NCBI RefSeq assembly: GCF_002198655.1
Contig: NZ_MWLN01000188.1
Span: 1 to 64,000 of the forward strand
Direction: 5' to 3'
Source of the DNA: Kineosporia sp. A_224
GTDB lineage: Bacteria > Actinomycetota > Actinomycetes > Actinomycetales > Kineosporiaceae
Length of the DNA: 64,000 bases
Made by a program: the position numbers and the translations under genes. The notes beneath the pieces were generated by a model that was not told the origin of the DNA, ran no database searches, and saw nothing but the letters and a program-made list of their open reading frames with translations. Below, piece by piece: positions 1 through 64,000 of the stretch. How positions within the stretch are numbered: the stretch's first letter is position 1; every line of letters starts with the position of its first letter.

Positions 1-51
1 GAGTTACTAGCGCGTATGACCCACTTCTCGGGTCATACGCGCTAGTAACTC
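1..51. terminator. Perfect 22-bp inverted repeat (hairpin)
   Basis: Bases 1-22 (GAGTTACTAGCGCGTATGAC then CC) are exactly complementary to bases 30-51, leaving a 7-nt loop ACTTCTC. The stem contains the rare tetramer CTAG and is AT-richer than its surroundings. It lies 34 bases beyond the stop codon of the leftward gene 86-1105, so it probably terminates that transcript and, being symmetrical, also one entering from the left. There is no clear U-tract, so a regulatory or repeat role cannot be excluded. Confidence 0.7.
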
Positions 52-85
52 CGGGGAGGGCGGCTCCTGCCGAGGACCGGCACCG

Positions 86-1105
86 TCAGGACTTCGGCGG
101 CCTCGGCCGGCGTGCCGCGAACTTGCTCCAGGTCGACGCCGGGTCGCTCTGCTGCTGCTCCGGGGTCGGCTGCTCCGGGACAGCCGAGGGCCGTCGTCTG
201 GCTGTCGCCGTCCACATCACGTCGCCGGACGGCGTCCCGCCGTTGATCGTGAACCCGCCGTCCGCCACGACGGCCCACAGGCCTGGCATCGGGCCGCTCG
301 CGGCCGTGAGCTGCACGGTCGTCGTGGCGACGTCGGCGGCGTCGGCGAAGAACGCGAACCACTCGACGAACGTCGTGCCGTCGGCGCCGAGCCGGGCGGT
401 GCCGGTCGTCAGGTGCAGCGGGGTGTCGAACTCCGACGAGACGACCTCGACATTGACCGGTCCGGCACCGACCCACAGGTGGTCCGCGGTGACCTCGCCG
501 TCGACCCGCACGTTCCCCGCGAACCAGCCGGCCCACGGGTACGGCGACTGCCGGCCGTCGGCATAGAGGGCCGGCTGGGGGTGCAGGTCACGCGCCCGGG
601 TGAACGCGGCCACCCCGGCGGCGCTGCGCCCGTCGCCGACGACACCGGCGCCGCCGTCGGGGGCTGCACCCGACCCGAGCCCCCAGACGCCCGGCAGCCG
701 TGGGTTGTCGGTGTCGCCGCGGACGCCGACCGCGTGGCGGCCCTCGCCGCGGACGCCGCCGCGAGAGACCGTCGTGCCGGGGGCGGCGGCCGCGCCGTGG
801 TTGCGACCGTGGACGCCCCACTTGAGTGCGGTGTCGGTGTCACCGATGACGCCTGTCCCGCCCGACCCGACGACGCGGACGGTCGAGGCGGGGTTCGTCG
901 AGACGACCGTCGTCCGCGAGCCGCCGGAGGAGCTGCGACGCCCGAGGACGACGGGCGCACCTGCCGCGGCGGCCGCCGGTGCCGCCAGGGCTGCTCCCGC
1001 GACCCCGAGCGCTGCCGTCGCTCCGGCGACGATCGCGGTGCGGCGGCCCCGGTGGGCGCCGGCGCCGGGCTCGGGCGGTGTGCGCACGGGCTTGTCGAGA
1101 GGCAT
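86..1105 (-). CDS. Secreted protein with GVxG repeats, unknown function
   Basis: A 339-residue protein with an exported N-terminus. A basic stretch with a twin arginine (GRRTAIV, about residues 20-26) precedes a long Ala/Gly hydrophobic segment to about residue 48, so Tat or Sec export is likely. Residues about 75-165 contain recurring GVxG units (GVIG, GVHG, GVRG, GVRG, GVWG, GVVG) of the kind seen in beta-solenoid or fibre-like bacterial surface proteins. The C-terminal part, about 205-310, looks like a beta-rich domain, followed by a Pro/Gln-rich tail. The gene stands alone and reads towards the hairpin at 1-51. I do not recognise a specific family, and binding or surface roles are only inference. 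Confidence 0.7.
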   Translation of the reverse strand: MPLDKPVRTPPEPGAGAHRGRRTAIVAGATAALGVAGAALAAPAAAAAGAPVVLGRRSSSGGSRTTVVSTNPASTVRVVGSGGTGVIGDTDTALKWGVHGRNHGAAAAPGTTVSRGGVRGEGRHAVGVRGDTDNPRLPGVWGLGSGAAPDGGAGVVGDGRSAAGVAAFTRARDLHPQPALYADGRQSPYPWAGWFAGNVRVDGEVTADHLWVGAGPVNVEVVSSEFDTPLHLTTGTARLGADGTTFVEWFAFFADAADVATTTVQLTAASGPMPGLWAVVADGGFTINGGTPSGDVMWTATARRRPSAVPEQPTPEQQQSDPASTWSKFAARRPRPPKS

Positions 1106-1231
1106 CGTCGGCCTTCCTCCGGAGGACGCCCGTCACGGGCGTGCCGGCGGGGCGCCGTCGGCTGCAGAGACGGTAACCCGCCGGGCCGCCCAAGATCAGG
1201 TCGTCGGCCGGGCCGGTGACGACAGGCCGCC

Positions 1232-1894
1232 TCAGGGCAGCGGGACGACCTCGAGCGCGGCGCGCCACTGGGCCCGGGCGTCCACCGGCGCCGGCGCCGG
1301 CCGCAGCGCGGCGACGAGCGCCGCCCGCCCGGCCGCCGGGAGCACCGACGCGGCAGGTGCCGACGGGGCCGGCGCCGGCCGCACGGGCGCTCCCGATGCG
1401 TGCGTCGTCGCGGTCGCTGCGCCGGTCACGGCCGCGGCGGGGGTGCCCGACCAGGCGGCGGCGAGCCCGGCGTCGGTGTCGACGAGGTGCGCGACGACGA
1501 ACGCCAGCGCCGCTGCGTGCTTGCACCACTCGACGGCGTCGCAGCCGTAGGGGCACGTGCACGTGGCCTCGACGTCGCCCTCCGGCTGCCGGGTCAGGGA
1601 CACCGTGTACGGCGCGTCGTCCGAGCCCTGGATCGCCGCGGTCGCGCCGCGGTCCCCGACCCGGACCTCGACGACCTGGCCCGCCCGGGCGTAGGTGCGG
1701 CCGCGGGACCCGATGCCCGGCGTCGTCCGGCCCTCGCTGACGACCTCGAGCCGGGCGGCCTCCTCGCCCTGCGGCTTCCACGAGCGGGGCACCTTCACCC
1801 CGCCGGCGACGGCCCGGCGCGGCGCGGACGGGCGGTCGAAGTCGGTCCAGTCCCGGGCCCGCCCCGTGGGCCGCCCGCCCGCCACGGGGGTCAC
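1232..1894 (-). CDS. SWIM zinc-finger protein
   Basis: A 220-residue protein carrying a SWIM-type zinc finger: C112-x-C114 and C124-x-H126 in the segment CTCPYGCDAVEWCKH, the CxCx(n)CxH pattern that binds zinc and mediates DNA or protein contacts. The rest is an N-terminal region with the WTDFD and GGVKVP motifs common to these actinobacterial proteins, plus an Ala/Pro-rich C-terminus. The GTG start at 1894 overlaps the stop of the SNF2 helicase gene by 4 bases (GTGA), so the two are translationally coupled and probably act together. SWIM proteins are regularly found beside SNF2 helicases. The family assignment is strong; the biological process is unknown. Confidence 0.85.
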   Translation of the reverse strand: MTPVAGGRPTGRARDWTDFDRPSAPRRAVAGGVKVPRSWKPQGEEAARLEVVSEGRTTPGIGSRGRTYARAGQVVEVRVGDRGATAAIQGSDDAPYTVSLTRQPEGDVEATCTCPYGCDAVEWCKHAAALAFVVAHLVDTDAGLAAAWSGTPAAAVTGAATATTHASGAPVRPAPAPSAPAASVLPAAGRAALVAALRPAPAPVDARAQWRAALEVVPLP

Positions 1895-4590
1895 GAGATC
1901 ACCCGCTCGCGGACGAGCGTGACGAGCTCGGTGAGCTCGGCGTCGGTCAGCTCGGTGACCCGGGTCTCGGTCGCGCGGACGACGGACGACGCGACCGCCC
2001 GCTTGCCCGCGAGCATCGCGTCGATCCGGTCCTCGAGGGTGCCGGGGCACACGAGCGTGTGCACGAACACCTTCTGCTTCTGGCCGATCCGCCAGACCCG
2101 GTCCGACGCCTGGTCCTCGACCGCGGGGTTCCACCACCGGTCGAGGTGGACGACGTGGTTCGCGCGCACGAGCGTGAGCCCGGTTCCGCCGGCCTTGAGC
2201 GAGACGACGAGCACGGGCGGGCCGTCGTCCGCGCCGAACCGGGCGACGGTCTCGGCCCGCCGGCCCCGGTCGTCGGCCCCGGTCAGGGTGAGGACGTCGA
2301 CGTCGAGGACGCCCCGCAGGTGCGCGGCGAGGGTCGGCACGAACGAGGCGAACTGCGTGAAGACGACGACGGCCTGGCCCTCGTCGACGATCTGCCCGAC
2401 GAGCTCGACGAGCCGGTCGACCTTGCCGGACCGCCCGCCGAGCCCCGTGCGCCGCTCGGTGAGCAGCGCCGGGTGGACGAGGATCTGCTTGAGCCGGCTG
2501 ATCCCGGCGAGGACGTTGAGCCGGCGCCCGCCCCCGGACCCGTCGGCGACCTCCTCGAGCATCGCCGCGGCGGCCGCCTCGTAGGCGCCGACCTGCTCCC
2601 GGGTCAGCGCGCAGTCCTCCCGGATCACCGTGCGGGGCGGCAGGTCCGGGGCGACGCCCGGGTCGGACTTCGTCCGGCGCAGCACGAACGGGGCCGTCGC
2701 GACCCGCAGCCGGGAGAGCGCCTCGCCGTCGACGGCGGAGCGGACGAAGACCCGCTCGAAGTCCTTGCGGCGCGGCAGGATCCCGGGCGCCGCGAAGGCC
2801 ATGACCGACCAGAGCTCGCCGAGGTGGTTCTCCACCGGGGTGCCGGTCACCGCGAGCCGGTGGGTCGCCGTGAGGGCACGGGCGGCGCGAGCCGTGCGGG
2901 TGTCGGCGTTCTTCACCGCCTGGGCCTCGTCGAGGACGACCCGGTGCCACGGCTGCGCACGCAGCGTCTCGTCCCGGGCGAGCAGGCCGTACGTCGTGAG
3001 GACGAGGTCGGCACGGGCGGCGAGGTCGGCGACGTCCTCCCGGTCGGCGCCGTGGTGGACGGCGACCCGCAGGGACGGCGCGAACTGCTCGGTCTGCCGG
3101 GCCCAGGTGTCGACGAGCGTCAGCGGGCAGACGACGAGCGTCGGCCCGGCCACGGTGCCGGCCGCCCGGTGCTCCTCGACGTCCGCCAGCACCCGGGCGA
3201 TCACCTGCACCGTCTTGCCGAGACCCATGTCGTCGGCGAGGACGCCGCCCGTACCGGTCTCCTCGACCCAGGTCAGCCAGTCGAGGCCGTCGCGCTGGTA
3301 GTGCCGCAGCGTCGCGAGCAGCCCGGCGGGCGGCTCGACGCGGCGGGCGACGTGGAGCCGTTCCGGCGGCTCGACCTCGAGCCCGTCGAACACCTCGTCG
3401 GCGAGCAGGTCGGCGGCGGTCACCGGCCGCTGCAGCCGCTGGAGCAGCCGGGCGAGCCGGGCCCGCTCGCCGTCGTCGACCCGGGTCCAGCGGCCGCGGA
3501 CGGCGACGAGGTCGGACTTGCTCGCCGCGAGCGCCGCGATCTCCTCGGGGGTCAGCTCGACGCCGTCCACGCTGACGCCGACGGCGAGCCCGACACCGTC
3601 CGCGGTGAGGCCGGAGCTCACGGACGTCGTCCTGGCCCGGCTGCGGACCCGGCTGCGGCGGAGCAGGCCGGACTCCGCGACGACGTCGAACCCGGCGTCC
3701 GCGAGCGCCTGCGCGCCGTGGTCGAGGAGCGCGAGGACCTCCTCGACGTCGACCTCGACCTCGAAGGAGACGCCGGTGCCGGGGTCGCCGGCCGGCAGCG
3801 GCTCCAGCCGGCGGGCCCAGGCGGCGAGGGTGCTCTCCGGCCAGGCGGCGCGGATCGCCTCGGCCTCCGCGGCGAGCAGCGTGCGCCAGGCGGCCGGGGT
3901 CGTGCCGAAGTCGGCCGGGCCCGCTCCGGCGAGGGGGCGGCGGGTGGTGTCCTCGCTGACGCCGACGACGAGGGGGACGAGCCGCCACGGCGCGGCGGCG
4001 GCCGGCCCGGCCGCGGGGTCGTCCACGGGCGGCGCGTCGAGCCGGAAGGCGAGCCGGGCGTCGGCCGCCCGACGGGCCGCGACCCGGCGCGCCCAGCGCC
4101 GCAGGACCGGGGACCGCCGCCCGGACGGGCGGGCCGAGACCTCGTCGGGGTGGTCCTCGACCGGGCCGGCGAGCACCGCGACGAGGTCGCCCGCGAGATC
4201 GTCGACGAGCGCCCGGCCGGCCTCACGCCCGCCGCCGAGGGCCGGCAGCGCCGCCGTCCTGGCGTCCGCCCAGGCCCGCGCGCCCTCCGGCCCGGGCGCC
4301 GGCCGCCAGCGCCACCCGGCGCCGTCCGGGGCGGGGACGAGCGGGCCGGACGCCGCCTCCTGGGCGGCGACGCAGAGCAGCGCGAGCGCGAGGAACCCGT
4401 CACCGGGCTCGGCGCCGGCCTCGAGGGCGTCGGCGACCCGTCCGGGCAGCGCGGCGTCGACCCGCAAGGGCCAGGCCTTGCCCGCGCGGAGCGCCGCACC
4501 GTCCCGGACCGCGCGCGGCACGGGCTCGACCCCGGGCACCGGCGCGGTCGCCCACAGCCCCTCGTCGTCGAGGACGACGTCCGTCAGCAC
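1891..4590 (-). CDS. SNF2/SWI2-family ATP-dependent DNA helicase-like protein
   Basis: An 899-residue superfamily 2 ATPase. The first 400 or so residues form the SNF2-helicase-associated N-terminal region. The motor follows: Walker A (GGVLADDMGLGKT, near residue 453), the DEAQ box (VLDEAQ, near 553), the TGTPVEN motif, and helicase C with VFTQFASF (near 743) and QASDRVWRIGQ (near 830). Such proteins translocate on duplex DNA and remodel protein-DNA complexes rather than unwind DNA. I chose the GTG at 4590 because it begins the conserved N-terminus and leaves a 63-bp divergent promoter gap to the endonuclease V gene. The downstream SWIM gene overlaps by 4 bp, indicating an operon. Confidence 0.9.
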   Translation of the reverse strand: MLTDVVLDDEGLWATAPVPGVEPVPRAVRDGAALRAGKAWPLRVDAALPGRVADALEAGAEPGDGFLALALLCVAAQEAASGPLVPAPDGAGWRWRPAPGPEGARAWADARTAALPALGGGREAGRALVDDLAGDLVAVLAGPVEDHPDEVSARPSGRRSPVLRRWARRVAARRAADARLAFRLDAPPVDDPAAGPAAAAPWRLVPLVVGVSEDTTRRPLAGAGPADFGTTPAAWRTLLAAEAEAIRAAWPESTLAAWARRLEPLPAGDPGTGVSFEVEVDVEEVLALLDHGAQALADAGFDVVAESGLLRRSRVRSRARTTSVSSGLTADGVGLAVGVSVDGVELTPEEIAALAASKSDLVAVRGRWTRVDDGERARLARLLQRLQRPVTAADLLADEVFDGLEVEPPERLHVARRVEPPAGLLATLRHYQRDGLDWLTWVEETGTGGVLADDMGLGKTVQVIARVLADVEEHRAAGTVAGPTLVVCPLTLVDTWARQTEQFAPSLRVAVHHGADREDVADLAARADLVLTTYGLLARDETLRAQPWHRVVLDEAQAVKNADTRTARAARALTATHRLAVTGTPVENHLGELWSVMAFAAPGILPRRKDFERVFVRSAVDGEALSRLRVATAPFVLRRTKSDPGVAPDLPPRTVIREDCALTREQVGAYEAAAAAMLEEVADGSGGGRRLNVLAGISRLKQILVHPALLTERRTGLGGRSGKVDRLVELVGQIVDEGQAVVVFTQFASFVPTLAAHLRGVLDVDVLTLTGADDRGRRAETVARFGADDGPPVLVVSLKAGGTGLTLVRANHVVHLDRWWNPAVEDQASDRVWRIGQKQKVFVHTLVCPGTLEDRIDAMLAGKRAVASSVVRATETRVTELTDAELTELVTLVRERVIS

Positions 4591-4653
4591 ACGGGCATTC
4601 TGCCCGGTCGGTCCGACACCGGCCGCCCGGTGCGAGGATCGGCCCGCGGATAC

Positions 4654-5226
4654 ATGGCAGGGGCGGCGCGGGGACCGGAGGTCGCGGTGGCACGGTACGG
4701 CGCGGTCGACGTCCACTACCCGGCCCGCGGCGGTGCGGCCGCCGCCCTCGTCGTCGCGGACGACCCGGCCTTCGGCCACGTCGTCGAGGAGCGGACCGCG
4801 GTGCTCACGGACGTCGCGCCGTACCGGCCGGGCGCGCTGTACCTGCGCGAGCTGCCGGCCGTCCTCGCGGTGCTCGCGACGACCGCCCCCGTCGACCTGC
4901 TCGTCGTCGACGGCTACGTGACCCTCGACCCCGAGGGCACGCCGGGCCTGGGCGCCCGCGCGCACGTCGAGCTCGGGGTCCCCGTGGTGGGGGTCGCCAA
5001 GACCGCGTACCGGTCGGCGACCCACGCGGTGCCCGTGCTCCGGGGCGCGGCGTCGCGGCCGCTGCTCGTCACGGCCGCCGGGATGAGCGGCGCGGCGGCC
5101 GCCGACCTCGTGCGCGCGATGGCCGGGCCGTACCGGCTGCCGACGGCGCTGCAGCGGGTCGACCGGCTGTGCCGGGAGGCCGGGGGAGGCGCGGACCCGG
5201 TGACCGACGTCGCGCCCGGGTGTTGA
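4654..5226 (+). CDS. nfi: Endonuclease V family protein
   Basis: A 190-residue protein of the endonuclease V (deoxyinosine 3' endonuclease) family, which cuts one strand of DNA near hypoxanthine left by adenine deamination. The catalytic metal ligands are recognisable: D19 (AVDVHYP), E66 (YLRELPA) and D86 (LLVVDGYV), followed by the conserved GLGARAHVEL-GVPVVGVAK segment with K116. It is shorter than E. coli Nfi (about 223 residues), lacking C-terminal sequence. The ATG at 4654 opens the reading frame just after the divergent promoter gap with the SNF2 gene, and the two DNA-maintenance genes may share that region. The symbol is by family, as activity in these shorter actinobacterial forms is less studied. 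Confidence 0.82.
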   Translation: MAGAARGPEVAVARYGAVDVHYPARGGAAAALVVADDPAFGHVVEERTAVLTDVAPYRPGALYLRELPAVLAVLATTAPVDLLVVDGYVTLDPEGTPGLGARAHVELGVPVVGVAKTAYRSATHAVPVLRGAASRPLLVTAAGMSGAAAADLVRAMAGPYRLPTALQRVDRLCREAGGGADPVTDVAPGC

Positions 5227-5261
5227 CTGGTCCGCACGGATGCCGGCGACCGGGGAGAGCG

Positions 5262-5864
5262 ATGGGCTACCTGCGACAGATCGACGAGTCCGAGGCGACG
5301 GGCGAGGCCGCCGACCTCTACGCGGCCGACCGGGCCGAAGCCGGCCACGTCGCCAACTACACCAGGACGTTCGCTCCGCGCCCTGCGGCGTACCGGGCGT
5401 GGGAGGCGCTCGTCGGCGCGGTCCGGGCGCCGATGACGCTGCGGCGCTACGAGGTCGTCACGCTCGCGGCCGCCCGGGCGCTGCGGTCGAGCTACTGCAG
5501 CCTCGCCCACGGCGCCGTCGTCTCCGAGCGGCTCGGGGCCCCGGAGGTGGTCGCGGCGGTGTTCGAGGGCCCGGACGGCACCGACGGGTCCGCGCTGGAC
5601 GCCGCCGAGCAGGAGGTCGTGCGCTTCGCCGCCAAGGTCGCCCGTTCGGCACCGGACATCACTGCCGACGACGTGGACCGGCTGCGCGCGCAGGGGCTGA
5701 GCGACGAGGACGTGCTCGACGTCGTCCTGGCGGCCGCGGCCCGGTGCTTCTTCAGCACGGTGCTCGACGCCACCGGCACGCTGCCGGACGCCGCGCTGCG
5801 CGAACGCCTCGACCCGGCCCTGCGCGACATGCTCGTCGTCGGGCGGCCGATCGACGAGGAGTGA
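5262..5864 (+). CDS. AhpD/carboxymuconolactone decarboxylase-family protein
   Basis: A 200-residue all-alpha protein of the AhpD-like superfamily, often annotated as peroxidase-related. The active-site helix reads SSYCSLAHG, with C79 and H83. The second cysteine of the usual CxxC pair is absent, so it may be a single-cysteine alkylhydroperoxidase-like enzyme rather than a classic AhpD. The ATG at 5262 has GGGGAGAG just upstream and starts the typical MGYLRQID sequence. It lies 35 bases after the endonuclease V stop in the same direction and may be cotranscribed. Substrate unknown. Confidence 0.8.
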   Translation: MGYLRQIDESEATGEAADLYAADRAEAGHVANYTRTFAPRPAAYRAWEALVGAVRAPMTLRRYEVVTLAAARALRSSYCSLAHGAVVSERLGAPEVVAAVFEGPDGTDGSALDAAEQEVVRFAAKVARSAPDITADDVDRLRAQGLSDEDVLDVVLAAAARCFFSTVLDATGTLPDAALRERLDPALRDMLVVGRPIDEE

Positions 5865-5878
5865 CGGCGCGCTGCGGC

Positions 5879-7102
5879 TCAGGCAGCGGCGCCGCGGAGC
5901 CGGCGCACCCGCCGGACGCCCCGCCGGCGCTGCAGCGGCAGTGGCACCGGCTGCGGCACCTGCGGCCCGGCCACCGGGGCGACCAGCCCCAGGAGCAGCC
6001 CCGCCACCACCGCGCTCGCGCCGGGGGCCGCCAGCCGGGTCTGCGCGTGCCGCATCCGCTGCGCCGCCGCCTCCTCGTCGAGCAGCCGGACGGCGGCCGC
6101 CGCGGCGTCCTTCGGAGTCGGTGCCTCGACCGCGGCACCCGCCGTCACGACGTGGTCGACGTTGCCCTCCTCCTGACCGGGCAGGCGGTGGAACACGACG
6201 GTCGGCACCCGGACCGCTGCCGCCTCGAGCAGCGTGGCGGGGCCGGCCTTGGTGAGGACGACGTCCGCCGCGCGCAGCAGCCCGACGAGGTCGGGGGCGA
6301 GCCCGATCACCCGCACCTCGTTGCGCCAGCGACCGGCGGCGAGCCGGGCGGCGAGGCCCCGGTTGCGACCGCAGACGGCGAGGACGACGAGCCCGGTCGC
6401 GGCGGCGTCGAGCGCCGCGACGACCTGGGCGATCGGCCCGACCCCCTCGGCGCCGCCGACGACGAGGACGACCCGGGCGTCGTCCGCCACCCCGAGCACC
6501 GCCCGGGCCTCCCGCCGCGAGGACGTGCCGCCGTCCGGCCCGAAGTACGACTCGGCGACCGGGTAGGGCGCGGTCCGCAGCCGCTCGGCCGGCATCCCCG
6601 AGCCGAGCGCCAGCCGGGCCGCCCCGGCCGTCGGGACGACGCACAGGTCCGCGTCCGCACAGAACCACAGCGGCGACATGGTGACGAGGTCCGTGACCAC
6701 TGTCGCGAACCGGGCACCGGCCGGGCCCTCGCGGCGCAGCGCGGCGACGACGGGGCCGTTGAGCGCCGGGTGCACCGAGACGTAGAGGTCGGCCGGGTGG
6801 TCGGTGAACAGGGCCGCGGACCGGCGCCGGCACAGCCGGCCGGTCACCGCGTCCACGAGCCGGCTGCGCCGGGGGCCGGCGACGAGCAGGTACCACGCGA
6901 ACCACAGCGCGGGGGAGCGGGAGACCCTGGAGTACATCGCGGGCAGCATCCGGACGGCCCGCGAGGAGTACCGCCCGACGGCGTCGACGAGCTGCACCTC
7001 CACCGCACCGCCGCCGGTCCGGACGAGGCCCTCCTCGAGCGCGCGGGCGGCGCTCAGGTGGCCCCCGCCGGAGGTGGAGTAGAGGACGACGACGCGTGCC
7101 AC
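5879..7102 (-). CDS. MGDG-synthase-like GT28 glycosyltransferase
   Basis: A 407-residue GT-B glycosyltransferase. The N-terminus (VVLYSTSGGGHLSAARALEEG) is the GGGH-type acceptor-binding loop of monogalactosyldiacylglycerol synthase/MurG-like enzymes. The C-terminal half has the nucleotide-sugar binding pattern: VVLVVGGAEGVGPI near 215-228 and TKAGPATLLEAAA near 290, then a conserved HRLPGQEEGN. Such enzymes transfer a hexose from UDP-sugar to diacylglycerol or a related lipid at the inner membrane face. The last 40 residues are Arg/Pro-rich and poorly conserved. It is convergent with the AhpD-like gene (15-bp gap). The exact sugar and acceptor cannot be told from sequence. Confidence 0.82.
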   Translation of the reverse strand: MARVVVLYSTSGGGHLSAARALEEGLVRTGGGAVEVQLVDAVGRYSSRAVRMLPAMYSRVSRSPALWFAWYLLVAGPRRSRLVDAVTGRLCRRRSAALFTDHPADLYVSVHPALNGPVVAALRREGPAGARFATVVTDLVTMSPLWFCADADLCVVPTAGAARLALGSGMPAERLRTAPYPVAESYFGPDGGTSSRREARAVLGVADDARVVLVVGGAEGVGPIAQVVAALDAAATGLVVLAVCGRNRGLAARLAAGRWRNEVRVIGLAPDLVGLLRAADVVLTKAGPATLLEAAAVRVPTVVFHRLPGQEEGNVDHVVTAGAAVEAPTPKDAAAAAVRLLDEEAAAQRMRHAQTRLAAPGASAVVAGLLLGLVAPVAGPQVPQPVPLPLQRRRGVRRVRRLRGAAA

Positions 7103-7310
7103 GGCTGCTCCCCGTTCCTGGTGGCGGCCGGACCCGGCCGCCGGACGCGGCCAGGCTAGGCAGCCGGCGGCGCCGGATCGACGGCCGGAGGCGTTGCGGC
7201 ACAGCCTTTCCCGTGATCGTCACGTGCTCTTGGTGCCGGGGTCATCGGGCCGCCGCGCCGTTCACCTGCGGTTCAGTGCGCGGCACCCCGGCGCCGGTGG
7301 CGGGCCAGGG

Positions 7311-7700
7311 TCAGGCCGCGACCCAGGCGGCGACGAGGACGGCCACCCCGGCCGCCTTCGTCTCGACGTCCGCGAGGTCGGTGAGCGTCACGACGCCACG
7401 GTCGGGGGCGGCCCAGACCACGAGGCCGGTCGGGTCGGTGAACGAGAAGCCGTCCTCACGGACCGCCGCGCCCCGGTGCAGCACGAGCTGGAGCCGGTCG
7501 CCGGGGTGCAGCCGGAACGTCACCCGGTCGACCCCGTCGACCGCGTAGCTCGGGGCGTTCCACTTCACGTGCTCGGTGGCGCCGGGCAGGGCCGCGCGGA
7601 CGACGGCCCGCAGGCGGAGCACGGCCTCCCGGTGCGCGTGCGTCAGGACGTCGAGGTACTCCTCGACGGTCTGGGACGGCGTGCTGGCGGACTTCGCCAT
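7311..7700 (-). CDS. DUF1801 (YdhG-like) domain protein
   Basis: A 129-residue protein of the DUF1801/YdhG family, small alpha-beta proteins seen as single-domain units. Recognisable features are TVEEYLDVL near the N-terminus, the GATEHVKWNAPSY segment near 43-55 and the C-terminal DxxDVETKAAGV stretch. The ATG at 7700 follows a GAGGGCACG ribosome-binding region. The gene is divergent from the MazG-like gene at 7771 with a 70-bp shared promoter gap. No molecular role is established for the family. Confidence 0.8.
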   Translation of the reverse strand: MAKSASTPSQTVEEYLDVLTHAHREAVLRLRAVVRAALPGATEHVKWNAPSYAVDGVDRVTFRLHPGDRLQLVLHRGAAVREDGFSFTDPTGLVVWAAPDRGVVTLTDLADVETKAAGVAVLVAAWVAA

Positions 7701-7770
7701 CGTGCCCTCGCTCTCGTCGGCCGGTACCGGGGGCCTAGCCTGCCGTGCCGGGACGACGAAGGGGACGGTC

Positions 7771-8160
7771 ATGGGCGAGGTCGACGCAGCGACCGGGGGC
7801 GGGCGCACGGACGGGCCTGCGGACGGGCCGGACGTCGCGCAGGTGCTCGCGGCCCTGAGCCGCTGGATCGACGAGCACCCCGCGAACGCCGCGCGCGACC
7901 GCGAGGCCGCCCTGTGGGGCCGGCTCTCGAAGGTCACCGAGGAGGCCGGCGAGGTCGTCGCGGCGCTCATCGCCGTCACCGGCCAGAACCCGCGCAAGCC
8001 GGCGAGCGGCTCGATGGCGGACGTCGAGTCCGAGCTGCTGGACGTCGCCGTGACGGCGCTCGCCGCGGTCGAGCACCTGCGGGGCAACGACGGCAGCTCG
8101 ACGGCCGCGCTCGCGGCGCACGTCCGGGCGCTCGCCGTCCGGGCCGGCCTGACGGCCTGA
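7771..8160 (+). CDS. MazG-like nucleotide pyrophosphohydrolase domain protein
   Basis: A 129-residue all-alpha NTP pyrophosphohydrolase of the MazG-like type. The metal-binding pattern is visible: KVTEEAGEVVAAL (E57, E58, E61) on one helix and DVESELLDVAV (E88, D91) on the next. MazG-like enzymes hydrolyse NTPs or dNTPs to NMP and pyrophosphate, usually to sanitise non-canonical nucleotides. The first 20 or so residues are a Gly/Asp-rich extension. It faces away from the DUF1801 gene and is convergent with the dehydratase gene (18-bp gap). Confidence 0.82.
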   Translation: MGEVDAATGGGRTDGPADGPDVAQVLAALSRWIDEHPANAARDREAALWGRLSKVTEEAGEVVAALIAVTGQNPRKPASGSMADVESELLDVAVTALAAVEHLRGNDGSSTAALAAHVRALAVRAGLTA

Positions 8161-8178
8161 CCGGCTGAGCCGCCCCGG

Positions 8179-9948
8179 TCAGTGCGACTCGCGGCTCACC
8201 GCGGACCCGCTGGAGCCGACGAGGAAGTCGAGGTCGGCACCGCTGTCGGCCTGCTGGACGTGGTCGACGTACAGCCGCTCCCAGCCGCGCGCGGGGTTCG
8301 CGAACGCGGCGGCCGTGGCGGGGTCGAGGGTGCGCCGGGCGAGCTCGTCGGCCGGGACGTCCAGCTCGAGCCGTCGGCCGGGGACGTCGAGGACGACCGT
8401 GTCGCCGGTGCGGACCAGGCCAAGGGCCCCGCCGGCGGCGGCCTCGGGGGCGACGTGCAGGACGACGGTGCCGTACGCCGTCCCCGACATCCGGCCGTCG
8501 CAGACCCGGACCATGTCCCGCACACCCTGCTCGAGGAGCTTCGTCGGCAGCGGCATGTTGGCGACCTCGGGCATCCCCGGGTAACCCTTGGGGCCGCAGC
8601 CGCGCAGGACGAGGACGGAGTCGGCCGTGACGTCGAGGTCCGGGTCGTCGATCCGGGCGTGGAAGTCCTCGATCGAGTCGAAGACGACCGCCGGGCCGCG
8701 GTGGGTGAGCAGCTCGGGCGAGGCCGCGGCCGGCTTGATGATCGCGCCGTCCGGGGCGAGGTTGCCGCGCAGGACGGCGATCCCGCCCTCGGCGAGCAGC
8801 GGCGCCTCGCGGGGGCGGATCACCTCGCGGTCCCACACCTGCGCGTCGTCCGGGCCGTCGTCGCGGAGGTGGTCGACGAGGCTGCGGCCGCTGACCGTGA
8901 GGGCGGCCGGGTCGAGCAGGTCGGCGACCTCGCGCAGGACGGCGTGCAGGCCGCCGGCCCGGTGGAGGTCGTCCATGAGGAACCGGCCCGCGGGCTGCAG
9001 GTCGACGAGGACCGGCACCCGGGACCCGATCCGGTCGAAGTCGTCCAGGGTCAGGTCGACCCCGAGCCGGCCGGCGATCGCGAGCAGGTGGACGACGGCG
9101 TTCGTCGACCCGCCGATCGCGGCGAGGGTGACGATCGCGTTGTGGAACGACGCCTTCGTGAGGAACGTCGACGGCCGCCGGTCCGCGGTGATCAGGTCGA
9201 CCGCGAGGCGCCCGGTGGCGTGCGCGCCCTCGAGCAGGCGGGCGTCCGGGGCGGGCGTCCCGGCGAGGCCGGGCAGGACGGTGCCGAGGGCCTCGGCGAG
9301 CAGACCCATCGTCGACGCCGTGCCCATCGTGTTGCAGTGCCCCTTGGAGCGGATCATCGAGGACTCCGACTTCACGAAGGCCTCGTTCGAGAGCGTCCCG
9401 CCGCGGACCTCCTCGGACAGCCGCCACACGTCGGTGCCGCAGCCCAGCGGGGTGCCGCGGAACGTGCCGGTGAGCATCGGCCCGCCCGGGACGACGACCG
9501 CGGGCAGGTCGACCGACGCGGCGGCCATGAGCAGCGCGGGGATCGTCTTGTCGCAGCCGCCGAGCAGGACGACGGCGTCGACCGGGTTGGCGCGGAGCAT
9601 CTCCTCGATCGCCATCGCTGCCATGTTCCGCCAGAGCATCGCCGTCGGCCGGACCTGGGTCTCGCCGAGCGACACGACGGGCAGCTCCAGAGGGGTCCCG
9701 CCGGCCGCCAGCACGCCGTCCCGCACCGACGCCGCCACCTCGGTGAGGTGCCGGTTGCACGGCGTCAGGTCGGACGCCGTGTTCGCGATCGCGACCTGCG
9801 GCCGGTCGAACCCGTCGCCCGGGACGCCGCGGCGCATCCAGGCCCGGTGGATGTAGGCGTTCCGGTCGTCACCGGCGTACCAGTGCGCACTGCGCAGCCC
9901 GGTGCGCGACCCGCTGCCCGACGTCGTGCCGTTCTCGGTCCTGTCCAT
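8179..9948 (-). CDS. IlvD/Edd-family sugar-acid dehydratase
   Basis: A 589-residue iron-sulfur dehydratase. The cluster ligands are in place: C64 (TPCNRHL), C132 (GGCDKT) and C205 (KGHCNTMGTAS). The C-terminal RVCDGRMSGTAYG motif is also intact. The family removes water from 2,3-dihydroxy acids to give 2-keto-3-deoxy acids. Branch members act on dihydroxyisovalerate, 6-phosphogluconate, or aldonic acids such as arabonate, xylonate or galactonate. The divergent neighbours (FAH hydrolase, zinc dehydrogenase, HpcH aldolase) favour an aldonate. I chose the ATG at 9948 because GAGGGG lies 7 bases upstream; a GTG at 9999 in the same frame is the alternative. The substrate is not determined. Confidence 0.87.
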   Translation of the reverse strand: MDRTENGTTSGSGSRTGLRSAHWYAGDDRNAYIHRAWMRRGVPGDGFDRPQVAIANTASDLTPCNRHLTEVAASVRDGVLAAGGTPLELPVVSLGETQVRPTAMLWRNMAAMAIEEMLRANPVDAVVLLGGCDKTIPALLMAAASVDLPAVVVPGGPMLTGTFRGTPLGCGTDVWRLSEEVRGGTLSNEAFVKSESSMIRSKGHCNTMGTASTMGLLAEALGTVLPGLAGTPAPDARLLEGAHATGRLAVDLITADRRPSTFLTKASFHNAIVTLAAIGGSTNAVVHLLAIAGRLGVDLTLDDFDRIGSRVPVLVDLQPAGRFLMDDLHRAGGLHAVLREVADLLDPAALTVSGRSLVDHLRDDGPDDAQVWDREVIRPREAPLLAEGGIAVLRGNLAPDGAIIKPAAASPELLTHRGPAVVFDSIEDFHARIDDPDLDVTADSVLVLRGCGPKGYPGMPEVANMPLPTKLLEQGVRDMVRVCDGRMSGTAYGTVVLHVAPEAAAGGALGLVRTGDTVVLDVPGRRLELDVPADELARRTLDPATAAAFANPARGWERLYVDHVQQADSGADLDFLVGSSGSAVSRESH

Positions 9949-10051
9949 CGCGAACCCCTCACCGGTGCGGGCGACCTCGGCCACTAGCGTGTCTACCACC
10001 TGGACGGCGCACCTCCCCAGCCCTTGCCGTCAGCGAGCCCGGAGGACCTTC

Positions 10052-10912
10052 ATGAAGCTCATGCGGATCGGCGCCGCCGGTGCCGAGCGGCCCGTCGTGC
10101 GGGTGGACGACGCGACGTTCGTCGACGTCTCGGACATCACCGACACGTACGGCGAGGCGTTCTTCGGGTCCGGCGGGCTCGCGCGGGTCCGCGCCGCCGT
10201 CGAGGAGCGGGTGGCGTCCGGGCAGGTCCAGCGGTTCGCGGGCGAGCGGGTCGGGGCGCCGATCGCCCGCCCGCACCAGATCCTCTGCATCGGCCTGAAC
10301 TACAGCGACCACGCCGCCGAGACCGGCGCGACCGTGCCCGCCGAGCCGGTGCTCTTCACGAAGTCCCCGAACACCCTGATCGGCCCGGACGACGACGTGC
10401 GGATCCCGCGCGGGTCGACGAAGACCGACTGGGAGGTCGAGCTCGGGATCGTCATCGGCGCCCGCACGAGCTACCTCGACTCCCCGGAGGCGGCCCGGGA
10501 CGTCATCGCCGGCTTCTGCGTCGTCAACGACGTCAGCGAGCGCGCGTTCCAGATGGAGCGCAGCGGCCAGTGGTCCAAGGGCAAGTCGGCCGAGACGTTC
10601 AACCCGGCCGGGCCCTGGCTCGTCACGACCGACGAGATCCCCGACGTCCTCGCGCTGCCGATGTGGCTGGAGGTCAACGGCATCCGGCGGCAGGACGGCA
10701 CGACTGCGAACATGATCTTCGACCCGTACGTCGTCGTCCACCACCTCAGCCAGTTCATGGTCCTGGAGCCCGGGGACCTCATCAACACGGGCACCCCGGC
10801 CGGCGTGGGCCTGGGGATGAAGCCGCCGACCTTCCTCGCCCCGGGGGACGTCATGACGCTCGGCATCGAGGGTCTCGGGAGCCAGCGCCAGACCGTGCTG
10901 CCGCCGCGGTGA
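10052..10912 (+). CDS. Fumarylacetoacetate hydrolase-family protein (diketo-acid hydrolase)
   Basis: A 286-residue FAH-superfamily enzyme. It has the conserved GLNYSDHAAE segment (Y84, H87, E90) and the divalent-metal ligands E128 and E130 (DWEVELGIVIG) with a later acid near D160 (VVNDVSERAFQ). The family hydrolyses C-C bonds of acylpyruvates or decarboxylates oxo-acids. In the alternative L-rhamnonate/L-fuconate routes it splits 2,4-diketo-3-deoxy acids into pyruvate and a hydroxy acid. GGAGGA lies 6 bases before the ATG. It is the first gene of a three-gene rightward unit and diverges from the dehydratase with a shared 103-bp regulatory gap. Confidence 0.85.
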   Translation: MKLMRIGAAGAERPVVRVDDATFVDVSDITDTYGEAFFGSGGLARVRAAVEERVASGQVQRFAGERVGAPIARPHQILCIGLNYSDHAAETGATVPAEPVLFTKSPNTLIGPDDDVRIPRGSTKTDWEVELGIVIGARTSYLDSPEAARDVIAGFCVVNDVSERAFQMERSGQWSKGKSAETFNPAGPWLVTTDEIPDVLALPMWLEVNGIRRQDGTTANMIFDPYVVVHHLSQFMVLEPGDLINTGTPAGVGLGMKPPTFLAPGDVMTLGIEGLGSQRQTVLPPR

Positions 10913-10953
10913 CGACGGGCACGATGACGCGAGGCGCTGCGGACGACAGCCCG

Positions 10954-11973
10954 ATGCGGGCGTTCGTCGTCACCGGCCCCGGACGGGCCGGGGTCGAGGA
11001 GGTCCCCCGACCGGTCGCGGCGCCCGGCGAGGTCGTCGTCGACGTCGAGCGGGTCGGCGTCTGCGGCACGGACGTCGAGTTCTTCACCGGCGAGATGGCC
11101 TACCTGCACGACGGCCACGCCGCGTTCCCCATGCGGCTGGGCCACGAGTGGTGCGGCACCGTCGCGTCCGTCGGCGCCGGGGTCGACCCGGCGTGGGCCG
11201 GCCGCCGGGTCGTCGGCGACACGATGCTCGGGTGCGGGGCCTGCGCACGCTGCGCCTCGGGCCGCCAGCACGTCTGCGCGCAGCGCACCGAGGTCGGCAT
11301 CCGCGGCGGGCGCCCCGGTGCGCTCGCCGAGCAGGTCGCCGTCCCGGTCACCTCGCTGCACGCGCTGCCCGCCGCCGTCGACGTCGTCGCCGGGGCGCTC
11401 GTCGAGCCCGGCGGCAACGCGCTGCGGGCCGCCCAGGGTGCCGCGCTGCACCCGGGCGACCGGGTGCTCGTGCTCGGCCCGGGGGCGATCGGGCTGCTCA
11501 CCGCCCTGTTCGCCCGCGCCGCGCAGGCCGACGTGCACCTCGTCGGGCTCGACGACGCGTCGCTCGCCTTCGCCCGAACCCTCGGCTTCGCGCACACCTG
11601 GACCTGGGACTCGTTGCCCGACCTGCCGTTCGACGCCGTCGTCGACTGCTCGAACGCCCCCGGCCTGCCCTCCCGGGCGCTCGACCTCGTCGAGCCCGGC
11701 AAGCGGGTCGTCTACATCGGGCTCGCCGGTACGCCGAGCCTCGTCGACACCCGCACCGTGGCCCTCAAGGACGTCACCTGCGTCGGGGTGCTGTCGGCGT
11801 CGCCGGGGCTCGCGGGCGCGATCGAGGCCTACGCGTCCGGCGCCGTCGACCCGAGGCCGCTCGTCGCGGCGACGGTCGGCCTGGACGCCGTGGCGGCCGT
11901 CCTCGCCAGCGACCGGCCGGCCGGGGCCGGCGACGGCCCGAAGATCCACGTCGACCCGCGGCTGCTGCCGTGA
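10954..11973 (+). CDS. Zinc-dependent medium-chain dehydrogenase
   Basis: A 339-residue medium-chain alcohol/polyol dehydrogenase. Catalytic zinc ligands are C37 (GVCGTD) and H64-E65 (GHEW). Structural zinc ligands are C94, C97, C100 and C108, and the Rossmann motif is VLGPGAIG near residue 168. In this context it probably oxidises the C4 hydroxyl of a 2-keto-3-deoxy sugar acid, or the parent sugar or sugar acid, feeding the FAH hydrolase. The start is uncertain: the ATG at 10954 begins the conserved sequence, while an ATG at 10924 and a GTG at 10909, overlapping the previous stop by 4 bp, are in frame. The stop overlaps the aldolase GTG by 4 bp. Confidence 0.85.
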   Translation: MRAFVVTGPGRAGVEEVPRPVAAPGEVVVDVERVGVCGTDVEFFTGEMAYLHDGHAAFPMRLGHEWCGTVASVGAGVDPAWAGRRVVGDTMLGCGACARCASGRQHVCAQRTEVGIRGGRPGALAEQVAVPVTSLHALPAAVDVVAGALVEPGGNALRAAQGAALHPGDRVLVLGPGAIGLLTALFARAAQADVHLVGLDDASLAFARTLGFAHTWTWDSLPDLPFDAVVDCSNAPGLPSRALDLVEPGKRVVYIGLAGTPSLVDTRTVALKDVTCVGVLSASPGLAGAIEAYASGAVDPRPLVAATVGLDAVAAVLASDRPAGAGDGPKIHVDPRLLP

Positions 11974-12839
11974 CCGCAACGAGCGGGGCAGCCGGCACCG
12001 ACCCGGCCGGTACCGACACCGAGCGCCTGCGCGCCCTGTGGTCGCGCGACCTGCCGGCGTTCGGCCTGTGGAGCGCCCTCGCCGACCCGGTCGTCGCCGA
12101 GCTCCTCGGCACCGGCCCGTTCGACTACCTCTGCCTCGACCTGCAGCACGGGTTCGGTTCTCTCGCAACGCTTCCGACCGTCCTCGGGGCGATGCGGGCC
12201 GGCGGCCGGGCACCGCTCGTGCGGGTGCCGTGGAACGAGCCGGCCGGCATCATGCGCGCCCTGGACTCGGGCGCGGCGGGCGTCGTCGTCCCGATGGTGA
12301 GCAGTCCGCAGGAGGCCGCGGCCGCCGCGGCCGCGTGCCGCTTCCCGCCGAACGGCTCGCGGAGCTGGGGGCCGTTCTGGGGCGACGTCACCGGCCGGGC
12401 CGTTCCCGCACCGCGGGTGCAGGACGACGGCGTCCTCTGTCTCGTCATGGTGGAGACGGCCGCGGGTCTGGCCGCCGTCGAGGAGATCGCGCGCGTCCCC
12501 GGGGTCGACGGGATCTACGTCGGGCCCAACGACCTCGCGCTGACGACGGGCCACGGCCGGACGACGTACCGCGAGTCGCCCGAGATCGGCGCCATGGTCG
12601 ACCGGGTCGTCGCCGCCTGCGGCGCCGCCGGGATCGTTGCGGGGCTGCACTGCTCGGACGTCGCCATGGCGGCGCACTGGGCGCAGCGCGGCGTCCGGAT
12701 GCTCACCGTCGCGCAGGACAGCGGGCTCCTCCGGGGTGCCCTGCGGCGCACCTGGCGGGACCTCGACGCCGTGACCGCGCTGTCGTCGTCCCGGGGCGCC
12801 GGGGCGCTGCCCGACGGGGACGACCGCTCCGCCTACTGA
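11970..12839 (+). CDS. HpcH/HpaI-family class II aldolase
   Basis: A 289-residue metal-dependent aldolase of the HpcH/HpaI (CitE-like) family. Family features are LDLQHG near residue 55, the pyruvate/metal-binding VETAAGLAAVEEI near 160 (E acts as a metal ligand), and YVGPNDLAL near 180. These enzymes cleave 2-keto-3-deoxy acids to pyruvate plus an aldehyde. The GTG at 11970 overlaps the dehydrogenase stop (GTGA), so expression is coupled. With the dehydratase and FAH hydrolase, the locus offers two ways to cut a keto-deoxy acid: aldol cleavage directly, or oxidation then hydrolysis. Confidence 0.85.
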   Translation: MTATSGAAGTDPAGTDTERLRALWSRDLPAFGLWSALADPVVAELLGTGPFDYLCLDLQHGFGSLATLPTVLGAMRAGGRAPLVRVPWNEPAGIMRALDSGAAGVVVPMVSSPQEAAAAAAACRFPPNGSRSWGPFWGDVTGRAVPAPRVQDDGVLCLVMVETAAGLAAVEEIARVPGVDGIYVGPNDLALTTGHGRTTYRESPEIGAMVDRVVAACGAAGIVAGLHCSDVAMAAHWAQRGVRMLTVAQDSGLLRGALRRTWRDLDAVTALSSSRGAGALPDGDDRSAY

Positions 12840-12845
12840 CCGCGG

Positions 12846-13256
12846 CTACTGGGAGGCCGCCTGCTGACGCTGGGCCGCGACCTCGCCCGTGCTCCGCAGG
12901 ATGCAGAACTCGTTGCCCTCCGGGTCGGCGAGCACGACCCAGCCCGAGCCGTCCGGCCGCCGGTGGTCGGCGACCTCGGTCGCGCCGTGCCCGAGCAGCC
13001 GGGCGAGCTCCTCGTCGCGGGTGCCCTCGTCGGGGCGCAGGTCGAGGTGCATCCGGTTCTTCACCTGCTTGGCGTCCGGGACCGTGAGGAAGAGCAGCCG
13101 GTGCGCGCCGTCCGCGGACCGGATGAGGCACTCCTCGTGCTCGGGCAGGTTCGGGTCGTCCGGGTCCTCCGAGTAGCCGAGCACCTCGGCCCACCACAGG
13201 GACAGGGTGTAGGCGTTCGCGCAGTCGATGGCCGTGTGCGAGACGTAGGAGGTCAT
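12846..13256 (-). CDS. VOC (glyoxalase-like) family protein
   Basis: A 136-residue vicinal-oxygen-chelate fold protein of the glyoxalase-like type. The two beta-alpha-beta-beta-beta halves can be followed, with HTAIDCANAYTLSLWWAEVLGY at the start (residues 7 on), RMHLDLRPDEG in the middle, and WVVLADPEGNEFCIL at the end. Members are diverse: resistance proteins, dioxygenases or isomerases, and the substrate here is unknown. It runs convergently to the aldolase gene with only 6 bp between stops. The last 12 residues are Gln/Ala-rich and outside the fold. Confidence 0.8.
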   Translation of the reverse strand: MTSYVSHTAIDCANAYTLSLWWAEVLGYSEDPDDPNLPEHEECLIRSADGAHRLLFLTVPDAKQVKNRMHLDLRPDEGTRDEELARLLGHGATEVADHRRPDGSGWVVLADPEGNEFCILRSTGEVAAQRQQAASQ

Positions 13257-13316
13257 GCCGGCATCCTGCCGCGGGGCGCGGACGGCGTCAGGTGGGTTTC
13301 GTGCGGCCGGTCCTCG

Positions 13317-13709
13317 TCAGCCACGCCCCTCGAGCTGGGCCCGCATGAGCTCGACGAGCTTCTCCAGCCCGCGCAGCGGTCGGACCATGACGGTGAAGTC
13401 GACGATCCTGCCGTCGGTGTCCCAGCGGACCAGGTCGACGCCGTGCACCTCGAGCCCGTCGAGGGTCGCGGTGAACTCGAGCACCGCCGAGTCCTCCCCG
13501 AACAGCTCCCGGTGGTACGTCAGCGTCGGGCCGAGCACGACGAGGGCGGCCGACAGGTAGCCGAGCGTGAGCCGCTTGCCCTCCTGCGGGGCGTGCACGG
13601 CGGGGGAGCGGAACACGCAGTCGTCCGCGACCAGTGAGCGGAGCAGGTCCCGGTCCCGGGACTCGACGACCCGGTGCCACGCCTCGACCACCGGTGGGAG
13701 GGCGGTCAC
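13317..13709 (-). CDS. SnoaL-like/NTF2-fold protein
   Basis: A 130-residue NTF2-like (SnoaL) protein. The pattern of N-terminal helices (PVVEAWHRVVESRD), DDCVFRSPAVH, the TLTYHRELFGEDSAVLEFTA strand block and VDLVRWDTDGRIVDFTVMVRP is typical of the cone-shaped fold, in which a deep pocket binds small ligands. Function varies between cyclases, isomerases and pure binding proteins. The GTG start at 13709 is chosen because it begins the conserved region; the frame is open upstream with an ATG at 13769. It follows the VOC gene upstream on the same strand and may be its partner. Confidence 0.7.
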   Translation of the reverse strand: MTALPPVVEAWHRVVESRDRDLLRSLVADDCVFRSPAVHAPQEGKRLTLGYLSAALVVLGPTLTYHRELFGEDSAVLEFTATLDGLEVHGVDLVRWDTDGRIVDFTVMVRPLRGLEKLVELMRAQLEGRG

Positions 13710-13921
13710 GACGGGCTGCCGGGTGCGGGCTGGTCGGGCATGACGCCTCCGTCTGGTCGGGGCTCGCATCCTGCCCGGGGCCCCGCCCCGGTGTCACGCC
13801 GTCCGGACGATCCGACCGGGTGCGGTGCGGGACGTTGGTGCGGGCGTCGCAGCACCTTCGGCGCAGGACAATGGGACCGGACGCCTGCCGGGTGTCCCGG
13901 CGGGCCTGCCTGGAGGTCGCC

Positions 13922-14788
13922 ATGCGCACCCGCACCTGCCGTTCCCGGATCGTGGCAGCCGTCGTCGCCGTCGCGTCCGCCGTGGCCCTCGCCGGATGCG
14001 GCAGCGGCTCGCCGGCAGCTCCCGGGACGACCGCACCGCCGACGTCGTCCGGGCCCACGCCGACGGCGACCTCTGCCGTACCGTCGCCGACGTCGTCCGC
14101 CACGACGGGCACGACCTCACCGTCGACCCGGCCCTCGACCTCGTCGACGGGCACCGCCGTCCCGGTGCTGCGCCACGGCTCCCTGCCGCTGTGGCCGTTC
14201 GGCTCCGGCACGCAGGTGCTCGCCTGGCAGCGGGCGTACCGCGCCGGCGGGACCCAGCCCTGGCACCGTTCCGAGCGCGAGACCGCCGTCGCCTTCGCGC
14301 ACGGCTACCTGGGGTACTCGGAGATCGACCGGGCGACGTCCCGGACGGGGACGGCCTCCGACGCGCTCGTCGGGGTCGGCTGGGCCGACCCGAACGGCCG
14401 CGACGTCACCGTCGGCGTCGTCCACCTGCTCCGGTTCGGGACCGGGGCCGACGCGCCGTGGGAGGTCGTCGGCACCCGGGACACGGTGCTGTCGCTGACC
14501 TCCCCGCGCTACGGCAGCACCGTGACCTCCCCGATGACCGTGGGCGGCCGGATCACCGGCGTCGACGAGAGCCTCGTCGTGGCCGTCCGGTCGCTGCCGG
14601 GCGTCGACCCGCTCGTCGAGACCGCACCGGTGCCCTCGGGCGGCGAGGACACCCCGTGGCGGATCACGGTGCCCGTCAGGGCGCCGGACGGCGCGGTGCT
14701 GACGATCTCGGTGTCGACCGGCGGGCACCTCATGGCCGTCGAGGCCTTCGCGGTCACCGGGGTGCGGGTGTCGTCCGCCCCGCGGTGA
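13922..14788 (+). CDS. Lipoprotein with Gmad2-like immunoglobulin domain
   Basis: A 288-residue predicted lipoprotein. The signal sequence ends in the lipobox ALAGC with C26 as the lipidated residue. A Ser/Thr/Pro-rich spacer to about residue 78 would hold the domain off the membrane. The C-terminus from about residue 190 (LTSPRYGSTVTSPMTVGGRI) matches the start of a Gmad2 immunoglobulin-like domain, found in extracytoplasmic proteins of Gram-positive bacteria. The middle part has no family I recognise. GGAGG lies 6 bases before the ATG. It stands alone between a leftward gene and the slipin. Confidence 0.78.
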   Translation: MRTRTCRSRIVAAVVAVASAVALAGCGSGSPAAPGTTAPPTSSGPTPTATSAVPSPTSSATTGTTSPSTRPSTSSTGTAVPVLRHGSLPLWPFGSGTQVLAWQRAYRAGGTQPWHRSERETAVAFAHGYLGYSEIDRATSRTGTASDALVGVGWADPNGRDVTVGVVHLLRFGTGADAPWEVVGTRDTVLSLTSPRYGSTVTSPMTVGGRITGVDESLVVAVRSLPGVDPLVETAPVPSGGEDTPWRITVPVRAPDGAVLTISVSTGGHLMAVEAFAVTGVRVSSAPR

Positions 14789-14875
14789 CGGGCGACCGGT
14801 GCTGCCTCGGCCGCTCGGACGGCCGGGGACGTTCCGCCCCGGTCACCGCGGCGGCGCCGTCGCACCCTGGACGTG

Positions 14876-15640
14876 ATGCCGCCCGACGCGGCGGCGACGA
14901 GGGAGATGGTGGTCGTGCCGAACCTGGGGATCGCCGTGGTGCGGCAGTACGAGCGCGGGGTCGTGTTCCGGCTGGGGAAGCTGCACGGGGTGCGGGAGCC
15001 GGGGATGCGGTTCATGGTCCCGCTGGTCGACCGGATGCGGAAGGTCGGCATGAGGACGGTGACGATGCCGATCCAGTCCCAGCAGATCATCACGCGGGAC
15101 AACGTGTCGATCGGGGTCGCGGCGGTCGCGTACTACCGCCGGGTCGACCCGGTGAAGTCGATCGTCGAGATCGAGAACGTGCACGCCGCGATCAACCAGA
15201 TCGCGCAGACGACGGTCCGCAACGTCGTCGGGCAGTCGATGCTCGACCAGGTGCTCAGCGAGACGGAGAAGATCAACGAGTCCATCAAGGACCTGCTCGA
15301 CCGCACGACCGAGCGCTGGGGCGTCCTCGTGGAGTTCGTGGAGCTCAAGGACATCGAGCTGCCGCAGACGATGCAGCGCGCGATGGCCCGGCAGGCCGAG
15401 GCCGAGCGGGAGAAGCGGGCGAAGATCATCGCCGCGGAGGGCGAGGCGCTCAGCGCGGGCCGGCTCGCCGAGGCGGCCGACGTCATCGCCGCGCACCCCA
15501 TCGCGCTGCAGCTGCGGAACCTGCAGATCCTCTCCGAGATCGCGGTGGAGAAGAACTCGACGATCGTGTTCCCCGCGCAGTTCATGGACAGCGTCCGCGC
15601 GCTGAGCAGCTTCGTGGGGCAGGAGAACGCGACCCGCTGA
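14876..15640 (+). CDS. SPFH/band 7 family protein (slipin-like)
   Basis: A 254-residue stomatin/slipin-type SPFH protein. The family core is plain: [23 protein letters not shown] near 22-44, then [40 protein letters not shown], and the coiled-coil-forming [21 protein letters not shown] near 165-190. Such proteins oligomerise at the membrane and organise microdomains or control proteases. The N-terminal hydrophobic stretch normal for slipins is very short here, so membrane association may be peripheral. The start is uncertain: ATG 14876 is used, but GAGGGAG at 14899-14905 would better serve a start some 10 bases further on. Confidence 0.83.
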
Positions 15641-15673
15641 CGGGGCGGACCGCCGGCACCGGCGGGACGCCGC

Positions 15674-17932
15674 TCAGCCGGGCGTCGTCCGGGCCTGGAA
15701 CGCCTGTGCCGGCTGCGGTCTGGCGAGCAGGAAGCCCTGCATGCGGTCGCAGCCGGCCGCGCGCAGCGGCTCGAGCTGGCTCTCGTGCTCGACCCCCTCG
15801 GCGACGACCTCGAGCCCGAAGGCGTGCGCCGCGTGGACGAGCAGCCGCACCAGCTCGCGGCTGCCCGGGGTGGTGGACTCGACGAGGCTTCGGTCGATCT
15901 TCAGCCCGTCGGCGTGCAGGGACTGCAGCTGGCCGATCGACGTGTAGCCGGTGCCGAAGTCGTCGATGCTGATCCGCACCCCGAGCCGGCGCAGCGCCTG
16001 CAGCCGGCCGGCCGCCGCGGGCCCGTCGACGAGGATCGTCTCGGTCATCTCCAGGACGAGCCGCTCCGGCGCGAGCCCGGACGCCAGGAGGGCGTCGGTG
16101 ACGTCGCGGACGAGCGAGTCGTCGTACAGGTGGCGTCCGGAGACGTTGACGGCGACCGAGACGCCGCCGAAGGCCGCCGGGTCCTGCGCCGTCCAGGCGA
16201 CGAGCTGCTGCGTCGCCTCGAGGAGCACCCACCGGCCGAGCCGGCAGACGAGCGCGGACTGCTCCGCGAGCGGGATGAAGTCTGCCGGGGCGACGATGCC
16301 GTGCCCCGGCCTGGCCCAGCGCAGCAGCGCCTCGTAGCCGGTGGCCGTGCCCGTCGCGACGTCGAAGACGGGTTGGTAGTGCAGGAGGAACTGGCCCTCG
16401 TCGAGCCCGGCCTCGATGGCCGTCTCGAGCGCGGCCCGCTCGTGCATCTCCCGCCGCAGCGCCTCGTCGAAGATCTCGTAGCGACCGCGGCCGGCGCGCT
16501 TGGCCCGGTAGGCGGCGGCGTCGGCGTCGTGGAGCAGGACGACCGCGTCGGTGCCGCCGTCCCGGCTCAGTGCGACGCCGACGCTCGCGCCGATGGACAC
16601 CTCGCGAGCCACCGCCGGCAGCCGGACCGGCTGGCGCAGCACGGTGACGAGCCGGTCGGCGAGCTGGACGACGTCCGTCTCGGCGGGCACCTGCTCGAGG
16701 ACGACGACGAACTCGTCGCCGCCGAGCCGCCCGATCGTGTCGCCGGCCCGGACCGCCTCGCGCATCCGGGCCGCGGTGACCCGCAGGACGTGGTCGCCCG
16801 CCGCATGGCCGTAGGTGTCGTTGACCCGCTTGAAGTCGTCGAGGTCGATGAAGAGCAGCCCGACGAGCCCGCCGTTGCGCTGCGCCCGGTGCAGCGCCGC
16901 CTCGAGCAGCTCGAGCACCCGGGGCCTGTTCGTCAGGGACGTCAGCGAGTCGTGCGCTGCCTGGTGCGCGAGGTCCGCGGCCAGCCGGCTCCGCGCCGTC
17001 TCCGAGCGGCGGACCTCCCGGATCGCCAGCCCCATCCGCAGCACGACGAGCGTGAACATCACCGTGGAGACGACGACGAACGCCCAGCCGTCGGGGGTGT
17101 CGGACGTGAGGAGCTGGACGGCGTGGGTGGCCGGGGGCACGAGGACGGCGACGCCGAGCGCGAGCAGCCGGCGCCGGGTGAACGACGACGCCGTGACGTC
17201 GGGTGCCTCGCTGAGCCGGCTCATCCCCGGGTGCAGGGCCGCGGCCCCCCACAGCGCGTACGCCGAGAGCCAGCCGAGGTCGAGCGCGCCGACCGGGTCG
17301 CTCAGGGCGCCGGCCTCGGTGAGGAGGAAGATGCTGTCGCTGACGACGAGGACCCCGGCGGCCGAGGCGAGCAGCCGGAACGACGTGCTGCGGTGCCCGA
17401 CGGACGTCAGCAGCCAGGTGAGCGCGGCGAGGAGCACGATGTCCGCGGCCGGGTAGGCGACACCGAAGAACCGCTCGGCGCCCGTCGTCCCGGAGCGGGC
17501 GACCGGCCCGGCGAGGACGACCCAGGACACCAGGCCGCAGGCGAGCGTGACGATCGCGGCGTCGATGGACGCCGCGAGGTCGCGACCGTGCCGCCGCTGC
17601 CAGGCGAGCCGGGCCAGACCGCCGCCGAGGAGCGGGTAGGCGGCCAGGTACAGGTAGTCCGCCGCGGAGGGGAACGGCGCCACGTGGGCGACGTCCTCGT
17701 ACCAGGAGTAGAGGGCGTCCCCGGCGACCCACAGCGCCATCCCGGCGGCCATGAGCCACCAGGCCCAGGGCGTGGCCGGGCGGTGGTGCCGGACGCCGAC
17801 GAGGATCGCGACGACGCAGGTGACGCCGACGACGAGGTAGACGGTGTCCCGCGGCACGCCGTCGGGCACCAGCAGGAAGCCCGCGAGGACGACGCCGCTG
17901 GCCAGCAGGTAGCGCCGCCACGCCCGGGTCAC
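15674..17932 (-). CDS. Membrane GGDEF-EAL cyclic-di-GMP protein
   Basis: A 752-residue protein with about eight to ten hydrophobic segments in residues 1-310, a GGDEF domain ([11 protein letters not shown] near 404; inhibitory RxxD not obvious) and an EAL domain (YEALLRW near 534, [18 protein letters not shown] near 659, EGVE near 730). Both catalytic signatures are intact, so it could synthesise and degrade cyclic di-GMP, with the membrane part as sensor. It is monocistronic, convergent with the slipin gene (33-bp gap). Two other GGDEF proteins are in the window (41918, 51620). Confidence 0.9.
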
Positions 17933-18004
17933 CCCCGTTGTGTCGGCAGGTCCGGCCTCGGCCTGAATCCCGGGGGCGCGTGCTCCTGCGCCGGCAGCGG
18001 GTGG

Positions 18005-18466
18005 CTAGGGGCGGGTCTCGACGAGCCGGGCGAGGTTGTCCAGGGCCATCCGGGTGCCGAGCTCGTTGTCGGCCGCCGGGACGGCGTCGGGCAGGCCTTC
18101 GTGGACGACGGTCACGAGGGTGCCGCCGTCCGTGGTGGCGAGCGTGGTCGTCATCGTCATCGGGGTGCTCATCGCCGGGTCGGGCGACTCGAACGCGAGC
18201 TCCTCGACGACGAGCGCGTCGGGCACGAGCCGCACGAACCGCCCGGCGTAGGTGTCGGTGCGGTCGTGGGACTTGCCCCGGCCGTCGGGCGCCTCGTAGG
18301 TCAGCGACACCCGGAACGCGCCGCCCTCGCGGGCCTCGAACAGGTGGACGACGGACGTCATACCCTCGGGCACCCGCCAGGCGGCGACCGCGCCGGGGTC
18401 GAGCAGCGCGCGGTAGACCGCGGCCGGCGGCGCCGCGACGACGCGGCTCGTTCGGGTGGACTGCAC
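18005..18466 (-). CDS. SRPBCC/AHSA1-family protein
   Basis: A 153-residue START/Bet v1-like protein of the AHSA1 (activator of Hsp90 ATPase homologue) type. Typical elements are RVVAAPPAAVYRALLDPGAVAAW at the start (residues 8-30), the strands around FRVSLTYEAPDGRGK, and the C-terminal helix ending LGTRMALDNLARLV. Bacterial members bind hydrophobic ligands, and many have no known partner. It lies 72 bp upstream of the GGDEF-EAL gene on the same strand and diverges from the F420-type pseudogene. Confidence 0.82.
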   Translation of the reverse strand: MQSTRTSRVVAAPPAAVYRALLDPGAVAAWRVPEGMTSVVHLFEAREGGAFRVSLTYEAPDGRGKSHDRTDTYAGRFVRLVPDALVVEELAFESPDPAMSTPMTMTTTLATTDGGTLVTVVHEGLPDAVPAADNELGTRMALDNLARLVETRP

Positions 18467-18622
18467 CCGACGACGCTACGCCAGGAGTGCGCCCGGGACC
18501 GCGGCAACCTGCCGCGGAGGACCTCGGGCCCGGCACCGACCGGGACCCGCGCGCGTAGGATCCTGCGGGTCAGCGCCCGTCGCTGCGCAGCGACGTCCAC
18601 CGGGACCCACCGGGACGGAGCG

Positions 18623-19119
18623 ATGACGATGCAGACCGAGAGCGACCCGAGGCTGCCTCCCCGCTGGTTCGTGCGGCTCTTCTGGGCGGTGCACCGCGCC
18701 GTCGTCACCGTGACCCGGGGGCGCCTGGGCCTGTGGCCGGCGTCCGACCTTCGGTGGGGCGCCATGCGGGTCACGACCGTCGGACGGCCACCGGTGCCGA
18801 GCGGCCCGTGATCCTCGGCTACCTCGAGGACGGGCCGGACCTCGTGACGATGGCCATGAACGGCTGGGGCGAGGCGGAGCCGGCCTGGTGGCTCAACCTG
18901 CAGGCCCGCCCGGAGGCCGAGGTCCGGCTCGCCGGGAGCAGCCGCCACGTCCGCGCCCGCGAGGCGACGGGCCCCGAGCGCGAACGGCTCTGGGACCGCT
19001 GGCGGGCCCTGGACAAGGACCTCGACGCCTACGCCCGGCGGCGGCCGCACCGGACCGCGGTCGTCGTCCTCGAACCACGCCGCGACGCCGGGCCGGACGA
19101 CCCGTCCGCGACGCCCTGA
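18623..19119 (+). pseudogene. F420-type (deazaflavin-dependent) nitroreductase, frameshifted
   Basis: The N-terminal part (start ATG 18623, GGAG upstream) encodes PRWFVRLFWAVHRAVVTVTRG and runs to WGAMRVTTVGR, then stops at 18811. The remainder of the same protein continues in the next frame as TGAERPVILGYLEDGPDL, NGWGEAEPAWWLNL and so on to 19119. Together they form a deazaflavin-dependent nitroreductase (Ddn-like) of about 165 residues, a family that uses F420H2 to reduce nitro compounds or quinones. One base appears to be missing at about 18781-18790. Both halves are well conserved, so this is either a recent mutation or a sequencing error. Confidence 0.75.
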
Positions 19120-19153
19120 CCCGGTCCGGCAGACCCTCGTGGAAGGACCTGGC

Positions 19154-19879
19154 ATGGACCTGTTGCGCAGAACCTCGATCACCGCGGGGACGCTGTTCGT
19201 CGTGGCCACCGCTGCCTCGCTCTGCGGGAACGCCCTCCTGCCCGCGATCTCAGGGGCGGACCGGTTGGCCCGGATGGCCGAGCACCCCGACCGGACGGCG
19301 ACCGCGGTGCTCCTCTCCCTCGTCGCGGCCGCGTGCAGCGCCGGGATCGCCGTGGCGCTCTACCCGGTGCTGCGGACCGTCGACCCGGCGCTCGCGCTGG
19401 GGTCCGTCGCGTTCCGCCTCTTCGAGGCCGTGTTCTACGCCGTGGGTGCGGTCTGCCTGCTGACGGTCCTGTCCGTCGCAGACGACCTCGGCCCGGGGAC
19501 CGCGGTGCCTGCTCCGGCCAGGACCGCGGCCGACGTGCTCGTCGCCGCGCACCGGCAGGCCGCGGCGGTCGGTGTGCTCGCGTTCGTCGTCGGTGCGTTC
19601 CTGTACTACGTGGTGCTGTTCCGGTCGCGGCTCGTGCCCCGGTGGCTGTCGGTCTGGGGTGTCGCCGCCCTGGTCGTCATGGGCGTCGCGGCCGTCCTCG
19701 CCGTCCTCGACGACACCCTGGTGACGGAGTACGTCGCCCTGGCGCTGCCGATCGGCGTGCAGGAGATGGTTCTCGCCGCCTGGTTGCTGGTCAAGGGTTT
19801 CCGGGCAGCACCGACCGGGCCGGAGCCGGTGTCGCGCCCTGCAGCGGCAGCGCCAGGAACGACTCGTCCTGCCAGATGA
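19154..19879 (+). CDS. DUF4386 membrane protein
   Basis: A 241-residue integral membrane protein of the DUF4386 family, with about six hydrophobic helices: residues 8-30, 50-72, 78-104, 135-160, 165-188 and 195-218. The LLRRTSITAGTLFVVATAASL start and VAFRLFEAVFYAVGAVCLL are characteristic. No function is known. GGAAGGA sits 6 bases before ATG 19154. Its 3' end overlaps the end of the leftward carboxylesterase gene by 89 bases. A second DUF4386 gene lies on the far side of that esterase. Confidence 0.83.
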   Translation: MDLLRRTSITAGTLFVVATAASLCGNALLPAISGADRLARMAEHPDRTATAVLLSLVAAACSAGIAVALYPVLRTVDPALALGSVAFRLFEAVFYAVGAVCLLTVLSVADDLGPGTAVPAPARTAADVLVAAHRQAAAVGVLAFVVGAFLYYVVLFRSRLVPRWLSVWGVAALVVMGVAAVLAVLDDTLVTEYVALALPIGVQEMVLAAWLLVKGFRAAPTGPEPVSRPAAAAPGTTRPAR

Positions 19880-21377
19880 CCCGGGACCGCTCCTCCGGGT
19901 AGGTCGTGACGACCGACAGGGTGTCGAAGACCTGGGTGCTGCGGCCGGCGGGCTCGTAGGCCGGCCACCCCGGCTCGCCGGCGGCGGCGAACGCCGTCCA
20001 GGCGGCCCGCATCCGGGCCGACAGCTCGATCGCCCCGGCGGGCGGGCCGTCACCGATGAGCAGCGCCGGCTGGCCGCTGGTGAGGTTGCCGAGCACGAGC
20101 GGGACGTCGAGGCCGTGGCAGGCGCCGAGCATGCCGCCCATCCCCGGGGCGGTCCAGGTCAGCTCGTAGAGATGGGCCCGGCCACCGCCCGCGACGTGGT
20201 CCTCCGCGAGCCGGAGCGTCGGCATCCGGAACAGCCAGTCCGAGTGCACCAGCTCGTAGAGCGCGTCGGGGCCGGCGTCCGGGTAGGCGGCGCGGTAGCG
20301 GCGGTCGCCGTCCGGCGCGGGGGCGAAGTCCTGCAGCGCGGCCTGCGCCTGCTCCGGGGTGACCTGGCCGAGCAGACCGGACATGAGGCCGAAGAGCCGG
20401 TGCTCGTCGCGGGTGTGGCCCGCGAGCAGGTCGACGTCCCTGCTCGTCCCTGCCGCGAGGGCCTGCCACGGTGTCGTCGGCAGGACGTCGCCGTCGACGA
20501 CGGGCGCGAACACGATCGACCGCAGTGCCGGTCGGCCCCACCGGGCGACCCGGTCGGGGAGGTCGGCCACCGAGCCGGCGACGGTGTCGCCGGCGAGCAC
20601 GAAGAGCGCCGGGTCGACGGCGGCGAGGTCGTCGACGGTGGGCCGCAGGCCCAGCTCACCGGCGCAGGCCGCGGCGATGTCGGTCGCGAGCGGCGGCGAG
20701 AAGTAGGTGCCGGGCATGCTCTGGACGACGGCCCTGCGGAACAGGCCGGCGGCGCGCGGCATCGCGAGCAGCGCGGCGACGCAGCCGGCGCCGGCGGACT
20801 CGCCGAACACGGTCACCCGGTCCGGGTCGCCGCCGAAGGCGGTGATGCTGTCGCGGACCCACTCCAGCGCGGCGACCTGGTCGAGCAGGCCGCGGTTCGC
20901 GGGCGCTCCCTCGATGTGCGCGAAGCCCTCCGCACCGAGCCGGTAGTTGAAGGTCACGACGACGACCCCGCCGTCGTGGGCGAGCCGACCGCCGTCGTAC
21001 TCCGGCCGGCTCGACGCGCCGACGACGTACCCGCCGCCGTAGATCCACACCATCACGGGCCGGCGCGCGGCCGGGTCGGGCTCCGGGGACCAGACGTTGA
21101 CGGTGAGCCAGTCGTCGTCCGCCGCTCCGTCGTCCGTCGCGCCCTCGGTGAGGACGTCGGTCTGCGGCGGCGGCGGACCGTACGCCGTCGCCGGTCGGAC
21201 GCCGTCCCAGCGCGCCGCGGGCTGCGGCGCGGCGAAGCGACGGCTGCCGACCGGCGGTGCCGCGTACGGGATCCCGCGGAACACCGCGACGCCCGACTCG
21301 ACGGTGCCGCGCAGCGCGCCGTTCGCCGTGCGGACCTCGGGGCCGGTCAGCGGTCGGCCGCTTGCGGAGAGGGCCAT
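19791..21377 (-). CDS. Type-B carboxylesterase
   Basis: A 528-residue alpha/beta hydrolase of the carboxylesterase/cholinesterase (type B) family. Family marks are FRGIPYAAPPVGSRRF at 33-48, the oxyanion motif WIYGGGYVVG near 113, the nucleophile elbow VFGESAGAG (Ser near 194), the acid in TRDEH near 325, and the histidine in ACHGLDVPLVLGN near 423. It hydrolyses carboxylic esters, with the precise substrate not predictable. No signal peptide is seen, so it is probably cytoplasmic. The 3' end overlaps the DUF4386 gene. Confidence 0.9.
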   Translation of the reverse strand: MALSASGRPLTGPEVRTANGALRGTVESGVAVFRGIPYAAPPVGSRRFAAPQPAARWDGVRPATAYGPPPPQTDVLTEGATDDGAADDDWLTVNVWSPEPDPAARRPVMVWIYGGGYVVGASSRPEYDGGRLAHDGGVVVVTFNYRLGAEGFAHIEGAPANRGLLDQVAALEWVRDSITAFGGDPDRVTVFGESAGAGCVAALLAMPRAAGLFRRAVVQSMPGTYFSPPLATDIAAACAGELGLRPTVDDLAAVDPALFVLAGDTVAGSVADLPDRVARWGRPALRSIVFAPVVDGDVLPTTPWQALAAGTSRDVDLLAGHTRDEHRLFGLMSGLLGQVTPEQAQAALQDFAPAPDGDRRYRAAYPDAGPDALYELVHSDWLFRMPTLRLAEDHVAGGGRAHLYELTWTAPGMGGMLGACHGLDVPLVLGNLTSGQPALLIGDGPPAGAIELSARMRAAWTAFAAAGEPGWPAYEPAGRSTQVFDTLSVVTTYPEERSRVIWQDESFLALPLQGATPAPARSVLPGNP

Positions 21378-21511
21378 CGTTCCTCCTGCGCCGTGCGCCG
21401 GGACGGGGCGCCGGACGGGAGGGCGCGGGCGTCGAATCCTTGCCCGGGCAGCGGCAGGGCCGCCAGCGGTTTTCCGGTCGGTCTACGGCACGCGGCCCTC
21501 GGCCCCGAGCA

Positions 21512-22270
21512 TCACGGGCGGCTCGGCGTCGGGTGCTCCCGGCGGCCGGCGGCCGGGGTGTGACGGCGGACGCCGACGACGACGAGGTACGCCATGATCC
21601 AGACCTCGCCGACGATCGACGGGAGCGTGAGCAGCTGCGTGGCGACGTCGCTGTCCGCGAAGAGGTACGCGGTGAAGGCACTGACGAGGTAGCAGGCGCC
21701 GGCGACGACGAGCAGCGGGCCCAGGAGTCGCGGGAACCAGCCCGAGCGGACGGCGAGCTGCCCCATCGGGATCAGCCAGAGACCGAAGAACACCGACGCG
21801 ACCGCCCAGAGGTGGCCGCTCGCGAGGTAGAGCAGCTGGACGGTCCCGGCCTGGGTCCCCGCCGCGGCGAGCGAGCTGTCCTGCGCGACGTCGAGCGCGG
21901 TCGCGAGGACGGCAGCGCTGCCGAGGATCGCGACGGCGTTGACGAGCCCGAACGCTGCCAGGAACCCGGCAGCCATGCTGTCGACCTGCCGGAACAGCCG
22001 GTAGAACCACACGGCGGTGAGCGCCTGGGCCAGGACGATGGCCAGCTCGAGCGCGATGCCGACGCGGGCCAGCGTCGCGTGAGCGGTGAGGTTGTCCAGG
22101 GTGCCCCGGGGGTCGTCGGCCACGAACAGCTGCCCGCGGACGGCGAGTGTTCCCGCGATCCCGGCGACGAAGAAGGCGAGGTACAGCAGCCCGGTGGTGC
22201 GCGCGAGGCGCCGGACCGGACCCGGGACGACGTCAGGGACCTGACAGGTCCCGGCGGTGGTGGTGCTCAT
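21512..22270 (-). CDS. DUF4386 membrane protein (second copy)
   Basis: A 252-residue membrane protein of the DUF4386 family, with RLARTTGLLYLAFFVAGIAGTLAVRG at 20-45 and the family segment LTAVWFYRLFRQVDSMAAGFLAAFGLVNAVAI near 105-135. About six helices are predicted. GGGAG is 7 bases upstream of ATG 22270. It precedes the carboxylesterase on the same strand with a 135-bp gap. The family has no known activity, but two members flanking one esterase suggests a local functional link. Confidence 0.82.
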   Translation of the reverse strand: MSTTTAGTCQVPDVVPGPVRRLARTTGLLYLAFFVAGIAGTLAVRGQLFVADDPRGTLDNLTAHATLARVGIALELAIVLAQALTAVWFYRLFRQVDSMAAGFLAAFGLVNAVAILGSAAVLATALDVAQDSSLAAAGTQAGTVQLLYLASGHLWAVASVFFGLWLIPMGQLAVRSGWFPRLLGPLLVVAGACYLVSAFTAYLFADSDVATQLLTLPSIVGEVWIMAYLVVVGVRRHTPAAGRREHPTPSRP

Positions 22271-22661
22271 GGCGGGGTCTCCCTTCGGCGGGTGCCCCGC
22301 GGTGGGTCGGTCCCGGCGCAGGGCGGTGACGGACCACGACCCGGCGCAGCGGCGGCGACCGGGCTTCGCGCATCGCGCGGACGACGCCGGCGCAGCACGT
22401 GGGAGCCCGGATCGACCAGTGCCTGGCACCCGGATCCTGCCCCCTGACCCGCACCGAGCTGCGTGGTCACCCCTCCAGCGTGGTGCCGCCGGGATGCGGT
22501 CTCCAGAGTCCAAGGTCGTCGGTAAGGTGCACCCTCGGCCGGGCGACCGCACCGCGACCGCGGCCCAGGTCCCACGCTCGCGCAGATACTCAGGCGTGAG
22601 ATACTCAGGCGTGGCAAGTTACGTGCAGGGTGTATCGGGCGAGGCCTCAGGGGAGACCGCC
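22271..22661. other. 391-bp intergenic region upstream of marR
   Basis: This gap separates the leftward DUF4386 gene from the rightward MarR gene and marks the left border of the isoprene cluster. I see no conserved coding sequence. Its right part holds two tandem 15-bp copies (22584-22613) and drops in GC around 22580-22640, as expected of a promoter. No convincing -35/-10 pair can be named. Confidence 0.5.
22584..22613 (+). promoter_or_regulatory. Tandem 15-bp repeat, candidate MarR operator
   Basis: The unit AGATACTCAGGCGTG occurs twice head to tail (22584-22598, 22599-22613), ending 48 bases before the marR start. The second copy reads TGAGATACTCAGG, containing the inverted repeat TGAG-N3-CTCA. 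A 12/13 match (TGAGATCCTCAGG, opposite strand) lies in the gshA/isoG promoter region at 24457-24469. This makes it a plausible binding site for the MarR protein encoded just downstream. Confidence 0.55.
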
Positions 22662-23171
22662 GTGGATGGGGTCGACCGGGTCGACCGGGTCGACCGGGTC
22701 GACCGGGTCGAGGAGGCGTGGCGCCGCGAGCGCCCCGACATCGACGTGAGCTCGGTCGGCATCGTCTCGCGGGTCTGGCGGATCGGCCGGCATCTGCAGC
22801 GGCAGCGCAAGGAACGGCTCGAGGCGCTCGGCACGGACACGGTGACCCTGGACGTCCTGGCGATGCTGCGCCGCTCCGGCCCGCCGTACCGTCGGACGGC
22901 GGGGGAGCTCATGCAGTCGGCGCTCATCACGTCCGGCGGGGTGTCCCAGCGGCTGGAGAAGCTCGAGAAGCTCGGCTACGTGACGCGCCACGTGAGCCTG
23001 GAGGACCGGCGCCGGGTCGAGGTGCAGCTGACCCCGGCAGGGGTGGAGCTCGTCGACTCCGTCGTCGCGGACGTCATGGAGAACGAGTCGAAGCTGCTCG
23101 CCGGGCTCACGGCGCAGGAGCAGGAGCAGCTGCGAGGTCTGCTGCGCAAGCTGCTCGGGACGTTCGAGTGA
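22662..23171 (+). CDS. marR: MarR-family transcriptional regulator of the isoprene cluster
   Basis: A 169-residue winged-helix MarR protein. The dimerisation helix and DNA-binding domain run through RHLQRQRKERLEALGTD, LDVLAMLRRSG, AGELMQSALITSGGVSQRL (recognition helix near 95-112), LEKLGYVTR and the wing SLEDRRRVEVQLTP. MarR proteins usually repress neighbouring genes until a small ligand binds. GTG 22662 is chosen because GGGGAG lies 6 bases upstream. The N-terminus contains four VDR repeats encoded by a 9-bp tandem repeat. It converges on gshA with a 65-bp overlap. MarR genes accompany isoprene clusters in Rhodococcus, so it is the likely local regulator. Confidence 0.87.
   Translation: MDGVDRVDRVDRVDRVEEAWRRERPDIDVSSVGIVSRVWRIGRHLQRQRKERLEALGTDTVTLDVLAMLRRSGPPYRRTAGELMQSALITSGGVSQRLEKLEKLGYVTRHVSLEDRRRVEVQLTPAGVELVDSVVADVMENESKLLAGLTAQEQEQLRGLLRKLLGTFE
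22671..22706 (+). repeat. Four tandem copies of GTCGACCGG
   Basis: Four perfect 9-bp copies of GTCGACCGG lie within the marR coding start, followed by a partial copy (GTCGAG). They encode VDR x4 without breaking frame. Gain or loss of copies would keep the protein in frame and only alter the length of its N-terminal arm. Confidence 0.9.
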
Positions 23172-24417
23172 CGTCCTGCGGCGGTGGCCCGACGTCGGGC
23201 CGCAGCCGGGGGCCTGCGATGGCGAGGGCGTCGGCCACCGTCCGGCCGTGCGGCTGGCGGGCCGCGGCGACGCACTCGCGGGCGTAGTCCCGCAGCGCCC
23301 GCAGCCGCGCGGCCCGGCGGGTCACGCGCGGCGCGTGCCGCTGCGCGACGTCGAACAGCGCCGACGCCTGGGCGTGGAGCGTGCGGTCGGCGAGCCCGTG
23401 CCGGGCTGCTGACAGCAGGAGCGCGTCGACGTCGGCGCCGTCCTCGAGCCCGGCGCCGGCCAGGGCGCGGCGGACGTCGGCCGCGGCGTCCGGGTGCAGG
23501 GCCGCCGCCGTCACGACGGCCGCCACCTCCCGTGCCCCGGGCGGCAGGGCGTCGAGCACCCGCAGCTCGAGCCAGCCGCGGGGCCGGACCGGTGGGAAGA
23601 GCGTCGTCACGTGGTACCGCAGGTCGTCCTCGTGCGGCGGTCGGTGGAGCGCCCCCGCCGTCCAGGCGCGGAACGACGTCCCGGGTGCGGCCGGTGTCAC
23701 GTCGTCGCCGTCACGCACGAGCATGACGTCGGCGTCGAGGACGTAGTCGAGCCAGGCGCGGACCGGGTCGCCGTCCAGCCGGGGGCTGCGCGTGCGGCCC
23801 GGGTCCATGCCCTCCCAGGCGGCCCGGCGCAGGCTCGCCCAGGGCCGGCCCGCGGTGTCGTAGCCGGGCGAGTTGGCGAAGGCGGCGAGCAGGACCGGCG
23901 CGAGCAGGTGGGCCAGCCGCCAGCCGGCCGCGGGGTCGGCGCCGTGGCCGAGGTTCACCTGGACCGACGCGGTGTTGCACATCATCCAGCGCCCCGACGG
24001 CCCGCCGGCGTCGAAGAACGCCTCCATGGCTCGGTACCGGCCGAGGTCGAGGATGCGGCCCGGGGGCCGGACGAGGTCGACGGGGGTGTCGACGGCGAGC
24101 AGCCCGCGCTGCGCGAGCGCCGCGTGGACGACGTCCGCCTCGTGCGCGAGCCGGTCGAGCGCGTCGTCGAGGTCGGCGACCGCGGCCGTCGAGAGCTCGA
24201 CCTGGCCGCCCGGCTCGAGCGTGACCCGCCCGTCGAAGCGGCACGCCAGCTCCTTGAGTGCGGCGACCTCGGCGTACGCGGGACGACGGCCGGGGTCGTC
24301 GACAGGGTGGACGACCCACTCGACCTCGAGCCCGACGAGACGTCGCGCGGACGGCGCGAAGGCCTGCCGTGCAACGTGTTCCGCGGTCCGCGGGTCGAGC
24401 CGAGGCGTCGGCGCCAT
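23107..24417 (-). CDS. gshA: Glutamate-cysteine ligase (GshA/EgtA type)
   Basis: A 436-residue glutamate-cysteine ligase of the GCS2/EgtA type, making gamma-glutamylcysteine from Glu, Cys and ATP. Motifs are LVGLEVEWVVH near residue 28, TLEPGGQVELST near 66, the MMCNTASVQVNLGHG segment near 145, and GWLELRVLDALP near 280. By sequence alone it could be EgtA of ergothioneine synthesis, but no egtB/C/D genes are near. It sits divergent to isoG, in a cluster that also encodes GshB, so a GshA role supplying glutathione is more likely. ATG 24417 has GGAGGA 6 bases upstream; an ATG at 24450 overlaps the predicted -10 and is rejected. Confidence 0.85.
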   Translation of the reverse strand: MAPTPRLDPRTAEHVARQAFAPSARRLVGLEVEWVVHPVDDPGRRPAYAEVAALKELACRFDGRVTLEPGGQVELSTAAVADLDDALDRLAHEADVVHAALAQRGLLAVDTPVDLVRPPGRILDLGRYRAMEAFFDAGGPSGRWMMCNTASVQVNLGHGADPAAGWRLAHLLAPVLLAAFANSPGYDTAGRPWASLRRAAWEGMDPGRTRSPRLDGDPVRAWLDYVLDADVMLVRDGDDVTPAAPGTSFRAWTAGALHRPPHEDDLRYHVTTLFPPVRPRGWLELRVLDALPPGAREVAAVVTAAALHPDAAADVRRALAGAGLEDGADVDALLLSAARHGLADRTLHAQASALFDVAQRHAPRVTRRAARLRALRDYARECVAAARQPHGRTVADALAIAGPRLRPDVGPPPQDVTRTSRAACAADLAAAPAPAP

Positions 24418-24445
24418 CGCGTCCTCCAGGGGGTCCGGCGCGGCG

Positions 24446-24508
24446 ACCATAACTCCCTGAGGATCTCAGAAACAAGTAGTTGCTTTCGAAGTATCTTAGT
24501 TCTATGGT
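24446..24508. promoter_or_regulatory. Divergent gshA/isoG promoter region with candidate MarR sites
   Basis: A short AT-rich island. Rightward: TTGCTT (24480-24485), 17-bp spacer, TATGGT (24503-24508), giving a leader of about 85 nt before isoG. Leftward: TTGTTT (24475-24470), 18-bp spacer, TATGGT (24451-24446), serving gshA from ATG 24417. The inverted repeat CTGAG-GAT-CTCAG (24457-24469) fills the leftward spacer. A related AGTATCT (24490-24496) lies in the rightward spacer. Both resemble the repeats ahead of marR. This is the arrangement expected for repression of both directions by one regulator; hexamers were assigned by eye. Confidence 0.6.
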
Positions 24509-24598
24509 TTCGGCATCCGATCTTCGGCCCGCCGTCAGCCGGCCGATCGATCCGCCGCCTCCGCCGGGCTCACCGGTGGGTTCCGAGAGGGGGAGCCG

Positions 24599-25813
24599 AT
24601 GCCAGGTCCACTGGAGGGCATCCGGGTCGTCGACCTGTCGTCGATGCTGTCCGGCCCGTGGGCGACGGACATCCTGGGAGACCAGGGCGCCGACGTCATC
24701 AAGGTCGAGCCGCCCGGCAAGGGCGACCACGTGCGCTCGCTGCCGAACCGCTCCGGCGGGATGGCGTCGATGTTCGTCAACGTCAACCGCTCCAAGCGGT
24801 CCATCACGATCGACCTCAAGTCGGACGCCGGGCGCAGGCTCCTCGAGCGCCTCGTCGCGACCGCCGACGTCGTCGTGCAGAACTTCCGGCCCGGTGTCGT
24901 CGAGCGCCTCGGCATCGGCTACGACGACCTGCGGGCGGTCAACCCCGGCCTGGTGTACCTGTCGATCAGCGGCTTCGGCGAGCAGGGCCCCTACGCCGGC
25001 CGCCGGGTCTACGACCCCGTCGTCCAGGCGCTGTCCGGCCTGACGACGATCCAGGCCGGCTCGGACACCGAGCGCCCGCGGCTCGTCCGGACGATCCTGC
25101 CGGACAAGCTGAGCGCCGTCACCGCTGCCCAGGCGATCACAGCGGCCCTCGTGGCCCGGGGGCGGACGGGTGAGGGGCAGCACGTGCGGCTGTCGATGCT
25201 CGACGCCGTCATGGCGTTCCTCTGGGCCTCGGACATGGGCGCGTACACGTTCGTCGACCAGCCCGTCGCGCCCGAGAAGGCTGCGAGCTTCATCGACCTC
25301 ATCTACGAGACGGCCGACGGGTGGATGACGATGTCGACGATGAGCAACGCCGAGTGGGCGGCCTTCTGCCGGGTCGCCGGCCGCGAGGACCTCGTCGACG
25401 ACCCGCGGTTCGCCACCCCGGCGGCCCGGGACGCCAACGTCAACGAGCGGCTCGAGCTCGTCCAGAGCATCTTGCTCGCCCGCACCGCGGCGGAGTGGCT
25501 GGAGATCCTGCCGGCGCACGACGTCCCCTGCGCCCCGGCCCTGCGCCGGTTCGAGCTCATCGACCACCCGCAGGTCGTCGCGTCCGGCTCGATCATCGAG
25601 ACCGAGCACAAGGTGGCCGGCCGGCTGCGGCAGGCCCGGGTCGCGGCGCGCTTCGAGGGCACCCAGGTCGCGCCCCCGCGCGGTGCCCCCCTCCTCGGCG
25701 AGCACACCGCCGAGATCCTCGCCGAGCTCGGGCTCGACGACACCGAGCGGGAGACCCTCCTCGCCTCCGGTGCGGTCGGCCCCGCCGAGCGCGAACTCAC
25801 CCCGACCCCCTGA
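24599..25813 (+). CDS. isoG: CaiB/BaiF CoA-transferase, IsoG-type
   Basis: A 404-residue class III CoA-transferase. It has the family start PLEGIRVVDLSSMLSGPWAT, NVNRSKRSITIDLKS near 61-75, and the catalytic Asp139 in RRVYDPVVQALSG, where the acyl-CoA anhydride forms. In isoprene degraders IsoG converts 2-glutathionyl-2-methyl-3-butenoate to its CoA thioester. The position, first in the order isoG-H-I-J before the monooxygenase genes, matches Rhodococcus sp. AD45. GGGGGAG precedes the ATG. The stop is followed after 16 bp by isoH with a strong ribosome-binding site. The general family is certain; the substrate is inferred from the cluster. Confidence 0.88.
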   Translation: MPGPLEGIRVVDLSSMLSGPWATDILGDQGADVIKVEPPGKGDHVRSLPNRSGGMASMFVNVNRSKRSITIDLKSDAGRRLLERLVATADVVVQNFRPGVVERLGIGYDDLRAVNPGLVYLSISGFGEQGPYAGRRVYDPVVQALSGLTTIQAGSDTERPRLVRTILPDKLSAVTAAQAITAALVARGRTGEGQHVRLSMLDAVMAFLWASDMGAYTFVDQPVAPEKAASFIDLIYETADGWMTMSTMSNAEWAAFCRVAGREDLVDDPRFATPAARDANVNERLELVQSILLARTAAEWLEILPAHDVPCAPALRRFELIDHPQVVASGSIIETEHKVAGRLRQARVAARFEGTQVAPPRGAPLLGEHTAEILAELGLDDTERETLLASGAVGPAERELTPTP

Positions 25814-25829
25814 CCCACGGGAGGATCTC

Positions 25830-26510
25830 GTGATCACCGCACTCGTCGTCGGCGCGGACAAGGGCATCGCCCGCTCGATCGCCGGCCAGCTCCACGCCCG
25901 GGGCGACCGCGTCGTCGCCGCCTGCCTCGGCAGCGGCGCCGACCTCGCCGCCGACGGCGTCGAGGTGGTCCCGGACGTCGACGTCACCAGCGGCGAGGCG
26001 GTCGCCCGGCTCGCACAGGCCCTGCGGGACGAACAGATCGCTCTCGACTGGGTGCTGCACGTCGCCGGTGTTCTCGGGCTGGACACCCTCGGCGAGATCG
26101 ACTACGACGACGTCCGCCGCCAGCTCGAGATCAACACGATCGGTCCGCTGCGGACGGTCGAGGCCGTCGCGCCGCTCGTCGTCGACGGCGGCAAGGTCGG
26201 CATCGTCACGAGCCGCGTCGGGTCGTTGGGGGACAACACCTCCGGCGGGATGTACGCCTACCGCGTCTCGAAGGCCGGCGCGAACATGGTCGCCCTCAAC
26301 CTCCACCACGACCTCTCCGGGCGCGGGATCAGCGTGCTCGCGCTGCACCCCGGGATGGTCGCCACGGACCTCACGAAGGACTACCCGGGCGACTTCGCCT
26401 ACATCACCCCCGACGAGGCCGCTGCCGGTCTCGTCAAGGACCTCGACAACCTCACGCCGGAGAACTCCGGCCGGTTCCAGCACTCGAACGGCACGTTCCT
26501 GCCCTGGTAA
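25830..26510 (+). CDS. isoH: Short-chain dehydrogenase, IsoH-type
   Basis: A 226-residue SDR protein. The cofactor loop is VVGADKGIARSIA (residues 6-18), with the unusual GADKGIA in place of TGxxxGIG. HVAGVLG near 77-83 replaces NNAG, and the active-site pair is Y144/K148 (YRVSK) with a Ser near 128-131. Known IsoH is an NAD-dependent dehydrogenase that oxidises 1-hydroxy-2-glutathionyl-2-methyl-3-butene to the aldehyde and then the acid. GGGAGGA precedes the GTG at 25830. Gene order between isoG and the GST genes supports the assignment. A generic reductase role is the alternative. Confidence 0.85.
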   Translation: MITALVVGADKGIARSIAGQLHARGDRVVAACLGSGADLAADGVEVVPDVDVTSGEAVARLAQALRDEQIALDWVLHVAGVLGLDTLGEIDYDDVRRQLEINTIGPLRTVEAVAPLVVDGGKVGIVTSRVGSLGDNTSGGMYAYRVSKAGANMVALNLHHDLSGRGISVLALHPGMVATDLTKDYPGDFAYITPDEAAAGLVKDLDNLTPENSGRFQHSNGTFLPW

Positions 26511-26558
26511 GGCCCTGCACCACCCGGCCCGCGCACACCTCAACGGAGAGGACACGCA

Positions 26559-27272
26559 ATGATCACCATCTACGGCTACATGCCCGGCTTCGGTGTCCCG
26601 GACATCAGCCCGTACGTCACCAAGGTCATCAACTACATGACGTTCACGGGCCTGGAGTTCGAGCACAAGTCGCAGGACCTCGCCCGACTGGACCAGGACT
26701 CCCCGACCGGGAAGCTGCCGTTCATCATCGACGAGGACGGCACGAAGATCGCCGACTCGAACACGATCATCGAGTACTTCAAGGAGAAGTACGGCGACAA
26801 GCTCGACGCCGACCTGTCGCCGGCGGAGGCCGCGAACAACCTCGCCTGGAACCGGCTCGTCGAGGAGCACCTCTACTGGAGCGGCATCATCGAGCCGCGC
26901 TGGCGCCTCGACGAGGGCTGGGAGGTCTACATGGGCATCATCGTCGGTGGCGAGGTCACCGACGAGATCCGCACGGCCCTCGCCCCCTTCCGCCAGCGCA
27001 TCATGGACGGCTTCAACGGCCAGGGCATGGGACGGCGGTCGTCGGAGGTCGTGCAGGTCTTCTTCCGCCGCGACATCGACGCGCTCTCGGACTACCTGGG
27101 CGACAAGACCTACTTCACCGGCGACCGGCTGCGCTCCCTCGACGCGTCGGTGTACTCGACCGTCAAGCACATCGCGAACCAGCCCCACCCGTGGCCCGGC
27201 ACCGGATACGTGCAGACGAAGCCGAACCTCATGGCCTACCTCGCCCGGATCCAGGAGCAGTTCGGCGTCTGA
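26559..27272 (+). CDS. isoI: Glutathione S-transferase, IsoI-type
   Basis: A 237-residue two-domain glutathione transferase. The thioredoxin-like N-domain contains YVTKVINYMTFTGLEF, SPTGKLPFIIDEDG (the cis-Pro loop near 50-60) and DSNTIIEYFKEKYGDKLDADL. The all-helical C-domain ends with SLDASVYSTVKHIANQPH. It resembles the failed-axon-connection/metaxin branch. In isoprene degraders IsoI opens 1,2-epoxy-2-methyl-3-butene with glutathione. Which of the two GST genes here equals IsoI and which IsoJ is assigned by order, as in the Rhodococcus AD45 operon. GAGAGGA precedes the ATG at 26559. Codon use is slightly less GC-extreme than in the neighbours. Confidence 0.85.
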   Translation: MITIYGYMPGFGVPDISPYVTKVINYMTFTGLEFEHKSQDLARLDQDSPTGKLPFIIDEDGTKIADSNTIIEYFKEKYGDKLDADLSPAEAANNLAWNRLVEEHLYWSGIIEPRWRLDEGWEVYMGIIVGGEVTDEIRTALAPFRQRIMDGFNGQGMGRRSSEVVQVFFRRDIDALSDYLGDKTYFTGDRLRSLDASVYSTVKHIANQPHPWPGTGYVQTKPNLMAYLARIQEQFGV

Positions 27273-27287
27273 GGTACGCCCCGCCGT

Positions 27288-27319
27288 CCCCGGTCCGCGC
27301 CTGCCCGCGCGGGCCGGGG
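27288..27319 (+). other. Strong intercistronic stem-loop between isoI and isoJ
   Basis: Bases 27288-27300 (CCCCGGTCCGCGC) pair with 27307-27319 (GCGCGGGCCGGGG): 13 bp with a single G-U pair and a 6-nt loop CTGCCC. There is no U-tract. Lying inside the operon, it could slow polymerase, protect the upstream mRNA from 3' decay or act as a partial terminator. Confidence 0.6.
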
Positions 27320-27353
27320 AACGGCCCGAACCCGTCCGCACCGGGGAGACGCC

Positions 27354-28085
27354 GTGATCGACCTCTACTACTACACGAGCCCGAACGCCCGAAAGGCCCT
27401 CATCGCGCTGGAGGAGCTGGGCCTGGACTACCGCGTCGTGTGGACGGACATCTCCGCCGGCGACCAGTTCACGGACGCCTACCGCGAGGTCAACCCCAAC
27501 TCCAAGGTGCCGGCGATCGTCGACCACGACGGGCCCGGCGGTGAGCCGGTCCGGGTCTTCGAGTCCGGCGCGGTCCTGCTCTACCTCGCGCAGAAGACCG
27601 GCCGCCTCATGCCGGCCGCGCCGCGGCTGCGCTGGGAGGCGACGTCCTGGCTCGTCTGGCAGGTCGCCAACCACGGCCCGATGGCCGGTCAGGCGGCCCA
27701 CTTCCACAGCCACGCGCCGAGGCACGGCATCGTCGACGAGTACGCGACGCGGCGGTACGTCGGGGAGGTGGAGCGGCTCTACGAGGTGCTCGACGAGCGG
27801 CTCCGCGAGCGCGAGTACCTCGCGGACGAGCTCTCCATGGCGGACGTCGCGACGTACCCGTGGGTGCGCGTGGCCGCCGGCCACGGCGTCGACGTCGCGC
27901 GGTTCCCCGCCGTCGGCGCGTGGGTCGAGCGGCTCTCGGCCCGGCCGGCGTTCAGGAAGCGGCTCGACGACCCGCGCGAGGACAAGGCCCGCCGCAACGA
28001 GTACACCCGTGAGCAGTTCACGACCCTCTTCCGCGCCACTCCGCCCGGCGACACCCCCACCACGCCCCAGGAGGCCGCACGATGA
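27354..28085 (+). CDS. isoJ: Glutathione S-transferase, IsoJ-type
   Basis: A 243-residue glutathione transferase of the Ure2p/YfcG-like branch. The N-domain starts LYYYTSPNARKALIALEELG (S10 and N12 are candidate GSH-contacting residues) and has NPNSKVPAIVDHDGP and FESGAVLLYLAQKTG. The C-domain carries the N-capping-like SMADVATYPWVR near 160-171. In the isoprene pathway IsoJ is proposed to remove glutathione from the CoA-activated intermediate. GTG 27354 is preceded by GGGGAG. The stop overlaps the ATG of aldH by 4 bp (ATGA). Assignment between IsoI and IsoJ rests on order. Confidence 0.84.
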   Translation: MIDLYYYTSPNARKALIALEELGLDYRVVWTDISAGDQFTDAYREVNPNSKVPAIVDHDGPGGEPVRVFESGAVLLYLAQKTGRLMPAAPRLRWEATSWLVWQVANHGPMAGQAAHFHSHAPRHGIVDEYATRRYVGEVERLYEVLDERLREREYLADELSMADVATYPWVRVAAGHGVDVARFPAVGAWVERLSARPAFRKRLDDPREDKARRNEYTREQFTTLFRATPPGDTPTTPQEAAR

Positions 28086-29521
28086 CCGCCGCCGACCTCA
28101 CCACCCGCCCCGCCGTCACCGCGCCCCGACTGACGATCGACGGCGCCGCCGTCGACGGCCCGAACGGCCTCGACGTCGTCGACCCCGCGACCGCCGCGCC
28201 CTTCGTCAGGGTGCCCGGGGCGTCGGTCGAGCAGCTCGACACGGCCGTCACGGCCGCGAACCGGGCCGCCGCGGGCTGGCGCCGCACCGACCCCGCCGAA
28301 CGCCGCCGGCTCGTGCTCGCGTTCGCCGGCACGGTCCGCGCCCACATCGACGAGCTCGCGCTCCTGCTCACCCTCGAGCAGGGCAAGCCGCTGGCCCGGG
28401 CCAAGGGCGAGATCGAGTCCGGGCTGCGCTACGTCGAGGCCGCCGCGGCGACCGAGCTCGCCGACGAGGTCGTCCGGGACGACGCGAGCGAGCGCATCGT
28501 CGTGCGCCGGGTGCCGCTCGGCGTCGTCGCCGCCATCACGGCGTGGAACTACCCGCTCCTGCTGGCGCTGTGGAAGATCGGTCCCGCGCTCGCGACGGGG
28601 AACGCCGTCATCGTCAAGCCGTCGCCGTTCACCCCGGTCGCGACGCTGCGGGTCGGTGAGCTCGCGCAGGAGGTGCTGCCGCCCGGCGTCCTGCAGGTCC
28701 TCGCCGGCGGGGACGACCTCGGCCGGGCGCTCGTCGAGCACGAGGGCGTCCACAAGATCTCGTTCACGGGTTCGCAGCGCACCGGCAAGGCGATCATGGC
28801 CGGTGCCGCGGGCACCCTCAAGCGGCTCACCCTCGAGCTCGGCGGCAACGACGCGGGCGTCGTCCTGCCCGACGCCGACCCTGCCGCGATCGCGTCGGAC
28901 CTCTACTGGGGCGGGCTGTCCAACTGCGGGCAGGTGTGCGCCGGGCTCAAGCGGCTCTACGTCCCGGCCGCGCGGGCGGCCGAGTACGCCGAGGCGCTGA
29001 CGGACGTCGCGCGGACGGTCCGCGTCGGCAGCGGGCTCGAGGACGGCGTCGTCATGGGCCCGGTGCAGAACGCGCCGCAGCTCGCCCGGGTCAGGGGTCT
29101 CGTCGAGGACGCCGCCGCCCGGGGCGCGGACGTCGTCTTCCGCGGCGAGGCACCGGACGGCCCCGGCTACTTCCACCCGGTCACCCTGCTGCGCACCGAC
29201 TCCGACGACGTCGGCGTCGTCGCCGAGGAGCAGTTCGGCCCCGTGCTGCCGATCCTCGCCTACGAGAGCGTCGACGAGGCCGTCGAGCGGGCGAACGGGA
29301 CGCCGTTCGGCCTCGGCGCCTCCGTCTGGTCCGCCGACCCCGAGCGGGCCGACGACGTCGCCGACCGGCTCGAGGCCGGCACCGTCTGGGTCAACCAGCA
29401 CCCCATGCTCTCGCCGGACACCCCGTTCGGCGGCCTCAAGCAGTCCGGGATCGGCGTCGAGGCGTCGGTCCACGGCCTGCTCGCCTACACCGACATCAGC
29501 GTGCTGCGCGCCAAGCGCTGA
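28082..29521 (+). CDS. aldH: NAD(P)-dependent aldehyde dehydrogenase
   Basis: A 479-residue aldehyde dehydrogenase with intact catalytic residues: ITAWNYPLLLALWKIGPAL (Asn of the oxyanion hole), FTGSQRTGK, the general base in LELGGND, and the nucleophile in NCGQVCAGLKR (near residue 285). It ends with PFGGLKQSGIGVE. It is similar to aminobutyraldehyde/betaine-type enzymes. In this cluster it may finish oxidation of the glutathionyl aldehyde or detoxify aldehydes derived from isoprene epoxide. It is translationally coupled to isoJ by a 4-bp overlap and sits between isoJ and isoA. Isoprene clusters regularly carry aldH genes, but the substrate is unproven. Confidence 0.88.
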   Translation: MTAADLTTRPAVTAPRLTIDGAAVDGPNGLDVVDPATAAPFVRVPGASVEQLDTAVTAANRAAAGWRRTDPAERRRLVLAFAGTVRAHIDELALLLTLEQGKPLARAKGEIESGLRYVEAAAATELADEVVRDDASERIVVRRVPLGVVAAITAWNYPLLLALWKIGPALATGNAVIVKPSPFTPVATLRVGELAQEVLPPGVLQVLAGGDDLGRALVEHEGVHKISFTGSQRTGKAIMAGAAGTLKRLTLELGGNDAGVVLPDADPAAIASDLYWGGLSNCGQVCAGLKRLYVPAARAAEYAEALTDVARTVRVGSGLEDGVVMGPVQNAPQLARVRGLVEDAAARGADVVFRGEAPDGPGYFHPVTLLRTDSDDVGVVAEEQFGPVLPILAYESVDEAVERANGTPFGLGASVWSADPERADDVADRLEAGTVWVNQHPMLSPDTPFGGLKQSGIGVEASVHGLLAYTDISVLRAKR

Positions 29522-29593
29522 CGTCGTCCCGCGCACCGTCGCCTCGCACCGTCGCCCACCCACCCGCATCCGACCCGTCAGAGAGGACCAGCG

Positions 29594-31117
29594 ATGCTCC
29601 TGACCCGAGACGACTGGTACGAGCTGTCCCGAGACGTCGACTGGGAGCTCGACCACGTCGACCGTGCGACCGCCTTCCCGGCCAACTGGACCGGCGCCGA
29701 CGGCATCCCCGAGAAGGCCTGGGACGCCTGGGAGGAGCCGTTCCGCGTCTCCTACCGCGACTACGTCCGGCTCCAGCGCGAGAAGGAGAGCGGCGTCAAA
29801 GCGGTGAGCCAGGCGCTCGTCCGCTCCGGCACCTACGAGAAGCTCGACCCCGGGCACGTCGCCGCGTCCCACCTGCACATGGGCACGACCTGCATGGTCG
29901 AGTACATGGCGGTGACGATGCAGAGCCGGATGTGCCGGTTCGCGCCGACGCCGCGCTGGCGCAGCCTCGGCGTCTTCGGGATGCTCGACGAGACCCGCCA
30001 CACCCAGCTCGACCTGCGCTTCTCCCACGACCTGCTCAAGCACGACCCGCGGTTCGACTGGGCGCAGAAGGCGTTCCACACCAACGAGTGGGGCGTGCTC
30101 GCCGTCAAGAACTTCTTCGACGACATCATGCTCTCGGCCGACTGCGTCGAGGCGGCGATGGCCACCAGCCTCACCGTCGAGCACGGCTTCACGAACATCC
30201 AGTTCGTCGCCCTGGCCGCCGACGCGATGGCGGCCGGCGACATCAACTGGTCGAACCTGCTGTCGTCGATCCAGACCGACGAGGCCCGGCACGCCCAGCT
30301 CGGGTTCCCGACCTTGCAGGTCCTCATGGAGCACGACCCGCAGCGCGCGCAGCAGGCGCTCGACGTGGCGTTCTGGCGCTCCGCGCGGCTCTTCCAGACC
30401 CTCACCGGCCCGGCGATGGACTACTACACGCCGGTGGACCAGCGGAAGATGTCGTTCAAGGAGTTCATGCTCGAGTGGATCGTCAACCACCACGAGCGGA
30501 TCCTCGAGGACTACGGCCTCGCCAAGCCCTGGTACTGGGATCGGTTCCTGCTGTCGCTGGAGAACGGCCACCACGCGATGCACCTCGGCACGTGGTTCTG
30601 GCGGCCCACGCTCTTCTGGAAGCCCAACGCCGGCGTCTCCAAGGCCGAGCGGGAGTGGCTGCGCGAGAAGTACCCGACGTGGGAGGACAACTGGGGCGTG
30701 CTCTGGGACGAGGTCATCGCCAACGTCAACGCCGGCCGGATGGACAAGACCCTCCCGGAGACGCTGCCGTCGCTGTGCAACCTCACCCAGCTCCCGCTCG
30801 GGTCGGCGTACTCGCGCCACGAGCTCGCACCGCACCAGCTCACCTACAACGGGCGCCTGTACAGCTTCGACTCCGAGGTCTCGCAGTGGGTCTTCGAGCT
30901 CGACCCCGAGCGCTACGCCGGCCACCGGACCGTCGTCGACCGCTTCATCGGCGGCGAGATCCAGCCCATGAGCCTCGAAGGGGGCCTGCTGTGGATGGGC
31001 CTGACGCCGGAGGTCATGGGCGACGACGTCTACCAGTACGCCTGGGCGCGCGAGTACGCCGCTCTCGTCGAGACCGAGGCTGGGACGCTCGCCGGCGTTC
31101 CCGTCGCGGGCGAGTGA
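29594..31117 (+). CDS. isoA: Isoprene monooxygenase hydroxylase alpha subunit
   Basis: A 507-residue alpha subunit of a soluble diiron monooxygenase of the toluene/alkene type. Diiron ligands are visible: E103 (MVEYMAV), E133 and H136 (LDETRH), an acid near 197 in SLTVEHGF, and the second E..H pair near 231-234 (TDEARHAQLGF). It binds O2 and the alkene and inserts oxygen, giving 1,2-epoxy-2-methyl-3-butene if the substrate is isoprene. GAGAGGA is 7 bases before the ATG. By family alone it could be a toluene 4-monooxygenase or propene monooxygenase; the surrounding isoGHIJ and glutathione genes point to isoprene. Confidence 0.9.
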   Translation: MLLTRDDWYELSRDVDWELDHVDRATAFPANWTGADGIPEKAWDAWEEPFRVSYRDYVRLQREKESGVKAVSQALVRSGTYEKLDPGHVAASHLHMGTTCMVEYMAVTMQSRMCRFAPTPRWRSLGVFGMLDETRHTQLDLRFSHDLLKHDPRFDWAQKAFHTNEWGVLAVKNFFDDIMLSADCVEAAMATSLTVEHGFTNIQFVALAADAMAAGDINWSNLLSSIQTDEARHAQLGFPTLQVLMEHDPQRAQQALDVAFWRSARLFQTLTGPAMDYYTPVDQRKMSFKEFMLEWIVNHHERILEDYGLAKPWYWDRFLLSLENGHHAMHLGTWFWRPTLFWKPNAGVSKAEREWLREKYPTWEDNWGVLWDEVIANVNAGRMDKTLPETLPSLCNLTQLPLGSAYSRHELAPHQLTYNGRLYSFDSEVSQWVFELDPERYAGHRTVVDRFIGGEIQPMSLEGGLLWMGLTPEVMGDDVYQYAWAREYAALVETEAGTLAGVPVAGE

Positions 31118-31127
31118 GGAGGACGAC

Positions 31128-31388
31128 GTGGCCCTGTTCCCCGTCACCGGCCGGTTCGTCGGCGACTTCGTCCCGCACCTCGTCGCCGTCGACACCGAGG
31201 ACACGATGGACGTCCTCGCCGAGAAGATCGCCGTGCACAGCGTCGGCCGCCGGGTCCCCGTGCCCGACCCGCACCCCGGCTACGAGGTGCTCCTCGCCGA
31301 CGCTCCCGTCCCCGCGGCGACGACGGTCGGCGAGCTGGGTCTGCAGCCCCTGCAGTGGCTGGACGTGAGGTTCCGTGGGCGCGCCTGA
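31128..31388 (+). CDS. isoB: Isoprene monooxygenase gamma subunit
   Basis: An 86-residue TmoB-like gamma subunit of the hydroxylase complex (alpha-beta-gamma)2. The beta-grasp pattern is clear, with FPVTGRFVGDFVPHLVAVDTEDT at the start, and GRRVPVPDPHPGYEVLL then PLQWLDVRF at the end. It is structural and not catalytic. GAGGAGGA precedes the GTG at 31128, 10 bases after the isoA stop. Its last 14 bases overlap the start of isoC. Confidence 0.88.
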   Translation: MALFPVTGRFVGDFVPHLVAVDTEDTMDVLAEKIAVHSVGRRVPVPDPHPGYEVLLADAPVPAATTVGELGLQPLQWLDVRFRGRA

Positions 31389-31749
31389 GGCGTCGTCCGG
31401 CGAGCACGTCCCGGACGACGAGTTCGTCGCCGTCGCGGCCGACGACGAGCTGTGGGACGGCGAGATGGAGGCCTACGACGTCGGCGCCGCCGAGGTGCTC
31501 CTCGTCAAGCTCGACGGCGAGTACAGGGCGTTCGACGGGACCTGCCCGCACCAGAGCGTCTCCCTCGTCGAGGGCAGCCTCGACGGAGCGACGCTGACCT
31601 GCCGGGCGCACGAGTGGAGCTTCGACGTGCGCTCCGGTGCCGGCGTCAACCCCCGGACGGCCTGCCTCGTGCGGCACGCCGTCCGGGTCCGGGACGGGCA
31701 GGTGCTCGTCAGCCGGACGCCGCTGCCCGCGGCCGAACCCGCGCACTGA
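31375..31749 (+). CDS. isoC: Rieske-type ferredoxin
   Basis: A 124-residue Rieske [2Fe-2S] ferredoxin that passes electrons from the reductase IsoF to the hydroxylase. Ligands are C57-x-H59 (TCPHQ) and C76-xx-H79 (CRAHEW), the standard CxH...CxxH spacing for the toluene-monooxygenase ferredoxins (TmoC-like). The N-terminal 15 residues form a short acidic extension. The GTG at 31375 lies inside the end of isoB, so translation is coupled. Confidence 0.9.
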   Translation: MGAPEASSGEHVPDDEFVAVAADDELWDGEMEAYDVGAAEVLLVKLDGEYRAFDGTCPHQSVSLVEGSLDGATLTCRAHEWSFDVRSGAGVNPRTACLVRHAVRVRDGQVLVSRTPLPAAEPAH

Positions 31750-31783
31750 CACCGACGTCCCGCCCCGACACCTTGGAGGACCG

Positions 31784-32098
31784 ATGCCCATCGTCGAGCT
31801 CGACACCGACCAGGCGCTCGACACCGACCTCGTCGGCCCCGTCATCCGCTCCGGCGAGCTCGCCGAAGCGGTCATCGACGCCGTCGCCGAGGACAACCCG
31901 GACGCCGAGGTCGTCGTCGTCGACCGCGACGACTACGTCCGCGTCCACACCCGCAAGGAGTGCCGGCTCACCCTGACCAGCCTCGTCAAGCACCTCGGCC
32001 GCCCGTACCAGCTCTCGCTGCTCGAGATCGACATGCCGTCGTTCAAGGGGCGCCTGCGCACCCGGGTCGACGAGTACGTCTGGTTCTACGACCGCTGA
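31784..32098 (+). CDS. isoD: Monooxygenase coupling (effector) protein
   Basis: A 104-residue TmoD/MmoB-like effector protein, which binds the hydroxylase and tunes access of O2 and substrate to the diiron site. Family features are VGPVIRSGELAEAVIDAVAEDN near 17-38, VDRDDYVRVHTRKECRLT, and the C-terminal FKGRLRTRVDEYVWFY. It contains no cofactor ligands. GGAGGA is 6 bases before ATG 31784. It lies between isoC and isoE, as in related clusters. Confidence 0.88.
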   Translation: MPIVELDTDQALDTDLVGPVIRSGELAEAVIDAVAEDNPDAEVVVVDRDDYVRVHTRKECRLTLTSLVKHLGRPYQLSLLEIDMPSFKGRLRTRVDEYVWFYDR

Positions 32099-32127
32099 CC
32101 CCCGCCCCTCGACGAAGAGGATCTGCG

Positions 32128-33150
32128 ATGACGAACGTCAGTGCCCCGCGACCCAGGAGCCGCGGGCTGAAGACCTGGAGCAGCTTCGGCAACCTCGGCC
32201 GTCGTCCGACGGAGTACGAGGTGCTCACCTGGAACATGAACCACACCGCCGGCTCGCCCGCGCTCGAGCTCGGGCCGGACGTCAACGGCAACGTGTGGCT
32301 GCGCGAGCACCGCGACGGGATGCGGTTCGTCGTCCCCTCGTGGGACGCCTTCCGTGACCCCGACCAGGTGACCTACGGCAGCTACGTCGCGATGCAGGAC
32401 GACGCCGAGACGTACGTCGAGGGCCTCCTCGCGCAGTTCGACGCCGACGGCCACGACGCGGCGCTCCCCGGCGGTGCGCTCGACGTGCTCGCCGTGGCAC
32501 TGGCCCCGTGCCGGTTCCTCGGCCACGGCCTGCAGATGCTGTCGGCGTACGTGCAGCAGCTCGCGCCGAGCAGCTTCGTGGCGACCGCCGCGACGTTCCA
32601 GACCGCCGACCAGCTGCGCCGGGTGCAGACCCTCGCGTACCGGACGACGCAGCTCGCCCGCGCCCACCCCGGCCTCGGCTTCGGCACGGGTGAGCGGGCG
32701 GCGTGGCGCGAGGACCCGCACTGGCAGCCCCTGCGCCGGCTCGTCGAGCTCGCGCTCGTCGAGTACGACTGGGACCGCGCGGTCGTGGCGACCCAGCTCG
32801 TCGTCAAGCCGGTCGCGGACCTGCTCCTGCTCGACGCGCTCGCGCACCGGTTGGGCGCTGCGGGGGCGACCCTCGACGCCCTCGTCCTGGAGAACCTCGC
32901 CAAGGACGCCCGCCGCTCGCAACGGTTCTCGGTCGCTCTCGCGCGGTTCGTCGTCGAGGCCGACCCGGGCAACGCCGCGGTGCTCCAGGAGTACCTCGAC
33001 GCGTGGGCGCCGCTGGGGCACGAGGCGGTCGCCGACGGGGCCCGGCTCTTCGCAGCCGACGAGGACGACGTGGCGCGGGTGCGCGCGTCGGTCACCCAGG
33101 ACTGGGCGGGGCTCGTCACGGACGCCGGCCTGCGCCTGCCGGACGCCTGA
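32128..33150 (+). CDS. isoE: Isoprene monooxygenase hydroxylase beta subunit
   Basis: A 340-residue beta subunit of the soluble diiron monooxygenase. It has the ferritin-like helical fold without iron ligands. Recognisable stretches are LKTWSSFGNLGRRPTEYEVLT near 14-35, YVAMQDDAETYVEGLL near 90, CRFLGHGLQMLSAYVQQLAPSS near 128-150, and VEYDWDRAVVATQLVVKP near 212-230. It supports the alpha subunit in the hydroxylase dimer. GAAGAGGA precedes the ATG at 32128. Confidence 0.88.
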   Translation: MTNVSAPRPRSRGLKTWSSFGNLGRRPTEYEVLTWNMNHTAGSPALELGPDVNGNVWLREHRDGMRFVVPSWDAFRDPDQVTYGSYVAMQDDAETYVEGLLAQFDADGHDAALPGGALDVLAVALAPCRFLGHGLQMLSAYVQQLAPSSFVATAATFQTADQLRRVQTLAYRTTQLARAHPGLGFGTGERAAWREDPHWQPLRRLVELALVEYDWDRAVVATQLVVKPVADLLLLDALAHRLGAAGATLDALVLENLAKDARRSQRFSVALARFVVEADPGNAAVLQEYLDAWAPLGHEAVADGARLFAADEDDVARVRASVTQDWAGLVTDAGLRLPDA

Positions 33151-33161
33151 CGGGGCCGACG

Positions 33162-34259
33162 GTGACGGGCACGGCGGCGGCCTCCACGGCAGCGGCGTCC
33201 ACGGCAGCGGTGCCGGTGCAGGTGCGCATCGGTGACGTGGACGTCGCGTGCGGGCCGGGCGAGACGGTGCTGCTCTCGGCGCTGCGCGCCGGCTGGGACC
33301 TGCCGTACGAGTGCGCGTCCGGTGGCTGCGGCTCGTGCAAGGCGGTCCTGACCGGCGGCGAGGTCCGGTCGCTGTGGCCGGACGCCCCGGGCCTGTCGGA
33401 CCGGGACCGGCGTAAGGGCGACCGCGTGCTCGCGTGCCAGAGCGTGCCCGCGGAGGGCTGCGCGCTCCGGCTCCCCGGGACCGCCGGACCGCAGCGCGCC
33501 GCGTCCGGTCCGGGCGCGCGGCCGGTGCCCGGGCGACGGCCCGCCCGGATCGGTGCTGTTCTGCAGCTGTCGGCGGACACCGTCCTCGTCACCGTCGTCC
33601 CCGACCGGCCGGTGGCCTACCTCGCCGGCCAGTTCGTCCTCCTCGAGCTGCCCGACGGCACCCGACGGGCCTACTCGATGAGCCGCGAGCCCGCGGACGC
33701 GCCGGCGGGCGACGACCGCCTCGAGCTCGTCGTCCGCCGCGTGCCCGGCGGCCGGGCGTCGTCCTGGCTCGCGGGTGCGACGGCCGGCGACCCGCTCGTC
33801 GTCGAGGGGCCGTACGGCCGGGCGCACGTGCAGTCCCAGGCCGACCGGCCCGTCGTCTGCGTCGGCGGCGGCAGCGGGCTCGGCCCCGTCCTGGCGGTGG
33901 CCGAACGCTGCCTCACCGAGGCGCCGAGCCGGCCGGTCCGGCTCTACTACGGCGCCCGCACCGACGCCGACGTGGTCCTCGCCGCCCGGTTGCGCCGGCT
34001 GCGGTCCCGCGGCGCGCGGGTCGACGTCGTCACCGACGTGCCGCCGTCCGCAGCGGCCGCCGGGCGGCTCGCGCCGCTCGCCGTCCGCGCCGGCCGCGTC
34101 GTCGACGCTGTCGACGCAGACCACCCGGGACCGGCCGACCTCACCGGCCACGACGTGTACCTGGCGGGACCGACGCCGATGGTCGACGCTCTCCTCGCGA
34201 GCCTCGTCCGCACGGGGCGGGTCGGCGCCGACCGGACGTTCTTCGACAGGTTCCTCTGA
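33162..34259 (+). CDS. isoF: Monooxygenase NADH reductase (2Fe-2S/FAD)
   Basis: A 365-residue reductase that moves electrons from NADH through FAD and a plant-type [2Fe-2S] cluster to the ferredoxin IsoC. Cluster ligands are C51, C56, C59 and C92 (CASGGCGSC and LACQS). The FAD motif RAYSMSREP is near residue 168, and the NAD site VCVGGGSGLGP near 230. The N-terminal 16 residues are an Ala/Thr-rich arm; GTG 33162 is used, with GTG 33210 as an alternative start at the conserved domain. It closes the isoABCDEF set. Confidence 0.9.
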   Translation: MTGTAAASTAAASTAAVPVQVRIGDVDVACGPGETVLLSALRAGWDLPYECASGGCGSCKAVLTGGEVRSLWPDAPGLSDRDRRKGDRVLACQSVPAEGCALRLPGTAGPQRAASGPGARPVPGRRPARIGAVLQLSADTVLVTVVPDRPVAYLAGQFVLLELPDGTRRAYSMSREPADAPAGDDRLELVVRRVPGGRASSWLAGATAGDPLVVEGPYGRAHVQSQADRPVVCVGGGSGLGPVLAVAERCLTEAPSRPVRLYYGARTDADVVLAARLRRLRSRGARVDVVTDVPPSAAAAGRLAPLAVRAGRVVDAVDADHPGPADLTGHDVYLAGPTPMVDALLASLVRTGRVGADRTFFDRFL

Positions 34260-34300
34260 GCCCGGCCTGCAGCCAGGGCCCGTACGACAGGACGGTCACG

Positions 34301-35716
34301 ATGACGACGAACACGACCACGCGGACCACCTCGGCCGACGCACCGGGCACGGCCGGCACAACGGTCGCGGGCGACGAGGAGTTCGCCCGCAACCTCGTCG
34401 ACGGGCGCTGGCGGTTCCCGGCGGCACCGTACGAGTTCGAGATCCGCAGTCCGCAGGACAGCCGCGTCGTCGCCTGCGTCCCGCTGTCGAGCCGGTTCGA
34501 CGTCGACGCCGCCCTCCAGGCCGGTGCCCGGGCCGCGCAGGCGTGGGCCGCCGACCCGGCCGTCCGGGTGCGGCTCGTCGCGCAGGCCGTCGCCGACCTC
34601 GACCGGCTCGCGGTCCCGGTCGCCGAGGTCGTCGCGACCGAGACCGGGCTCGACCTGGCCGACGCCGTGGAGCAGGTCCGCACCGGCGTGCGCTGGGCGC
34701 GGCACCGGGTCGCGCTCGCCGCCGTGGACGACGCCGGGCCGCCGGCCGTCGAGCCGCCGGGCGTCGCGGGCGTCGCGGGCGTCGTCCTCGGGTGGGGCGC
34801 GCCGTTCCTCGAGGCGGTGTCAGGCATCCTGCCGCTGCTGCTGCAGGGGCGCACCGTCGTCGTCAAGCCGTCGCTGCGGGCGCCGCTCAGCGCCGTCGTC
34901 CTCGCCCACCGGCTCGTCGCGGCCGGTCTGCCCGAGGGCGTCCTCGGTGTCGTCCAGGGCACCGGTACCGACGTCGGCGCCGCCCTCGTCGGCCGCCGCG
35001 ACCTCGCGGTCCTCCATGTCCGCGGGGGCGGGCGCACGCTCGACCTCGCCGGCCGGGCGGTCGCCACGACCGGGGTGCCGCTTCACCCGCTGCGGGCGGG
35101 CGGGAACGTCCTGCTCTCCGGCCGGGACGCCGACCCGGCGCTCGTCGCAGCCACCGTGGCCGCGGGGCTTCGGCTGCACAACGCCTCGGGGCCGGCGGCC
35201 GTGCCGTGGCTCGTGGTCCATGCCGACACGGCGGGCCCGGTCGTCGACGCCCTCGTCGCCGCCGCATCCGCGACCCGCCCGGTGCCGCTGCCCACCGAGC
35301 CGGTCCGCGATCGGGCGCTCGCCGCCGTCCGGACGCTCGGGCGGCTCGGCGGCCGGGTGCTCACCGGTGGCGCGGTCCCGGACGACGTCGCGCACCGGAT
35401 GGGCTGGCTCGTGCCCGCGACCGTCGTCACCGTCGGGGCCGTCGGCAGCCGGCTCGGGCCCCGCTCGGACGACGACCCGTGGCGCGAGCCGCTCGGCCCC
35501 GTCGTCGCCGTCGCGACCTGGCGGACGTCGGACGACCTCGCGGACGCGTTCTCCCGCAGCCGGTTCCGGGACGGCATCGGCTGGGTGCACCAGGTCGGCG
35601 ACGACGCGGCGGCGGCGTTGACGGGCGTCGTGCGGCAGGCCCGCGGCACCGACCACGGCGTCGACGCCGACGACCTGCCGGCCGCGTGGACGACCGGCTG
35701 CGGAGGTGTGCGGTGA
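34301..35716 (+). CDS. Aldehyde dehydrogenase-like protein lacking catalytic residues
   Basis: A 471-residue ALDH-fold protein. The general architecture is kept: VVLGWGAPFLEAVSGILPLLL aligns with the Asn-containing PWNxP region, GRTVVVKPS is normal, and the C-terminus has PWREPLGPVVAVATW. The catalytic centre is not: where active enzymes have ELGG(N/K) it reads PLRAGGN, and where they have GQxC it reads NASGPAAVPW, with no cysteine. A redox reaction of the usual thiohemiacetal kind is therefore unlikely. It may be a structural, binding or regulatory paralogue. It overlaps gshB by 4 bp, so it is kept in the operon and shows no frame damage. Confidence 0.82.
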   Translation: MTTNTTTRTTSADAPGTAGTTVAGDEEFARNLVDGRWRFPAAPYEFEIRSPQDSRVVACVPLSSRFDVDAALQAGARAAQAWAADPAVRVRLVAQAVADLDRLAVPVAEVVATETGLDLADAVEQVRTGVRWARHRVALAAVDDAGPPAVEPPGVAGVAGVVLGWGAPFLEAVSGILPLLLQGRTVVVKPSLRAPLSAVVLAHRLVAAGLPEGVLGVVQGTGTDVGAALVGRRDLAVLHVRGGGRTLDLAGRAVATTGVPLHPLRAGGNVLLSGRDADPALVAATVAAGLRLHNASGPAAVPWLVVHADTAGPVVDALVAAASATRPVPLPTEPVRDRALAAVRTLGRLGGRVLTGGAVPDDVAHRMGWLVPATVVTVGAVGSRLGPRSDDDPWREPLGPVVAVATWRTSDDLADAFSRSRFRDGIGWVHQVGDDAAAALTGVVRQARGTDHGVDADDLPAAWTTGCGGVR

Positions 35717-36702
35717 CCGGTCTGCGGATGCTCTTCGTCGTCGACCCGCTCGACGGGCTGCTGCCCGCGCACGACACGTCGGTCGCCCTCATGGAGGCGG
35801 CGCAGGCGGACGGCCACGAGGTGCTCGCGACGACGATGCGCGAGCTGTCCGTCGTCGGTGGCGGCGCGGTGGCGCGCGCCGTCCGGGTGCACGTCGACCC
35901 GTGCCGTGTCGTCGACGGCCGGTTCGTCGCGCCGCAGCACTGGTACCGCGCCGAGCCGGTCGGGGACGTCCCCCTGGCGGACGTCGACGTCGTCCTCGTC
36001 CGCACCGACCCACCAGTCGACGCCGACTACCTGCGTGGCACGTACGTCCTCGACGCCGCCCGCGCGCCGCGGACCCTGCTCGTCAACGACCCCCGCGGGC
36101 TGCGCGAGGTCAACGAGAAGCTCTACACGCTGCGGTACCCGGACCTCATCCCGGAGACCGTCGTCCGCGCGGACCTCGACGGGTTGCGGGGCACCGTCAC
36201 CCGGTGGGGCCGTGCCGTCCTCAAGCCGACCGACGCGATGGCCGGCCGCGGCATCCTGCTGCTCCGCGACGACGACCCGAACCTCGCCTCGCTCCTCGAG
36301 CTGTCGACGGTCCGCGGGCAGAGTCATGTCATCCTGCAACAGTTCGTGCCCGAGGCCGTCGACGGCGACCGCCGGGTCATCGTCGTCGACGGCGAACCGG
36401 TCGGCGCGATCCGGCGGGTGGCCGCCGGCACCGAGTTCCGCTGCAACATGGCGGCCGGCGCCACCGTGCTGCCGGACGCTGTGACGAGCCGGGACAAGGA
36501 GATCTGCGACGTCCTCGCGCCGGACCTGCGGGCGCTCGGGATCGTCCTCGCCGGGCTCGACGTCATCGGCGACCGGCTCACCGAGGTCAACGTGACGAGC
36601 CCGACGGGCGCGCGGGAGATCGAGGCGCTCACCGGTGCACCCGTCGCGCGCGTCGTCGTCGAGCGGATCGTCGACCTCCACGCCCGGCGGGGCACGGCAT
36701 GA
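35713..36702 (+). CDS. gshB: Glutathione synthetase
   Basis: A 329-residue ATP-grasp enzyme of the proteobacterial GshB type, joining glycine to gamma-glutamylcysteine. The match to E. coli GshB motifs is close: VRTDPPVDADY near 98, NEKLYTLRYPDLIPETVV near 137, LKPTDAMAGRGI near 178, and GLDVIGDRLTEVNVTSPTG near 280-298. GshB of this type is unusual in Actinomycetota, which generally make mycothiol, so it was probably acquired with the cluster. The GTG start at 35713 overlaps the preceding stop (GTGA), and the stop overlaps the next ATG (ATGA). Confidence 0.92.
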   Translation: MTGLRMLFVVDPLDGLLPAHDTSVALMEAAQADGHEVLATTMRELSVVGGGAVARAVRVHVDPCRVVDGRFVAPQHWYRAEPVGDVPLADVDVVLVRTDPPVDADYLRGTYVLDAARAPRTLLVNDPRGLREVNEKLYTLRYPDLIPETVVRADLDGLRGTVTRWGRAVLKPTDAMAGRGILLLRDDDPNLASLLELSTVRGQSHVILQQFVPEAVDGDRRVIVVDGEPVGAIRRVAAGTEFRCNMAAGATVLPDAVTSRDKEICDVLAPDLRALGIVLAGLDVIGDRLTEVNVTSPTGAREIEALTGAPVARVVVERIVDLHARRGTA

Positions 36703-38084
36703 GCCGTGAGCGGCTCGTCGTCGTCGGGGGTGACGCGGCCGGGATGTCGGCGGCGCACCAGGCGCTGCGAACGGCCTCCCGGAGCGGGCTCGACCTCGAC
36801 GTCGTCGCGTTCGAGCGGACCGGGCGCACGTCGTACTCGGCGTGCGGCATCCCGTACTGGGTCGCGGGCGACCTCGACGACCCGCACGACCTCGTCGCCC
36901 GGACACCCGACGAGCACCGGGCCCGCGGCGTCGACCTGCGGACCGGCGCGAGCGTCGAGGCGCTCGACCTCGACCGGCGCGAGGTGCGCGCGCTCGTCGA
37001 CGGCGCGGAGGTCGTCGTCGGCTTCGACCGGCTCGTCCTCGCGACCGGCGCGCGACCCGTCGTCCCGGACTGGGCACGGTCCGACAGCGGGTCGCTGCTG
37101 CCCGGCGTGCTGCCGGTGAAGTCGTGGGACGACGGCCTGGCATGGCTCGACGTCATGGCCCGGGTGCCGCCGCCGGCCCGGGCGGTCGTCGTCGGCGCCG
37201 GGTACATCGGCCTGGAGATGGCCGAGGCGCTCGTGCGGCGCGGCTACCCGGTCACGATGCTCGAGCTCGCCGAGGTCATGCCGAGCATCGACGCCGACAT
37301 GGGCGCGCGGGTGCGCGAGCACCTCGTCGCTGCCGGCGTCGGCGTGCGGGTGGGTCGGGGCGTCGACGGTCTGTCGACCGGTCCGGGCGGCCGCGTCGAC
37401 GGGGTCGTCGTCGGGGACGACGTGCTGCCCGCGGACCTCGTCGTCCTCGCGCTCGGCGTCCGACCGGCCTCCGACCTCGGCGCGAAGGCCGGGCTGGGGA
37501 CGGGCGGGCGCGGCGGCTACCTGCCGGACGACGGGCAGCGGGTCGCGGACGGCGTCTGGGCGGCGGGGGACTGCTGCGAGAGCGTGCACCGGGTCAGCGG
37601 CGAGCGGGTGTTCGTGCCGCTCGGGACGCACGCGAACAAGCAGGGCAGGGTGGCCGGAGAGAACGCGGCCGGCGGCTCCGTCCGGTTCGCCGGCGTGCTC
37701 GGGACGGCGATCACCCGCTTCGACGCCGGCGGCGTCGCCGTCGAGGTCGCCCGGACCGGCCTCGGTGCTGCCGACGTGACCCGCCTCGGTCTCGACGCGG
37801 CGTCGTACGTGTCGGCGGGCAAGACCGCCAGCGGCTACATGCCCGAGTACCGGCCCATGACGACGAAGCTCGTCGCCGAGCGCGGCACGCGACGGCTGCT
37901 CGGCGGTCAGATCGTCGGCGGGACGAGTGCGGGGAAACGGATCGACACGATCGCCACGGCGCTGTGGGGCGGGCTCACCGTCGACGACCTCGCAGCCGCC
38001 GACCTGGCGTACGCGCCGCCGTTCGCCACCGTCTGGGAGGCGGTCCAGCTCGCGGCCCGCCGCCTGGCGGACAGGATGCAGTGA
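36699..38084 (+). CDS. CoA-disulfide reductase-like FAD disulfide reductase
   Basis: A 461-residue flavoprotein of the CoA-disulfide reductase/NADH oxidase branch. It has an FAD dinucleotide motif (VVVGGDAAGMSAA, residues 7-19), the single redox cysteine C49 in SYSACGIPYW, the NAD motif VVVGAGYIGLEMAEAL near 163, and VWAAGDCCE near 288 for FAD. A single-cysteine enzyme of this type reduces CoA-disulfide, CoA-glutathione mixed disulfide or similar thiols. A related gene (garB or CoA-disulfide reductase) occurs in described isoprene clusters. Here it probably recycles the glutathione/CoA pool. It is coupled to gshB by 4 bp. Confidence 0.86.
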   Translation: MSRERLVVVGGDAAGMSAAHQALRTASRSGLDLDVVAFERTGRTSYSACGIPYWVAGDLDDPHDLVARTPDEHRARGVDLRTGASVEALDLDRREVRALVDGAEVVVGFDRLVLATGARPVVPDWARSDSGSLLPGVLPVKSWDDGLAWLDVMARVPPPARAVVVGAGYIGLEMAEALVRRGYPVTMLELAEVMPSIDADMGARVREHLVAAGVGVRVGRGVDGLSTGPGGRVDGVVVGDDVLPADLVVLALGVRPASDLGAKAGLGTGGRGGYLPDDGQRVADGVWAAGDCCESVHRVSGERVFVPLGTHANKQGRVAGENAAGGSVRFAGVLGTAITRFDAGGVAVEVARTGLGAADVTRLGLDAASYVSAGKTASGYMPEYRPMTTKLVAERGTRRLLGGQIVGGTSAGKRIDTIATALWGGLTVDDLAAADLAYAPPFATVWEAVQLAARRLADRMQ

Positions 38085-38087
38085 CCG

Positions 38088-38702
38088 ATGCCCTACGTCT
38101 TCGGCTACGGGTCGCTCGTCGACCGCGAGTCGCTCGAGGCGAGCATCGGCCGGGCGGTGTCCGCCGCGGACGGGCCGTTCGTGCTGCGGCTGCGCGGGTA
38201 CCGACGGGCCTGGAACGTCCTCGGGCACAGCAGCGAGCGGCCGGAGTACCTGTTCACCGACGACGGCGGGAGCCCATGGGAGGGCTGGTTGGCCTTCCTC
38301 GGTGTGGAGCCGGCCGCCGGTGCCGCTACGCCCGGGGCGGCCTGGCGGCTCACGGACGCTGACCTGGAGGCCCTCGACGACCGGGAGCGCAGCTATGACC
38401 GTGTCGACGTGACGCCGCTCCTGGACGCCGTCGCGTCGCGGCGGCCGGACGGACCGGTGGCGACCTACATGCCGCGCGACGACGTCGTGAGGCATGCGGC
38501 CGCCGTCCGTCCCGCGGGGACGGTGATGGCGAGGTACCTGCGGCTGGTCGACCGGGGCTACCGCGATCTCGGCGAGACCCTGTACGCCGAGCACCTGGCG
38601 ACCCTTCCCGCGTTCGATCCTCTGGCCGTGCGGGAGATCCGGGTGCGACCCGTGGTGCCGGGCGGGCGCAACGAGGCCGTGGACCCGGACGCAGGGGCCT
38701 GA
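38088..38702 (+). CDS. Gamma-glutamylcyclotransferase (ChaC/GGCT-like)
   Basis: A 204-residue gamma-glutamylcyclotransferase-fold protein. It has the substrate-binding loop VFGYGSLVDRE (residues 4-14), LRLRGYRRAWNV near 33-44, and the catalytic-type glutamate E100 in LDDRERSYDRVDV. Such enzymes cleave gamma-glutamyl bonds to give 5-oxoproline. ChaC-type members act on glutathione itself, others on gamma-glutamyl amino acids. It starts 3 bases after the disulfide reductase stop, so it is the last gene of the isoprene/glutathione operon. A role in glutathione or glutathione-conjugate turnover is inference from position. Confidence 0.8.
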   Translation: MPYVFGYGSLVDRESLEASIGRAVSAADGPFVLRLRGYRRAWNVLGHSSERPEYLFTDDGGSPWEGWLAFLGVEPAAGAATPGAAWRLTDADLEALDDRERSYDRVDVTPLLDAVASRRPDGPVATYMPRDDVVRHAAAVRPAGTVMARYLRLVDRGYRDLGETLYAEHLATLPAFDPLAVREIRVRPVVPGGRNEAVDPDAGA

Positions 38703-38863
38703 CACCGGACCCGGGCGATGCGCGGCAGGTCGCGACGGACACCTGCGCGGTGAACGCCGTTTCGCGGATCCGGCACGGGCCGCTCGCAGCGCCCGAACCT
38801 CACCCAGACGGGCTACACCTGTCACGCTCCGTGGTGTCCGTGGCGCGATGGACCCGTCTGAAT

Positions 38864-38893
38864 TTGACGCTCAGTTACCGATAACGATATACA
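38864..38893 (+). promoter_or_regulatory. Sigma-70-type promoter of the RCC1 gene
   Basis: TTGACG (38864-38869), an 18-bp spacer and TATACA (38888-38893) lie in a locally AT-rich stretch about 45 bases before the ATG of the RCC1-repeat gene. It resembles a vegetative actinobacterial promoter well. The sequence between, GTTACCGATAACG, is a small palindrome that could be an operator. Confidence 0.6.
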
Positions 38894-38936
38894 CCGTGAT
38901 CCGCCCGTCAGCAAGATCACGAACCCGGAGACGACG

Positions 38937-40025
38937 ATGACTCCTGCCCCCCGCACACCGACCCGCTGGTACCGGGTCGCCCGCTGGCTGGCCGCCGCCG
39001 CGCTGGTCGTCCCCGCCGTCGCGGCCCTGACGGCCGCGCCCGCAGCTGCGCTGCCGGCCGGCTGGGCGCAGGTGTCGGCCGGCGACGCCCACACGTGCGC
39101 TGTCGGCCAGGACAAGACCCTGTGGTGCTGGGGTGAGAACAACCGCGGGCAGCTGGGCGTCGGGACCCAGGTCGACTCGGCCGTCCCGGTGAAGGTCCCG
39201 GGTTCGTGGCGGTCGGTGTCGGCGGGATGGCGCCACACCTGCGCCGTGAGCAACGCCGGCAACCGGTACTGCTGGGGCTACAACGGAGCCTCCAACCTCG
39301 GGCTCGGCGACCAGGTGGACCGGCTCACGCCGCAGCGGGTCCTCGGGGAGCCGACCTGGTCGTCGGTCAGCGTCGGCAACGCACTGGGCTGCGGCGTGCG
39401 CACCGACGGTCGTGGCTACTGCTGGGGCCAGGGGGCGCCGGGCGGTCCGGCCGCCCTGCCGGCCCTGGCCGGGCCGCAGGCCTGGCGGTCGCTGTCCGCC
39501 CAGAGCGACAACGACCACGTCTGCGGGGTGACGACGGCCGGCGTCCGGTTCTGCTGGGGTGTCAACGCCCAGGGGCAGCTGGGGCTCGGCGACACCGTGT
39601 CCCGGTCCGCACCGACCAGGGTCATCGGCGAAGGCAGCTGGGCCTCGGTCGCCGCGGGCGGCTACCACACCTGCGGGATCCGCTCCACGGGCGTGCTGCA
39701 GTGCTGGGGTGAGGAGCCGGCGTTCGGGACGCTCCGCCCCGTCACCGTCTCACCGTTGGTCACCTGGGCCTCGGTCAGCAGCGGCCAGGGCGGCTACTGC
39801 GCCATCAGCGCCGCGTCGAACCTCTACTGCGCAGCTGCCCATGGCCAGCTGGCGCTGACCGCTGCCCAGATGGCCTCCGTCGACCTCGCCACCTCCGGTG
39901 AGGGTGATCACGTCTGCGCGGTGTCGATCGCCGCCCGCCTGTACTGCTGGGGTGCCAACGACTCCGGTCAGCTCGGGCTCGGGTTCGCCGGTGGGCGTGT
40001 GCTCGTGCCCACGCTGGTGTCGTAG
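38937..40025 (+). CDS. Secreted RCC1-repeat beta-propeller protein
   Basis: A 362-residue exported protein. The signal peptide is RWYRVARWLAAAALVVPAVA with a likely cut near APAAALPAG (residue 40). The rest is six to seven RCC1-like blades, each with the pattern SVSAGxxHTCAV...YCWGxNxxGQLGLG. Cys residues are regular (HTCAV and CWG in each blade), suggesting one disulfide per blade in the oxidising exterior. RCC1 propellers bind proteins or carbohydrates; bacterial secreted forms have no defined role. The gene has its own promoter and is not part of the isoprene operon. Confidence 0.85.
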   Translation: MTPAPRTPTRWYRVARWLAAAALVVPAVAALTAAPAAALPAGWAQVSAGDAHTCAVGQDKTLWCWGENNRGQLGVGTQVDSAVPVKVPGSWRSVSAGWRHTCAVSNAGNRYCWGYNGASNLGLGDQVDRLTPQRVLGEPTWSSVSVGNALGCGVRTDGRGYCWGQGAPGGPAALPALAGPQAWRSLSAQSDNDHVCGVTTAGVRFCWGVNAQGQLGLGDTVSRSAPTRVIGEGSWASVAAGGYHTCGIRSTGVLQCWGEEPAFGTLRPVTVSPLVTWASVSSGQGGYCAISAASNLYCAAAHGQLALTAAQMASVDLATSGEGDHVCAVSIAARLYCWGANDSGQLGLGFAGGRVLVPTLVS

Positions 40026-40046
40026 GCCCCGTCGTCGGCGCGGGGC
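40026..40046. terminator. Short GC hairpin after the RCC1 gene
   Basis: GCCCCG (40026-40031) pairs with CGGGGC (40041-40046) directly after the RCC1 stop and ahead of the convergent TMEM175 gene. It is only 6 bp, without a U-tract, so its terminator role is tentative. Confidence 0.3.
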
Positions 40047-40145
40047 GTCGTCGCGGCCCGGCCGCCGTCCTCTTCGAGACCCGGAGGACGGCGCCCGCCT
40101 CGACGGCGTCCCGTTGTCGGCCGGGTGTCTGCTGCGGCCGCCCGG

Positions 40146-40799
40146 TCAGCCCCCTTCTTCCTGCGTGACATGTCGTTCGGCGGTCTTCGAGGCGTGGGAT
40201 CGGGTGCGGCCGGACCGACGGCGGCGCAGGGCGTCGATCGGTCCTGAGAGCAGGAGCAGGAGCAGCGGCCAGACGCTCGCCCGGGGGACGAGAGCGGTGA
40301 GGGCGAACGCGGTGACGAACAGGACGGCGGTGGTCCAGTGCGGCTCGTCGGCCGCGGTGGCCTGCGTCACGTCCCGTCGGAGGGCGGGGTGCGCGCTGAC
40401 CCAGGCGGCCGTGGAGGCGAGCGCGAGTGAGCTGAGCGTCAGGGTGCCGACGTAGAGCGTCGACGGCCCGTGGCCGGACTGGGTGGCGAGGATCGCGGTG
40501 GGGAACGGGAGGAACGCGACCGTGAAGAGCCAGGCCAGCGTGAGGCGGACGAGCGTGGTGTCGTAAGCGCCGACGCGCTCGAAGAGCCGGTGATGTGCGA
40601 CCCAGAGCCGGGCGATCACCGCGAAGCTCAGCGCGAACGCCCCGAGCTCGCCGAGATGGTCGCCCAGGAGACTGTCGAGGGGCGCCCCGGCGTCCTGGGT
40701 GGCGAGGTCGACGAGCGGCAGGACGAGCAGGGTGCACGCGATGGCGACGACGGCGTCGGCGAAGACGACGATCCGCTCGAGCCCGCGTTGTGACCCCAC
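40146..40799 (-). CDS. TMEM175-family (DUF1211) potassium channel-like protein
   Basis: A 217-residue membrane protein of the TMEM175/DUF1211 family. The family signature on the first helix reads RIVVFADAVVAIACTLLVLPL (residues 8-28; the usual F-S-D is F-A-D here). Further features are RLWVAHHRLFERV near 72 and LAWLFTVAFLPFPTAI near 95. Bacterial TMEM175 proteins form tetrameric K+-leak channels with six helices. The last 30 residues are basic and cytoplasmic. GTG 40799 is chosen from the conserved start. It is convergent with the RCC1 gene. Confidence 0.82.
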   Translation of the reverse strand: MGSQRGLERIVVFADAVVAIACTLLVLPLVDLATQDAGAPLDSLLGDHLGELGAFALSFAVIARLWVAHHRLFERVGAYDTTLVRLTLAWLFTVAFLPFPTAILATQSGHGPSTLYVGTLTLSSLALASTAAWVSAHPALRRDVTQATAADEPHWTTAVLFVTAFALTALVPRASVWPLLLLLLSGPIDALRRRRSGRTRSHASKTAERHVTQEEGG

Positions 40800-41015
40800 C
40801 TGCGCAGTATGGGCGCACGCCTGACATCGACCAGCGGGCAGGACGAGACTCCCGGGCGGCCGACACTGCCCGAGGTCAGGGCCGGCGAGGTCGGTTGGCA
40901 ACGCGACTGTCCCGGTGACGTGATCGGGCAGGGAGCCGCCGGGGGACGTAGTCTTCGGGTCATCGCCCCGGCCCCCGGCGACGCGCCCGCCGCGTCATAC
41001 CGTGAGGAGCTCCTG

Positions 41016-41267
41016 GTGGCCGACGACAGCAGCAGTGACCTGGTGAGTGAGCCGTCCCGGCGCGCGACCAAGGGGGCGTCCCGGCCGGACACCTCGAGGA
41101 TGACGGCGGCCGGCCTGACCGCGTCCGCCGCCTGCGTCCTGCTCGTCCTCTACCTGTGGACCGACCCCGCCTCGAAGCTCCTCCTCGTCGTCTCCGGATT
41201 GCTCTCGCTCGCCAGCGCTGCCGTGTCGTTCTCCCTGCTGCGCGCTCGTCCCGGGTCGAGGGGATGA
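41016..41267 (+). CDS. Small two-helix membrane protein
   Basis: An 83-residue protein with a hydrophilic N-terminus (1-30) and two hydrophobic segments, about 33-48 (LTASAACVLLVLYLW) and 52-75 (ASKLLLVVSGLLSLASAAVSFSLL). It matches no family I recognise. GAGGAG lies about 8 bases before the GTG. Its stop overlaps the ATG of the following F420-type gene by 4 bases (ATGA), so the two are probably cotranscribed. Confidence 0.6.
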   Translation: MADDSSSDLVSEPSRRATKGASRPDTSRMTAAGLTASAACVLLVLYLWTDPASKLLLVVSGLLSLASAAVSFSLLRARPGSRG

Positions 41268-41740
41268 CGGTGGCGCGCGGCGACTACCACCGTTGGATGT
41301 ACCCCGGCGGGAGGCCGAACGCCTGGGCCCGTTGGCAGATCACGCTCTCCGCCTGGCTGCACGCTCGCGGGGTGATGCCGCGCCGGCTCGTCACGCTGGA
41401 GGTGCCCGGCCGGGTCAGCGGTCGCACCGTGGCGGTGCCGCTCGTCCTCACGGACCTGGACGGCGAGCGCTACCTCGTGTCGATGCTCGGCGAGCGCGTC
41501 AACTGGGTGGCGAACCTGCGCGCCAACGACAACCGCGCCACGCTCCGCCACGGCTCGGTGGAGACCGTCCGGCTCGAGGAGGTGCCGGTCGAGCAGCGAC
41601 CGCGCGTCATCCAGCGGTACGTCCAGGTCGCGCCCGGCGGGCGGGCGCACATCCCGGTCGACCGGCACGCGCCGCTCGCGGCGTTCGCCGAGGTCGCTGC
41701 TGGGACGCCGGTCTTCCGCGTGGTCGCGCCGCGGTCGTAG
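41264..41740 (+). CDS. Deazaflavin-dependent nitroreductase-family protein
   Basis: A 158-residue split-barrel protein of the Ddn/F420-dependent family. Typical pieces are ARGVMPRRLVTLEVPGRVSGRTVAVPLVL near 30-58 and GERYLVSMLGERVNWVANLRAND near 65-87, where the F420 or other flavin would bind. Such enzymes reduce quinones or other electrophiles at the membrane. It is coupled to the small membrane protein upstream. Compared with the pseudogene at 18623 it is an intact but distant relative. The cofactor is not certain from sequence. Confidence 0.8.
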   Translation: MTVARGDYHRWMYPGGRPNAWARWQITLSAWLHARGVMPRRLVTLEVPGRVSGRTVAVPLVLTDLDGERYLVSMLGERVNWVANLRANDNRATLRHGSVETVRLEEVPVEQRPRVIQRYVQVAPGGRAHIPVDRHAPLAAFAEVAAGTPVFRVVAPRS

Positions 41741-41917
41741 CCTGCCGGTGACCCGCCCGTTCGGCGCGCCCCGGTCGGCCCATCGAGGTCACTCACTGTG
41801 CCGCGAGCAGCCCTTCGGCCTGGCCTTCACCGAGCGAACGCCACAGTCGGGGCTCGACCGTCCCGCTGCCAGGGCTCCCCGCGTCAAGCCGCTCTGCCCT
41901 CGTGTCGAAGAACGACC

Positions 41918-43003
41918 GTGGAGAAGCTTCGCGTCGTGGTGGTGGCCCAGAGCCGTCGTCTCGCGCGGGTCTGGCACACCGACTTCACCGACCCGATCGA
42001 GATGAGGCGGCTGCGCGCCCGCGTGATGGCAGCGGCGGCGCTGCTCGGGCTGGTCTCCACCCTCGGCGGGGCCGTGGCGGCCCGCCCTGCCACGGGTTCG
42101 TTCTGGGCCGTGCCGGCGGCGATCGTCACTTACCTGCTGTGCTTGATCGGGTGGACGCGCCGGGGGGCACGAGCGGGAGACACCGAGTTCCTGCTGATGA
42201 TCCTCGTCAGTCACGTGTTCGGGATGGTCTCGGTCCTGGTCGGGATCGGGCGGGGGCAGGTGTCGGTCACGGCGCTCAGCCTCGTCAGCGTCGCGTTGAT
42301 GGGGGGCGTCTTCTGCGGACGCCGCAGCGACGTCGTCGTCCAGGCACTGTTCGGCTCGGCGATGATCGCGCTGTCGGGGGTGCTGGGTGCGGGCGGCCCG
42401 CACTGGCCGCAGGAGGTGTCGACAGGAGCGTTCGACCTGATCGCCGTCTCGGCCGTCGTCCGTCTGCTCCGGGACATGGCGGTGGCCGCCGTCGAACGGG
42501 CCAAGCACGGCGAGGTCACCGACCCGCTCACAGGGCTGGCCAACCGCCGCGGCCTCGAGCAGCAGGGCGCCCGCAGCTGGTCCACACGGGCCCGGGAGCG
42601 TGCGCCGTTGGCGGTGCTCGTGATCGACGTCGACCACTTCAAGCGGGTCAACGACAGCCAGGGGCACGCCGCGGGGGACGAGATCCTGCGCCGGCTCGCC
42701 GACCTCATCGCGGCGAACATGCGGCACGAGGACGACGTCACCGTGCGGCTTGGCGGCGAGGAGTTCTTCGTGCTGTGCGCCGTGACCCCGGGCGAGGCCG
42801 TCCACATCGCCGAGCGGCTTCGTGAGCAGGTCGAGGCCGAGCTCGCCCCCGTGACGATCAGCATCGGTGTCCACGAGATGCTGCCTGGCGCCGACGACCC
42901 GCTGCCAGACTCGCTGTGGACAGCGGTGGACGTCGCGGACCGGGCGCTCTACGTCGCCAAGAACGGCGGACGCAACCGCGTCGTCCTCGCACTTCCTGCC
43001 TGA
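41918..43003 (+). CDS. Membrane-bound diguanylate cyclase (GGDEF)
   Basis: A 361-residue protein with about five to six hydrophobic segments between residues 35 and 185, followed by a GGDEF domain: TDPLTGLANRRGL near 207, IDVDHFKRVNDSQGHAAGDEIL near 242, and the active site RLGGEEFFVL near 283. GGEEF is an accepted active variant, so it should make cyclic di-GMP. The GTG at 41918 begins the sequence VEKLRVVVVAQ; no strong ribosome-binding site is seen, and an ATG at 42002 is possible. It reads towards the terminator at 43081. Confidence 0.85.
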   Translation: MEKLRVVVVAQSRRLARVWHTDFTDPIEMRRLRARVMAAAALLGLVSTLGGAVAARPATGSFWAVPAAIVTYLLCLIGWTRRGARAGDTEFLLMILVSHVFGMVSVLVGIGRGQVSVTALSLVSVALMGGVFCGRRSDVVVQALFGSAMIALSGVLGAGGPHWPQEVSTGAFDLIAVSAVVRLLRDMAVAAVERAKHGEVTDPLTGLANRRGLEQQGARSWSTRARERAPLAVLVIDVDHFKRVNDSQGHAAGDEILRRLADLIAANMRHEDDVTVRLGGEEFFVLCAVTPGEAVHIAERLREQVEAELAPVTISIGVHEMLPGADDPLPDSLWTAVDVADRALYVAKNGGRNRVVLALPA

Positions 43004-43080
43004 TGTGATCTTCGGCAGGGCATACGTCGCCGGTGCTGCGACCGACAATCCCGTTTCGCCTCCGGTCGGGCCCCAGAACG

Positions 43081-43115
43081 AACAGGTCCGAACCCCGTGA
43101 GGGTTCGGACCTGTT
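43081..43115. terminator. 15-bp perfect hairpin terminator
   Basis: AACAGGTCCGAACCC (43081-43095) and GGGTTCGGACCTGTT (43101-43115) are exactly complementary around the loop CGTGA. It can end transcription of the rightward GGDEF gene. On the left-going strand it lies just after the tRNA-like 3' half at 43140, the place expected for the original terminator of a tRNA gene. Confidence 0.8.
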
Positions 43116-43139
43116 CCGATGTCTTGCGACATCACAAAG

Positions 43140-43181
43140 GTGGGCCCCGAGGGGATCGAACCCTCAACACGCGGATCAAAA
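43140..43181 (-). repeat. Displaced partial copy of the tRNA-Lys 3' half
   Basis: Read on the minus strand, this stretch repeats the last 40 or so bases of the tRNA-Lys gene at 45504 with several mismatches. It includes GGGGCCCA at the 3' end, a perfect T-arm (GAGGG-TTCGATC-CCCTC) and TTTTGATCCGCG from the anticodon loop and stem. The 5' half and a proper anticodon stem are missing, so it is not a working tRNA. It lies in the same orientation as the intact gene, like the two ends of a tRNA-integrated element. Confidence 0.7.
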
Positions 43182-43349
43182 GGACTCTGATGAATGGCTA
43201 CCAGGGTCTCATGGCGCCTCACGGGTGACGTCTCTGGTCACTCTGTTCGCCCAGGACCGACCCGGTGCGCAGGAGTTCGTGTCATGTCGGTGTCACGACG
43301 TGTGTAGTGCGACAACTTTCGTCGAATGGTCGCCCTCTCGTCTGCTCGT

Positions 43350-44252
43350 TCATTCCCACGCTCGCGCCGTGGCCGACCAGGCGCCGGCGTGTTCGTCGCC
43401 GAGAAGCGGGTCGGCGAACGCGATGACGTCCTCGAGTAGGTGGGCGAGGTCGGGAGGGAGGGTGAGGCTGTCTTCCTCGACCCGGGTCAGGAAGGCCGTG
43501 TAGACGTCGCTGCGCAGTGTGGCCAGGTCGCCGACGGCGTCGGACAGTGGCCGTAGTTCGACGCCGCGGTGGCGGGCGGTGGCCGCCAGTGCGCTGCGGA
43601 GGTCGGTGGCGTCGAGGGCGTGGCGGCGGGTGAGGATCCAGATGTCGGCGTAGTCGCGGACCCTGGTGCTGGTGTCGCCGAGGTCGATCGCGGTGCAGAG
43701 CTTCTCGGCGATGACGGTGGACATCGGGTAGCCCAGGATCCGCACTGGAGGGTGTTCCTCGCGCAAGGTCGGGTAGTCGATGACCTGCGGGCCAGGCGTC
43801 ACGGGGTCGCCGAAGTTGATGTCGAGCTGGATCTTGACGGTGGCGGTCGCGATCGAGGCCTGCATGGTGACGCGGACGCCGGAGTAGAGGTTCTCCTCGC
43901 GGATCAAACGTGCTCGCGCTGTCTGCGGATGGAAGAGCACGCCGTCGTCGTCCGTGGGTTCGGCGCCGGCTACTTCGCGGACGCGGGACAGGGCGGCGTC
44001 CTCGTCGTTCGGGAAGCCGGTGGCGAGCAGGTCGGCGTCCACGGTGGCGCGGCGGGCGTCGAAGGCGGCCAGGAGCATCCCGCCCTTGAGGACGAACGCG
44101 CCGGAGTGCTGGCTGGCCGCGAGGCGGGCTAGGAAGCGTTCGAGGGCGTACAGCACGAGGAGTTCCTGCGTGGGCCGGCCTTCGCGGCGGGCCCGGTTCT
44201 GCAGGTCCAGATATGCCCGGCCGCCGGCGTCGGCCCGGGTCGGGCGGCTCAC
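43350..44252 (-). CDS. AbiEii-type nucleotidyltransferase toxin
   Basis: A 300-residue nucleotidyltransferase of the AbiEii/AbiGii family. The active-site region reads FVLKGGMLLAAFDARRATVDADLLA (KGG near 63 and D-x-D near 78-82), followed by the conserved GYPMSTVIAEKLCTAIDLGDTSTRVRDYAD near 190-220. AbiEii-type toxins halt growth by modifying RNA (tRNA for characterised relatives) and abort phage infection when AbiEi is lost. The GTG at 44252 overlaps the AbiEi stop by 4 bases. The pair sits between the tRNA-like fragment and the intact tRNA-Lys, in a probable island. Confidence 0.87.
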   Translation of the reverse strand: MSRPTRADAGGRAYLDLQNRARREGRPTQELLVLYALERFLARLAASQHSGAFVLKGGMLLAAFDARRATVDADLLATGFPNDEDAALSRVREVAGAEPTDDDGVLFHPQTARARLIREENLYSGVRVTMQASIATATVKIQLDINFGDPVTPGPQVIDYPTLREEHPPVRILGYPMSTVIAEKLCTAIDLGDTSTRVRDYADIWILTRRHALDATDLRSALAATARHRGVELRPLSDAVGDLATLRSDVYTAFLTRVEEDSLTLPPDLAHLLEDVIAFADPLLGDEHAGAWSATARAWE

Positions 44253-44833
44253 GAGGCCTCCAGCACGTCGACGGCCGCCCTGACCGGGCCGAGGATGTCC
44301 AGAGGACGCGCGAGCTCGACGAGCGCTGCGGGTCGCCCGCCGCGGGTCAAGTAGCGGCGGAGAGCGACGAGAGCCAGGGGTTCGCCGATGCTGCGCCGCA
44401 GTCGCATGAGATCGACGACGGTCCGGGCTGGGTTCGTGATGCGGACGGTCTCTCCCGGGGCGGCCTCGAAGGTCTCCATGCCGAGGTCGAACGTCGCCGC
44501 CGCGAACTTGAAGACCTCGACGGGTGGGTAGGCGATCTGCGGGGGACGGGTACCCCGCGGGACGGCGATCTGCACGGCTCGCGGGATCTCGTCCGTCAGG
44601 TCGTGGACCTCGGCCGCGGACACCAGGCACACCGCCGCCCGAGGCGCCCGGCGTGACACCGCCAGCAGGTCCGGGTAGGACGCCGCCGGTGCGTCCGTCC
44701 GGCGGAAGACGCCGCGGGACAGCTCCGTCGTCAGTCCCTCGTCCCGCCAGCGGTACACGTCGCGTGAGTGGACGCCCGCGCCGAGAGCCTGGCCCGTGGT
44801 GAAGGTCGCAGGCAGTGCACGGGGCAGGTCCAT
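44249..44833 (-). CDS. AbiEi-type antitoxin
   Basis: A 194-residue AbiEi antitoxin, which represses its own promoter through an N-terminal winged helix and counters AbiEii through its C-terminal part. The N-terminal domain is FTTGQALGAGVHSRDVYRWRDEGLTTELSRGVFRR near 11-46. The central AbiEi_4-like part includes TVRITNPARTVVDLMRLR near 130. I chose ATG 44833: TACACT lies 7 bases upstream, as in leaderless transcripts. An in-frame ATG at 44872 would fall inside the inverted repeat that probably is the operator. It is coupled to the toxin by a 4-bp overlap. Confidence 0.84.
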   Translation of the reverse strand: MDLPRALPATFTTGQALGAGVHSRDVYRWRDEGLTTELSRGVFRRTDAPAASYPDLLAVSRRAPRAAVCLVSAAEVHDLTDEIPRAVQIAVPRGTRPPQIAYPPVEVFKFAAATFDLGMETFEAAPGETVRITNPARTVVDLMRLRRSIGEPLALVALRRYLTRGGRPAALVELARPLDILGPVRAAVDVLEAS

Positions 44834-44836
44834 GGA

Positions 44837-44878
44837 TGAAAGTGTACCCAAAGGCTCATCTAGTGGATACATATTTCA
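44837..44878 (-). promoter_or_regulatory. Inverted repeat and -10 of the abiE operon
   Basis: TGAAAGTGTACCC (44837-44849) and GGATACATATTTCA (44865-44878) form an imperfect inverted repeat just before the chosen AbiEi start. On the minus strand TACACT (44846-44841) is a -10-like element 7 bases from the ATG. This fits autoregulation by AbiEi, known for this family. The -35 is weak and cannot be named. Confidence 0.5.
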
Positions 44879-44907
44879 CCAGAGGTCTCGCAGGCTGCCC
44901 CGACGCA

Positions 44908-45240
44908 TCAGCGGTACTCGGCAACGACCTCGATAGGACCGACCAGATGCCGGTTGAACTCATCGAGGTCCTCGGATGGGATCCAGTACTCGAGGATGTC
45001 CCGGCCACCGACCTGGTGGACCTCGTATCGGTCCAGGAACGACTTCTCGACGCGGAACCGGGTCACGTAACCCACCCCGGACTTCGGGACGTTCCACTCA
45101 CGGGCGATCCGCATCGCATACGCCTCGGACAGAACGGGGTAGAAGATCGGCTGCTCGGGCAGTCGGGCCGGCCACGCGCAGAACCCGCTCTCGGCCACCA
45201 GTGCCAACTCGGCGGGCCCGGTGGGTCGCCACAGGGCCAC
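44908..45240 (-). CDS. Conserved protein annotated as ADP-ribosylation/crystallin J1-like
   Basis: A 110-residue protein. It starts VALWRPTGPAELALVAESG, then has FPARL-type WPARLPEQPIFYPVLSEAYA near 24-43, GVGYVTRFRVEKSFLDRYEV near 56-75, and ends EYWIPSEDLDEFNRHLVGPIEVVAEY. This compact sequence is widespread in bacteria, often labelled ADP-ribosylation/crystallin J1. The label comes from weak similarity and no enzymatic role is shown. GTG 45240 is preceded by GGAG; the frame is open up to an ATG at 45303. It lies inside the tRNA-flanked segment beside the AbiE genes. Confidence 0.72.
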   Translation of the reverse strand: MALWRPTGPAELALVAESGFCAWPARLPEQPIFYPVLSEAYAMRIAREWNVPKSGVGYVTRFRVEKSFLDRYEVHQVGGRDILEYWIPSEDLDEFNRHLVGPIEVVAEYR

Positions 45241-45455
45241 GCTCTCCGGGGACGAGGTTGCGGACAGCGCAGCAGGATCGCGTCGGTCGAGGGCTCGGCT
45301 CAACCCAATTGGTCCCGTCGGACGAGGACTCCGCTGCTCGATGCCACTTCACTCTCACCGATCAACTCCGGTCAACCGCTGTCACGATCGCGTGGCCTCA
45401 AGACCGGCTCGTGACACGAACCCGAGTGTTCGAGAGTGACCAGATGGATAGAGGC

Positions 45456-45480
45456 AAACACAAAACCCCTGGTCAGAGGT
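45456..45480 (-). terminator. Rho-independent terminator of tRNA-Lys
   Basis: On the minus strand ACCTCT-GACC-AGGGGT forms a 6-bp stem (one G-U pair), followed by TTTGTGTTTG. It lies 24 bases downstream of the tRNA-Lys 3' end and has a real U-rich tail. Confidence 0.55.
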
Positions 45481-45516
45481 GGGCCCCGTGGTGGGCCCCG
45501 TGGTGGGCCCCGTGGG
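45481..45516. repeat. Three tandem 12-bp copies of the tRNA 3' end
   Basis: GGGCCCCGTGGT occurs at 45481-45492 and 45493-45504, and GGGCCCCGTGGG at 45505-45516. The last copy is the 3' acceptor strand of tRNA-Lys itself. The extra copies lie immediately outside the tRNA. They resemble stacked partial attachment cores or a slippage product. Confidence 0.85.
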
Positions 45517-45576
45517 GATCGAACCCACAACCCGCGGATTAAAAGTCCGCTGCTCTGCCGATTGAGCTAGAGGCCC
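45504..45576 (-). tRNA. tRNA-Lys (anticodon UUU)
   Basis: A 73-nt cloverleaf on the minus strand: acceptor GGGCCTC pairing with GGGGCCC, a D-arm with AGCTCAATCGGCAGAGC, the anticodon arm GCGGA-CTTTTAA-TCCGC with TTT at 34-36, and the T-arm GTGGG-TTCGATC-CCCAC. The discriminator is A, and CCA is not encoded. The gene is single here and forms the right edge of a small island-like segment. Confidence 0.95.
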
Positions 45577-45670
45577 GGAGCGATCCTGCGTGCCGCAGGA
45601 GCCCCGCACACAGTATCCCGGGTGCCCGCCACGGGTCCCGGCCGATGCACGGCGGACGAAGGCGAGGGCG

Positions 45671-48391
45671 TCACCAGTCCTCACCCGTGAGCCGCACGAC
45701 GAGCAGGGCCGTGTCGTCGGTCGCGTCGGGCGTGAGCATCGCGTGCGTGAGGTGCTCGCAGACCCCGGGCAGCGGCACGGGGACGCCCTCGACCGCAGGC
45801 GACTGGACCCCTGCACGGGCGTGCTCGGCGAACGTCTCGAGGCTGACCGTCAGCGACTCGCCGCGGCGTTCGACGAGGCCGTCGGTGTAGAGGACGAGGG
45901 TGTCGTCGGGGTCGAGGGTGGTGCGGGCGGTGGGGCGGGCGCCGATGCCGGGGACGCCGAGGAGCGGGGCGAGGCCCTCGTCGAGGAAGCGCGGGGTGCC
46001 GGTCGCGGGCACGACGAGGGGCGGCGGGTGGCCGGCGCAGGTGTAGGACAGGGCGCCGGAGCGCGGGTCGAGGACGGCGTAGAACAGGCTCGTCATGGGG
46101 GCGCCGTCGATCTGGTCGACGTAGTCGTCGAGGCGTTCCACGAGCGCGGCGGGGTCGGTCACGACCGGCGCGAGGGCGCGCAGGGTGCTCCGGAGCTGGC
46201 CCATCGCGGCGGCGGCGGCGAGCGAGTGGCCGGCGACGTCGCCGATGACGAGGGCGGCCCAGCCGCCGGGCAGGGCGATGACGTCGTACCAGTCGCCGCC
46301 GATCTGCAGCTCGAGCGTGCCGGGGCGGTAGACGGTGGCGGCCTCGACGCCGGGGACGTCGTCCGGGCGGCCGAGGAGCGAGCGCTGCAGCTCGACGGCG
46401 ATCGAGTGCTCGCGCTCGGCGGCGGCGGCGCGCCCGAGCGACTGGCCCGCGACCTGGCCGAGGGTGACGAGCAGGGACAGCTGCTCGGCGTCGAACGGCT
46501 GCGGCCCGGCGAACCCGAGCGCGAGCCCGCCCTGCAGCGTCGACGACAGGAACGGCACGGCCGCCCAGGTCGACTCCTCGCTCGCGGCGAGCACCGGGGC
46601 GAACTCCGGGTAGCGCTCGTAGGCGTCCGCGATCGAGGGCAGCGTCACCACCTCGCCGGTGCGGACGGCGTCCGCGAGCGGGGTCGCGGCGTCGGCGACG
46701 GTCTTGCCGGTCTCGTCGAGGTCGGGGTCCATCGGGCGGCCGCGGGTGGCCGCCGTCGTGAACCGGCCGTCCGGGCCGACGACGCGGATCACCGCGCTGC
46801 TCGCGGACACCGCCCCGAGCCCGTGCCCGAGGACGGCGTCGAGCACGGCCTCGGTGCTCGTCGCCGCGGCCATGAGGGCGACGACCTCCTGCAGGGCCGT
46901 GAGGTGCTCGGTGTGCCGGCGCTGCGCCTCGAAGAGCCGGCCGCGCTCGAGCGCGAGCCCGGCCTGCGCGCCGACCGCCGTCGCGAGCGAGGCGAAGTCG
47001 TCGTCGAAGTCGCGGGCGTCGACGAAGCCCCAGCCGAGCGCGCCGATCGCCCGGCCGTCGACGACGACCGGCACCCCGGCGACCGCCTCGAACGTCGCCG
47101 GCAGCTCGCCCGCGGCGGGGAACGTCGCGAGCACCTGCTCCCGCCCGCTCGCACAGACGAACCGGCCGCTCTCGTAGGCCGCGGTGAGCGGCACCGCGCG
47201 GTCCCCGGCGAGGACGACGTCGAGCCGCGCCCGCTGCTCGTCGTCGTACCCGTGCGCCGTGAGCGCCCGCAGCCGCCCGCCCGGCCCGGGGACGGCGAGC
47301 ACCGCCGTCCGGCTGCCGAGCGCACCCGCGGTGAGCTCGGCGATGACGGCGACGATCTGCGCCGGCGTGGTCAGCCCGGACAGTCGCGCCGTGACGCCCT
47401 GGAGCAGCTCGGCCCGGGCCCGCGCCCGCTGCTCGGCGTCGAGCAGCCGGCTGCGCTCGGTCGCGGCCTCGGCCCGCAGCTCGGCCGACCGCCGGGCGTC
47501 CTCGGCCTCCCGCCGTCGGCGCACCGACTCCTCGCGCTCGCCGATCTCCGCGGCGAGCGACAGGCCGACCACGACGACGAGCCCGATGAGCAGGTTGAGC
47601 GCGAACCACGTCGCGTCCTCGGAGACGCCGTCGGGCACCCGGATCCGCCCGGTCGCCGAGGCCTCGCCGAGGATCGTCGCCATCGCCAGCCCGGCCAGAC
47701 CCACCCCGCGGGTGCCGAGCAGGAACGCCACCGCGACGAGCAGCAGCACGAGCAGGTAGCCCAGCCACACGACGTCCCAGCGGAAGATCGCGAGCGACGC
47801 CAGCACGCAGACGACGAGGAGGGCGACCCCGAGCGGGCTGCGCAGCCGCCGCCGGGTCGCGTCGTCCCCCGACTGCCACCCGAGCACAGCCCCGCCGACG
47901 AGCAGGACGCCGAGCCCGTCGCCGAGCAGCCAGCGCGCGGCGAACAGCCACCAGTCCCGCGACCCGCCGTCCAGGGTGTTCGTCGTCGCGGCGACGAGCG
48001 CGCCGACGAGCGGCCCGCCGACGCAGGCGCACAGCAGGAACGTCCAGAGGTCGCGGCGGACGGCGAGGTCCGGGCGGCGGACGGCGGCCCGCAGCAGCGC
48101 CGCACCGACGAGCGGCTCGAGGGTGTTCGCCAGCGCGTAACCGACCGAGCCTGCGGGGCCGAGCCCGCTCGTGAGGTCGATCGTCAGCTCGGTGGCCCCG
48201 ACCGCGAGCAGGATCCACGGCCAGCGCTGCCGCCGGGTCAGGGTGAGCGCCGAGAGGGTCACGCCGGCGGCGGGGAAGAAGCCCGGCCCCAGCCCGCTGG
48301 AGTCGAACCACACCAGGGTGACCTTCGCCCCGAGGGCGTAGAGGCCGGCCGTGAGCAGCGCCAGACCAGCGGTGCCGGCGGCTCTGCGCAT
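45671..48391 (-). CDS. MASE1-GAF-SpoIIE (PP2C) phosphatase
   Basis: A 906-residue sensor phosphatase. Residues about 1-290 are hydrophobic with eight or so helices and resemble a MASE1 sensor (WFDSSGLGPGFFPAAGVTLSAL at 28-49). A coiled coil (about 292-340, RREAEDARRSAELRAEAATE) links to two GAF-like domains, about 340-500 and 510-665. The C-terminal PP2C/SpoIIE domain has IGGDWYDVI near 700, GDVAGHSLAAA near 720, YTDGLVERRGE near 845 and DDTALLVV. These phosphatases reactivate anti-sigma antagonists in partner-switching stress pathways. The adjacent gene is a related phosphatase. No anti-sigma partner is in the window. Confidence 0.88.
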   Translation of the reverse strand: MRRAAGTAGLALLTAGLYALGAKVTLVWFDSSGLGPGFFPAAGVTLSALTLTRRQRWPWILLAVGATELTIDLTSGLGPAGSVGYALANTLEPLVGAALLRAAVRRPDLAVRRDLWTFLLCACVGGPLVGALVAATTNTLDGGSRDWWLFAARWLLGDGLGVLLVGGAVLGWQSGDDATRRRLRSPLGVALLVVCVLASLAIFRWDVVWLGYLLVLLLVAVAFLLGTRGVGLAGLAMATILGEASATGRIRVPDGVSEDATWFALNLLIGLVVVVGLSLAAEIGEREESVRRRREAEDARRSAELRAEAATERSRLLDAEQRARARAELLQGVTARLSGLTTPAQIVAVIAELTAGALGSRTAVLAVPGPGGRLRALTAHGYDDEQRARLDVVLAGDRAVPLTAAYESGRFVCASGREQVLATFPAAGELPATFEAVAGVPVVVDGRAIGALGWGFVDARDFDDDFASLATAVGAQAGLALERGRLFEAQRRHTEHLTALQEVVALMAAATSTEAVLDAVLGHGLGAVSASSAVIRVVGPDGRFTTAATRGRPMDPDLDETGKTVADAATPLADAVRTGEVVTLPSIADAYERYPEFAPVLAASEESTWAAVPFLSSTLQGGLALGFAGPQPFDAEQLSLLVTLGQVAGQSLGRAAAAEREHSIAVELQRSLLGRPDDVPGVEAATVYRPGTLELQIGGDWYDVIALPGGWAALVIGDVAGHSLAAAAAMGQLRSTLRALAPVVTDPAALVERLDDYVDQIDGAPMTSLFYAVLDPRSGALSYTCAGHPPPLVVPATGTPRFLDEGLAPLLGVPGIGARPTARTTLDPDDTLVLYTDGLVERRGESLTVSLETFAEHARAGVQSPAVEGVPVPLPGVCEHLTHAMLTPDATDDTALLVVRLTGEDW

Positions 48392-48526
48392 GGGACTGAC
48401 CTCCGTCGACGTGGCCGCGCGTGTCGTGGGCCGGTCGTCTCCCGGCGGCCGCGCTGGCGGTCGCCACCGACGGACACGGACGTTACTGCGTGGCCGGGCC
48501 GGGGGTCGCGCGTCCGCGGGAGAACC

Positions 48527-51500
48527 TCAGACCGGCGGCCGGGTCAGCACGAGGAGCGCCACGTCGTCGGCGAGGGCGCGCTCGCCGATGCACCGGGCGA
48601 GCACCGCCTCGGCGACCCGGTCCGCCGACCCGGGCGCCCAGCGGCCGTCGGGGCCGGTGAGGACCACCGCGGCGGCCGCCCCGACGAGCGCGGTGATCCC
48701 GTCGTCGAGCGTCGCGAGCCGGTCCTCGACGAGGCCGTCGGTGTAGCCGACGAGCGCGCTCCCGGGCGGGAACGGGACGGTGACCGGCGCACCCCGCGAC
48801 GGCTGCCCCGAGCGGTCGACGAGCCCGCTCACCCCGAGCAGCGGCCCGCGGGCGCCCTCGAGCGGTGCGGTCGCGCCGTCCGGCCCCCGCAGGACGAGCG
48901 GCGGGTGACCGGCGTGCGTGTACGTGAGCGTCCCGGCGGTGACGTCGACGACCGCGACGACCGCCGTCGCGAGCGAGACCGTCGCCACCTGCCCGGTCAC
49001 CTGCTCGGCCCGGTCGAAGACCCGTTCCAGCGGCACGCCGGCGGCGAGCAGCGTCGACAGCACGGTGCGCAGCTGGGCCATGTCGGCCGCCGCCTCCATC
49101 CCGTGCCCGGCGACGTCGCCGAGGACGACGGCGAGCCGGCCGTCGGGCAGGACGAGCCCGTCGTAGAAGTCGCCGCCGATCCCGACCGACGTCTGCGCGG
49201 CCCGGTAGGTCGCGTGCATCTCCAGGCCGTCGACCTCGGGCATCGGTCGCAGGAAGCGGCGCTGGAGCCCCTCGACGAGCTCGTGCTCCGCGGCGTGCAG
49301 CCGGGCCCGCTCGACGGTCTGCCCGCAGAGCTCCGTGACGGTGTCGAGGGTGGCCCGCAGCACCGGGTCGAGGACGACGGGCACGTCCCAGCCGAGCTCG
49401 AGGGTCCCGAGCGGGGAGTCCGTGCTGTCGCGCAGGACGAGGACGACGGACGCCGGCCGGTGGGCCGCCGCGAGGTCCGTGGCCCCGAGCGCGGACAGCG
49501 CCGCGCTCTCCGGCCGGACCGGCTGCTCGCCCTCGAGGATCCGCAGCCGCGCCCGGGACGCGCCGACGACGGCGGGAGCGAGCCGGCCCACCGCGCAGGC
49601 GACGTCCGCGGCGGTGACGGCGGAGGCCAGCTCCTGCGCGAGCTCGGCGAGCGCACCGGTGCGCTGCGCGGCCACCACGTGGGCGTCGGTGAGCCGGGCC
49701 CGCTCGAACGCCTGAGCGCACAGCTCGGCGACGGTCTCGACCCGCGCGGTCAGCTCGTCGTCGAGGGAGTCGGTGCTGGCCCAGCCCATCGTGAGCGCCC
49801 CGAACGCCCGGCCCGCCGCGTCGAGCAGCGGCGTCGCCACCGAGAGCGTCACGCCGGCGGCGGCGCGGTCGGCCTGCACCTGGGCGGCGACACCGGCGTC
49901 GCCGCCGACGTCCCGCGGCCGGACCGGGTCGCTGAGGACGACGGTGCGCTGCTCCCGGACGGCGCGGACGACGTCCAGCGGCGAGCTCAGCGGCAGCGCC
50001 CGGTAGCGCAGCCTGAGCTCCTCGGGGAGGTCGGGAGGCTGGAGCAGGGAGAGCGTCCCGCCGTCGGGGTCGGCGAGCCCGACCGTGGCGAACCGGCTGC
50101 CGACCGCCGCGCTGGCGTGCACGCCGATCGCGTCGCCCACCTCGGCCACGGTCGCGGCGGCGTTGAGCCGGCGGGCGAGGACGGCGAGCGCCGTGGCCTG
50201 GTCCACCGACCGGCGCCGGGCGGTGATGTCGGTCGCGGACGGCACGAGTGCGACGACCGCGCCGTCCTCGACGACCGGCACCAGCTGGTAGTCGATGAGG
50301 ATCGTGCCGTGCGCCATCCGCACCTCGAGCTCGAACCGGCTCGTCCGGCCGCGCTGCCCCGCGAGCACCGACGCGTGCGCACGCTGGACGACGTCGTCGT
50401 CCCAGGTGAACCAGGAGGTCTCCCAGAGCTTGCGGCCGACGACGTCCGCCATCGTCAGCCCGCCGGCCTCGACCGCCGTCCGGTTCGCCTCGACGAGCGT
50501 CCCGTCGGGCAGGCAGAGCCCGACGAAGGAGAAGAGCGAGTCGATGAGCTGGCGCAGCCGGCGCTCGCTGCGCCGCTGCGCCGTGACGTCGGAGAGCACC
50601 GCGACGACACCGAGCACCTCGCCGGACGGCGACCGCACCCGGTGGAAGTCCTCGACCCAGGTCCTCAGGTGGGGGGAGGCGGGCGTCCGGCCGGTGATCT
50701 CGACGTCCCGCAGCGGCTCGCCGGTCTCGAGCACCCGGCGCAGGACGGCGACCGCGTCGTCCCCGATGTCCGGGAGCACGTCGGTGAGGTGGCGGCCGAG
50801 GTGGTCCTCGACGGGCACCCCGTTGACGGCGGCGAGGGCCGGGTTGACCATGGCGAACCGCAGGTCGGGGTCGAGGAGGGCGAGCCCGATCGGGGCCTCC
50901 TCGAACAGCGCCCGCAGGAGGGCGCGCACCTCCTGGCCCGGGGCGGGGACGGTGACGTCCGCGGGATGCGCCGGGGAGGGGACCGGCGGACCGGACGGCG
51001 CACGCGGCGGCGGTGCGTCGGCGCCGGCGCGCAGCGCGAGCCCCGCGAGGTCGGCGACGGTCGTGAGGAAGGCCGCCCCGTCCCGGTCCGGGCGGCGCTC
51101 GTCGGCCCAGCCGAGCAGGAGCAGGCCGACGAGCCGTGCGCCGACCACCAGCGGCAGCGTCGCCGACGCGCCCTGCGGGCCGGCCGTGCCGGCCAGGGCC
51201 GGGAAGCGTTCCTCGTGCTCCGCGCGCGATGAGAGCAGGACGGGCTCCCGCAGGACGGCGGCGTGGGCCACCGGGGTGCCCGGGACGAGCCCTCCGGCGT
51301 ACCGGGCGAGGTCGTGCGGCCCGAGCCCGACGGCGGCCGCGACCTCGAGCGCGCCCTGTGCCCCGATGCGCAGGAGGGCGCCGGTCGTCGCGCCGCAACC
51401 GGCGACGGCCTGGGTGAGCACGAGCGTCGGCGCGTCGGTCTCGTCCGGCGTCGCGACGAGGGTGTGCAGCACGAGGCGGACGCGTTCGAGCGCGTCGCGC

Positions 51501-51532
51501 GTGCGCGCGTCGGTGCCCTCGCCGGCGTCCAC
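48527..51532 (-). CDS. GAF-PAS-PAS-GAF-SpoIIE (PP2C) phosphatase
   Basis: A 1001-residue cytoplasmic sensor phosphatase. A GAF domain occupies about 10-170. A PAS domain begins near 210 (LFEEAPIGLALLDPDLRFAMVN) and a second near 330 (SFVGLCLPDGTLVEANRTAV). Further GAF-like units follow about 445-620 and 630-755. The SpoIIE-type PP2C domain has IGGDFYDGL near 782, GDVAGHGMEAA near 800, YTDGLVED near 930 and DDVALLVL at the end, so metal-binding residues are intact. GGGAGG lies 6 bases before the GTG at 51532. It is followed on the same strand by the MASE1 phosphatase (136-bp gap); the two may feed one partner-switch system. Confidence 0.88.
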   Translation of the reverse strand: MDAGEGTDARTRDALERVRLVLHTLVATPDETDAPTLVLTQAVAGCGATTGALLRIGAQGALEVAAAVGLGPHDLARYAGGLVPGTPVAHAAVLREPVLLSSRAEHEERFPALAGTAGPQGASATLPLVVGARLVGLLLLGWADERRPDRDGAAFLTTVADLAGLALRAGADAPPPRAPSGPPVPSPAHPADVTVPAPGQEVRALLRALFEEAPIGLALLDPDLRFAMVNPALAAVNGVPVEDHLGRHLTDVLPDIGDDAVAVLRRVLETGEPLRDVEITGRTPASPHLRTWVEDFHRVRSPSGEVLGVVAVLSDVTAQRRSERRLRQLIDSLFSFVGLCLPDGTLVEANRTAVEAGGLTMADVVGRKLWETSWFTWDDDVVQRAHASVLAGQRGRTSRFELEVRMAHGTILIDYQLVPVVEDGAVVALVPSATDITARRRSVDQATALAVLARRLNAAATVAEVGDAIGVHASAAVGSRFATVGLADPDGGTLSLLQPPDLPEELRLRYRALPLSSPLDVVRAVREQRTVVLSDPVRPRDVGGDAGVAAQVQADRAAAGVTLSVATPLLDAAGRAFGALTMGWASTDSLDDELTARVETVAELCAQAFERARLTDAHVVAAQRTGALAELAQELASAVTAADVACAVGRLAPAVVGASRARLRILEGEQPVRPESAALSALGATDLAAAHRPASVVLVLRDSTDSPLGTLELGWDVPVVLDPVLRATLDTVTELCGQTVERARLHAAEHELVEGLQRRFLRPMPEVDGLEMHATYRAAQTSVGIGGDFYDGLVLPDGRLAVVLGDVAGHGMEAAADMAQLRTVLSTLLAAGVPLERVFDRAEQVTGQVATVSLATAVVAVVDVTAGTLTYTHAGHPPLVLRGPDGATAPLEGARGPLLGVSGLVDRSGQPSRGAPVTVPFPPGSALVGYTDGLVEDRLATLDDGITALVGAAAAVVLTGPDGRWAPGSADRVAEAVLARCIGERALADDVALLVLTRPPV

Positions 51533-51619
51533 GGGCCGCCTCCCATCCCCCCGGGTCCGTCATTGTCGCCCACGCGGCCCGTGGCGGTCGACCACGGTCG
51601 ACGGTCGCGCAGATGGACG

Positions 51620-53212
51620 TCAGGCGTCGGTGCAGAGCCGTCCGCGGCCGAGCGCCTTGGCCCGGTAGAGCTGGGTGTCCGCTGCCCGGAGCAGGTCGTC
51701 CACGGCCGGGGAGGGGCCGACCGCCAGGCCGGCGCTCACCGTCACCCGGAGGCCGGGGGACAGGTCCTCCCAGCCGAGCGCGTGGACGGCGTCGACGATC
51801 TGGTCGCCGCGGCGCCGTGCGTCCTGGCCGTGGACGGTGTCCAGCAGCAGCACGAACTCGTCGCCGCCGAGCCGGACGACGAGGTCAGACGGTCGGCAGT
51901 GCTCGGCGAGGACGGCGACGACGCGGCGCAGGACGTCGTCCCCGACGGCGTGGCCGAGGACGTCGTTGACCCGTTTGAAGTGGTCCAGGTCGACCATGAG
52001 CACCGCGAGGTGGTGGTCCTCGGGGTTGCGCCGCAGCCGCGTGAGGTGCCGGGCGTAGGCGTGCCGGTTCGCTGCGCCGGTCAGCTCGTCGAGGTAGGCG
52101 CGCTCGGCGAGCCGGGCGTTCTCGAGCTTGATCCGCTCCGCCTCCAGGCGGGCCCGGGCCGCGCCGAGGAGCTTGATCCGGGCGCTCCAGCGCAGGGCCG
52201 TCAGCTCGTCGACGTAGCGGGTCGAGGCAGGTGTCGCGCCGAGCCGGGCGGCGACGCCGAGGGCCATCATCCGGATCGTCGGCAGGTAGTCGTCGCTGAG
52301 CCGGGTGAGGGACTGCTCGACGAGGTCGGCCGCGACGTCGTCCCGGCCCGCCGCGAGCGCGCGGACCGCACCGCCGAGGCGGGCGCAGCCGAGGTACCCG
52401 GGCCACGACGAGGTCTCGACGCCGGCGCAGACCTCGTCGTACGGCGCGGGCTCGGTGTCACCGGCGATCGCGGCGAGCAGGTAGTGCACGGACGCGTTGT
52501 CCCGCAGCCACTGCGGCGGCAGGTCGTGGACGACGTCCGCGGGCAGCGGGCGCCGGTCGGCGGCGCGCCGGCGGGCGTCGTCGGTGAGGCCGGCCTCGGC
52601 GAGCGCGCACGTCCAGGCGGCGTGCGCCTCGCTGCGGTTCAGTGCCACGACGCGCCGGTTGAACAGACGGGTGCCCTCCAGGCCCGGTGGCAGCGGCACG
52701 GCGAGCGCCTCGTCGGCCCGCTCGTACATCTCCTCCTCGAGCTCCCAGAGGTTGCGGTGGCCGTAGCCCAGGCCGCACGCGATGTAGGCGACGGGGCGGT
52801 GGACGGCGGAGCCGCGGCCGTCGTCGAGGAGCGCGACCGCCCGGGCGAGCGCGGCGTCCGGTGCGGCCGGGCCCTCGCCCCGGTCGCGCTCGGGGAGCTC
52901 GCCGCGGGTCGCGACGACGAGCGCGCGCAGGGCGTCGTCGTCGGCGGCCTCGGCCTCGGCCTCCATCCGGTCGATGAGCTCCACGGAGTCGTCCCCGTTG
53001 AGCAGGGCGTGCGCGTAGACCGCGTAGTGGCTGAGCAGCGCGACGTCGTGCCAGCCGCGGGCGGCCGCCAGGTCGAGGAGGTCGGTCGGCGCGGTGCCGA
53101 GCGGCCCGCTCTGCGACTGCTCGAGCAGCGCGTAGCCGGCGACCACCGCCTCGGCGTGCGCGGGGTCCGCGGCGGACCACTCGGGCGCGACGACCATGCC
53201 CGAGGATTGCAT
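51620..53212 (-). CDS. Diguanylate cyclase with helical-repeat sensor region
   Basis: A 530-residue soluble protein. The first 355 or so residues are Ala/Leu-rich helical pairs resembling TPR-type repeats (for example NRSEAHAAWTCALAEAGLTDDARRR near 190-215). A short coiled coil (ARLEAERIKLENARLAERA) leads into the GGDEF domain: YLDELTGAANRHAYARHL, MVDLDHFKRVNDVLGHAVGDDVL and [11 protein letters not shown] near 447. It should produce cyclic di-GMP. The start is ATG 53212 or ATG 53197, neither with a good ribosome-binding site. It diverges from the MarR-ABC operon across an 87-bp gap. Confidence 0.86.
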   Translation of the reverse strand: MQSSGMVVAPEWSAADPAHAEAVVAGYALLEQSQSGPLGTAPTDLLDLAAARGWHDVALLSHYAVYAHALLNGDDSVELIDRMEAEAEAADDDALRALVVATRGELPERDRGEGPAAPDAALARAVALLDDGRGSAVHRPVAYIACGLGYGHRNLWELEEEMYERADEALAVPLPPGLEGTRLFNRRVVALNRSEAHAAWTCALAEAGLTDDARRRAADRRPLPADVVHDLPPQWLRDNASVHYLLAAIAGDTEPAPYDEVCAGVETSSWPGYLGCARLGGAVRALAAGRDDVAADLVEQSLTRLSDDYLPTIRMMALGVAARLGATPASTRYVDELTALRWSARIKLLGAARARLEAERIKLENARLAERAYLDELTGAANRHAYARHLTRLRRNPEDHHLAVLMVDLDHFKRVNDVLGHAVGDDVLRRVVAVLAEHCRPSDLVVRLGGDEFVLLLDTVHGQDARRRGDQIVDAVHALGWEDLSPGLRVTVSAGLAVGPSPAVDDLLRAADTQLYRAKALGRGRLCTDA

Positions 53213-53262
53213 GCTCCACCCATCGGCCACCGGACCGATCCGCTTGACCTCCCGAAACGGGA

Positions 53263-53292
53263 TTGCGGGGCTAACAGTTGCGGGGCTAACGT
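53263..53292 (+). promoter_or_regulatory. Leaderless promoter with direct repeat, MarR-ABC operon
   Basis: TTGCGG (53263-53268), an 18-bp spacer and TAACGT (53287-53292) end 7 bases before the GTG of the MarR gene, predicting a leaderless mRNA. The 13-mer TTGCGGGGCTAAC is repeated at 53263-53275 and 53278-53290, covering both promoter elements. The repeats are probable sites for the MarR protein itself. Confidence 0.55.
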
Positions 53293-53299
53293 TCTCCGC

Positions 53300-53854
53300 G
53301 TGGATCCCGCGGAGCGTCCGGCCGGCTGTCACGTGACGGCCGGTGCTCCCCTGACCACCCAGGTCCACGAGGCGTTCCTGCGGCTGGTCCACCGGCAGCG
53401 GCTGCTCCTGCAACGCGTGCTCTCCCGCCACGAGCTGCACCCCGGTCAGGCGATGTGCCTGCGGGTGCTCGCCCAGCGGGACGGCGTCAGCCAGCGCGAC
53501 ATCGCCGAGATGCTCATGCTCTCCGCCCCGACCGTCACCCGGATGCTCCAGCGGATGGAGCGCTCCGGGCTCGTCGAGCGGGCCACCGACCCGGACGACG
53601 CGCGGCAGACGGTCGTCCGGCTCACCCCGGTGGGGACCGGCCTGCAGGCCCTCGTCGACACCGCGCTCACCGAGTTCCTCGACCGCTCGCTGGCCCGGCT
53701 GCCCGAGCAGGACCTGCGCGACCTCGCGCGGCTCATGACCGCGTGGTGCGAGACGGCCGACCTCGAGGACGCCGCGACCGGTCCGTTCAGCCCCGACCCT
53801 GCATCGTCCGACCCTGGATCGTCCGGCCCCGTGCCGGCGGAGGGAGCCCCGTGA
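53300..53854 (+). CDS. MarR-family regulator of the ABC exporter
   Basis: A 184-residue MarR protein. Conserved elements are LVHRQRLLLQRVLSRHELHPGQAMCLRVLAQ near 31-61, the recognition helix in SQRDIAEMLMLSAPTVTRMLQRME near 64-87, and the wing TDPDDARQTVVRLTPVG. It probably represses the exporter until a toxic ligand binds. The GTG at 53300 is chosen because the predicted promoter is leaderless. The last 35 residues are a Pro/Ser-rich tail with near-repeats (SSDPGSSGP). Its stop overlaps the ABC gene by 4 bp. Confidence 0.85.
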   Translation: MDPAERPAGCHVTAGAPLTTQVHEAFLRLVHRQRLLLQRVLSRHELHPGQAMCLRVLAQRDGVSQRDIAEMLMLSAPTVTRMLQRMERSGLVERATDPDDARQTVVRLTPVGTGLQALVDTALTEFLDRSLARLPEQDLRDLARLMTAWCETADLEDAATGPFSPDPASSDPGSSGPVPAEGAP

Positions 53855-55581
53855 CCCGGCTTCTGCGCACGTATCTGCAGCCGTACCGGCGGCAGGTGTG
53901 GATCGTCGTCGTCCTGCTCCTCGTCCAGGCGATCGGCAACCTGCTCCTGCCGAGCCTCAACGCCGACATCATCGACAACGGCGTCGTCACCGGCGACACC
54001 GGCTACATCGTGCGGACCGGCGGTGTGATGCTCGCGGTGACGGCCGGGCTCGCGCTGGCCGCGATCGCCGGCGCCTGGTACAGCGCGCTCGCGTCGATGG
54101 GCTTCGGCCGGGACGTCCGGTCGGCGATCTTCCGCCGGGTGCAGGGCTTCTCGCTGCGCGAGGTCAACGACTTCGGGGCGCCGTCCCTCATCACGCGCAA
54201 CACGAACGACGTCCAGCAGGTGCAGCAGGTCGTCCTCATGGGCCTGGCGTTCATGGTGTCCGCGCCGATCACCGCGGTCGGCGGCGTCATCATGGCGCTG
54301 CGCGAGAACGTCCGGCTGTCCGGCCTCATCGCCGTCGTCATCCCGGTCATGCTCGCGTTCATCGCCGTGATCCTCAGCCGGGCCATCCCGCTGTTCCGCG
54401 CCGTGCAGACGAAGATCGACCGGATCAACCAGGTCATGCGCGAGCAGCTCACCGGTGTGCGCGTCGTCCGGGCGTTCGTCCGGACCCGGCACGAGGAGGC
54501 CCGGTTCGCCGAGGCGAACGCCGACCTCACCGACACGACGCTGCGCGTGACGCGGCTCTTCGCCCTGACGATGCCGGCGATCATGTTCGTCATCAACGTG
54601 TCGAGCGTGCTCATCGTGTGGTTCGGCGGCCGCCTCATCGACAGCGGCCGGATGCAGATCGGCGACATGACGGCGTTCCTCAGCTACATGATGCAGATCC
54701 TCTTCAGCGTCATGATGGCCGTGATGATGGCGGTCATGGTGCCGCGCGCCGCGGCGTCCGCCGAGCGGATCCAGGCCGTGCTCGACACGGTCCCCGCGGT
54801 GCACGACCCCGAACGGCCGGTCGAGCCCGGCCCGCCCCGCGGCGTCGTCGAGCTGCGGGACGTCGAGTTCGGGTACCCCGGCGCCGAGGAGCCCGTGCTG
54901 CGCGGGGTCAGCGTGCGCATCGAGCCCGGCCGGACGACGGCCGTCGTCGGCAGCACCGGCTCCGGCAAGACGACGCTCGTCAACCTGCTGCCGCGGCTCT
55001 ACGACGTGACGGCGGGCGCCGTGCTCCTCGACGGCGTCGACGTCCGCGCGATGCGCCAGGAGGACGTCTGGCGCCGGCTCGGGATCGTGCCCCAGAAGGC
55101 CTTCCTCTTCAACGGGACCGTCGCGACGAACCTGCGCTTCGGCCGCCCGGACGCGACCGACGAGGAGCTGTGGCACGCCCTCGAGGTCGCCCAGGCCGCG
55201 GACTTCGTCCGCGCGATGCCCGACGGCCTGGACTCGCGGGTCGACCAGGCGGGCGCCAACTTCTCCGGCGGCCAGCGGCAGCGGCTCTCCATCGCCCGCG
55301 CGCTCGTGCGCCGTCCGGCCGTCTACGTCTTCGACGACAGCTTCTCCGCCCTCGACTACGCGACCGACGCCCGGCTGAGAGCCGCGCTCGCCCGGGAGAC
55401 GACGCAGGCCAGCGTCGTCATCGTCGCCCAGCGGATCAGCACGATCCTCGACGCCGACAGCATCGTCGTCCTCGACGGCGGCCGGGTCGTCGGCACCGGC
55501 ACCCACGACGAGCTCTTGGAGTCGTGCCCGACGTACGCGGAGATCGTGTCGTCCCAGCTCGCCGCGGCAGGTGCGGCGTGA
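53851..55581 (+). CDS. ABC exporter half-transporter with degenerate Walker B
   Basis: A 576-residue ABC-type exporter subunit: six helices in about 1-310, then the nucleotide-binding domain with Walker A GSTGSGKTT near 367, signature NFSGGQRQR near 470 and Walker B VYVFDDSFSALD near 492. The catalytic Glu after the Walker B Asp is Asp here (DD for DE), as in TM287 of the Thermotoga heterodimer, marking a degenerate ATP site. It should pair with the next gene product to export drugs or lipids. It overlaps both neighbours by 4 bp. Confidence 0.9.
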   Translation: MTRLLRTYLQPYRRQVWIVVVLLLVQAIGNLLLPSLNADIIDNGVVTGDTGYIVRTGGVMLAVTAGLALAAIAGAWYSALASMGFGRDVRSAIFRRVQGFSLREVNDFGAPSLITRNTNDVQQVQQVVLMGLAFMVSAPITAVGGVIMALRENVRLSGLIAVVIPVMLAFIAVILSRAIPLFRAVQTKIDRINQVMREQLTGVRVVRAFVRTRHEEARFAEANADLTDTTLRVTRLFALTMPAIMFVINVSSVLIVWFGGRLIDSGRMQIGDMTAFLSYMMQILFSVMMAVMMAVMVPRAAASAERIQAVLDTVPAVHDPERPVEPGPPRGVVELRDVEFGYPGAEEPVLRGVSVRIEPGRTTAVVGSTGSGKTTLVNLLPRLYDVTAGAVLLDGVDVRAMRQEDVWRRLGIVPQKAFLFNGTVATNLRFGRPDATDEELWHALEVAQAADFVRAMPDGLDSRVDQAGANFSGGQRQRLSIARALVRRPAVYVFDDSFSALDYATDARLRAALARETTQASVVIVAQRISTILDADSIVVLDGGRVVGTGTHDELLESCPTYAEIVSSQLAAAGAA

Positions 55582-57599
55582 CGGCCCAGACGGCCGCGCG
55601 CGGCCCTGCGGCGGGCGGTCCGGCCCGTGGCCCCGGCGGCCCGATGCGCGGCCCCGGTGGCGGGCACGGCCCGATGGGCGGCATGGGGATGCCGACGGAG
55701 AAGGCCCGGGACGCCGGGGCGACGGCCCGCCGGCTGCTCGCCCGGCTGCGCCCCGAGCGGATGCTCATCGGCCTCGTCATCGGCTCCGCGGTCGTCGCGC
55801 AGGCCTTCGCGGTGGCCGGCCCGAAGCTCCTCGGCAACGCGACGAACATCCTGTTCGCCGGCGTCGTCGGCCAGCAGCTGCCCGCGGGGGTGACCAAGGA
55901 GCAGGTGATCGAGCGGCTGCGCGCCGCGGGGGACACCACCCAGGCCGACATGCTCTCGGCGATGGACGTCGTCCCCGGCGTCGGCGTGGACTTCGGGGCG
56001 CTGCGCACCTCGCTGCTCGTCGTCGTCGCGGTCTACGTGCTCTCGTCGCTGTTCATGTGGGTCCAGCAGTACGTCATGGCGGGCGTGACGCAGCGGACGA
56101 TCTTCCTGCTGCGCGAGGAGGTCGACCTCAAGCTCGGCCGGCTCCCGCTGCGGTACTTCGACTCGCACCCGCGCGGCGACATCCTCTCCCGCGTCACGAA
56201 CGACATCGACAACATCAGCCAGACCCTCCAGCAGACGCTGACGCAGCTCATCACGAGCCTGTTCTCGGTGCTCGGCGTGCTCGTCATGATGGTCTGGATC
56301 AGCCCGCTGCTCGCGCTGATCTCGCTCGTCAGCGTGCCCCTGTCGATCGTCGTGACGATGCTCGTCGCGAAGCGCTCGCAGCCGCAGTTCGCGCTGCAGT
56401 GGAAATGGACGGGCACGCTCAACGGCCACGTCGAGGAGACCTACTCGGGGCACGACCTCGTCAAGGTCTTCGGCCGCAGCGACGCCTCGCTCGAGACGTT
56501 CGACGCGGCGAACGAGGAGATGTACAAGGCCTCGTTCAAGGCCCAGTTCGTCAGCGGGATCATCATGCCCGCGATGAACATCATCGGGAACCTGTCGTAC
56601 GTCGGGATCGCCGTCCTCGGCGGGCTGCGGGTGGCGTCGGGCGCGATGTCGCTCGGCGACGTCCAGGCGTTCATCCAGTACTCGCGCCAGTTCACGATGC
56701 CGATCACCCAGCTCGCGAGCATCACGAACGTCGTCCAGTCCGGCCTGGCCTCGGCGGAGCGGGTCTTCGAGCTCCTCGACGAGCCCGAGGAGGAGCCGGA
56801 CGACCCGGAGCCCGTCGTGCTGCCGACGCCGAGCGGGCACGTCGTCTTCGACCGGATCTCCTTCCGCTACGAGGCCGACAAGCCGCTCATCGAGGACCTC
56901 TCCCTCGAGGCGCTGCCCGGCCAGACGGTCGCGATCGTCGGCCCCACCGGGGCCGGCAAGACGACGCTCGTCAACCTGCTCATGCGGTTCTACGAGCTGG
57001 ACGGCGGCCGGATCACCCTGGACGGCGTGGACGTCCGCCGGCTGACCCGCGACGACCTGCGGCGCTCCTTCGGCATGGTGCTGCAGGACGCCTGGCTCTT
57101 CGGCGGCACGATCCACGACAACATCGCGTACGGCGCGACGGACCCGTCGGACGAGCAGGTGCTCGAGGCGGCCCGGGCGGCGCACGTCGACCACTTCGTC
57201 CGGACCCTGCCGCACGGCTACGACACCGTCCTCGACGACGACGCGAGCAACGTCAGCGCGGGGGAGCGGCAGCTCCTGACGATCGCCCGGGCGTTCCTCG
57301 CGGACCCGTCGATCCTCATCCTCGACGAGGCGACGAGCTCGGTGGACACCCGCACCGAGGTGCTCATCCAGGAGGCCATGAACCGGCTGCGGCACGGCCG
57401 GACGAGCTTCGTCATCGCGCACCGGCTCTCCACGATCCGCGGCGCCGACACGATCCTCGTGCTCGAGTCCGGCCGGGTCGTCGAGCAGGGCGACCACGAG
57501 ACGCTGCTCGCGCGCGGCGGGGTCTACGCCGACCTCTACCGCAGCCAGTTCGCCCGCAGCGGCGCGGACGACGAGGTGACGGAGCAGGCCGGCCCCTGA
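55578..57599 (+). CDS. ABC exporter half-transporter (partner subunit)
   Basis: A 673-residue exporter subunit. A Gly/Pro/Met-rich N-terminal extension (1-40) precedes the transmembrane domain (about 55-375; RYFDSHPRGDILSRVTNDIDN is the typical coupling region). The nucleotide-binding domain has Walker A GPTGAGKTT near 456, a changed signature VSAGERQ near 560 and a normal Walker B ILILDEATSSVD near 580. The altered signature (SAGE for SGGQ) matches the degenerate site of its partner, so the heterodimer has one working and one impaired ATP site. A long loop after the first helix (about 75-140) resembles members of the TmrA/BmrC group. Confidence 0.9.
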   Translation: MTAQTAARGPAAGGPARGPGGPMRGPGGGHGPMGGMGMPTEKARDAGATARRLLARLRPERMLIGLVIGSAVVAQAFAVAGPKLLGNATNILFAGVVGQQLPAGVTKEQVIERLRAAGDTTQADMLSAMDVVPGVGVDFGALRTSLLVVVAVYVLSSLFMWVQQYVMAGVTQRTIFLLREEVDLKLGRLPLRYFDSHPRGDILSRVTNDIDNISQTLQQTLTQLITSLFSVLGVLVMMVWISPLLALISLVSVPLSIVVTMLVAKRSQPQFALQWKWTGTLNGHVEETYSGHDLVKVFGRSDASLETFDAANEEMYKASFKAQFVSGIIMPAMNIIGNLSYVGIAVLGGLRVASGAMSLGDVQAFIQYSRQFTMPITQLASITNVVQSGLASAERVFELLDEPEEEPDDPEPVVLPTPSGHVVFDRISFRYEADKPLIEDLSLEALPGQTVAIVGPTGAGKTTLVNLLMRFYELDGGRITLDGVDVRRLTRDDLRRSFGMVLQDAWLFGGTIHDNIAYGATDPSDEQVLEAARAAHVDHFVRTLPHGYDTVLDDDASNVSAGERQLLTIARAFLADPSILILDEATSSVDTRTEVLIQEAMNRLRHGRTSFVIAHRLSTIRGADTILVLESGRVVEQGDHETLLARGGVYADLYRSQFARSGADDEVTEQAGP

Positions 57600-57666
57600 C
57601 GGTCGCCGTGCCGGGTCCGGCGTCACACGCACCGTCAAACACCGGCCCGGTGCGATGGGTCCACCA

Positions 57667-57689
57667 GCCCCGCCGACCGGCGGCGGGGC
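57667..57689. terminator. 9-bp GC hairpin after the ABC operon
   Basis: GCCCCGCCG (57667-57675) pairs exactly with CGGCGGGGC (57681-57689) around the loop ACCGG, 68 bases after the exporter stop and 22 before the DUF4242 start. There is no U-tract. It may end the exporter transcript or act on the DUF4242 leader. Confidence 0.5.
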
Positions 57690-57710
57690 GCGGACGACAG
57701 GACCCGTCGA

Positions 57711-57962
57711 ATGCCACTGTTCATGGACATCCACACGATCGAGGGAGGCGTCAGCGGCGCCGACGTCGCCGGCGCGCACGCGGCGGACCTCGCCACCCAG
57801 GACGCGCACGGCGTCCACTACCTGAAGTACTGGGTCGACGAGGAGGCCGGGAAGATCTTCTGCCTCGTCGACGCGCCGTCGGCCGACGCGGCCAACGAGG
57901 TGCACCGGAAGGCGCACGGGCTCGTCGCCGACGAGATCTTCCCGGTCAGCGAGCACGCGTGA
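57711..57962 (+). CDS. DUF4242 family protein (SCO4226-like)
   Basis: An 83-residue ferredoxin-like-fold protein of the DUF4242 family. The start MPLFMDIHTIEG, the VHYLKYWVDEEAGKIFCLVDAPSADAANEVHRKAHG core and the final EIFPVSE are characteristic. The Streptomyces homologue SCO4226 binds nickel; histidines here (H8, H36, H65, H69) could bind metal. It lies 58 bp upstream of the BTAD regulator in the same direction. Confidence 0.85.
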   Translation: MPLFMDIHTIEGGVSGADVAGAHAADLATQDAHGVHYLKYWVDEEAGKIFCLVDAPSADAANEVHRKAHGLVADEIFPVSEHA

Positions 57963-58020
57963 CCTTCGGCGCCGGCGGGTACCGTGCACACGTCCGGACC
58001 CGCCGGCGCCGGGGGACCGC

Positions 58021-59844
58021 GTGAACCTCACCGTCAAGCTGCTCGGCCGCCCGGCCCTCCTGCGCGGTGCCGGGCCGGCCTACCAGTTCCGCAGCCGGAA
58101 GAGCTGGGCCGTCCTGGCCTACCTGCTGCGGGCCGAGCGGCCGCCGAGCCGCAGCCAGCTGTCCGCGCTGCTCTTCCCGGACGCCGACGACCCGGCACGC
58201 GCCCTGCGCTGGAGCCTCGCGGAGGTCCGGCGGGGCCTCGGGGCCGGCACGGTGCTCGAGGGCGACCCGCTCGTCCTGCGGCTCCCGCCGGGGACGGTCG
58301 TCGACCTCGACGTCGTCACCCGCGGTGCGTGGCCGGACGCCGTCGCCGCAGTCGACGTCGAGGCAGAGCTGCTCGAGGGCCTCGCCGTGCGCGGCTCCGC
58401 GGCGTTCGACACCTGGCTGCTCGGGCAGCGCCGGCACGCGTCGGCGGCCTGCGAGGCGGCGCTGCACGAGGCGGCGCTCGGGGCGATGTCCGCCGGGGAC
58501 CTCCCGGGCGCCACCGCGTACGCCGTCCGGCTCGTCGCGCGGGAGCCGCTCGACGAGAACCACCAGGCGCTGCTCATCCGGCTCTACCGGACGGCGGGCG
58601 ACGACGAGGCCGCCCGGGCACAGCTCGAGACCTGTACGGAGCTGCTGGCCCGCGAGCTCGGGGTCGAGCCCGGGCCGGTGGTCATGGCCGCGATGCGCCG
58701 GCCGCCGCAGGGGCTTCCGGGCGTCACCGACGAGGCGGACGTCGACGCGCTCGTCGAGGCCGGGGTCGCCGCGGTCTCCGCGGGCGCCGTCGACGCCGGC
58801 ATCACCTCGCTGCGGACCGCGGCCCGGTTCGCCGACGCCGGGGGCCTCACCGGGTTGCGGATCCGGGCCCGGATCGCCCTCGGCGAGGCGCTCGTGCACG
58901 CCACCCGCGGGCTCGACGAGGACGGCCTCGCCGCGCTCCACGAGGCGGACCGGATCGCTGTCGACGCCGGCCGCACCGAGGCCGCCGCCCAGGCGCGCGC
59001 CGAGCTGGGGTACGTCGACTTCCTGCGCGCCCGGTACGACCGCGCCGAGCGACACCTCGCAGACGCGCTCGCGCTCGCCGGGAGCTCGCCCGCGGTGGCG
59101 GCCAAGGCCACGACCTACCTCGGCTCGGTGGCCGCGGACCGTGCCGACTACCCGCGGGCGCTCGCCCTGCTGCCCGAGGCGGTGCGGCTGGCCCGCCTCG
59201 CCGGGGAGCCGCGCCGCGAGGCCTACGCCCTGTCGATGCTCGGCCGGCTGCACCTGCTGCGCGGGGACCGGGACGAGGCCGCCCGGCTCCTCGACGAGGC
59301 CGTCGCGCTGGCGACCGCCGAGCACTGGCTGTCGTTCCTGCCGTGGCCGCAGGCGATCCGCGGCGAGGTCCAGCTGCGGCGCGGTGACGCGGACGGCGCC
59401 GCGGAGCTGCTCCGGCAGGCCTTCGCGCGGGCCTGCCGGCTCGGGGACCCCTGCTGGGAGGGCATCTCCGGTCGCGGGCTCGCCCTCGTCGCCGAGGCCA
59501 CGGGGGACGCGGACCTCGCGTTCGGGCTCCTCGCGGACGCCGCCGCCCGCTGCGTACGGCTCGCCGACCCGTACGTATGGCTCGAGGCGTACATCCTCGA
59601 CGCGCAGTGCGAGCTCGGGGTGCGCCACGGGCACCCGGCGACGACGGTCTGGGTGGGGCGGCTGCGGGAGCTGGCCTCCCGGGCCGGGATGCGCGAGCTC
59701 GTCGTCCGCTCGCTGCTCCACGGCGCTGCGCTCGGCCGCACGGGCGACCTGGAGAGCGCGGTCCTGCTCGCCGCGGACCTGGACAACCCGGCGCTCACCG
59801 CCGAGCTCGACAGGTCCGCCACGGGGCGGACATACGGCTCGTAG
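58021..59844 (+). CDS. BTAD-domain transcriptional regulator (SARP-like)
   Basis: A 607-residue regulator. The N-terminal 95 or so residues form an OmpR-like winged helix (VKLLGRPALLRGAG, KSWAVLAYLLRAERPPSRSQLSALLFPD, ALRWSLAEVRRGLG). The BTAD domain (about 100-225) has the typical ATAYAVRLVAREPLDENHQALLIRLYRTAGD. From about 240 to the end it is TPR-like helical pairs (GEALVHATRGLDEDGLAALHEAD and so on). There is no P-loop ATPase, so it is a SARP without the AfsR NB-ARC part. The target is unknown; DUF4242 immediately upstream is a candidate. GTG 58021 is used. Confidence 0.86.
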   Translation: MNLTVKLLGRPALLRGAGPAYQFRSRKSWAVLAYLLRAERPPSRSQLSALLFPDADDPARALRWSLAEVRRGLGAGTVLEGDPLVLRLPPGTVVDLDVVTRGAWPDAVAAVDVEAELLEGLAVRGSAAFDTWLLGQRRHASAACEAALHEAALGAMSAGDLPGATAYAVRLVAREPLDENHQALLIRLYRTAGDDEAARAQLETCTELLARELGVEPGPVVMAAMRRPPQGLPGVTDEADVDALVEAGVAAVSAGAVDAGITSLRTAARFADAGGLTGLRIRARIALGEALVHATRGLDEDGLAALHEADRIAVDAGRTEAAAQARAELGYVDFLRARYDRAERHLADALALAGSSPAVAAKATTYLGSVAADRADYPRALALLPEAVRLARLAGEPRREAYALSMLGRLHLLRGDRDEAARLLDEAVALATAEHWLSFLPWPQAIRGEVQLRRGDADGAAELLRQAFARACRLGDPCWEGISGRGLALVAEATGDADLAFGLLADAAARCVRLADPYVWLEAYILDAQCELGVRHGHPATTVWVGRLRELASRAGMRELVVRSLLHGAALGRTGDLESAVLLAADLDNPALTAELDRSATGRTYGS

Positions 59845-59967
59845 TACGACGTACCGACCCCCTCCTCGCCACCCATCGGGATGCTGTGCGGCCGTCGCCC
59901 TTCAGTCCCCCGGCTCCCCGAGCCGATCCCAGACGCAGGATCGGGACCGGACAGGAGCTGGGAAGCC

Positions 59968-60429
59968 GTGTTGTCGAAGCGAGGGGCCGTCGCGGCCCTG
60001 CTGTTCACCGCGATCGTGCCGGGCGTCACCGGGTGCTCCGGGCCCGCGGACGACGGGACGCACACCCCGGCGACCTCCTCCGCGACGGCGGCCGCGACCC
60101 CGACCGGGCCGGCCGTGCAGCCCATCGAGACCGCGACGCCGGTCGCGTTCGACCGCGACGCGGCGACGGCGAAGGCCCGCAACGAGATCGGCGAGCCGTG
60201 GCGGCTCGACGCAGCAGGGGCCACCGCGTGCGCCCGTGCGGAGTTCGCGTTCCGGTCGCCGGAGACCGGTGGCGACCTGGCCGCGCAGCTGAAGCAGCTG
60301 CGCTCGGCCGTGAAGAAGACGAAGAGCACGAGCCTGCGGGACGCCGTCACCGCGCTGCCCGCCGGGGCCGCGGCCACCGACGTCCGCAGCGTCCTGGAGG
60401 TCTGCACGGCGATGGGGTACCAGCTGTGA
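59968..60429 (+). CDS. Putative lipoprotein, unknown function
   Basis: A 153-residue predicted lipoprotein: hydrophobic LFTAIVPGVTGC with the lipobox cysteine near residue 20, a Ser/Thr/Ala spacer to about 55, and a small helical domain ending VLEVCTAMGYQL. Two cysteines in the mature domain (in TACARAE and VCTAM) may form a disulfide. GTG 59968 is chosen because it begins the signal sequence; the frame is open upstream. The stop overlaps the following gene by 4 bp (GTGA). Confidence 0.68.
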   Translation: MLSKRGAVAALLFTAIVPGVTGCSGPADDGTHTPATSSATAAATPTGPAVQPIETATPVAFDRDAATAKARNEIGEPWRLDAAGATACARAEFAFRSPETGGDLAAQLKQLRSAVKKTKSTSLRDAVTALPAGAAATDVRSVLEVCTAMGYQL

Positions 60430-62405
60430 GCCGCCCGCTCGGCAGGGTCGCCGTCGCCGTGGCCGCCCTCGCCGTCGCGGGGCTGTCCGCCGCGGCGCCG
60501 ACGGCCTCGGCGGCGCCTGCCTCCGCTGCTGCCGCGGCCCCGCAGCGCGCCGCGACCGTCGGCGTCGACCAGCCGGCCGTCGACCTGTCGACGCTGAACA
60601 TGGTGCCGACGGCGATGGGCGGCGTCCTCACCCCGGATCCGGCCCGCACCCAGACCTCGAGCATCGCCAGTTCCGTGTGGTCGATCCGCCAGGCGGGCAC
60701 GAAGATCTTCGTCGGCGGGATGTTCCTCGACGTCAAGGCCGACGCGGCGTCGTCCGCCGTCCGGCAGCCGTTCCTCGCGGCGTTCGACCTCACGACCGGC
60801 GCCTGGGACTCCTCGTGCCGCCCCGCGCTCGACAACGCCGTCTACGCCCTGGCGGTCTCCCCGACCGGCTCGCTGCTCGTCGGCGGCGAGTTCACCACCG
60901 TGAACGGCGTGGCCCGCCCCGGGCTCGTCGCCCTCGACCCCGCGACGTGCGCGGTCGACCCGACCTTCCCCGACACCGTCGAGCGGCCCTACTCGAACCA
61001 GCGCGCCGCCGTCCGCGACCTCGTCGTCGCCGACGGCAAGCTCTACCTGGCGGGCAACTTCTCCCGGGTGAGCGGCCCGAACAGCACGCACACCGGGGTC
61101 TTCAAGGTGGCCCGGGTCGACGCGACGACCGGCAAGCTCGACACCACCTTCAAGCCGGAGGTCACCGGCTCGGGCGTGTGGGGCATCGCGGTCGACGTGC
61201 CGCGCAACCGGGTGCACCTCGGCGGCTGGTTCTCCGGCGTCGCCGCGGCCTCCGGCACGAGCAACTACGCCGTCGTCGACGGCACCACCGGCGCCCTCGT
61301 CACCGGGCTGACCGCCCGGCCGCGCAACAACACCGCGCGGATGGAGGTCTACGACGTCGAGCTCGGGACCGCCGACCGGGTGTACGTCGGCGGCTCGGAG
61401 CACATCCTCCAGATGCTCGACGCCGCGACCGGTGACCAGCTCGCCTTCTCGCACACCGGGTACAACGGGTGCGAGGCGACCCGCTTCACATGGTGCAACT
61501 ACATCGGCGCGGGCGGGGACTTCCAGGTCGCCGAGCGGATCGGGAAGTACGTCTTCGGCGGCTGCCACTGCAACGACGACTACGTCGGCACCAGCCCGAC
61601 GCACTACAGCTCGGTGACGAGGACGTTCACCAAGCACAAGCACCTCATGGCCTACGAGGCCGGCACCGAGACGCTCGTCGACTCCTTCCGGCCCGACGTC
61701 GACGGCGCGGTCGAGGGTGCGTGGGCGGTCGGCAGCGACACGAACGGCTGCCTCTACGTCGGCGGCGACTACACCAAGGGCGGTGCCGCGGCCGGGCGCT
61801 CGATGTGGGTCTCCGGCATCGCGAAGCTGTGCCCCAAGGCTGCCCCCAAGCCGGCCGGCGACACCACCGCGCCGACCGCGCCGAAGAACGTCGAGGCCGT
61901 CGACCTCGGTGGCGGGGTGTTGCAGGTGCAGTGGACCGACTCCACCGACGCCGTCGGGGTCGACCACTACCGGGTCGCCGTGACCGGTGGCGCGTCGGTC
62001 GACGCGGCCGCCGGCCCCGCGAAGGTCACGGGCGTCCCGGCCGGCTCGGCCACCGTCACCGTGACCGCGCTGGACGCCGCCGGGAACATCTCGGCGGGCG
62101 CCGCGGTGAGCATCGCCACCGGCAGGACGGGCGGGGACACCGCGTCCCCGACGGCACCGACCGGCCTCGCCGTCTCCGCCGCGGCCGGGGGTGCCGCGCT
62201 CACCTGGACGCCGAGCACCGACGCCGTCGGGGTCAAGAGCTACCTCGTCTACCGCGACGGCACGTACGTCGGCTGGTCGGCGACGCCGGCCTGGACGGAC
62301 TCCGCCGCCCCCGCGGGCACCGAGCTCACCTACACCGTGCGGGCCACCGACGCCGCGGGGAACCGGAGCGTGAAGTCGGCGGCGGCGACGGTGACGCTGA
62401 AGTAG
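60426..62405 (+). CDS. Secreted delta-60-repeat beta-propeller protein with two FnIII domains
   Basis: A 659-residue exported protein. The signal peptide covers about 1-30 (AVAVAALAVAGLSAAAPTASA). Residues about 60-475 are delta-60-like blades, each with a pattern such as VYALAVSPTGSLLVGGEFTTVNG and LYLAGNFSRVSG. Then two fibronectin type III domains follow, about 485-570 and 575-659, both starting with TAPTAPxN or SPTAPTGL and containing DAAGN. The latter are usual in carbohydrate-associated secreted proteins. It is coupled to the lipoprotein upstream and may be anchored or assembled with it. No catalytic residues are visible. Confidence 0.84.
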   Translation: MSRPLGRVAVAVAALAVAGLSAAAPTASAAPASAAAAAPQRAATVGVDQPAVDLSTLNMVPTAMGGVLTPDPARTQTSSIASSVWSIRQAGTKIFVGGMFLDVKADAASSAVRQPFLAAFDLTTGAWDSSCRPALDNAVYALAVSPTGSLLVGGEFTTVNGVARPGLVALDPATCAVDPTFPDTVERPYSNQRAAVRDLVVADGKLYLAGNFSRVSGPNSTHTGVFKVARVDATTGKLDTTFKPEVTGSGVWGIAVDVPRNRVHLGGWFSGVAAASGTSNYAVVDGTTGALVTGLTARPRNNTARMEVYDVELGTADRVYVGGSEHILQMLDAATGDQLAFSHTGYNGCEATRFTWCNYIGAGGDFQVAERIGKYVFGGCHCNDDYVGTSPTHYSSVTRTFTKHKHLMAYEAGTETLVDSFRPDVDGAVEGAWAVGSDTNGCLYVGGDYTKGGAAAGRSMWVSGIAKLCPKAAPKPAGDTTAPTAPKNVEAVDLGGGVLQVQWTDSTDAVGVDHYRVAVTGGASVDAAAGPAKVTGVPAGSATVTVTALDAAGNISAGAAVSIATGRTGGDTASPTAPTGLAVSAAAGGAALTWTPSTDAVGVKSYLVYRDGTYVGWSATPAWTDSAAPAGTELTYTVRATDAAGNRSVKSAAATVTLK

Positions 62406-62490
62406 CCCGTGCCAGGATCGGCCCCGTGACGGGGACGGGGACCGGGGCGACGGATGGCGGGGTGACGGACGGCGGGACGCCGGCGCGCGG

Positions 62491-63054
62491 GTGCCGCTCC
62501 GGGCGCAGCAGGCCCGGGCCGCGGCGCAGGCCGCCGGGTTCGCGTGGAGCTGCAGCGACCCGACCGGCCGGCTGCTCGCGACGCTGGCGGCCGCCAAGCC
62601 GGGCGGCCGGGTCGGCGAGTCCGGCACCGGGTACGGGGTCGGCGCGGCCTGGTTGCACAGCGGCATGGGTCCGGCCGGGGCGGTCCCGGTCGGCACGCTC
62701 GTGACGGTCGAGCGCGACCCGGAGCGGGCACGGTCGGCCGCTGCGCTGTTCGCGGACGACGCCCGGGTCCGGGTGCTCAGCGGCGACTGGCGGCTGCTCG
62801 CCGACCACGGCCCCTTCGACGTCCTCTTCTGCGACGGCGGCGGCAAGCGGGACGACCCGGACGCCGTCGTGGACCTGCTCGCCCCCGGCGGCGTCCTCGT
62901 GCTCGACGACCTCACCCCGACCGACGACTGGCCGCCCCTGTACGAGGGCCAGGTCGACACGCTGCGGGTCCGCTACCTGACCCACCCGGCCCTCGTCGCC
63001 GTCCCGCTCGCCGTGGCCGCCGCCGAAGGGGTGGTGGTCGCCGTCCGGCGCTGA
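62491..63054 (+). CDS. O-methyltransferase-like protein
   Basis: A 187-residue Rossmann-fold protein resembling class I SAM-dependent O-methyltransferases. The SAM motif is GGRVGESGTGYGVGAAWL near 38-55 (in place of the usual E-I-G-T-x-x-G), the acid on the second strand is VTVERDPER near 71-79, and VLFCDGGG near 110 and GGVLVLDDL near 130 match later motifs. It is shorter than typical O-methyltransferases and lacks the first helices. GTG 62491 is the first start in the frame. It is convergent with the exchanger gene (8-bp gap). Substrate unknown. Confidence 0.72.
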   Translation: MPLRAQQARAAAQAAGFAWSCSDPTGRLLATLAAAKPGGRVGESGTGYGVGAAWLHSGMGPAGAVPVGTLVTVERDPERARSAAALFADDARVRVLSGDWRLLADHGPFDVLFCDGGGKRDDPDAVVDLLAPGGVLVLDDLTPTDDWPPLYEGQVDTLRVRYLTHPALVAVPLAVAAAEGVVVAVRR

Positions 63055-63061
63055 CGGCAGG

Positions 63062-64000
63062 TCAGCCGTTGAGCGCCGGCAGCACGGCGACGTAGGCGGC
63101 GACGAGCACCGCGCCCTCGACCCGTGTGACGCGGTAGCGCCGCCACATGAAGAGCATCGACAGCACCCCGGCGCCCATCATGACGAGCGAGCCGGTGACG
63201 ACGAGGGCGTCCCCGCCCGGCCGCCCCGGGGCGAGCAGCGCGACGAGCGCCCCGACCGTCAGCGCGTTGAAGATGTTGGAGCCCAGCAGGTTGCCGACGA
63301 CGAGGTCGCTCTCGCCGCGCCGTGCGGCCTGCGCCGCGGTGAGCAGCTCGGGCAGCGAGGTCCCCACGGCGACGATCGTCACGCCGACGAACCCGCCGGA
63401 CAGCCCGGTCGCGGTCGCGATGCCGAGCGCACCCTGGACGAGCAGCTCCGCACCGGCGAGGGTGCCGACGAGCCCGCCGAGCGTCCGCCAGACCTCGCGA
63501 CGGAGCCGGACCGGCTCCGGCGAGGTGGCGGTGTCCCCGGGCGTGGCGTCGTCGTCCGGGTCGGCGAGCATCTCGAGCACCTCCTGCGCGAGCTCGGGGT
63601 CGGGGCCGGCCGGTTCGAGCACCGAGGGCACGAGGTTCGCGTCGTCCGCGGCGCGCCTGTCGCGCGCCGTCCACCGCAGCAGCAGGGCCAGCGAGGCCGC
63701 CATCGCCGCGGCGAGCAGGACGCCGTCCCGCCGGGTCAGCCCGTCCTGCAGGAGCAGCGCGAAGAGCCCCGACGCGGCCAGGCTCAGCGGGACCTCGCGG
63801 CGGACGACGGTCGACCGGACGCCGATCGAGGCGACGAGCGCGGCGACCCCCAGCACCAGGGTGAGGTTGGCGAGGTTCGAGCCGATGACGTTGCCGACCC
63901 CGACGTCCGCCGCGCCACCGGCCGCCGCGAGCCCGGACACGAGCATCTCCGGCGTCGAGGTGCCGAAGCCGATGACGACGACGCCGACGACCAGCGTCGG
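63062..64000 (-). CDS. CaCA-family Na+/Ca2+ exchanger, 5' part outside the window
   Basis: The last 313 residues of a calcium/cation antiporter. Both alpha repeats are seen: the end of the first at GFGTSTPEMLVSGLAAA-GNVIGSNLANL and the second at AVGTSLPELLTAAQAARRG-GNLLGSNIFNAL. The conserved GTSxPE glutamates bind the cation. A cytoplasmic loop of about 60 acidic residues (RRAADDANL to SPEPVRLR) separates the halves. About eight membrane helices are present here. The gene continues past base 64000, so its start is not seen. Confidence 0.88.
   Translation of the reverse strand, partial: PTLVVGVVVIGFGTSTPEMLVSGLAAAGGAADVGVGNVIGSNLANLTLVLGVAALVASIGVRSTVVRREVPLSLAASGLFALLLQDGLTRRDGVLLAAAMAASLALLLRWTARDRRAADDANLVPSVLEPAGPDPELAQEVLEMLADPDDDATPGDTATSPEPVRLRREVWRTLGGLVGTLAGAELLVQGALGIATATGLSGGFVGVTIVAVGTSLPELLTAAQAARRGESDLVVGNLLGSNIFNALTVGALVALLAPGRPGGDALVVTGSLVMMGAGVLSMLFMWRRYRVTRVEGAVLVAAYVAVLPALNG

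Follow-up and report, generated by a model that had tools for sequence, protein, structure and literature searches.

Among biogenic volatile compounds, isoprene ranks first in abundance. The pathways for isoprene, isobutylene and propylene have in common a Group 2 monooxygenase that turns the alkene into an epoxide, which is then handled by glutathione in isoprene clusters, by an epoxide hydrolase in the case of isobutylene, and by coenzyme M in the case of propylene. In the Gram-positive iso clusters, including that of Rhodococcus sp. AD45, the gene aldh2 lies behind isoF and before gshB, and is listed as encoding an aldehyde dehydrogenase (ALDH), with reported identities of 73-75% within rhodococci and no more than about 30% to other sequences (PMC4676930, PMC6849523, PMC7355492). 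The AD45 gene is induced by isoprene and epoxyisoprene, and appears in the table of highly induced genes (PMC4676930). In cured AD45, isoABCDEF without aldH2 gives an active enzyme, aldH2 being dispensable for IsoMO activity in extracts, and attempts to purify IsoF in an active state failed (PMC9004368). A single AldH1-like aldH, with no aldH2, has been reported for the Gram-negative isoprene degraders Variovorax WS11 and Ramlibacter WS9 (PMC7143210).

A related arrangement is found in Mycolicibacterium sp. ELW1, on a plasmid of ~221 kb, with the gene order ibcABCDEF-ibcG-ibcH-ibcI-ibcJ-ibcK. The same work noted a predicted ALDH at this position also in AD45 and in Xanthobacter Py2, proposed an oxidation by IbcG in the 2-methyl-2-propene-1-ol route, and found the RNA of ibc cluster 1 up by about log2 4.2, with the Ibc proteins also raised (PMC13188929). 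The gene itself is known (aldh2, ibcG, Xaut_4863); that it is retained behind alkene monooxygenases was pointed out in 2026, and the literature assumes that it encodes an ALDH. ALDH pseudoenzymes as such are also already known: human ALDH16A1 has an ALDH fold without the catalytic Cys and is thought to act by binding (PMC8160307), and GRM1 microcompartment loci encode a dead second AldDH together with an active ALDH (PMC4207490). The likeness of these proteins to AldH2 is one of kind, by description; their contexts are unrelated, and the AldH2 clade loses Asn, Glu and Cys. What is new here is the loss of the catalytic residues across a whole clade; in the openly licensed PMC literature, no earlier statement that AldH2, IbcG or Xaut_4863 lacks them was found.

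aldH2 in the isoprene operon of Kineosporia

The stretch analysed here, hereafter the window, comprises 64,000 nucleotides of Kineosporia sp. A_224 and contains an isoprene operon in the order isoG, isoH, isoI, isoJ, aldH1, isoA-F, aldH2, gshB, a CoA-disulfide-reductase-like gene and a cyclotransferase-like gene. As in the described Gram-positive clusters, aldH2 (34301-35716, plus strand, as are isoF, gshB, isoA and aldH1 below) stands between isoF and gshB. The initial annotation had taken the frame as intact and the gene as coupled to both neighbours, and both statements hold: aldH2 is open from ATG to TGA (471 aa plus stop); isoF (33150-34259, start approximate), encoding the monooxygenase reductase with ferredoxin, FAD and NAD domains, ends with a stop codon at 34257-34259, leaving a gap of 41 bp to the aldH2 ATG at 34301; and gshB (35713-36702), encoding glutathione synthetase, starts with a GTG at 35713 that overlaps the aldH2 TGA, for an overlap of 4 bp. 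The GC3 of aldH2 is 96%. The monooxygenase alpha subunit, encoded by isoA (29594-31117), is 81-84% identical to its counterparts in other actinobacterial iso clusters and 72.5% identical to XamoA. A second alpha subunit of Group 2 type, about 45-46% identical to IsoA, is encoded elsewhere in the same genome (G000:C86:22131-23609, L015).

The operon also carries a canonical ALDH gene, aldH1 (28082-29521; motifs LELGGN and NCGQVC), which serves as an internal control. AldH1 matches PF00171 with E=1.2e-140, versus E=4.9e-35 for AldH2, whose residues 45-415 cover positions 8-387 of the 461 in the profile and leave the profile end unmatched. PF00171 is the sole Pfam family in AldH2 and in its eight orthologues, all nine of which match it. 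Against the named NCBIfam ALDH equivalogs, the best score of AldH2 is 85.9 bits, versus a curated cut-off of 750. The enzymes purified by Rix et al. in 2023 were of AldH1 type, their AD45 AldH being 52.7% identical to that of WS11, which is the AldH1 value reported elsewhere. In the clusters studied here, the dead aldH2 lies behind isoF and aldH1 before isoA, so the two may have been mixed up.

The gamma-glutamylcyclotransferase-like gene that ends the operon (38088-38702) has no Pfam match. Relatives of it lie near the iso clusters of two of the genomes introduced below, L027 (19313-19867) and L031 (18569-19168, minus strand), which suggests that glutathione turnover is part of the iso module.

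Orthologues in three cluster types

The set on which the comparisons rest comprises nine proteins: that of the window, those of L001, L002, L026, L027, L031, L032 and L033, and Xaut_4863. Close relatives of the window protein, at 88-89%, come from Kineosporia sp. R_H_3 (L001) and a groundwater MAG (L002). Searches with IsoA led to a Rhodococcus-like (L026) and a Gordonia-like (L027) cluster, and the AldH2 profile picked up a Nocardioides-like chromosome (L031) and two Mycobacterium-like genomes (L032, L033), all five labels reflecting inferred affiliations. The order isoF-aldH2-gshB-CoA reductase in L026, L027, L031 and L032 is that of the window. The IsoA-F homologues of L033, on a 221-kb contig, are followed by genes for the AldH2 orthologue and a GMC oxidoreductase, then by a small ORF, and lastly by genes for an ALDH that has its motifs intact and for an epoxide hydrolase. 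This matches the published ibc order of ELW1, with the triad-less orthologue (about 41%) as the gene behind ibcF. Contrary to the window, this ibc-type locus belongs to an isobutylene pathway, with an epoxide hydrolase and no glutathione genes nearby. Finally, Xaut_4863 (ABS70074.1) of Xanthobacter autotrophicus Py2 lies behind xamoABCDEF, is 29-30% identical to the clade (30% by BLASTP; hhalign E=2e-33), keeps KPSLR, VQG and RRMGW, and misses the triad. It differs from the window protein in its length (387 aa, with a shortened C-terminus), in its coenzyme M pathway and in its alphaproteobacterial host.

When placed among 16 canonical ALDHs, the nine proteins form a single branch (100/100, in 100% of bootstrap trees; IQ-TREE PMSF), within which Py2 has a long branch. 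In iso, ibc-type and xamo clusters alike, the gene is found directly behind that of the Group 2 monooxygenase reductase. The framing of aldH2 as an iso-operon gene therefore stands as to its place in the operon, but not as to its specificity, since it also occurs behind isobutylene-type and propylene monooxygenase genes.

The AldH2 profile found one match in 295 genomes of one family, two in 297 genomes of one genus, and only the window's own in 395 genomes of the class, three actinobacterial samples that may overlap in genomes. All of these matches sit in alkene-monooxygenase clusters, with the qualification that the R_H_3 contig holds isoE, isoF and aldH2 without isoA. In the plasmid collection, searches with AldH2-type proteins returned background ALDHs only, apart from Py2, and a scan of viral contigs with IsoA returned nothing. 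Among nine Group 2 clusters of other types (with alpha subunits that share 44-50% identity with IsoA), no annotated ALDH gene lies directly behind the reductase gene, the X. dioxanivorans record being uninformative because it stops at the reductase; in one of them, which is carried by an R. ruber plasmid, an ALDH gene lies just past the reductase on the opposite strand. Three loci from another actinobacterial family (L019, L020, L021) encode an alpha subunit 81-83% identical to IsoA together with homologues of C, D and E, with no match to IsoF, IsoGHIJ or AldH2 nearby, and their genomes hold background ALDHs only.

As for the R_H_3 contig (L001:7254-7782, L053 contig), its iso cluster starts within isoD: ahead of residue 40 of isoD lies a membrane-protein-like ORF joined in frame, isoA-C and isoGHIJ were not found upstream of isoD on the stretch read, and isoE, isoF, aldH2 and gshB are intact. 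The junction is either a deletion or an assembly join.

Since the three pathways handle their epoxides differently, AldH2 tracks the monooxygenase or the epoxide, not the glutathione chemistry, and a role in the glutathione pathway is weakened by the orthologues in ibc-type and xamo clusters. If the epoxide is what matters, AldH2 could be an epoxide- or inducer-binding protein, whose emptied ALDH tunnel would hold the epoxide and either buffer this toxic product or report it to a regulator. An aliphatic epoxide is indeed the feature common to the three pathways, the examined clusters of other Group 2 types lack the gene, and an isoA deletion mutant of AD45 responds to epoxyisoprene and not to isoprene (PMC4676930). 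However, a response to epoxyisoprene is also seen in Variovorax WS11, which is reported to lack aldH2, and conservation is lower in the half with the catalytic chamber, which is unexpected for a ligand site; we regard this explanation as unlikely.

Catalytic residues and the site of constraint

Residues are numbered after human ALDH2, unless the window's own residues are given with their codons. In a joint alignment of the clade with the 16 canonical ALDHs, every one of the latter carries N169, E268 and C302, whereas in the nine clade members N169 is replaced by G or S, E268 by L or H, and C302 by P, L or G, so that none of the nine holds the Cys302, Glu268 and Asn169 of a competent ALDH. In the window, the Asn169 position is taken by G166 (codon 34796-34798), that of Glu268 by L264 or R265 (35090-35095; by alignment or by anchoring on GGN, respectively), and that of Cys302 by P298 or A299 (35192-35197; by alignment or by anchoring on Asn). 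AldH2 thus reads HPLRAGGN where AldH1 reads LTLELGGN, and HNASGPAAVPW where AldH1 reads SNCGQVCAG; in AldH1, the motifs LELGG, GQxC, WN, EExFGP and PFGGxKxSGxG are all intact. The initial annotation, which had described an ALDH homologue without catalytic Cys or Glu from the motifs PLRAGGN and NASGPAAVPW, quoted both exactly and is borne out by the joint alignment, to which the loss of Asn169 has to be added.

The alignment with the genes of other iso clusters, proposed at that stage as a check, shows the loss to be shared, and the same three losses are found in orthologues down to 29% identity. Within iso clusters, this has been established for L026, L027, L031, L032 and the Kineosporia group, a set that does not include AD45 itself. 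A displaced catalytic Cys, also raised at that stage, was looked for by alignment and is ruled out, because the only Cys residues of the window protein, C59 and C467, are not conserved and the L026 orthologue contains no Cys at all. Likewise, in the window protein the alignment shows no Glu at the site of Glu268 or close to it.

AldH2 keeps W168, P171, K192 and G225, and loses E195, G250, F401, N454 and the C-terminal PFGGxKxSGxG. Across the clade, the predicted NAD(P) site appears to retain W168, K192 and G225, to have lost E195, G250 and F401, and to have mostly lost S246. In the KPSLR motif (K189-R193; 34865-34879), the equivalent of K192 is kept, and that of E195 has become Leu then Arg, both invariant in the clade. 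Since, besides the Cys, the protein has also lost Asn, Glu and a large part of its catalytic chamber, dehydrogenation by AldH2 is unlikely, and so is the oxidation proposed for IbcG in the 2-methyl-2-propene-1-ol route, because the catalytic residues are missing. Of the roles initially suggested, that of a binding or scaffold protein would fit these sequences, and action on a different intermediate without a thiohemiacetal step is possible.

The window gene is under purifying selection, as judged from codon comparisons. Its dN/dS against near relatives is 0.22-0.28, which indicates that it is kept as a protein, with values of 0.18-0.20 for isoE, 0.29-0.39 for isoF and 0.10-0.13 for gshB. The early suggestion of a conserved pseudoenzyme is thus upheld, the loss being common to nine of nine orthologues. 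A decaying pseudogene or by-stander could account for the shortened Py2 copy and the poorly conserved catalytic region, but all nine frames are intact, the dN/dS is 0.2-0.3, the GC3 of the window gene is 96%, 15 of the 58 invariant residues are clade-specific, and transcripts and protein are induced in the literature. We reject this explanation on the grounds of dN/dS, frames and clade-specific invariants, and hold it to be very improbable.

In order to locate the constraint, AldH2 was compared with AldH1 from the same five organisms. The mean identity within AldH2 amounts to 77-85% of that within AldH1 up to E268, in the Rossmann part, and then to 52% over E268-C302, 65% in the next catalytic part and 49% after E399. 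Of the residues invariant in all nine proteins, 20 lie between residues 180 and 239 (KPSLR, VQGxGxDVG), and the clade-specific ones are practically absent from canonical ALDHs. This suggests a function located in the cofactor-binding half, whose ribose site would have been rebuilt. Clade-specific invariants also occur outside the Rossmann core, where R366, M367 and W369 are invariant, which would speak for an enzyme that carries out a different, non-dehydrogenation chemistry in a remodelled ALDH chamber. Against such an enzyme, the E268-C302 region and later parts are under relaxed conservation and, as substrates and pathways differ among the three cluster types, a new reaction shared by all of them would need to have the alkene or the epoxide as its substrate, which leaves this explanation a slim chance.

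The AlphaFold2 model of AldH2 is poor (mean pLDDT 48.6, pTM 0.55), because few sequences were used. As for possible partners, the highest distance-matrix correlation of AldH2 is with IsoE (0.974, 7 taxa), versus 0.95 with AldH1 in a 5-taxon control; these values do not discriminate, and the naming of a partner by this means was dropped. The correlation with AldH1 would suit a protein that partners the active ALDH of the pathway in a regulatory or structural way, by forming a mixed oligomer with AldH1 or IbcJ. AldH1 is present in four full iso clusters and the window, the ibc-type cluster has an active ALDH, and GRM1 loci pair an active with a dead AldDH (PMC4207490). Nevertheless, the correlation is no better than that with IsoE, the C-terminal oligomerisation end of AldH2 is lost or degraded, and the annotation of Py2 shows no further ALDH gene near xamo, so that a partnership of this kind appears rather improbable.

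A possible role beside the monooxygenase

On sequence grounds, the clade forms a single branch that has lost all three catalytic residues, with its gene behind the reductase gene in three cluster types. The reading we prefer, to which we give about an even chance, is that AldH2 would be a catalytically dead ALDH-fold accessory of Group 2 alkene monooxygenases, acting via its Rossmann half. The retained function would lie in that half, in KPSLR and VQGxGxDVG, where most invariants cluster, and the protein may bind there a ligand or partner, which could be a nucleotide or one of the monooxygenase components, for instance IsoF or IsoE. In this manner, AldH2 would support the monooxygenase or the handling of the epoxide without oxidising an aldehyde. 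Since isoABCDEF alone is active in cured AD45, and Gram-negative degraders are reported without the gene, this role would be supportive or conditional.

The triad loss across the clade makes the simplest reading of aldH2 and ibcG, that of an ALDH, unlikely, and calls for caution with the ALDH annotation and with the pathway drawings that rest on these genes. In addition, because the gene follows alkene monooxygenases of three kinds, attention shifts away from the glutathione pathway and towards the monooxygenase and epoxide step. Tentatively, and at somewhat under an even likelihood, the dead ALDH may be an unrecognised accessory component of Group 2 systems that oxidisers of isoprene, isobutylene and propylene have in common. 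It would work either as a nucleotide- or epoxide-responsive regulator or in assembly, as a partner of the reductase or the hydroxylase. Bacteria that feed on these three alkenes keep a dead ALDH, which probably has a non-enzymatic job.
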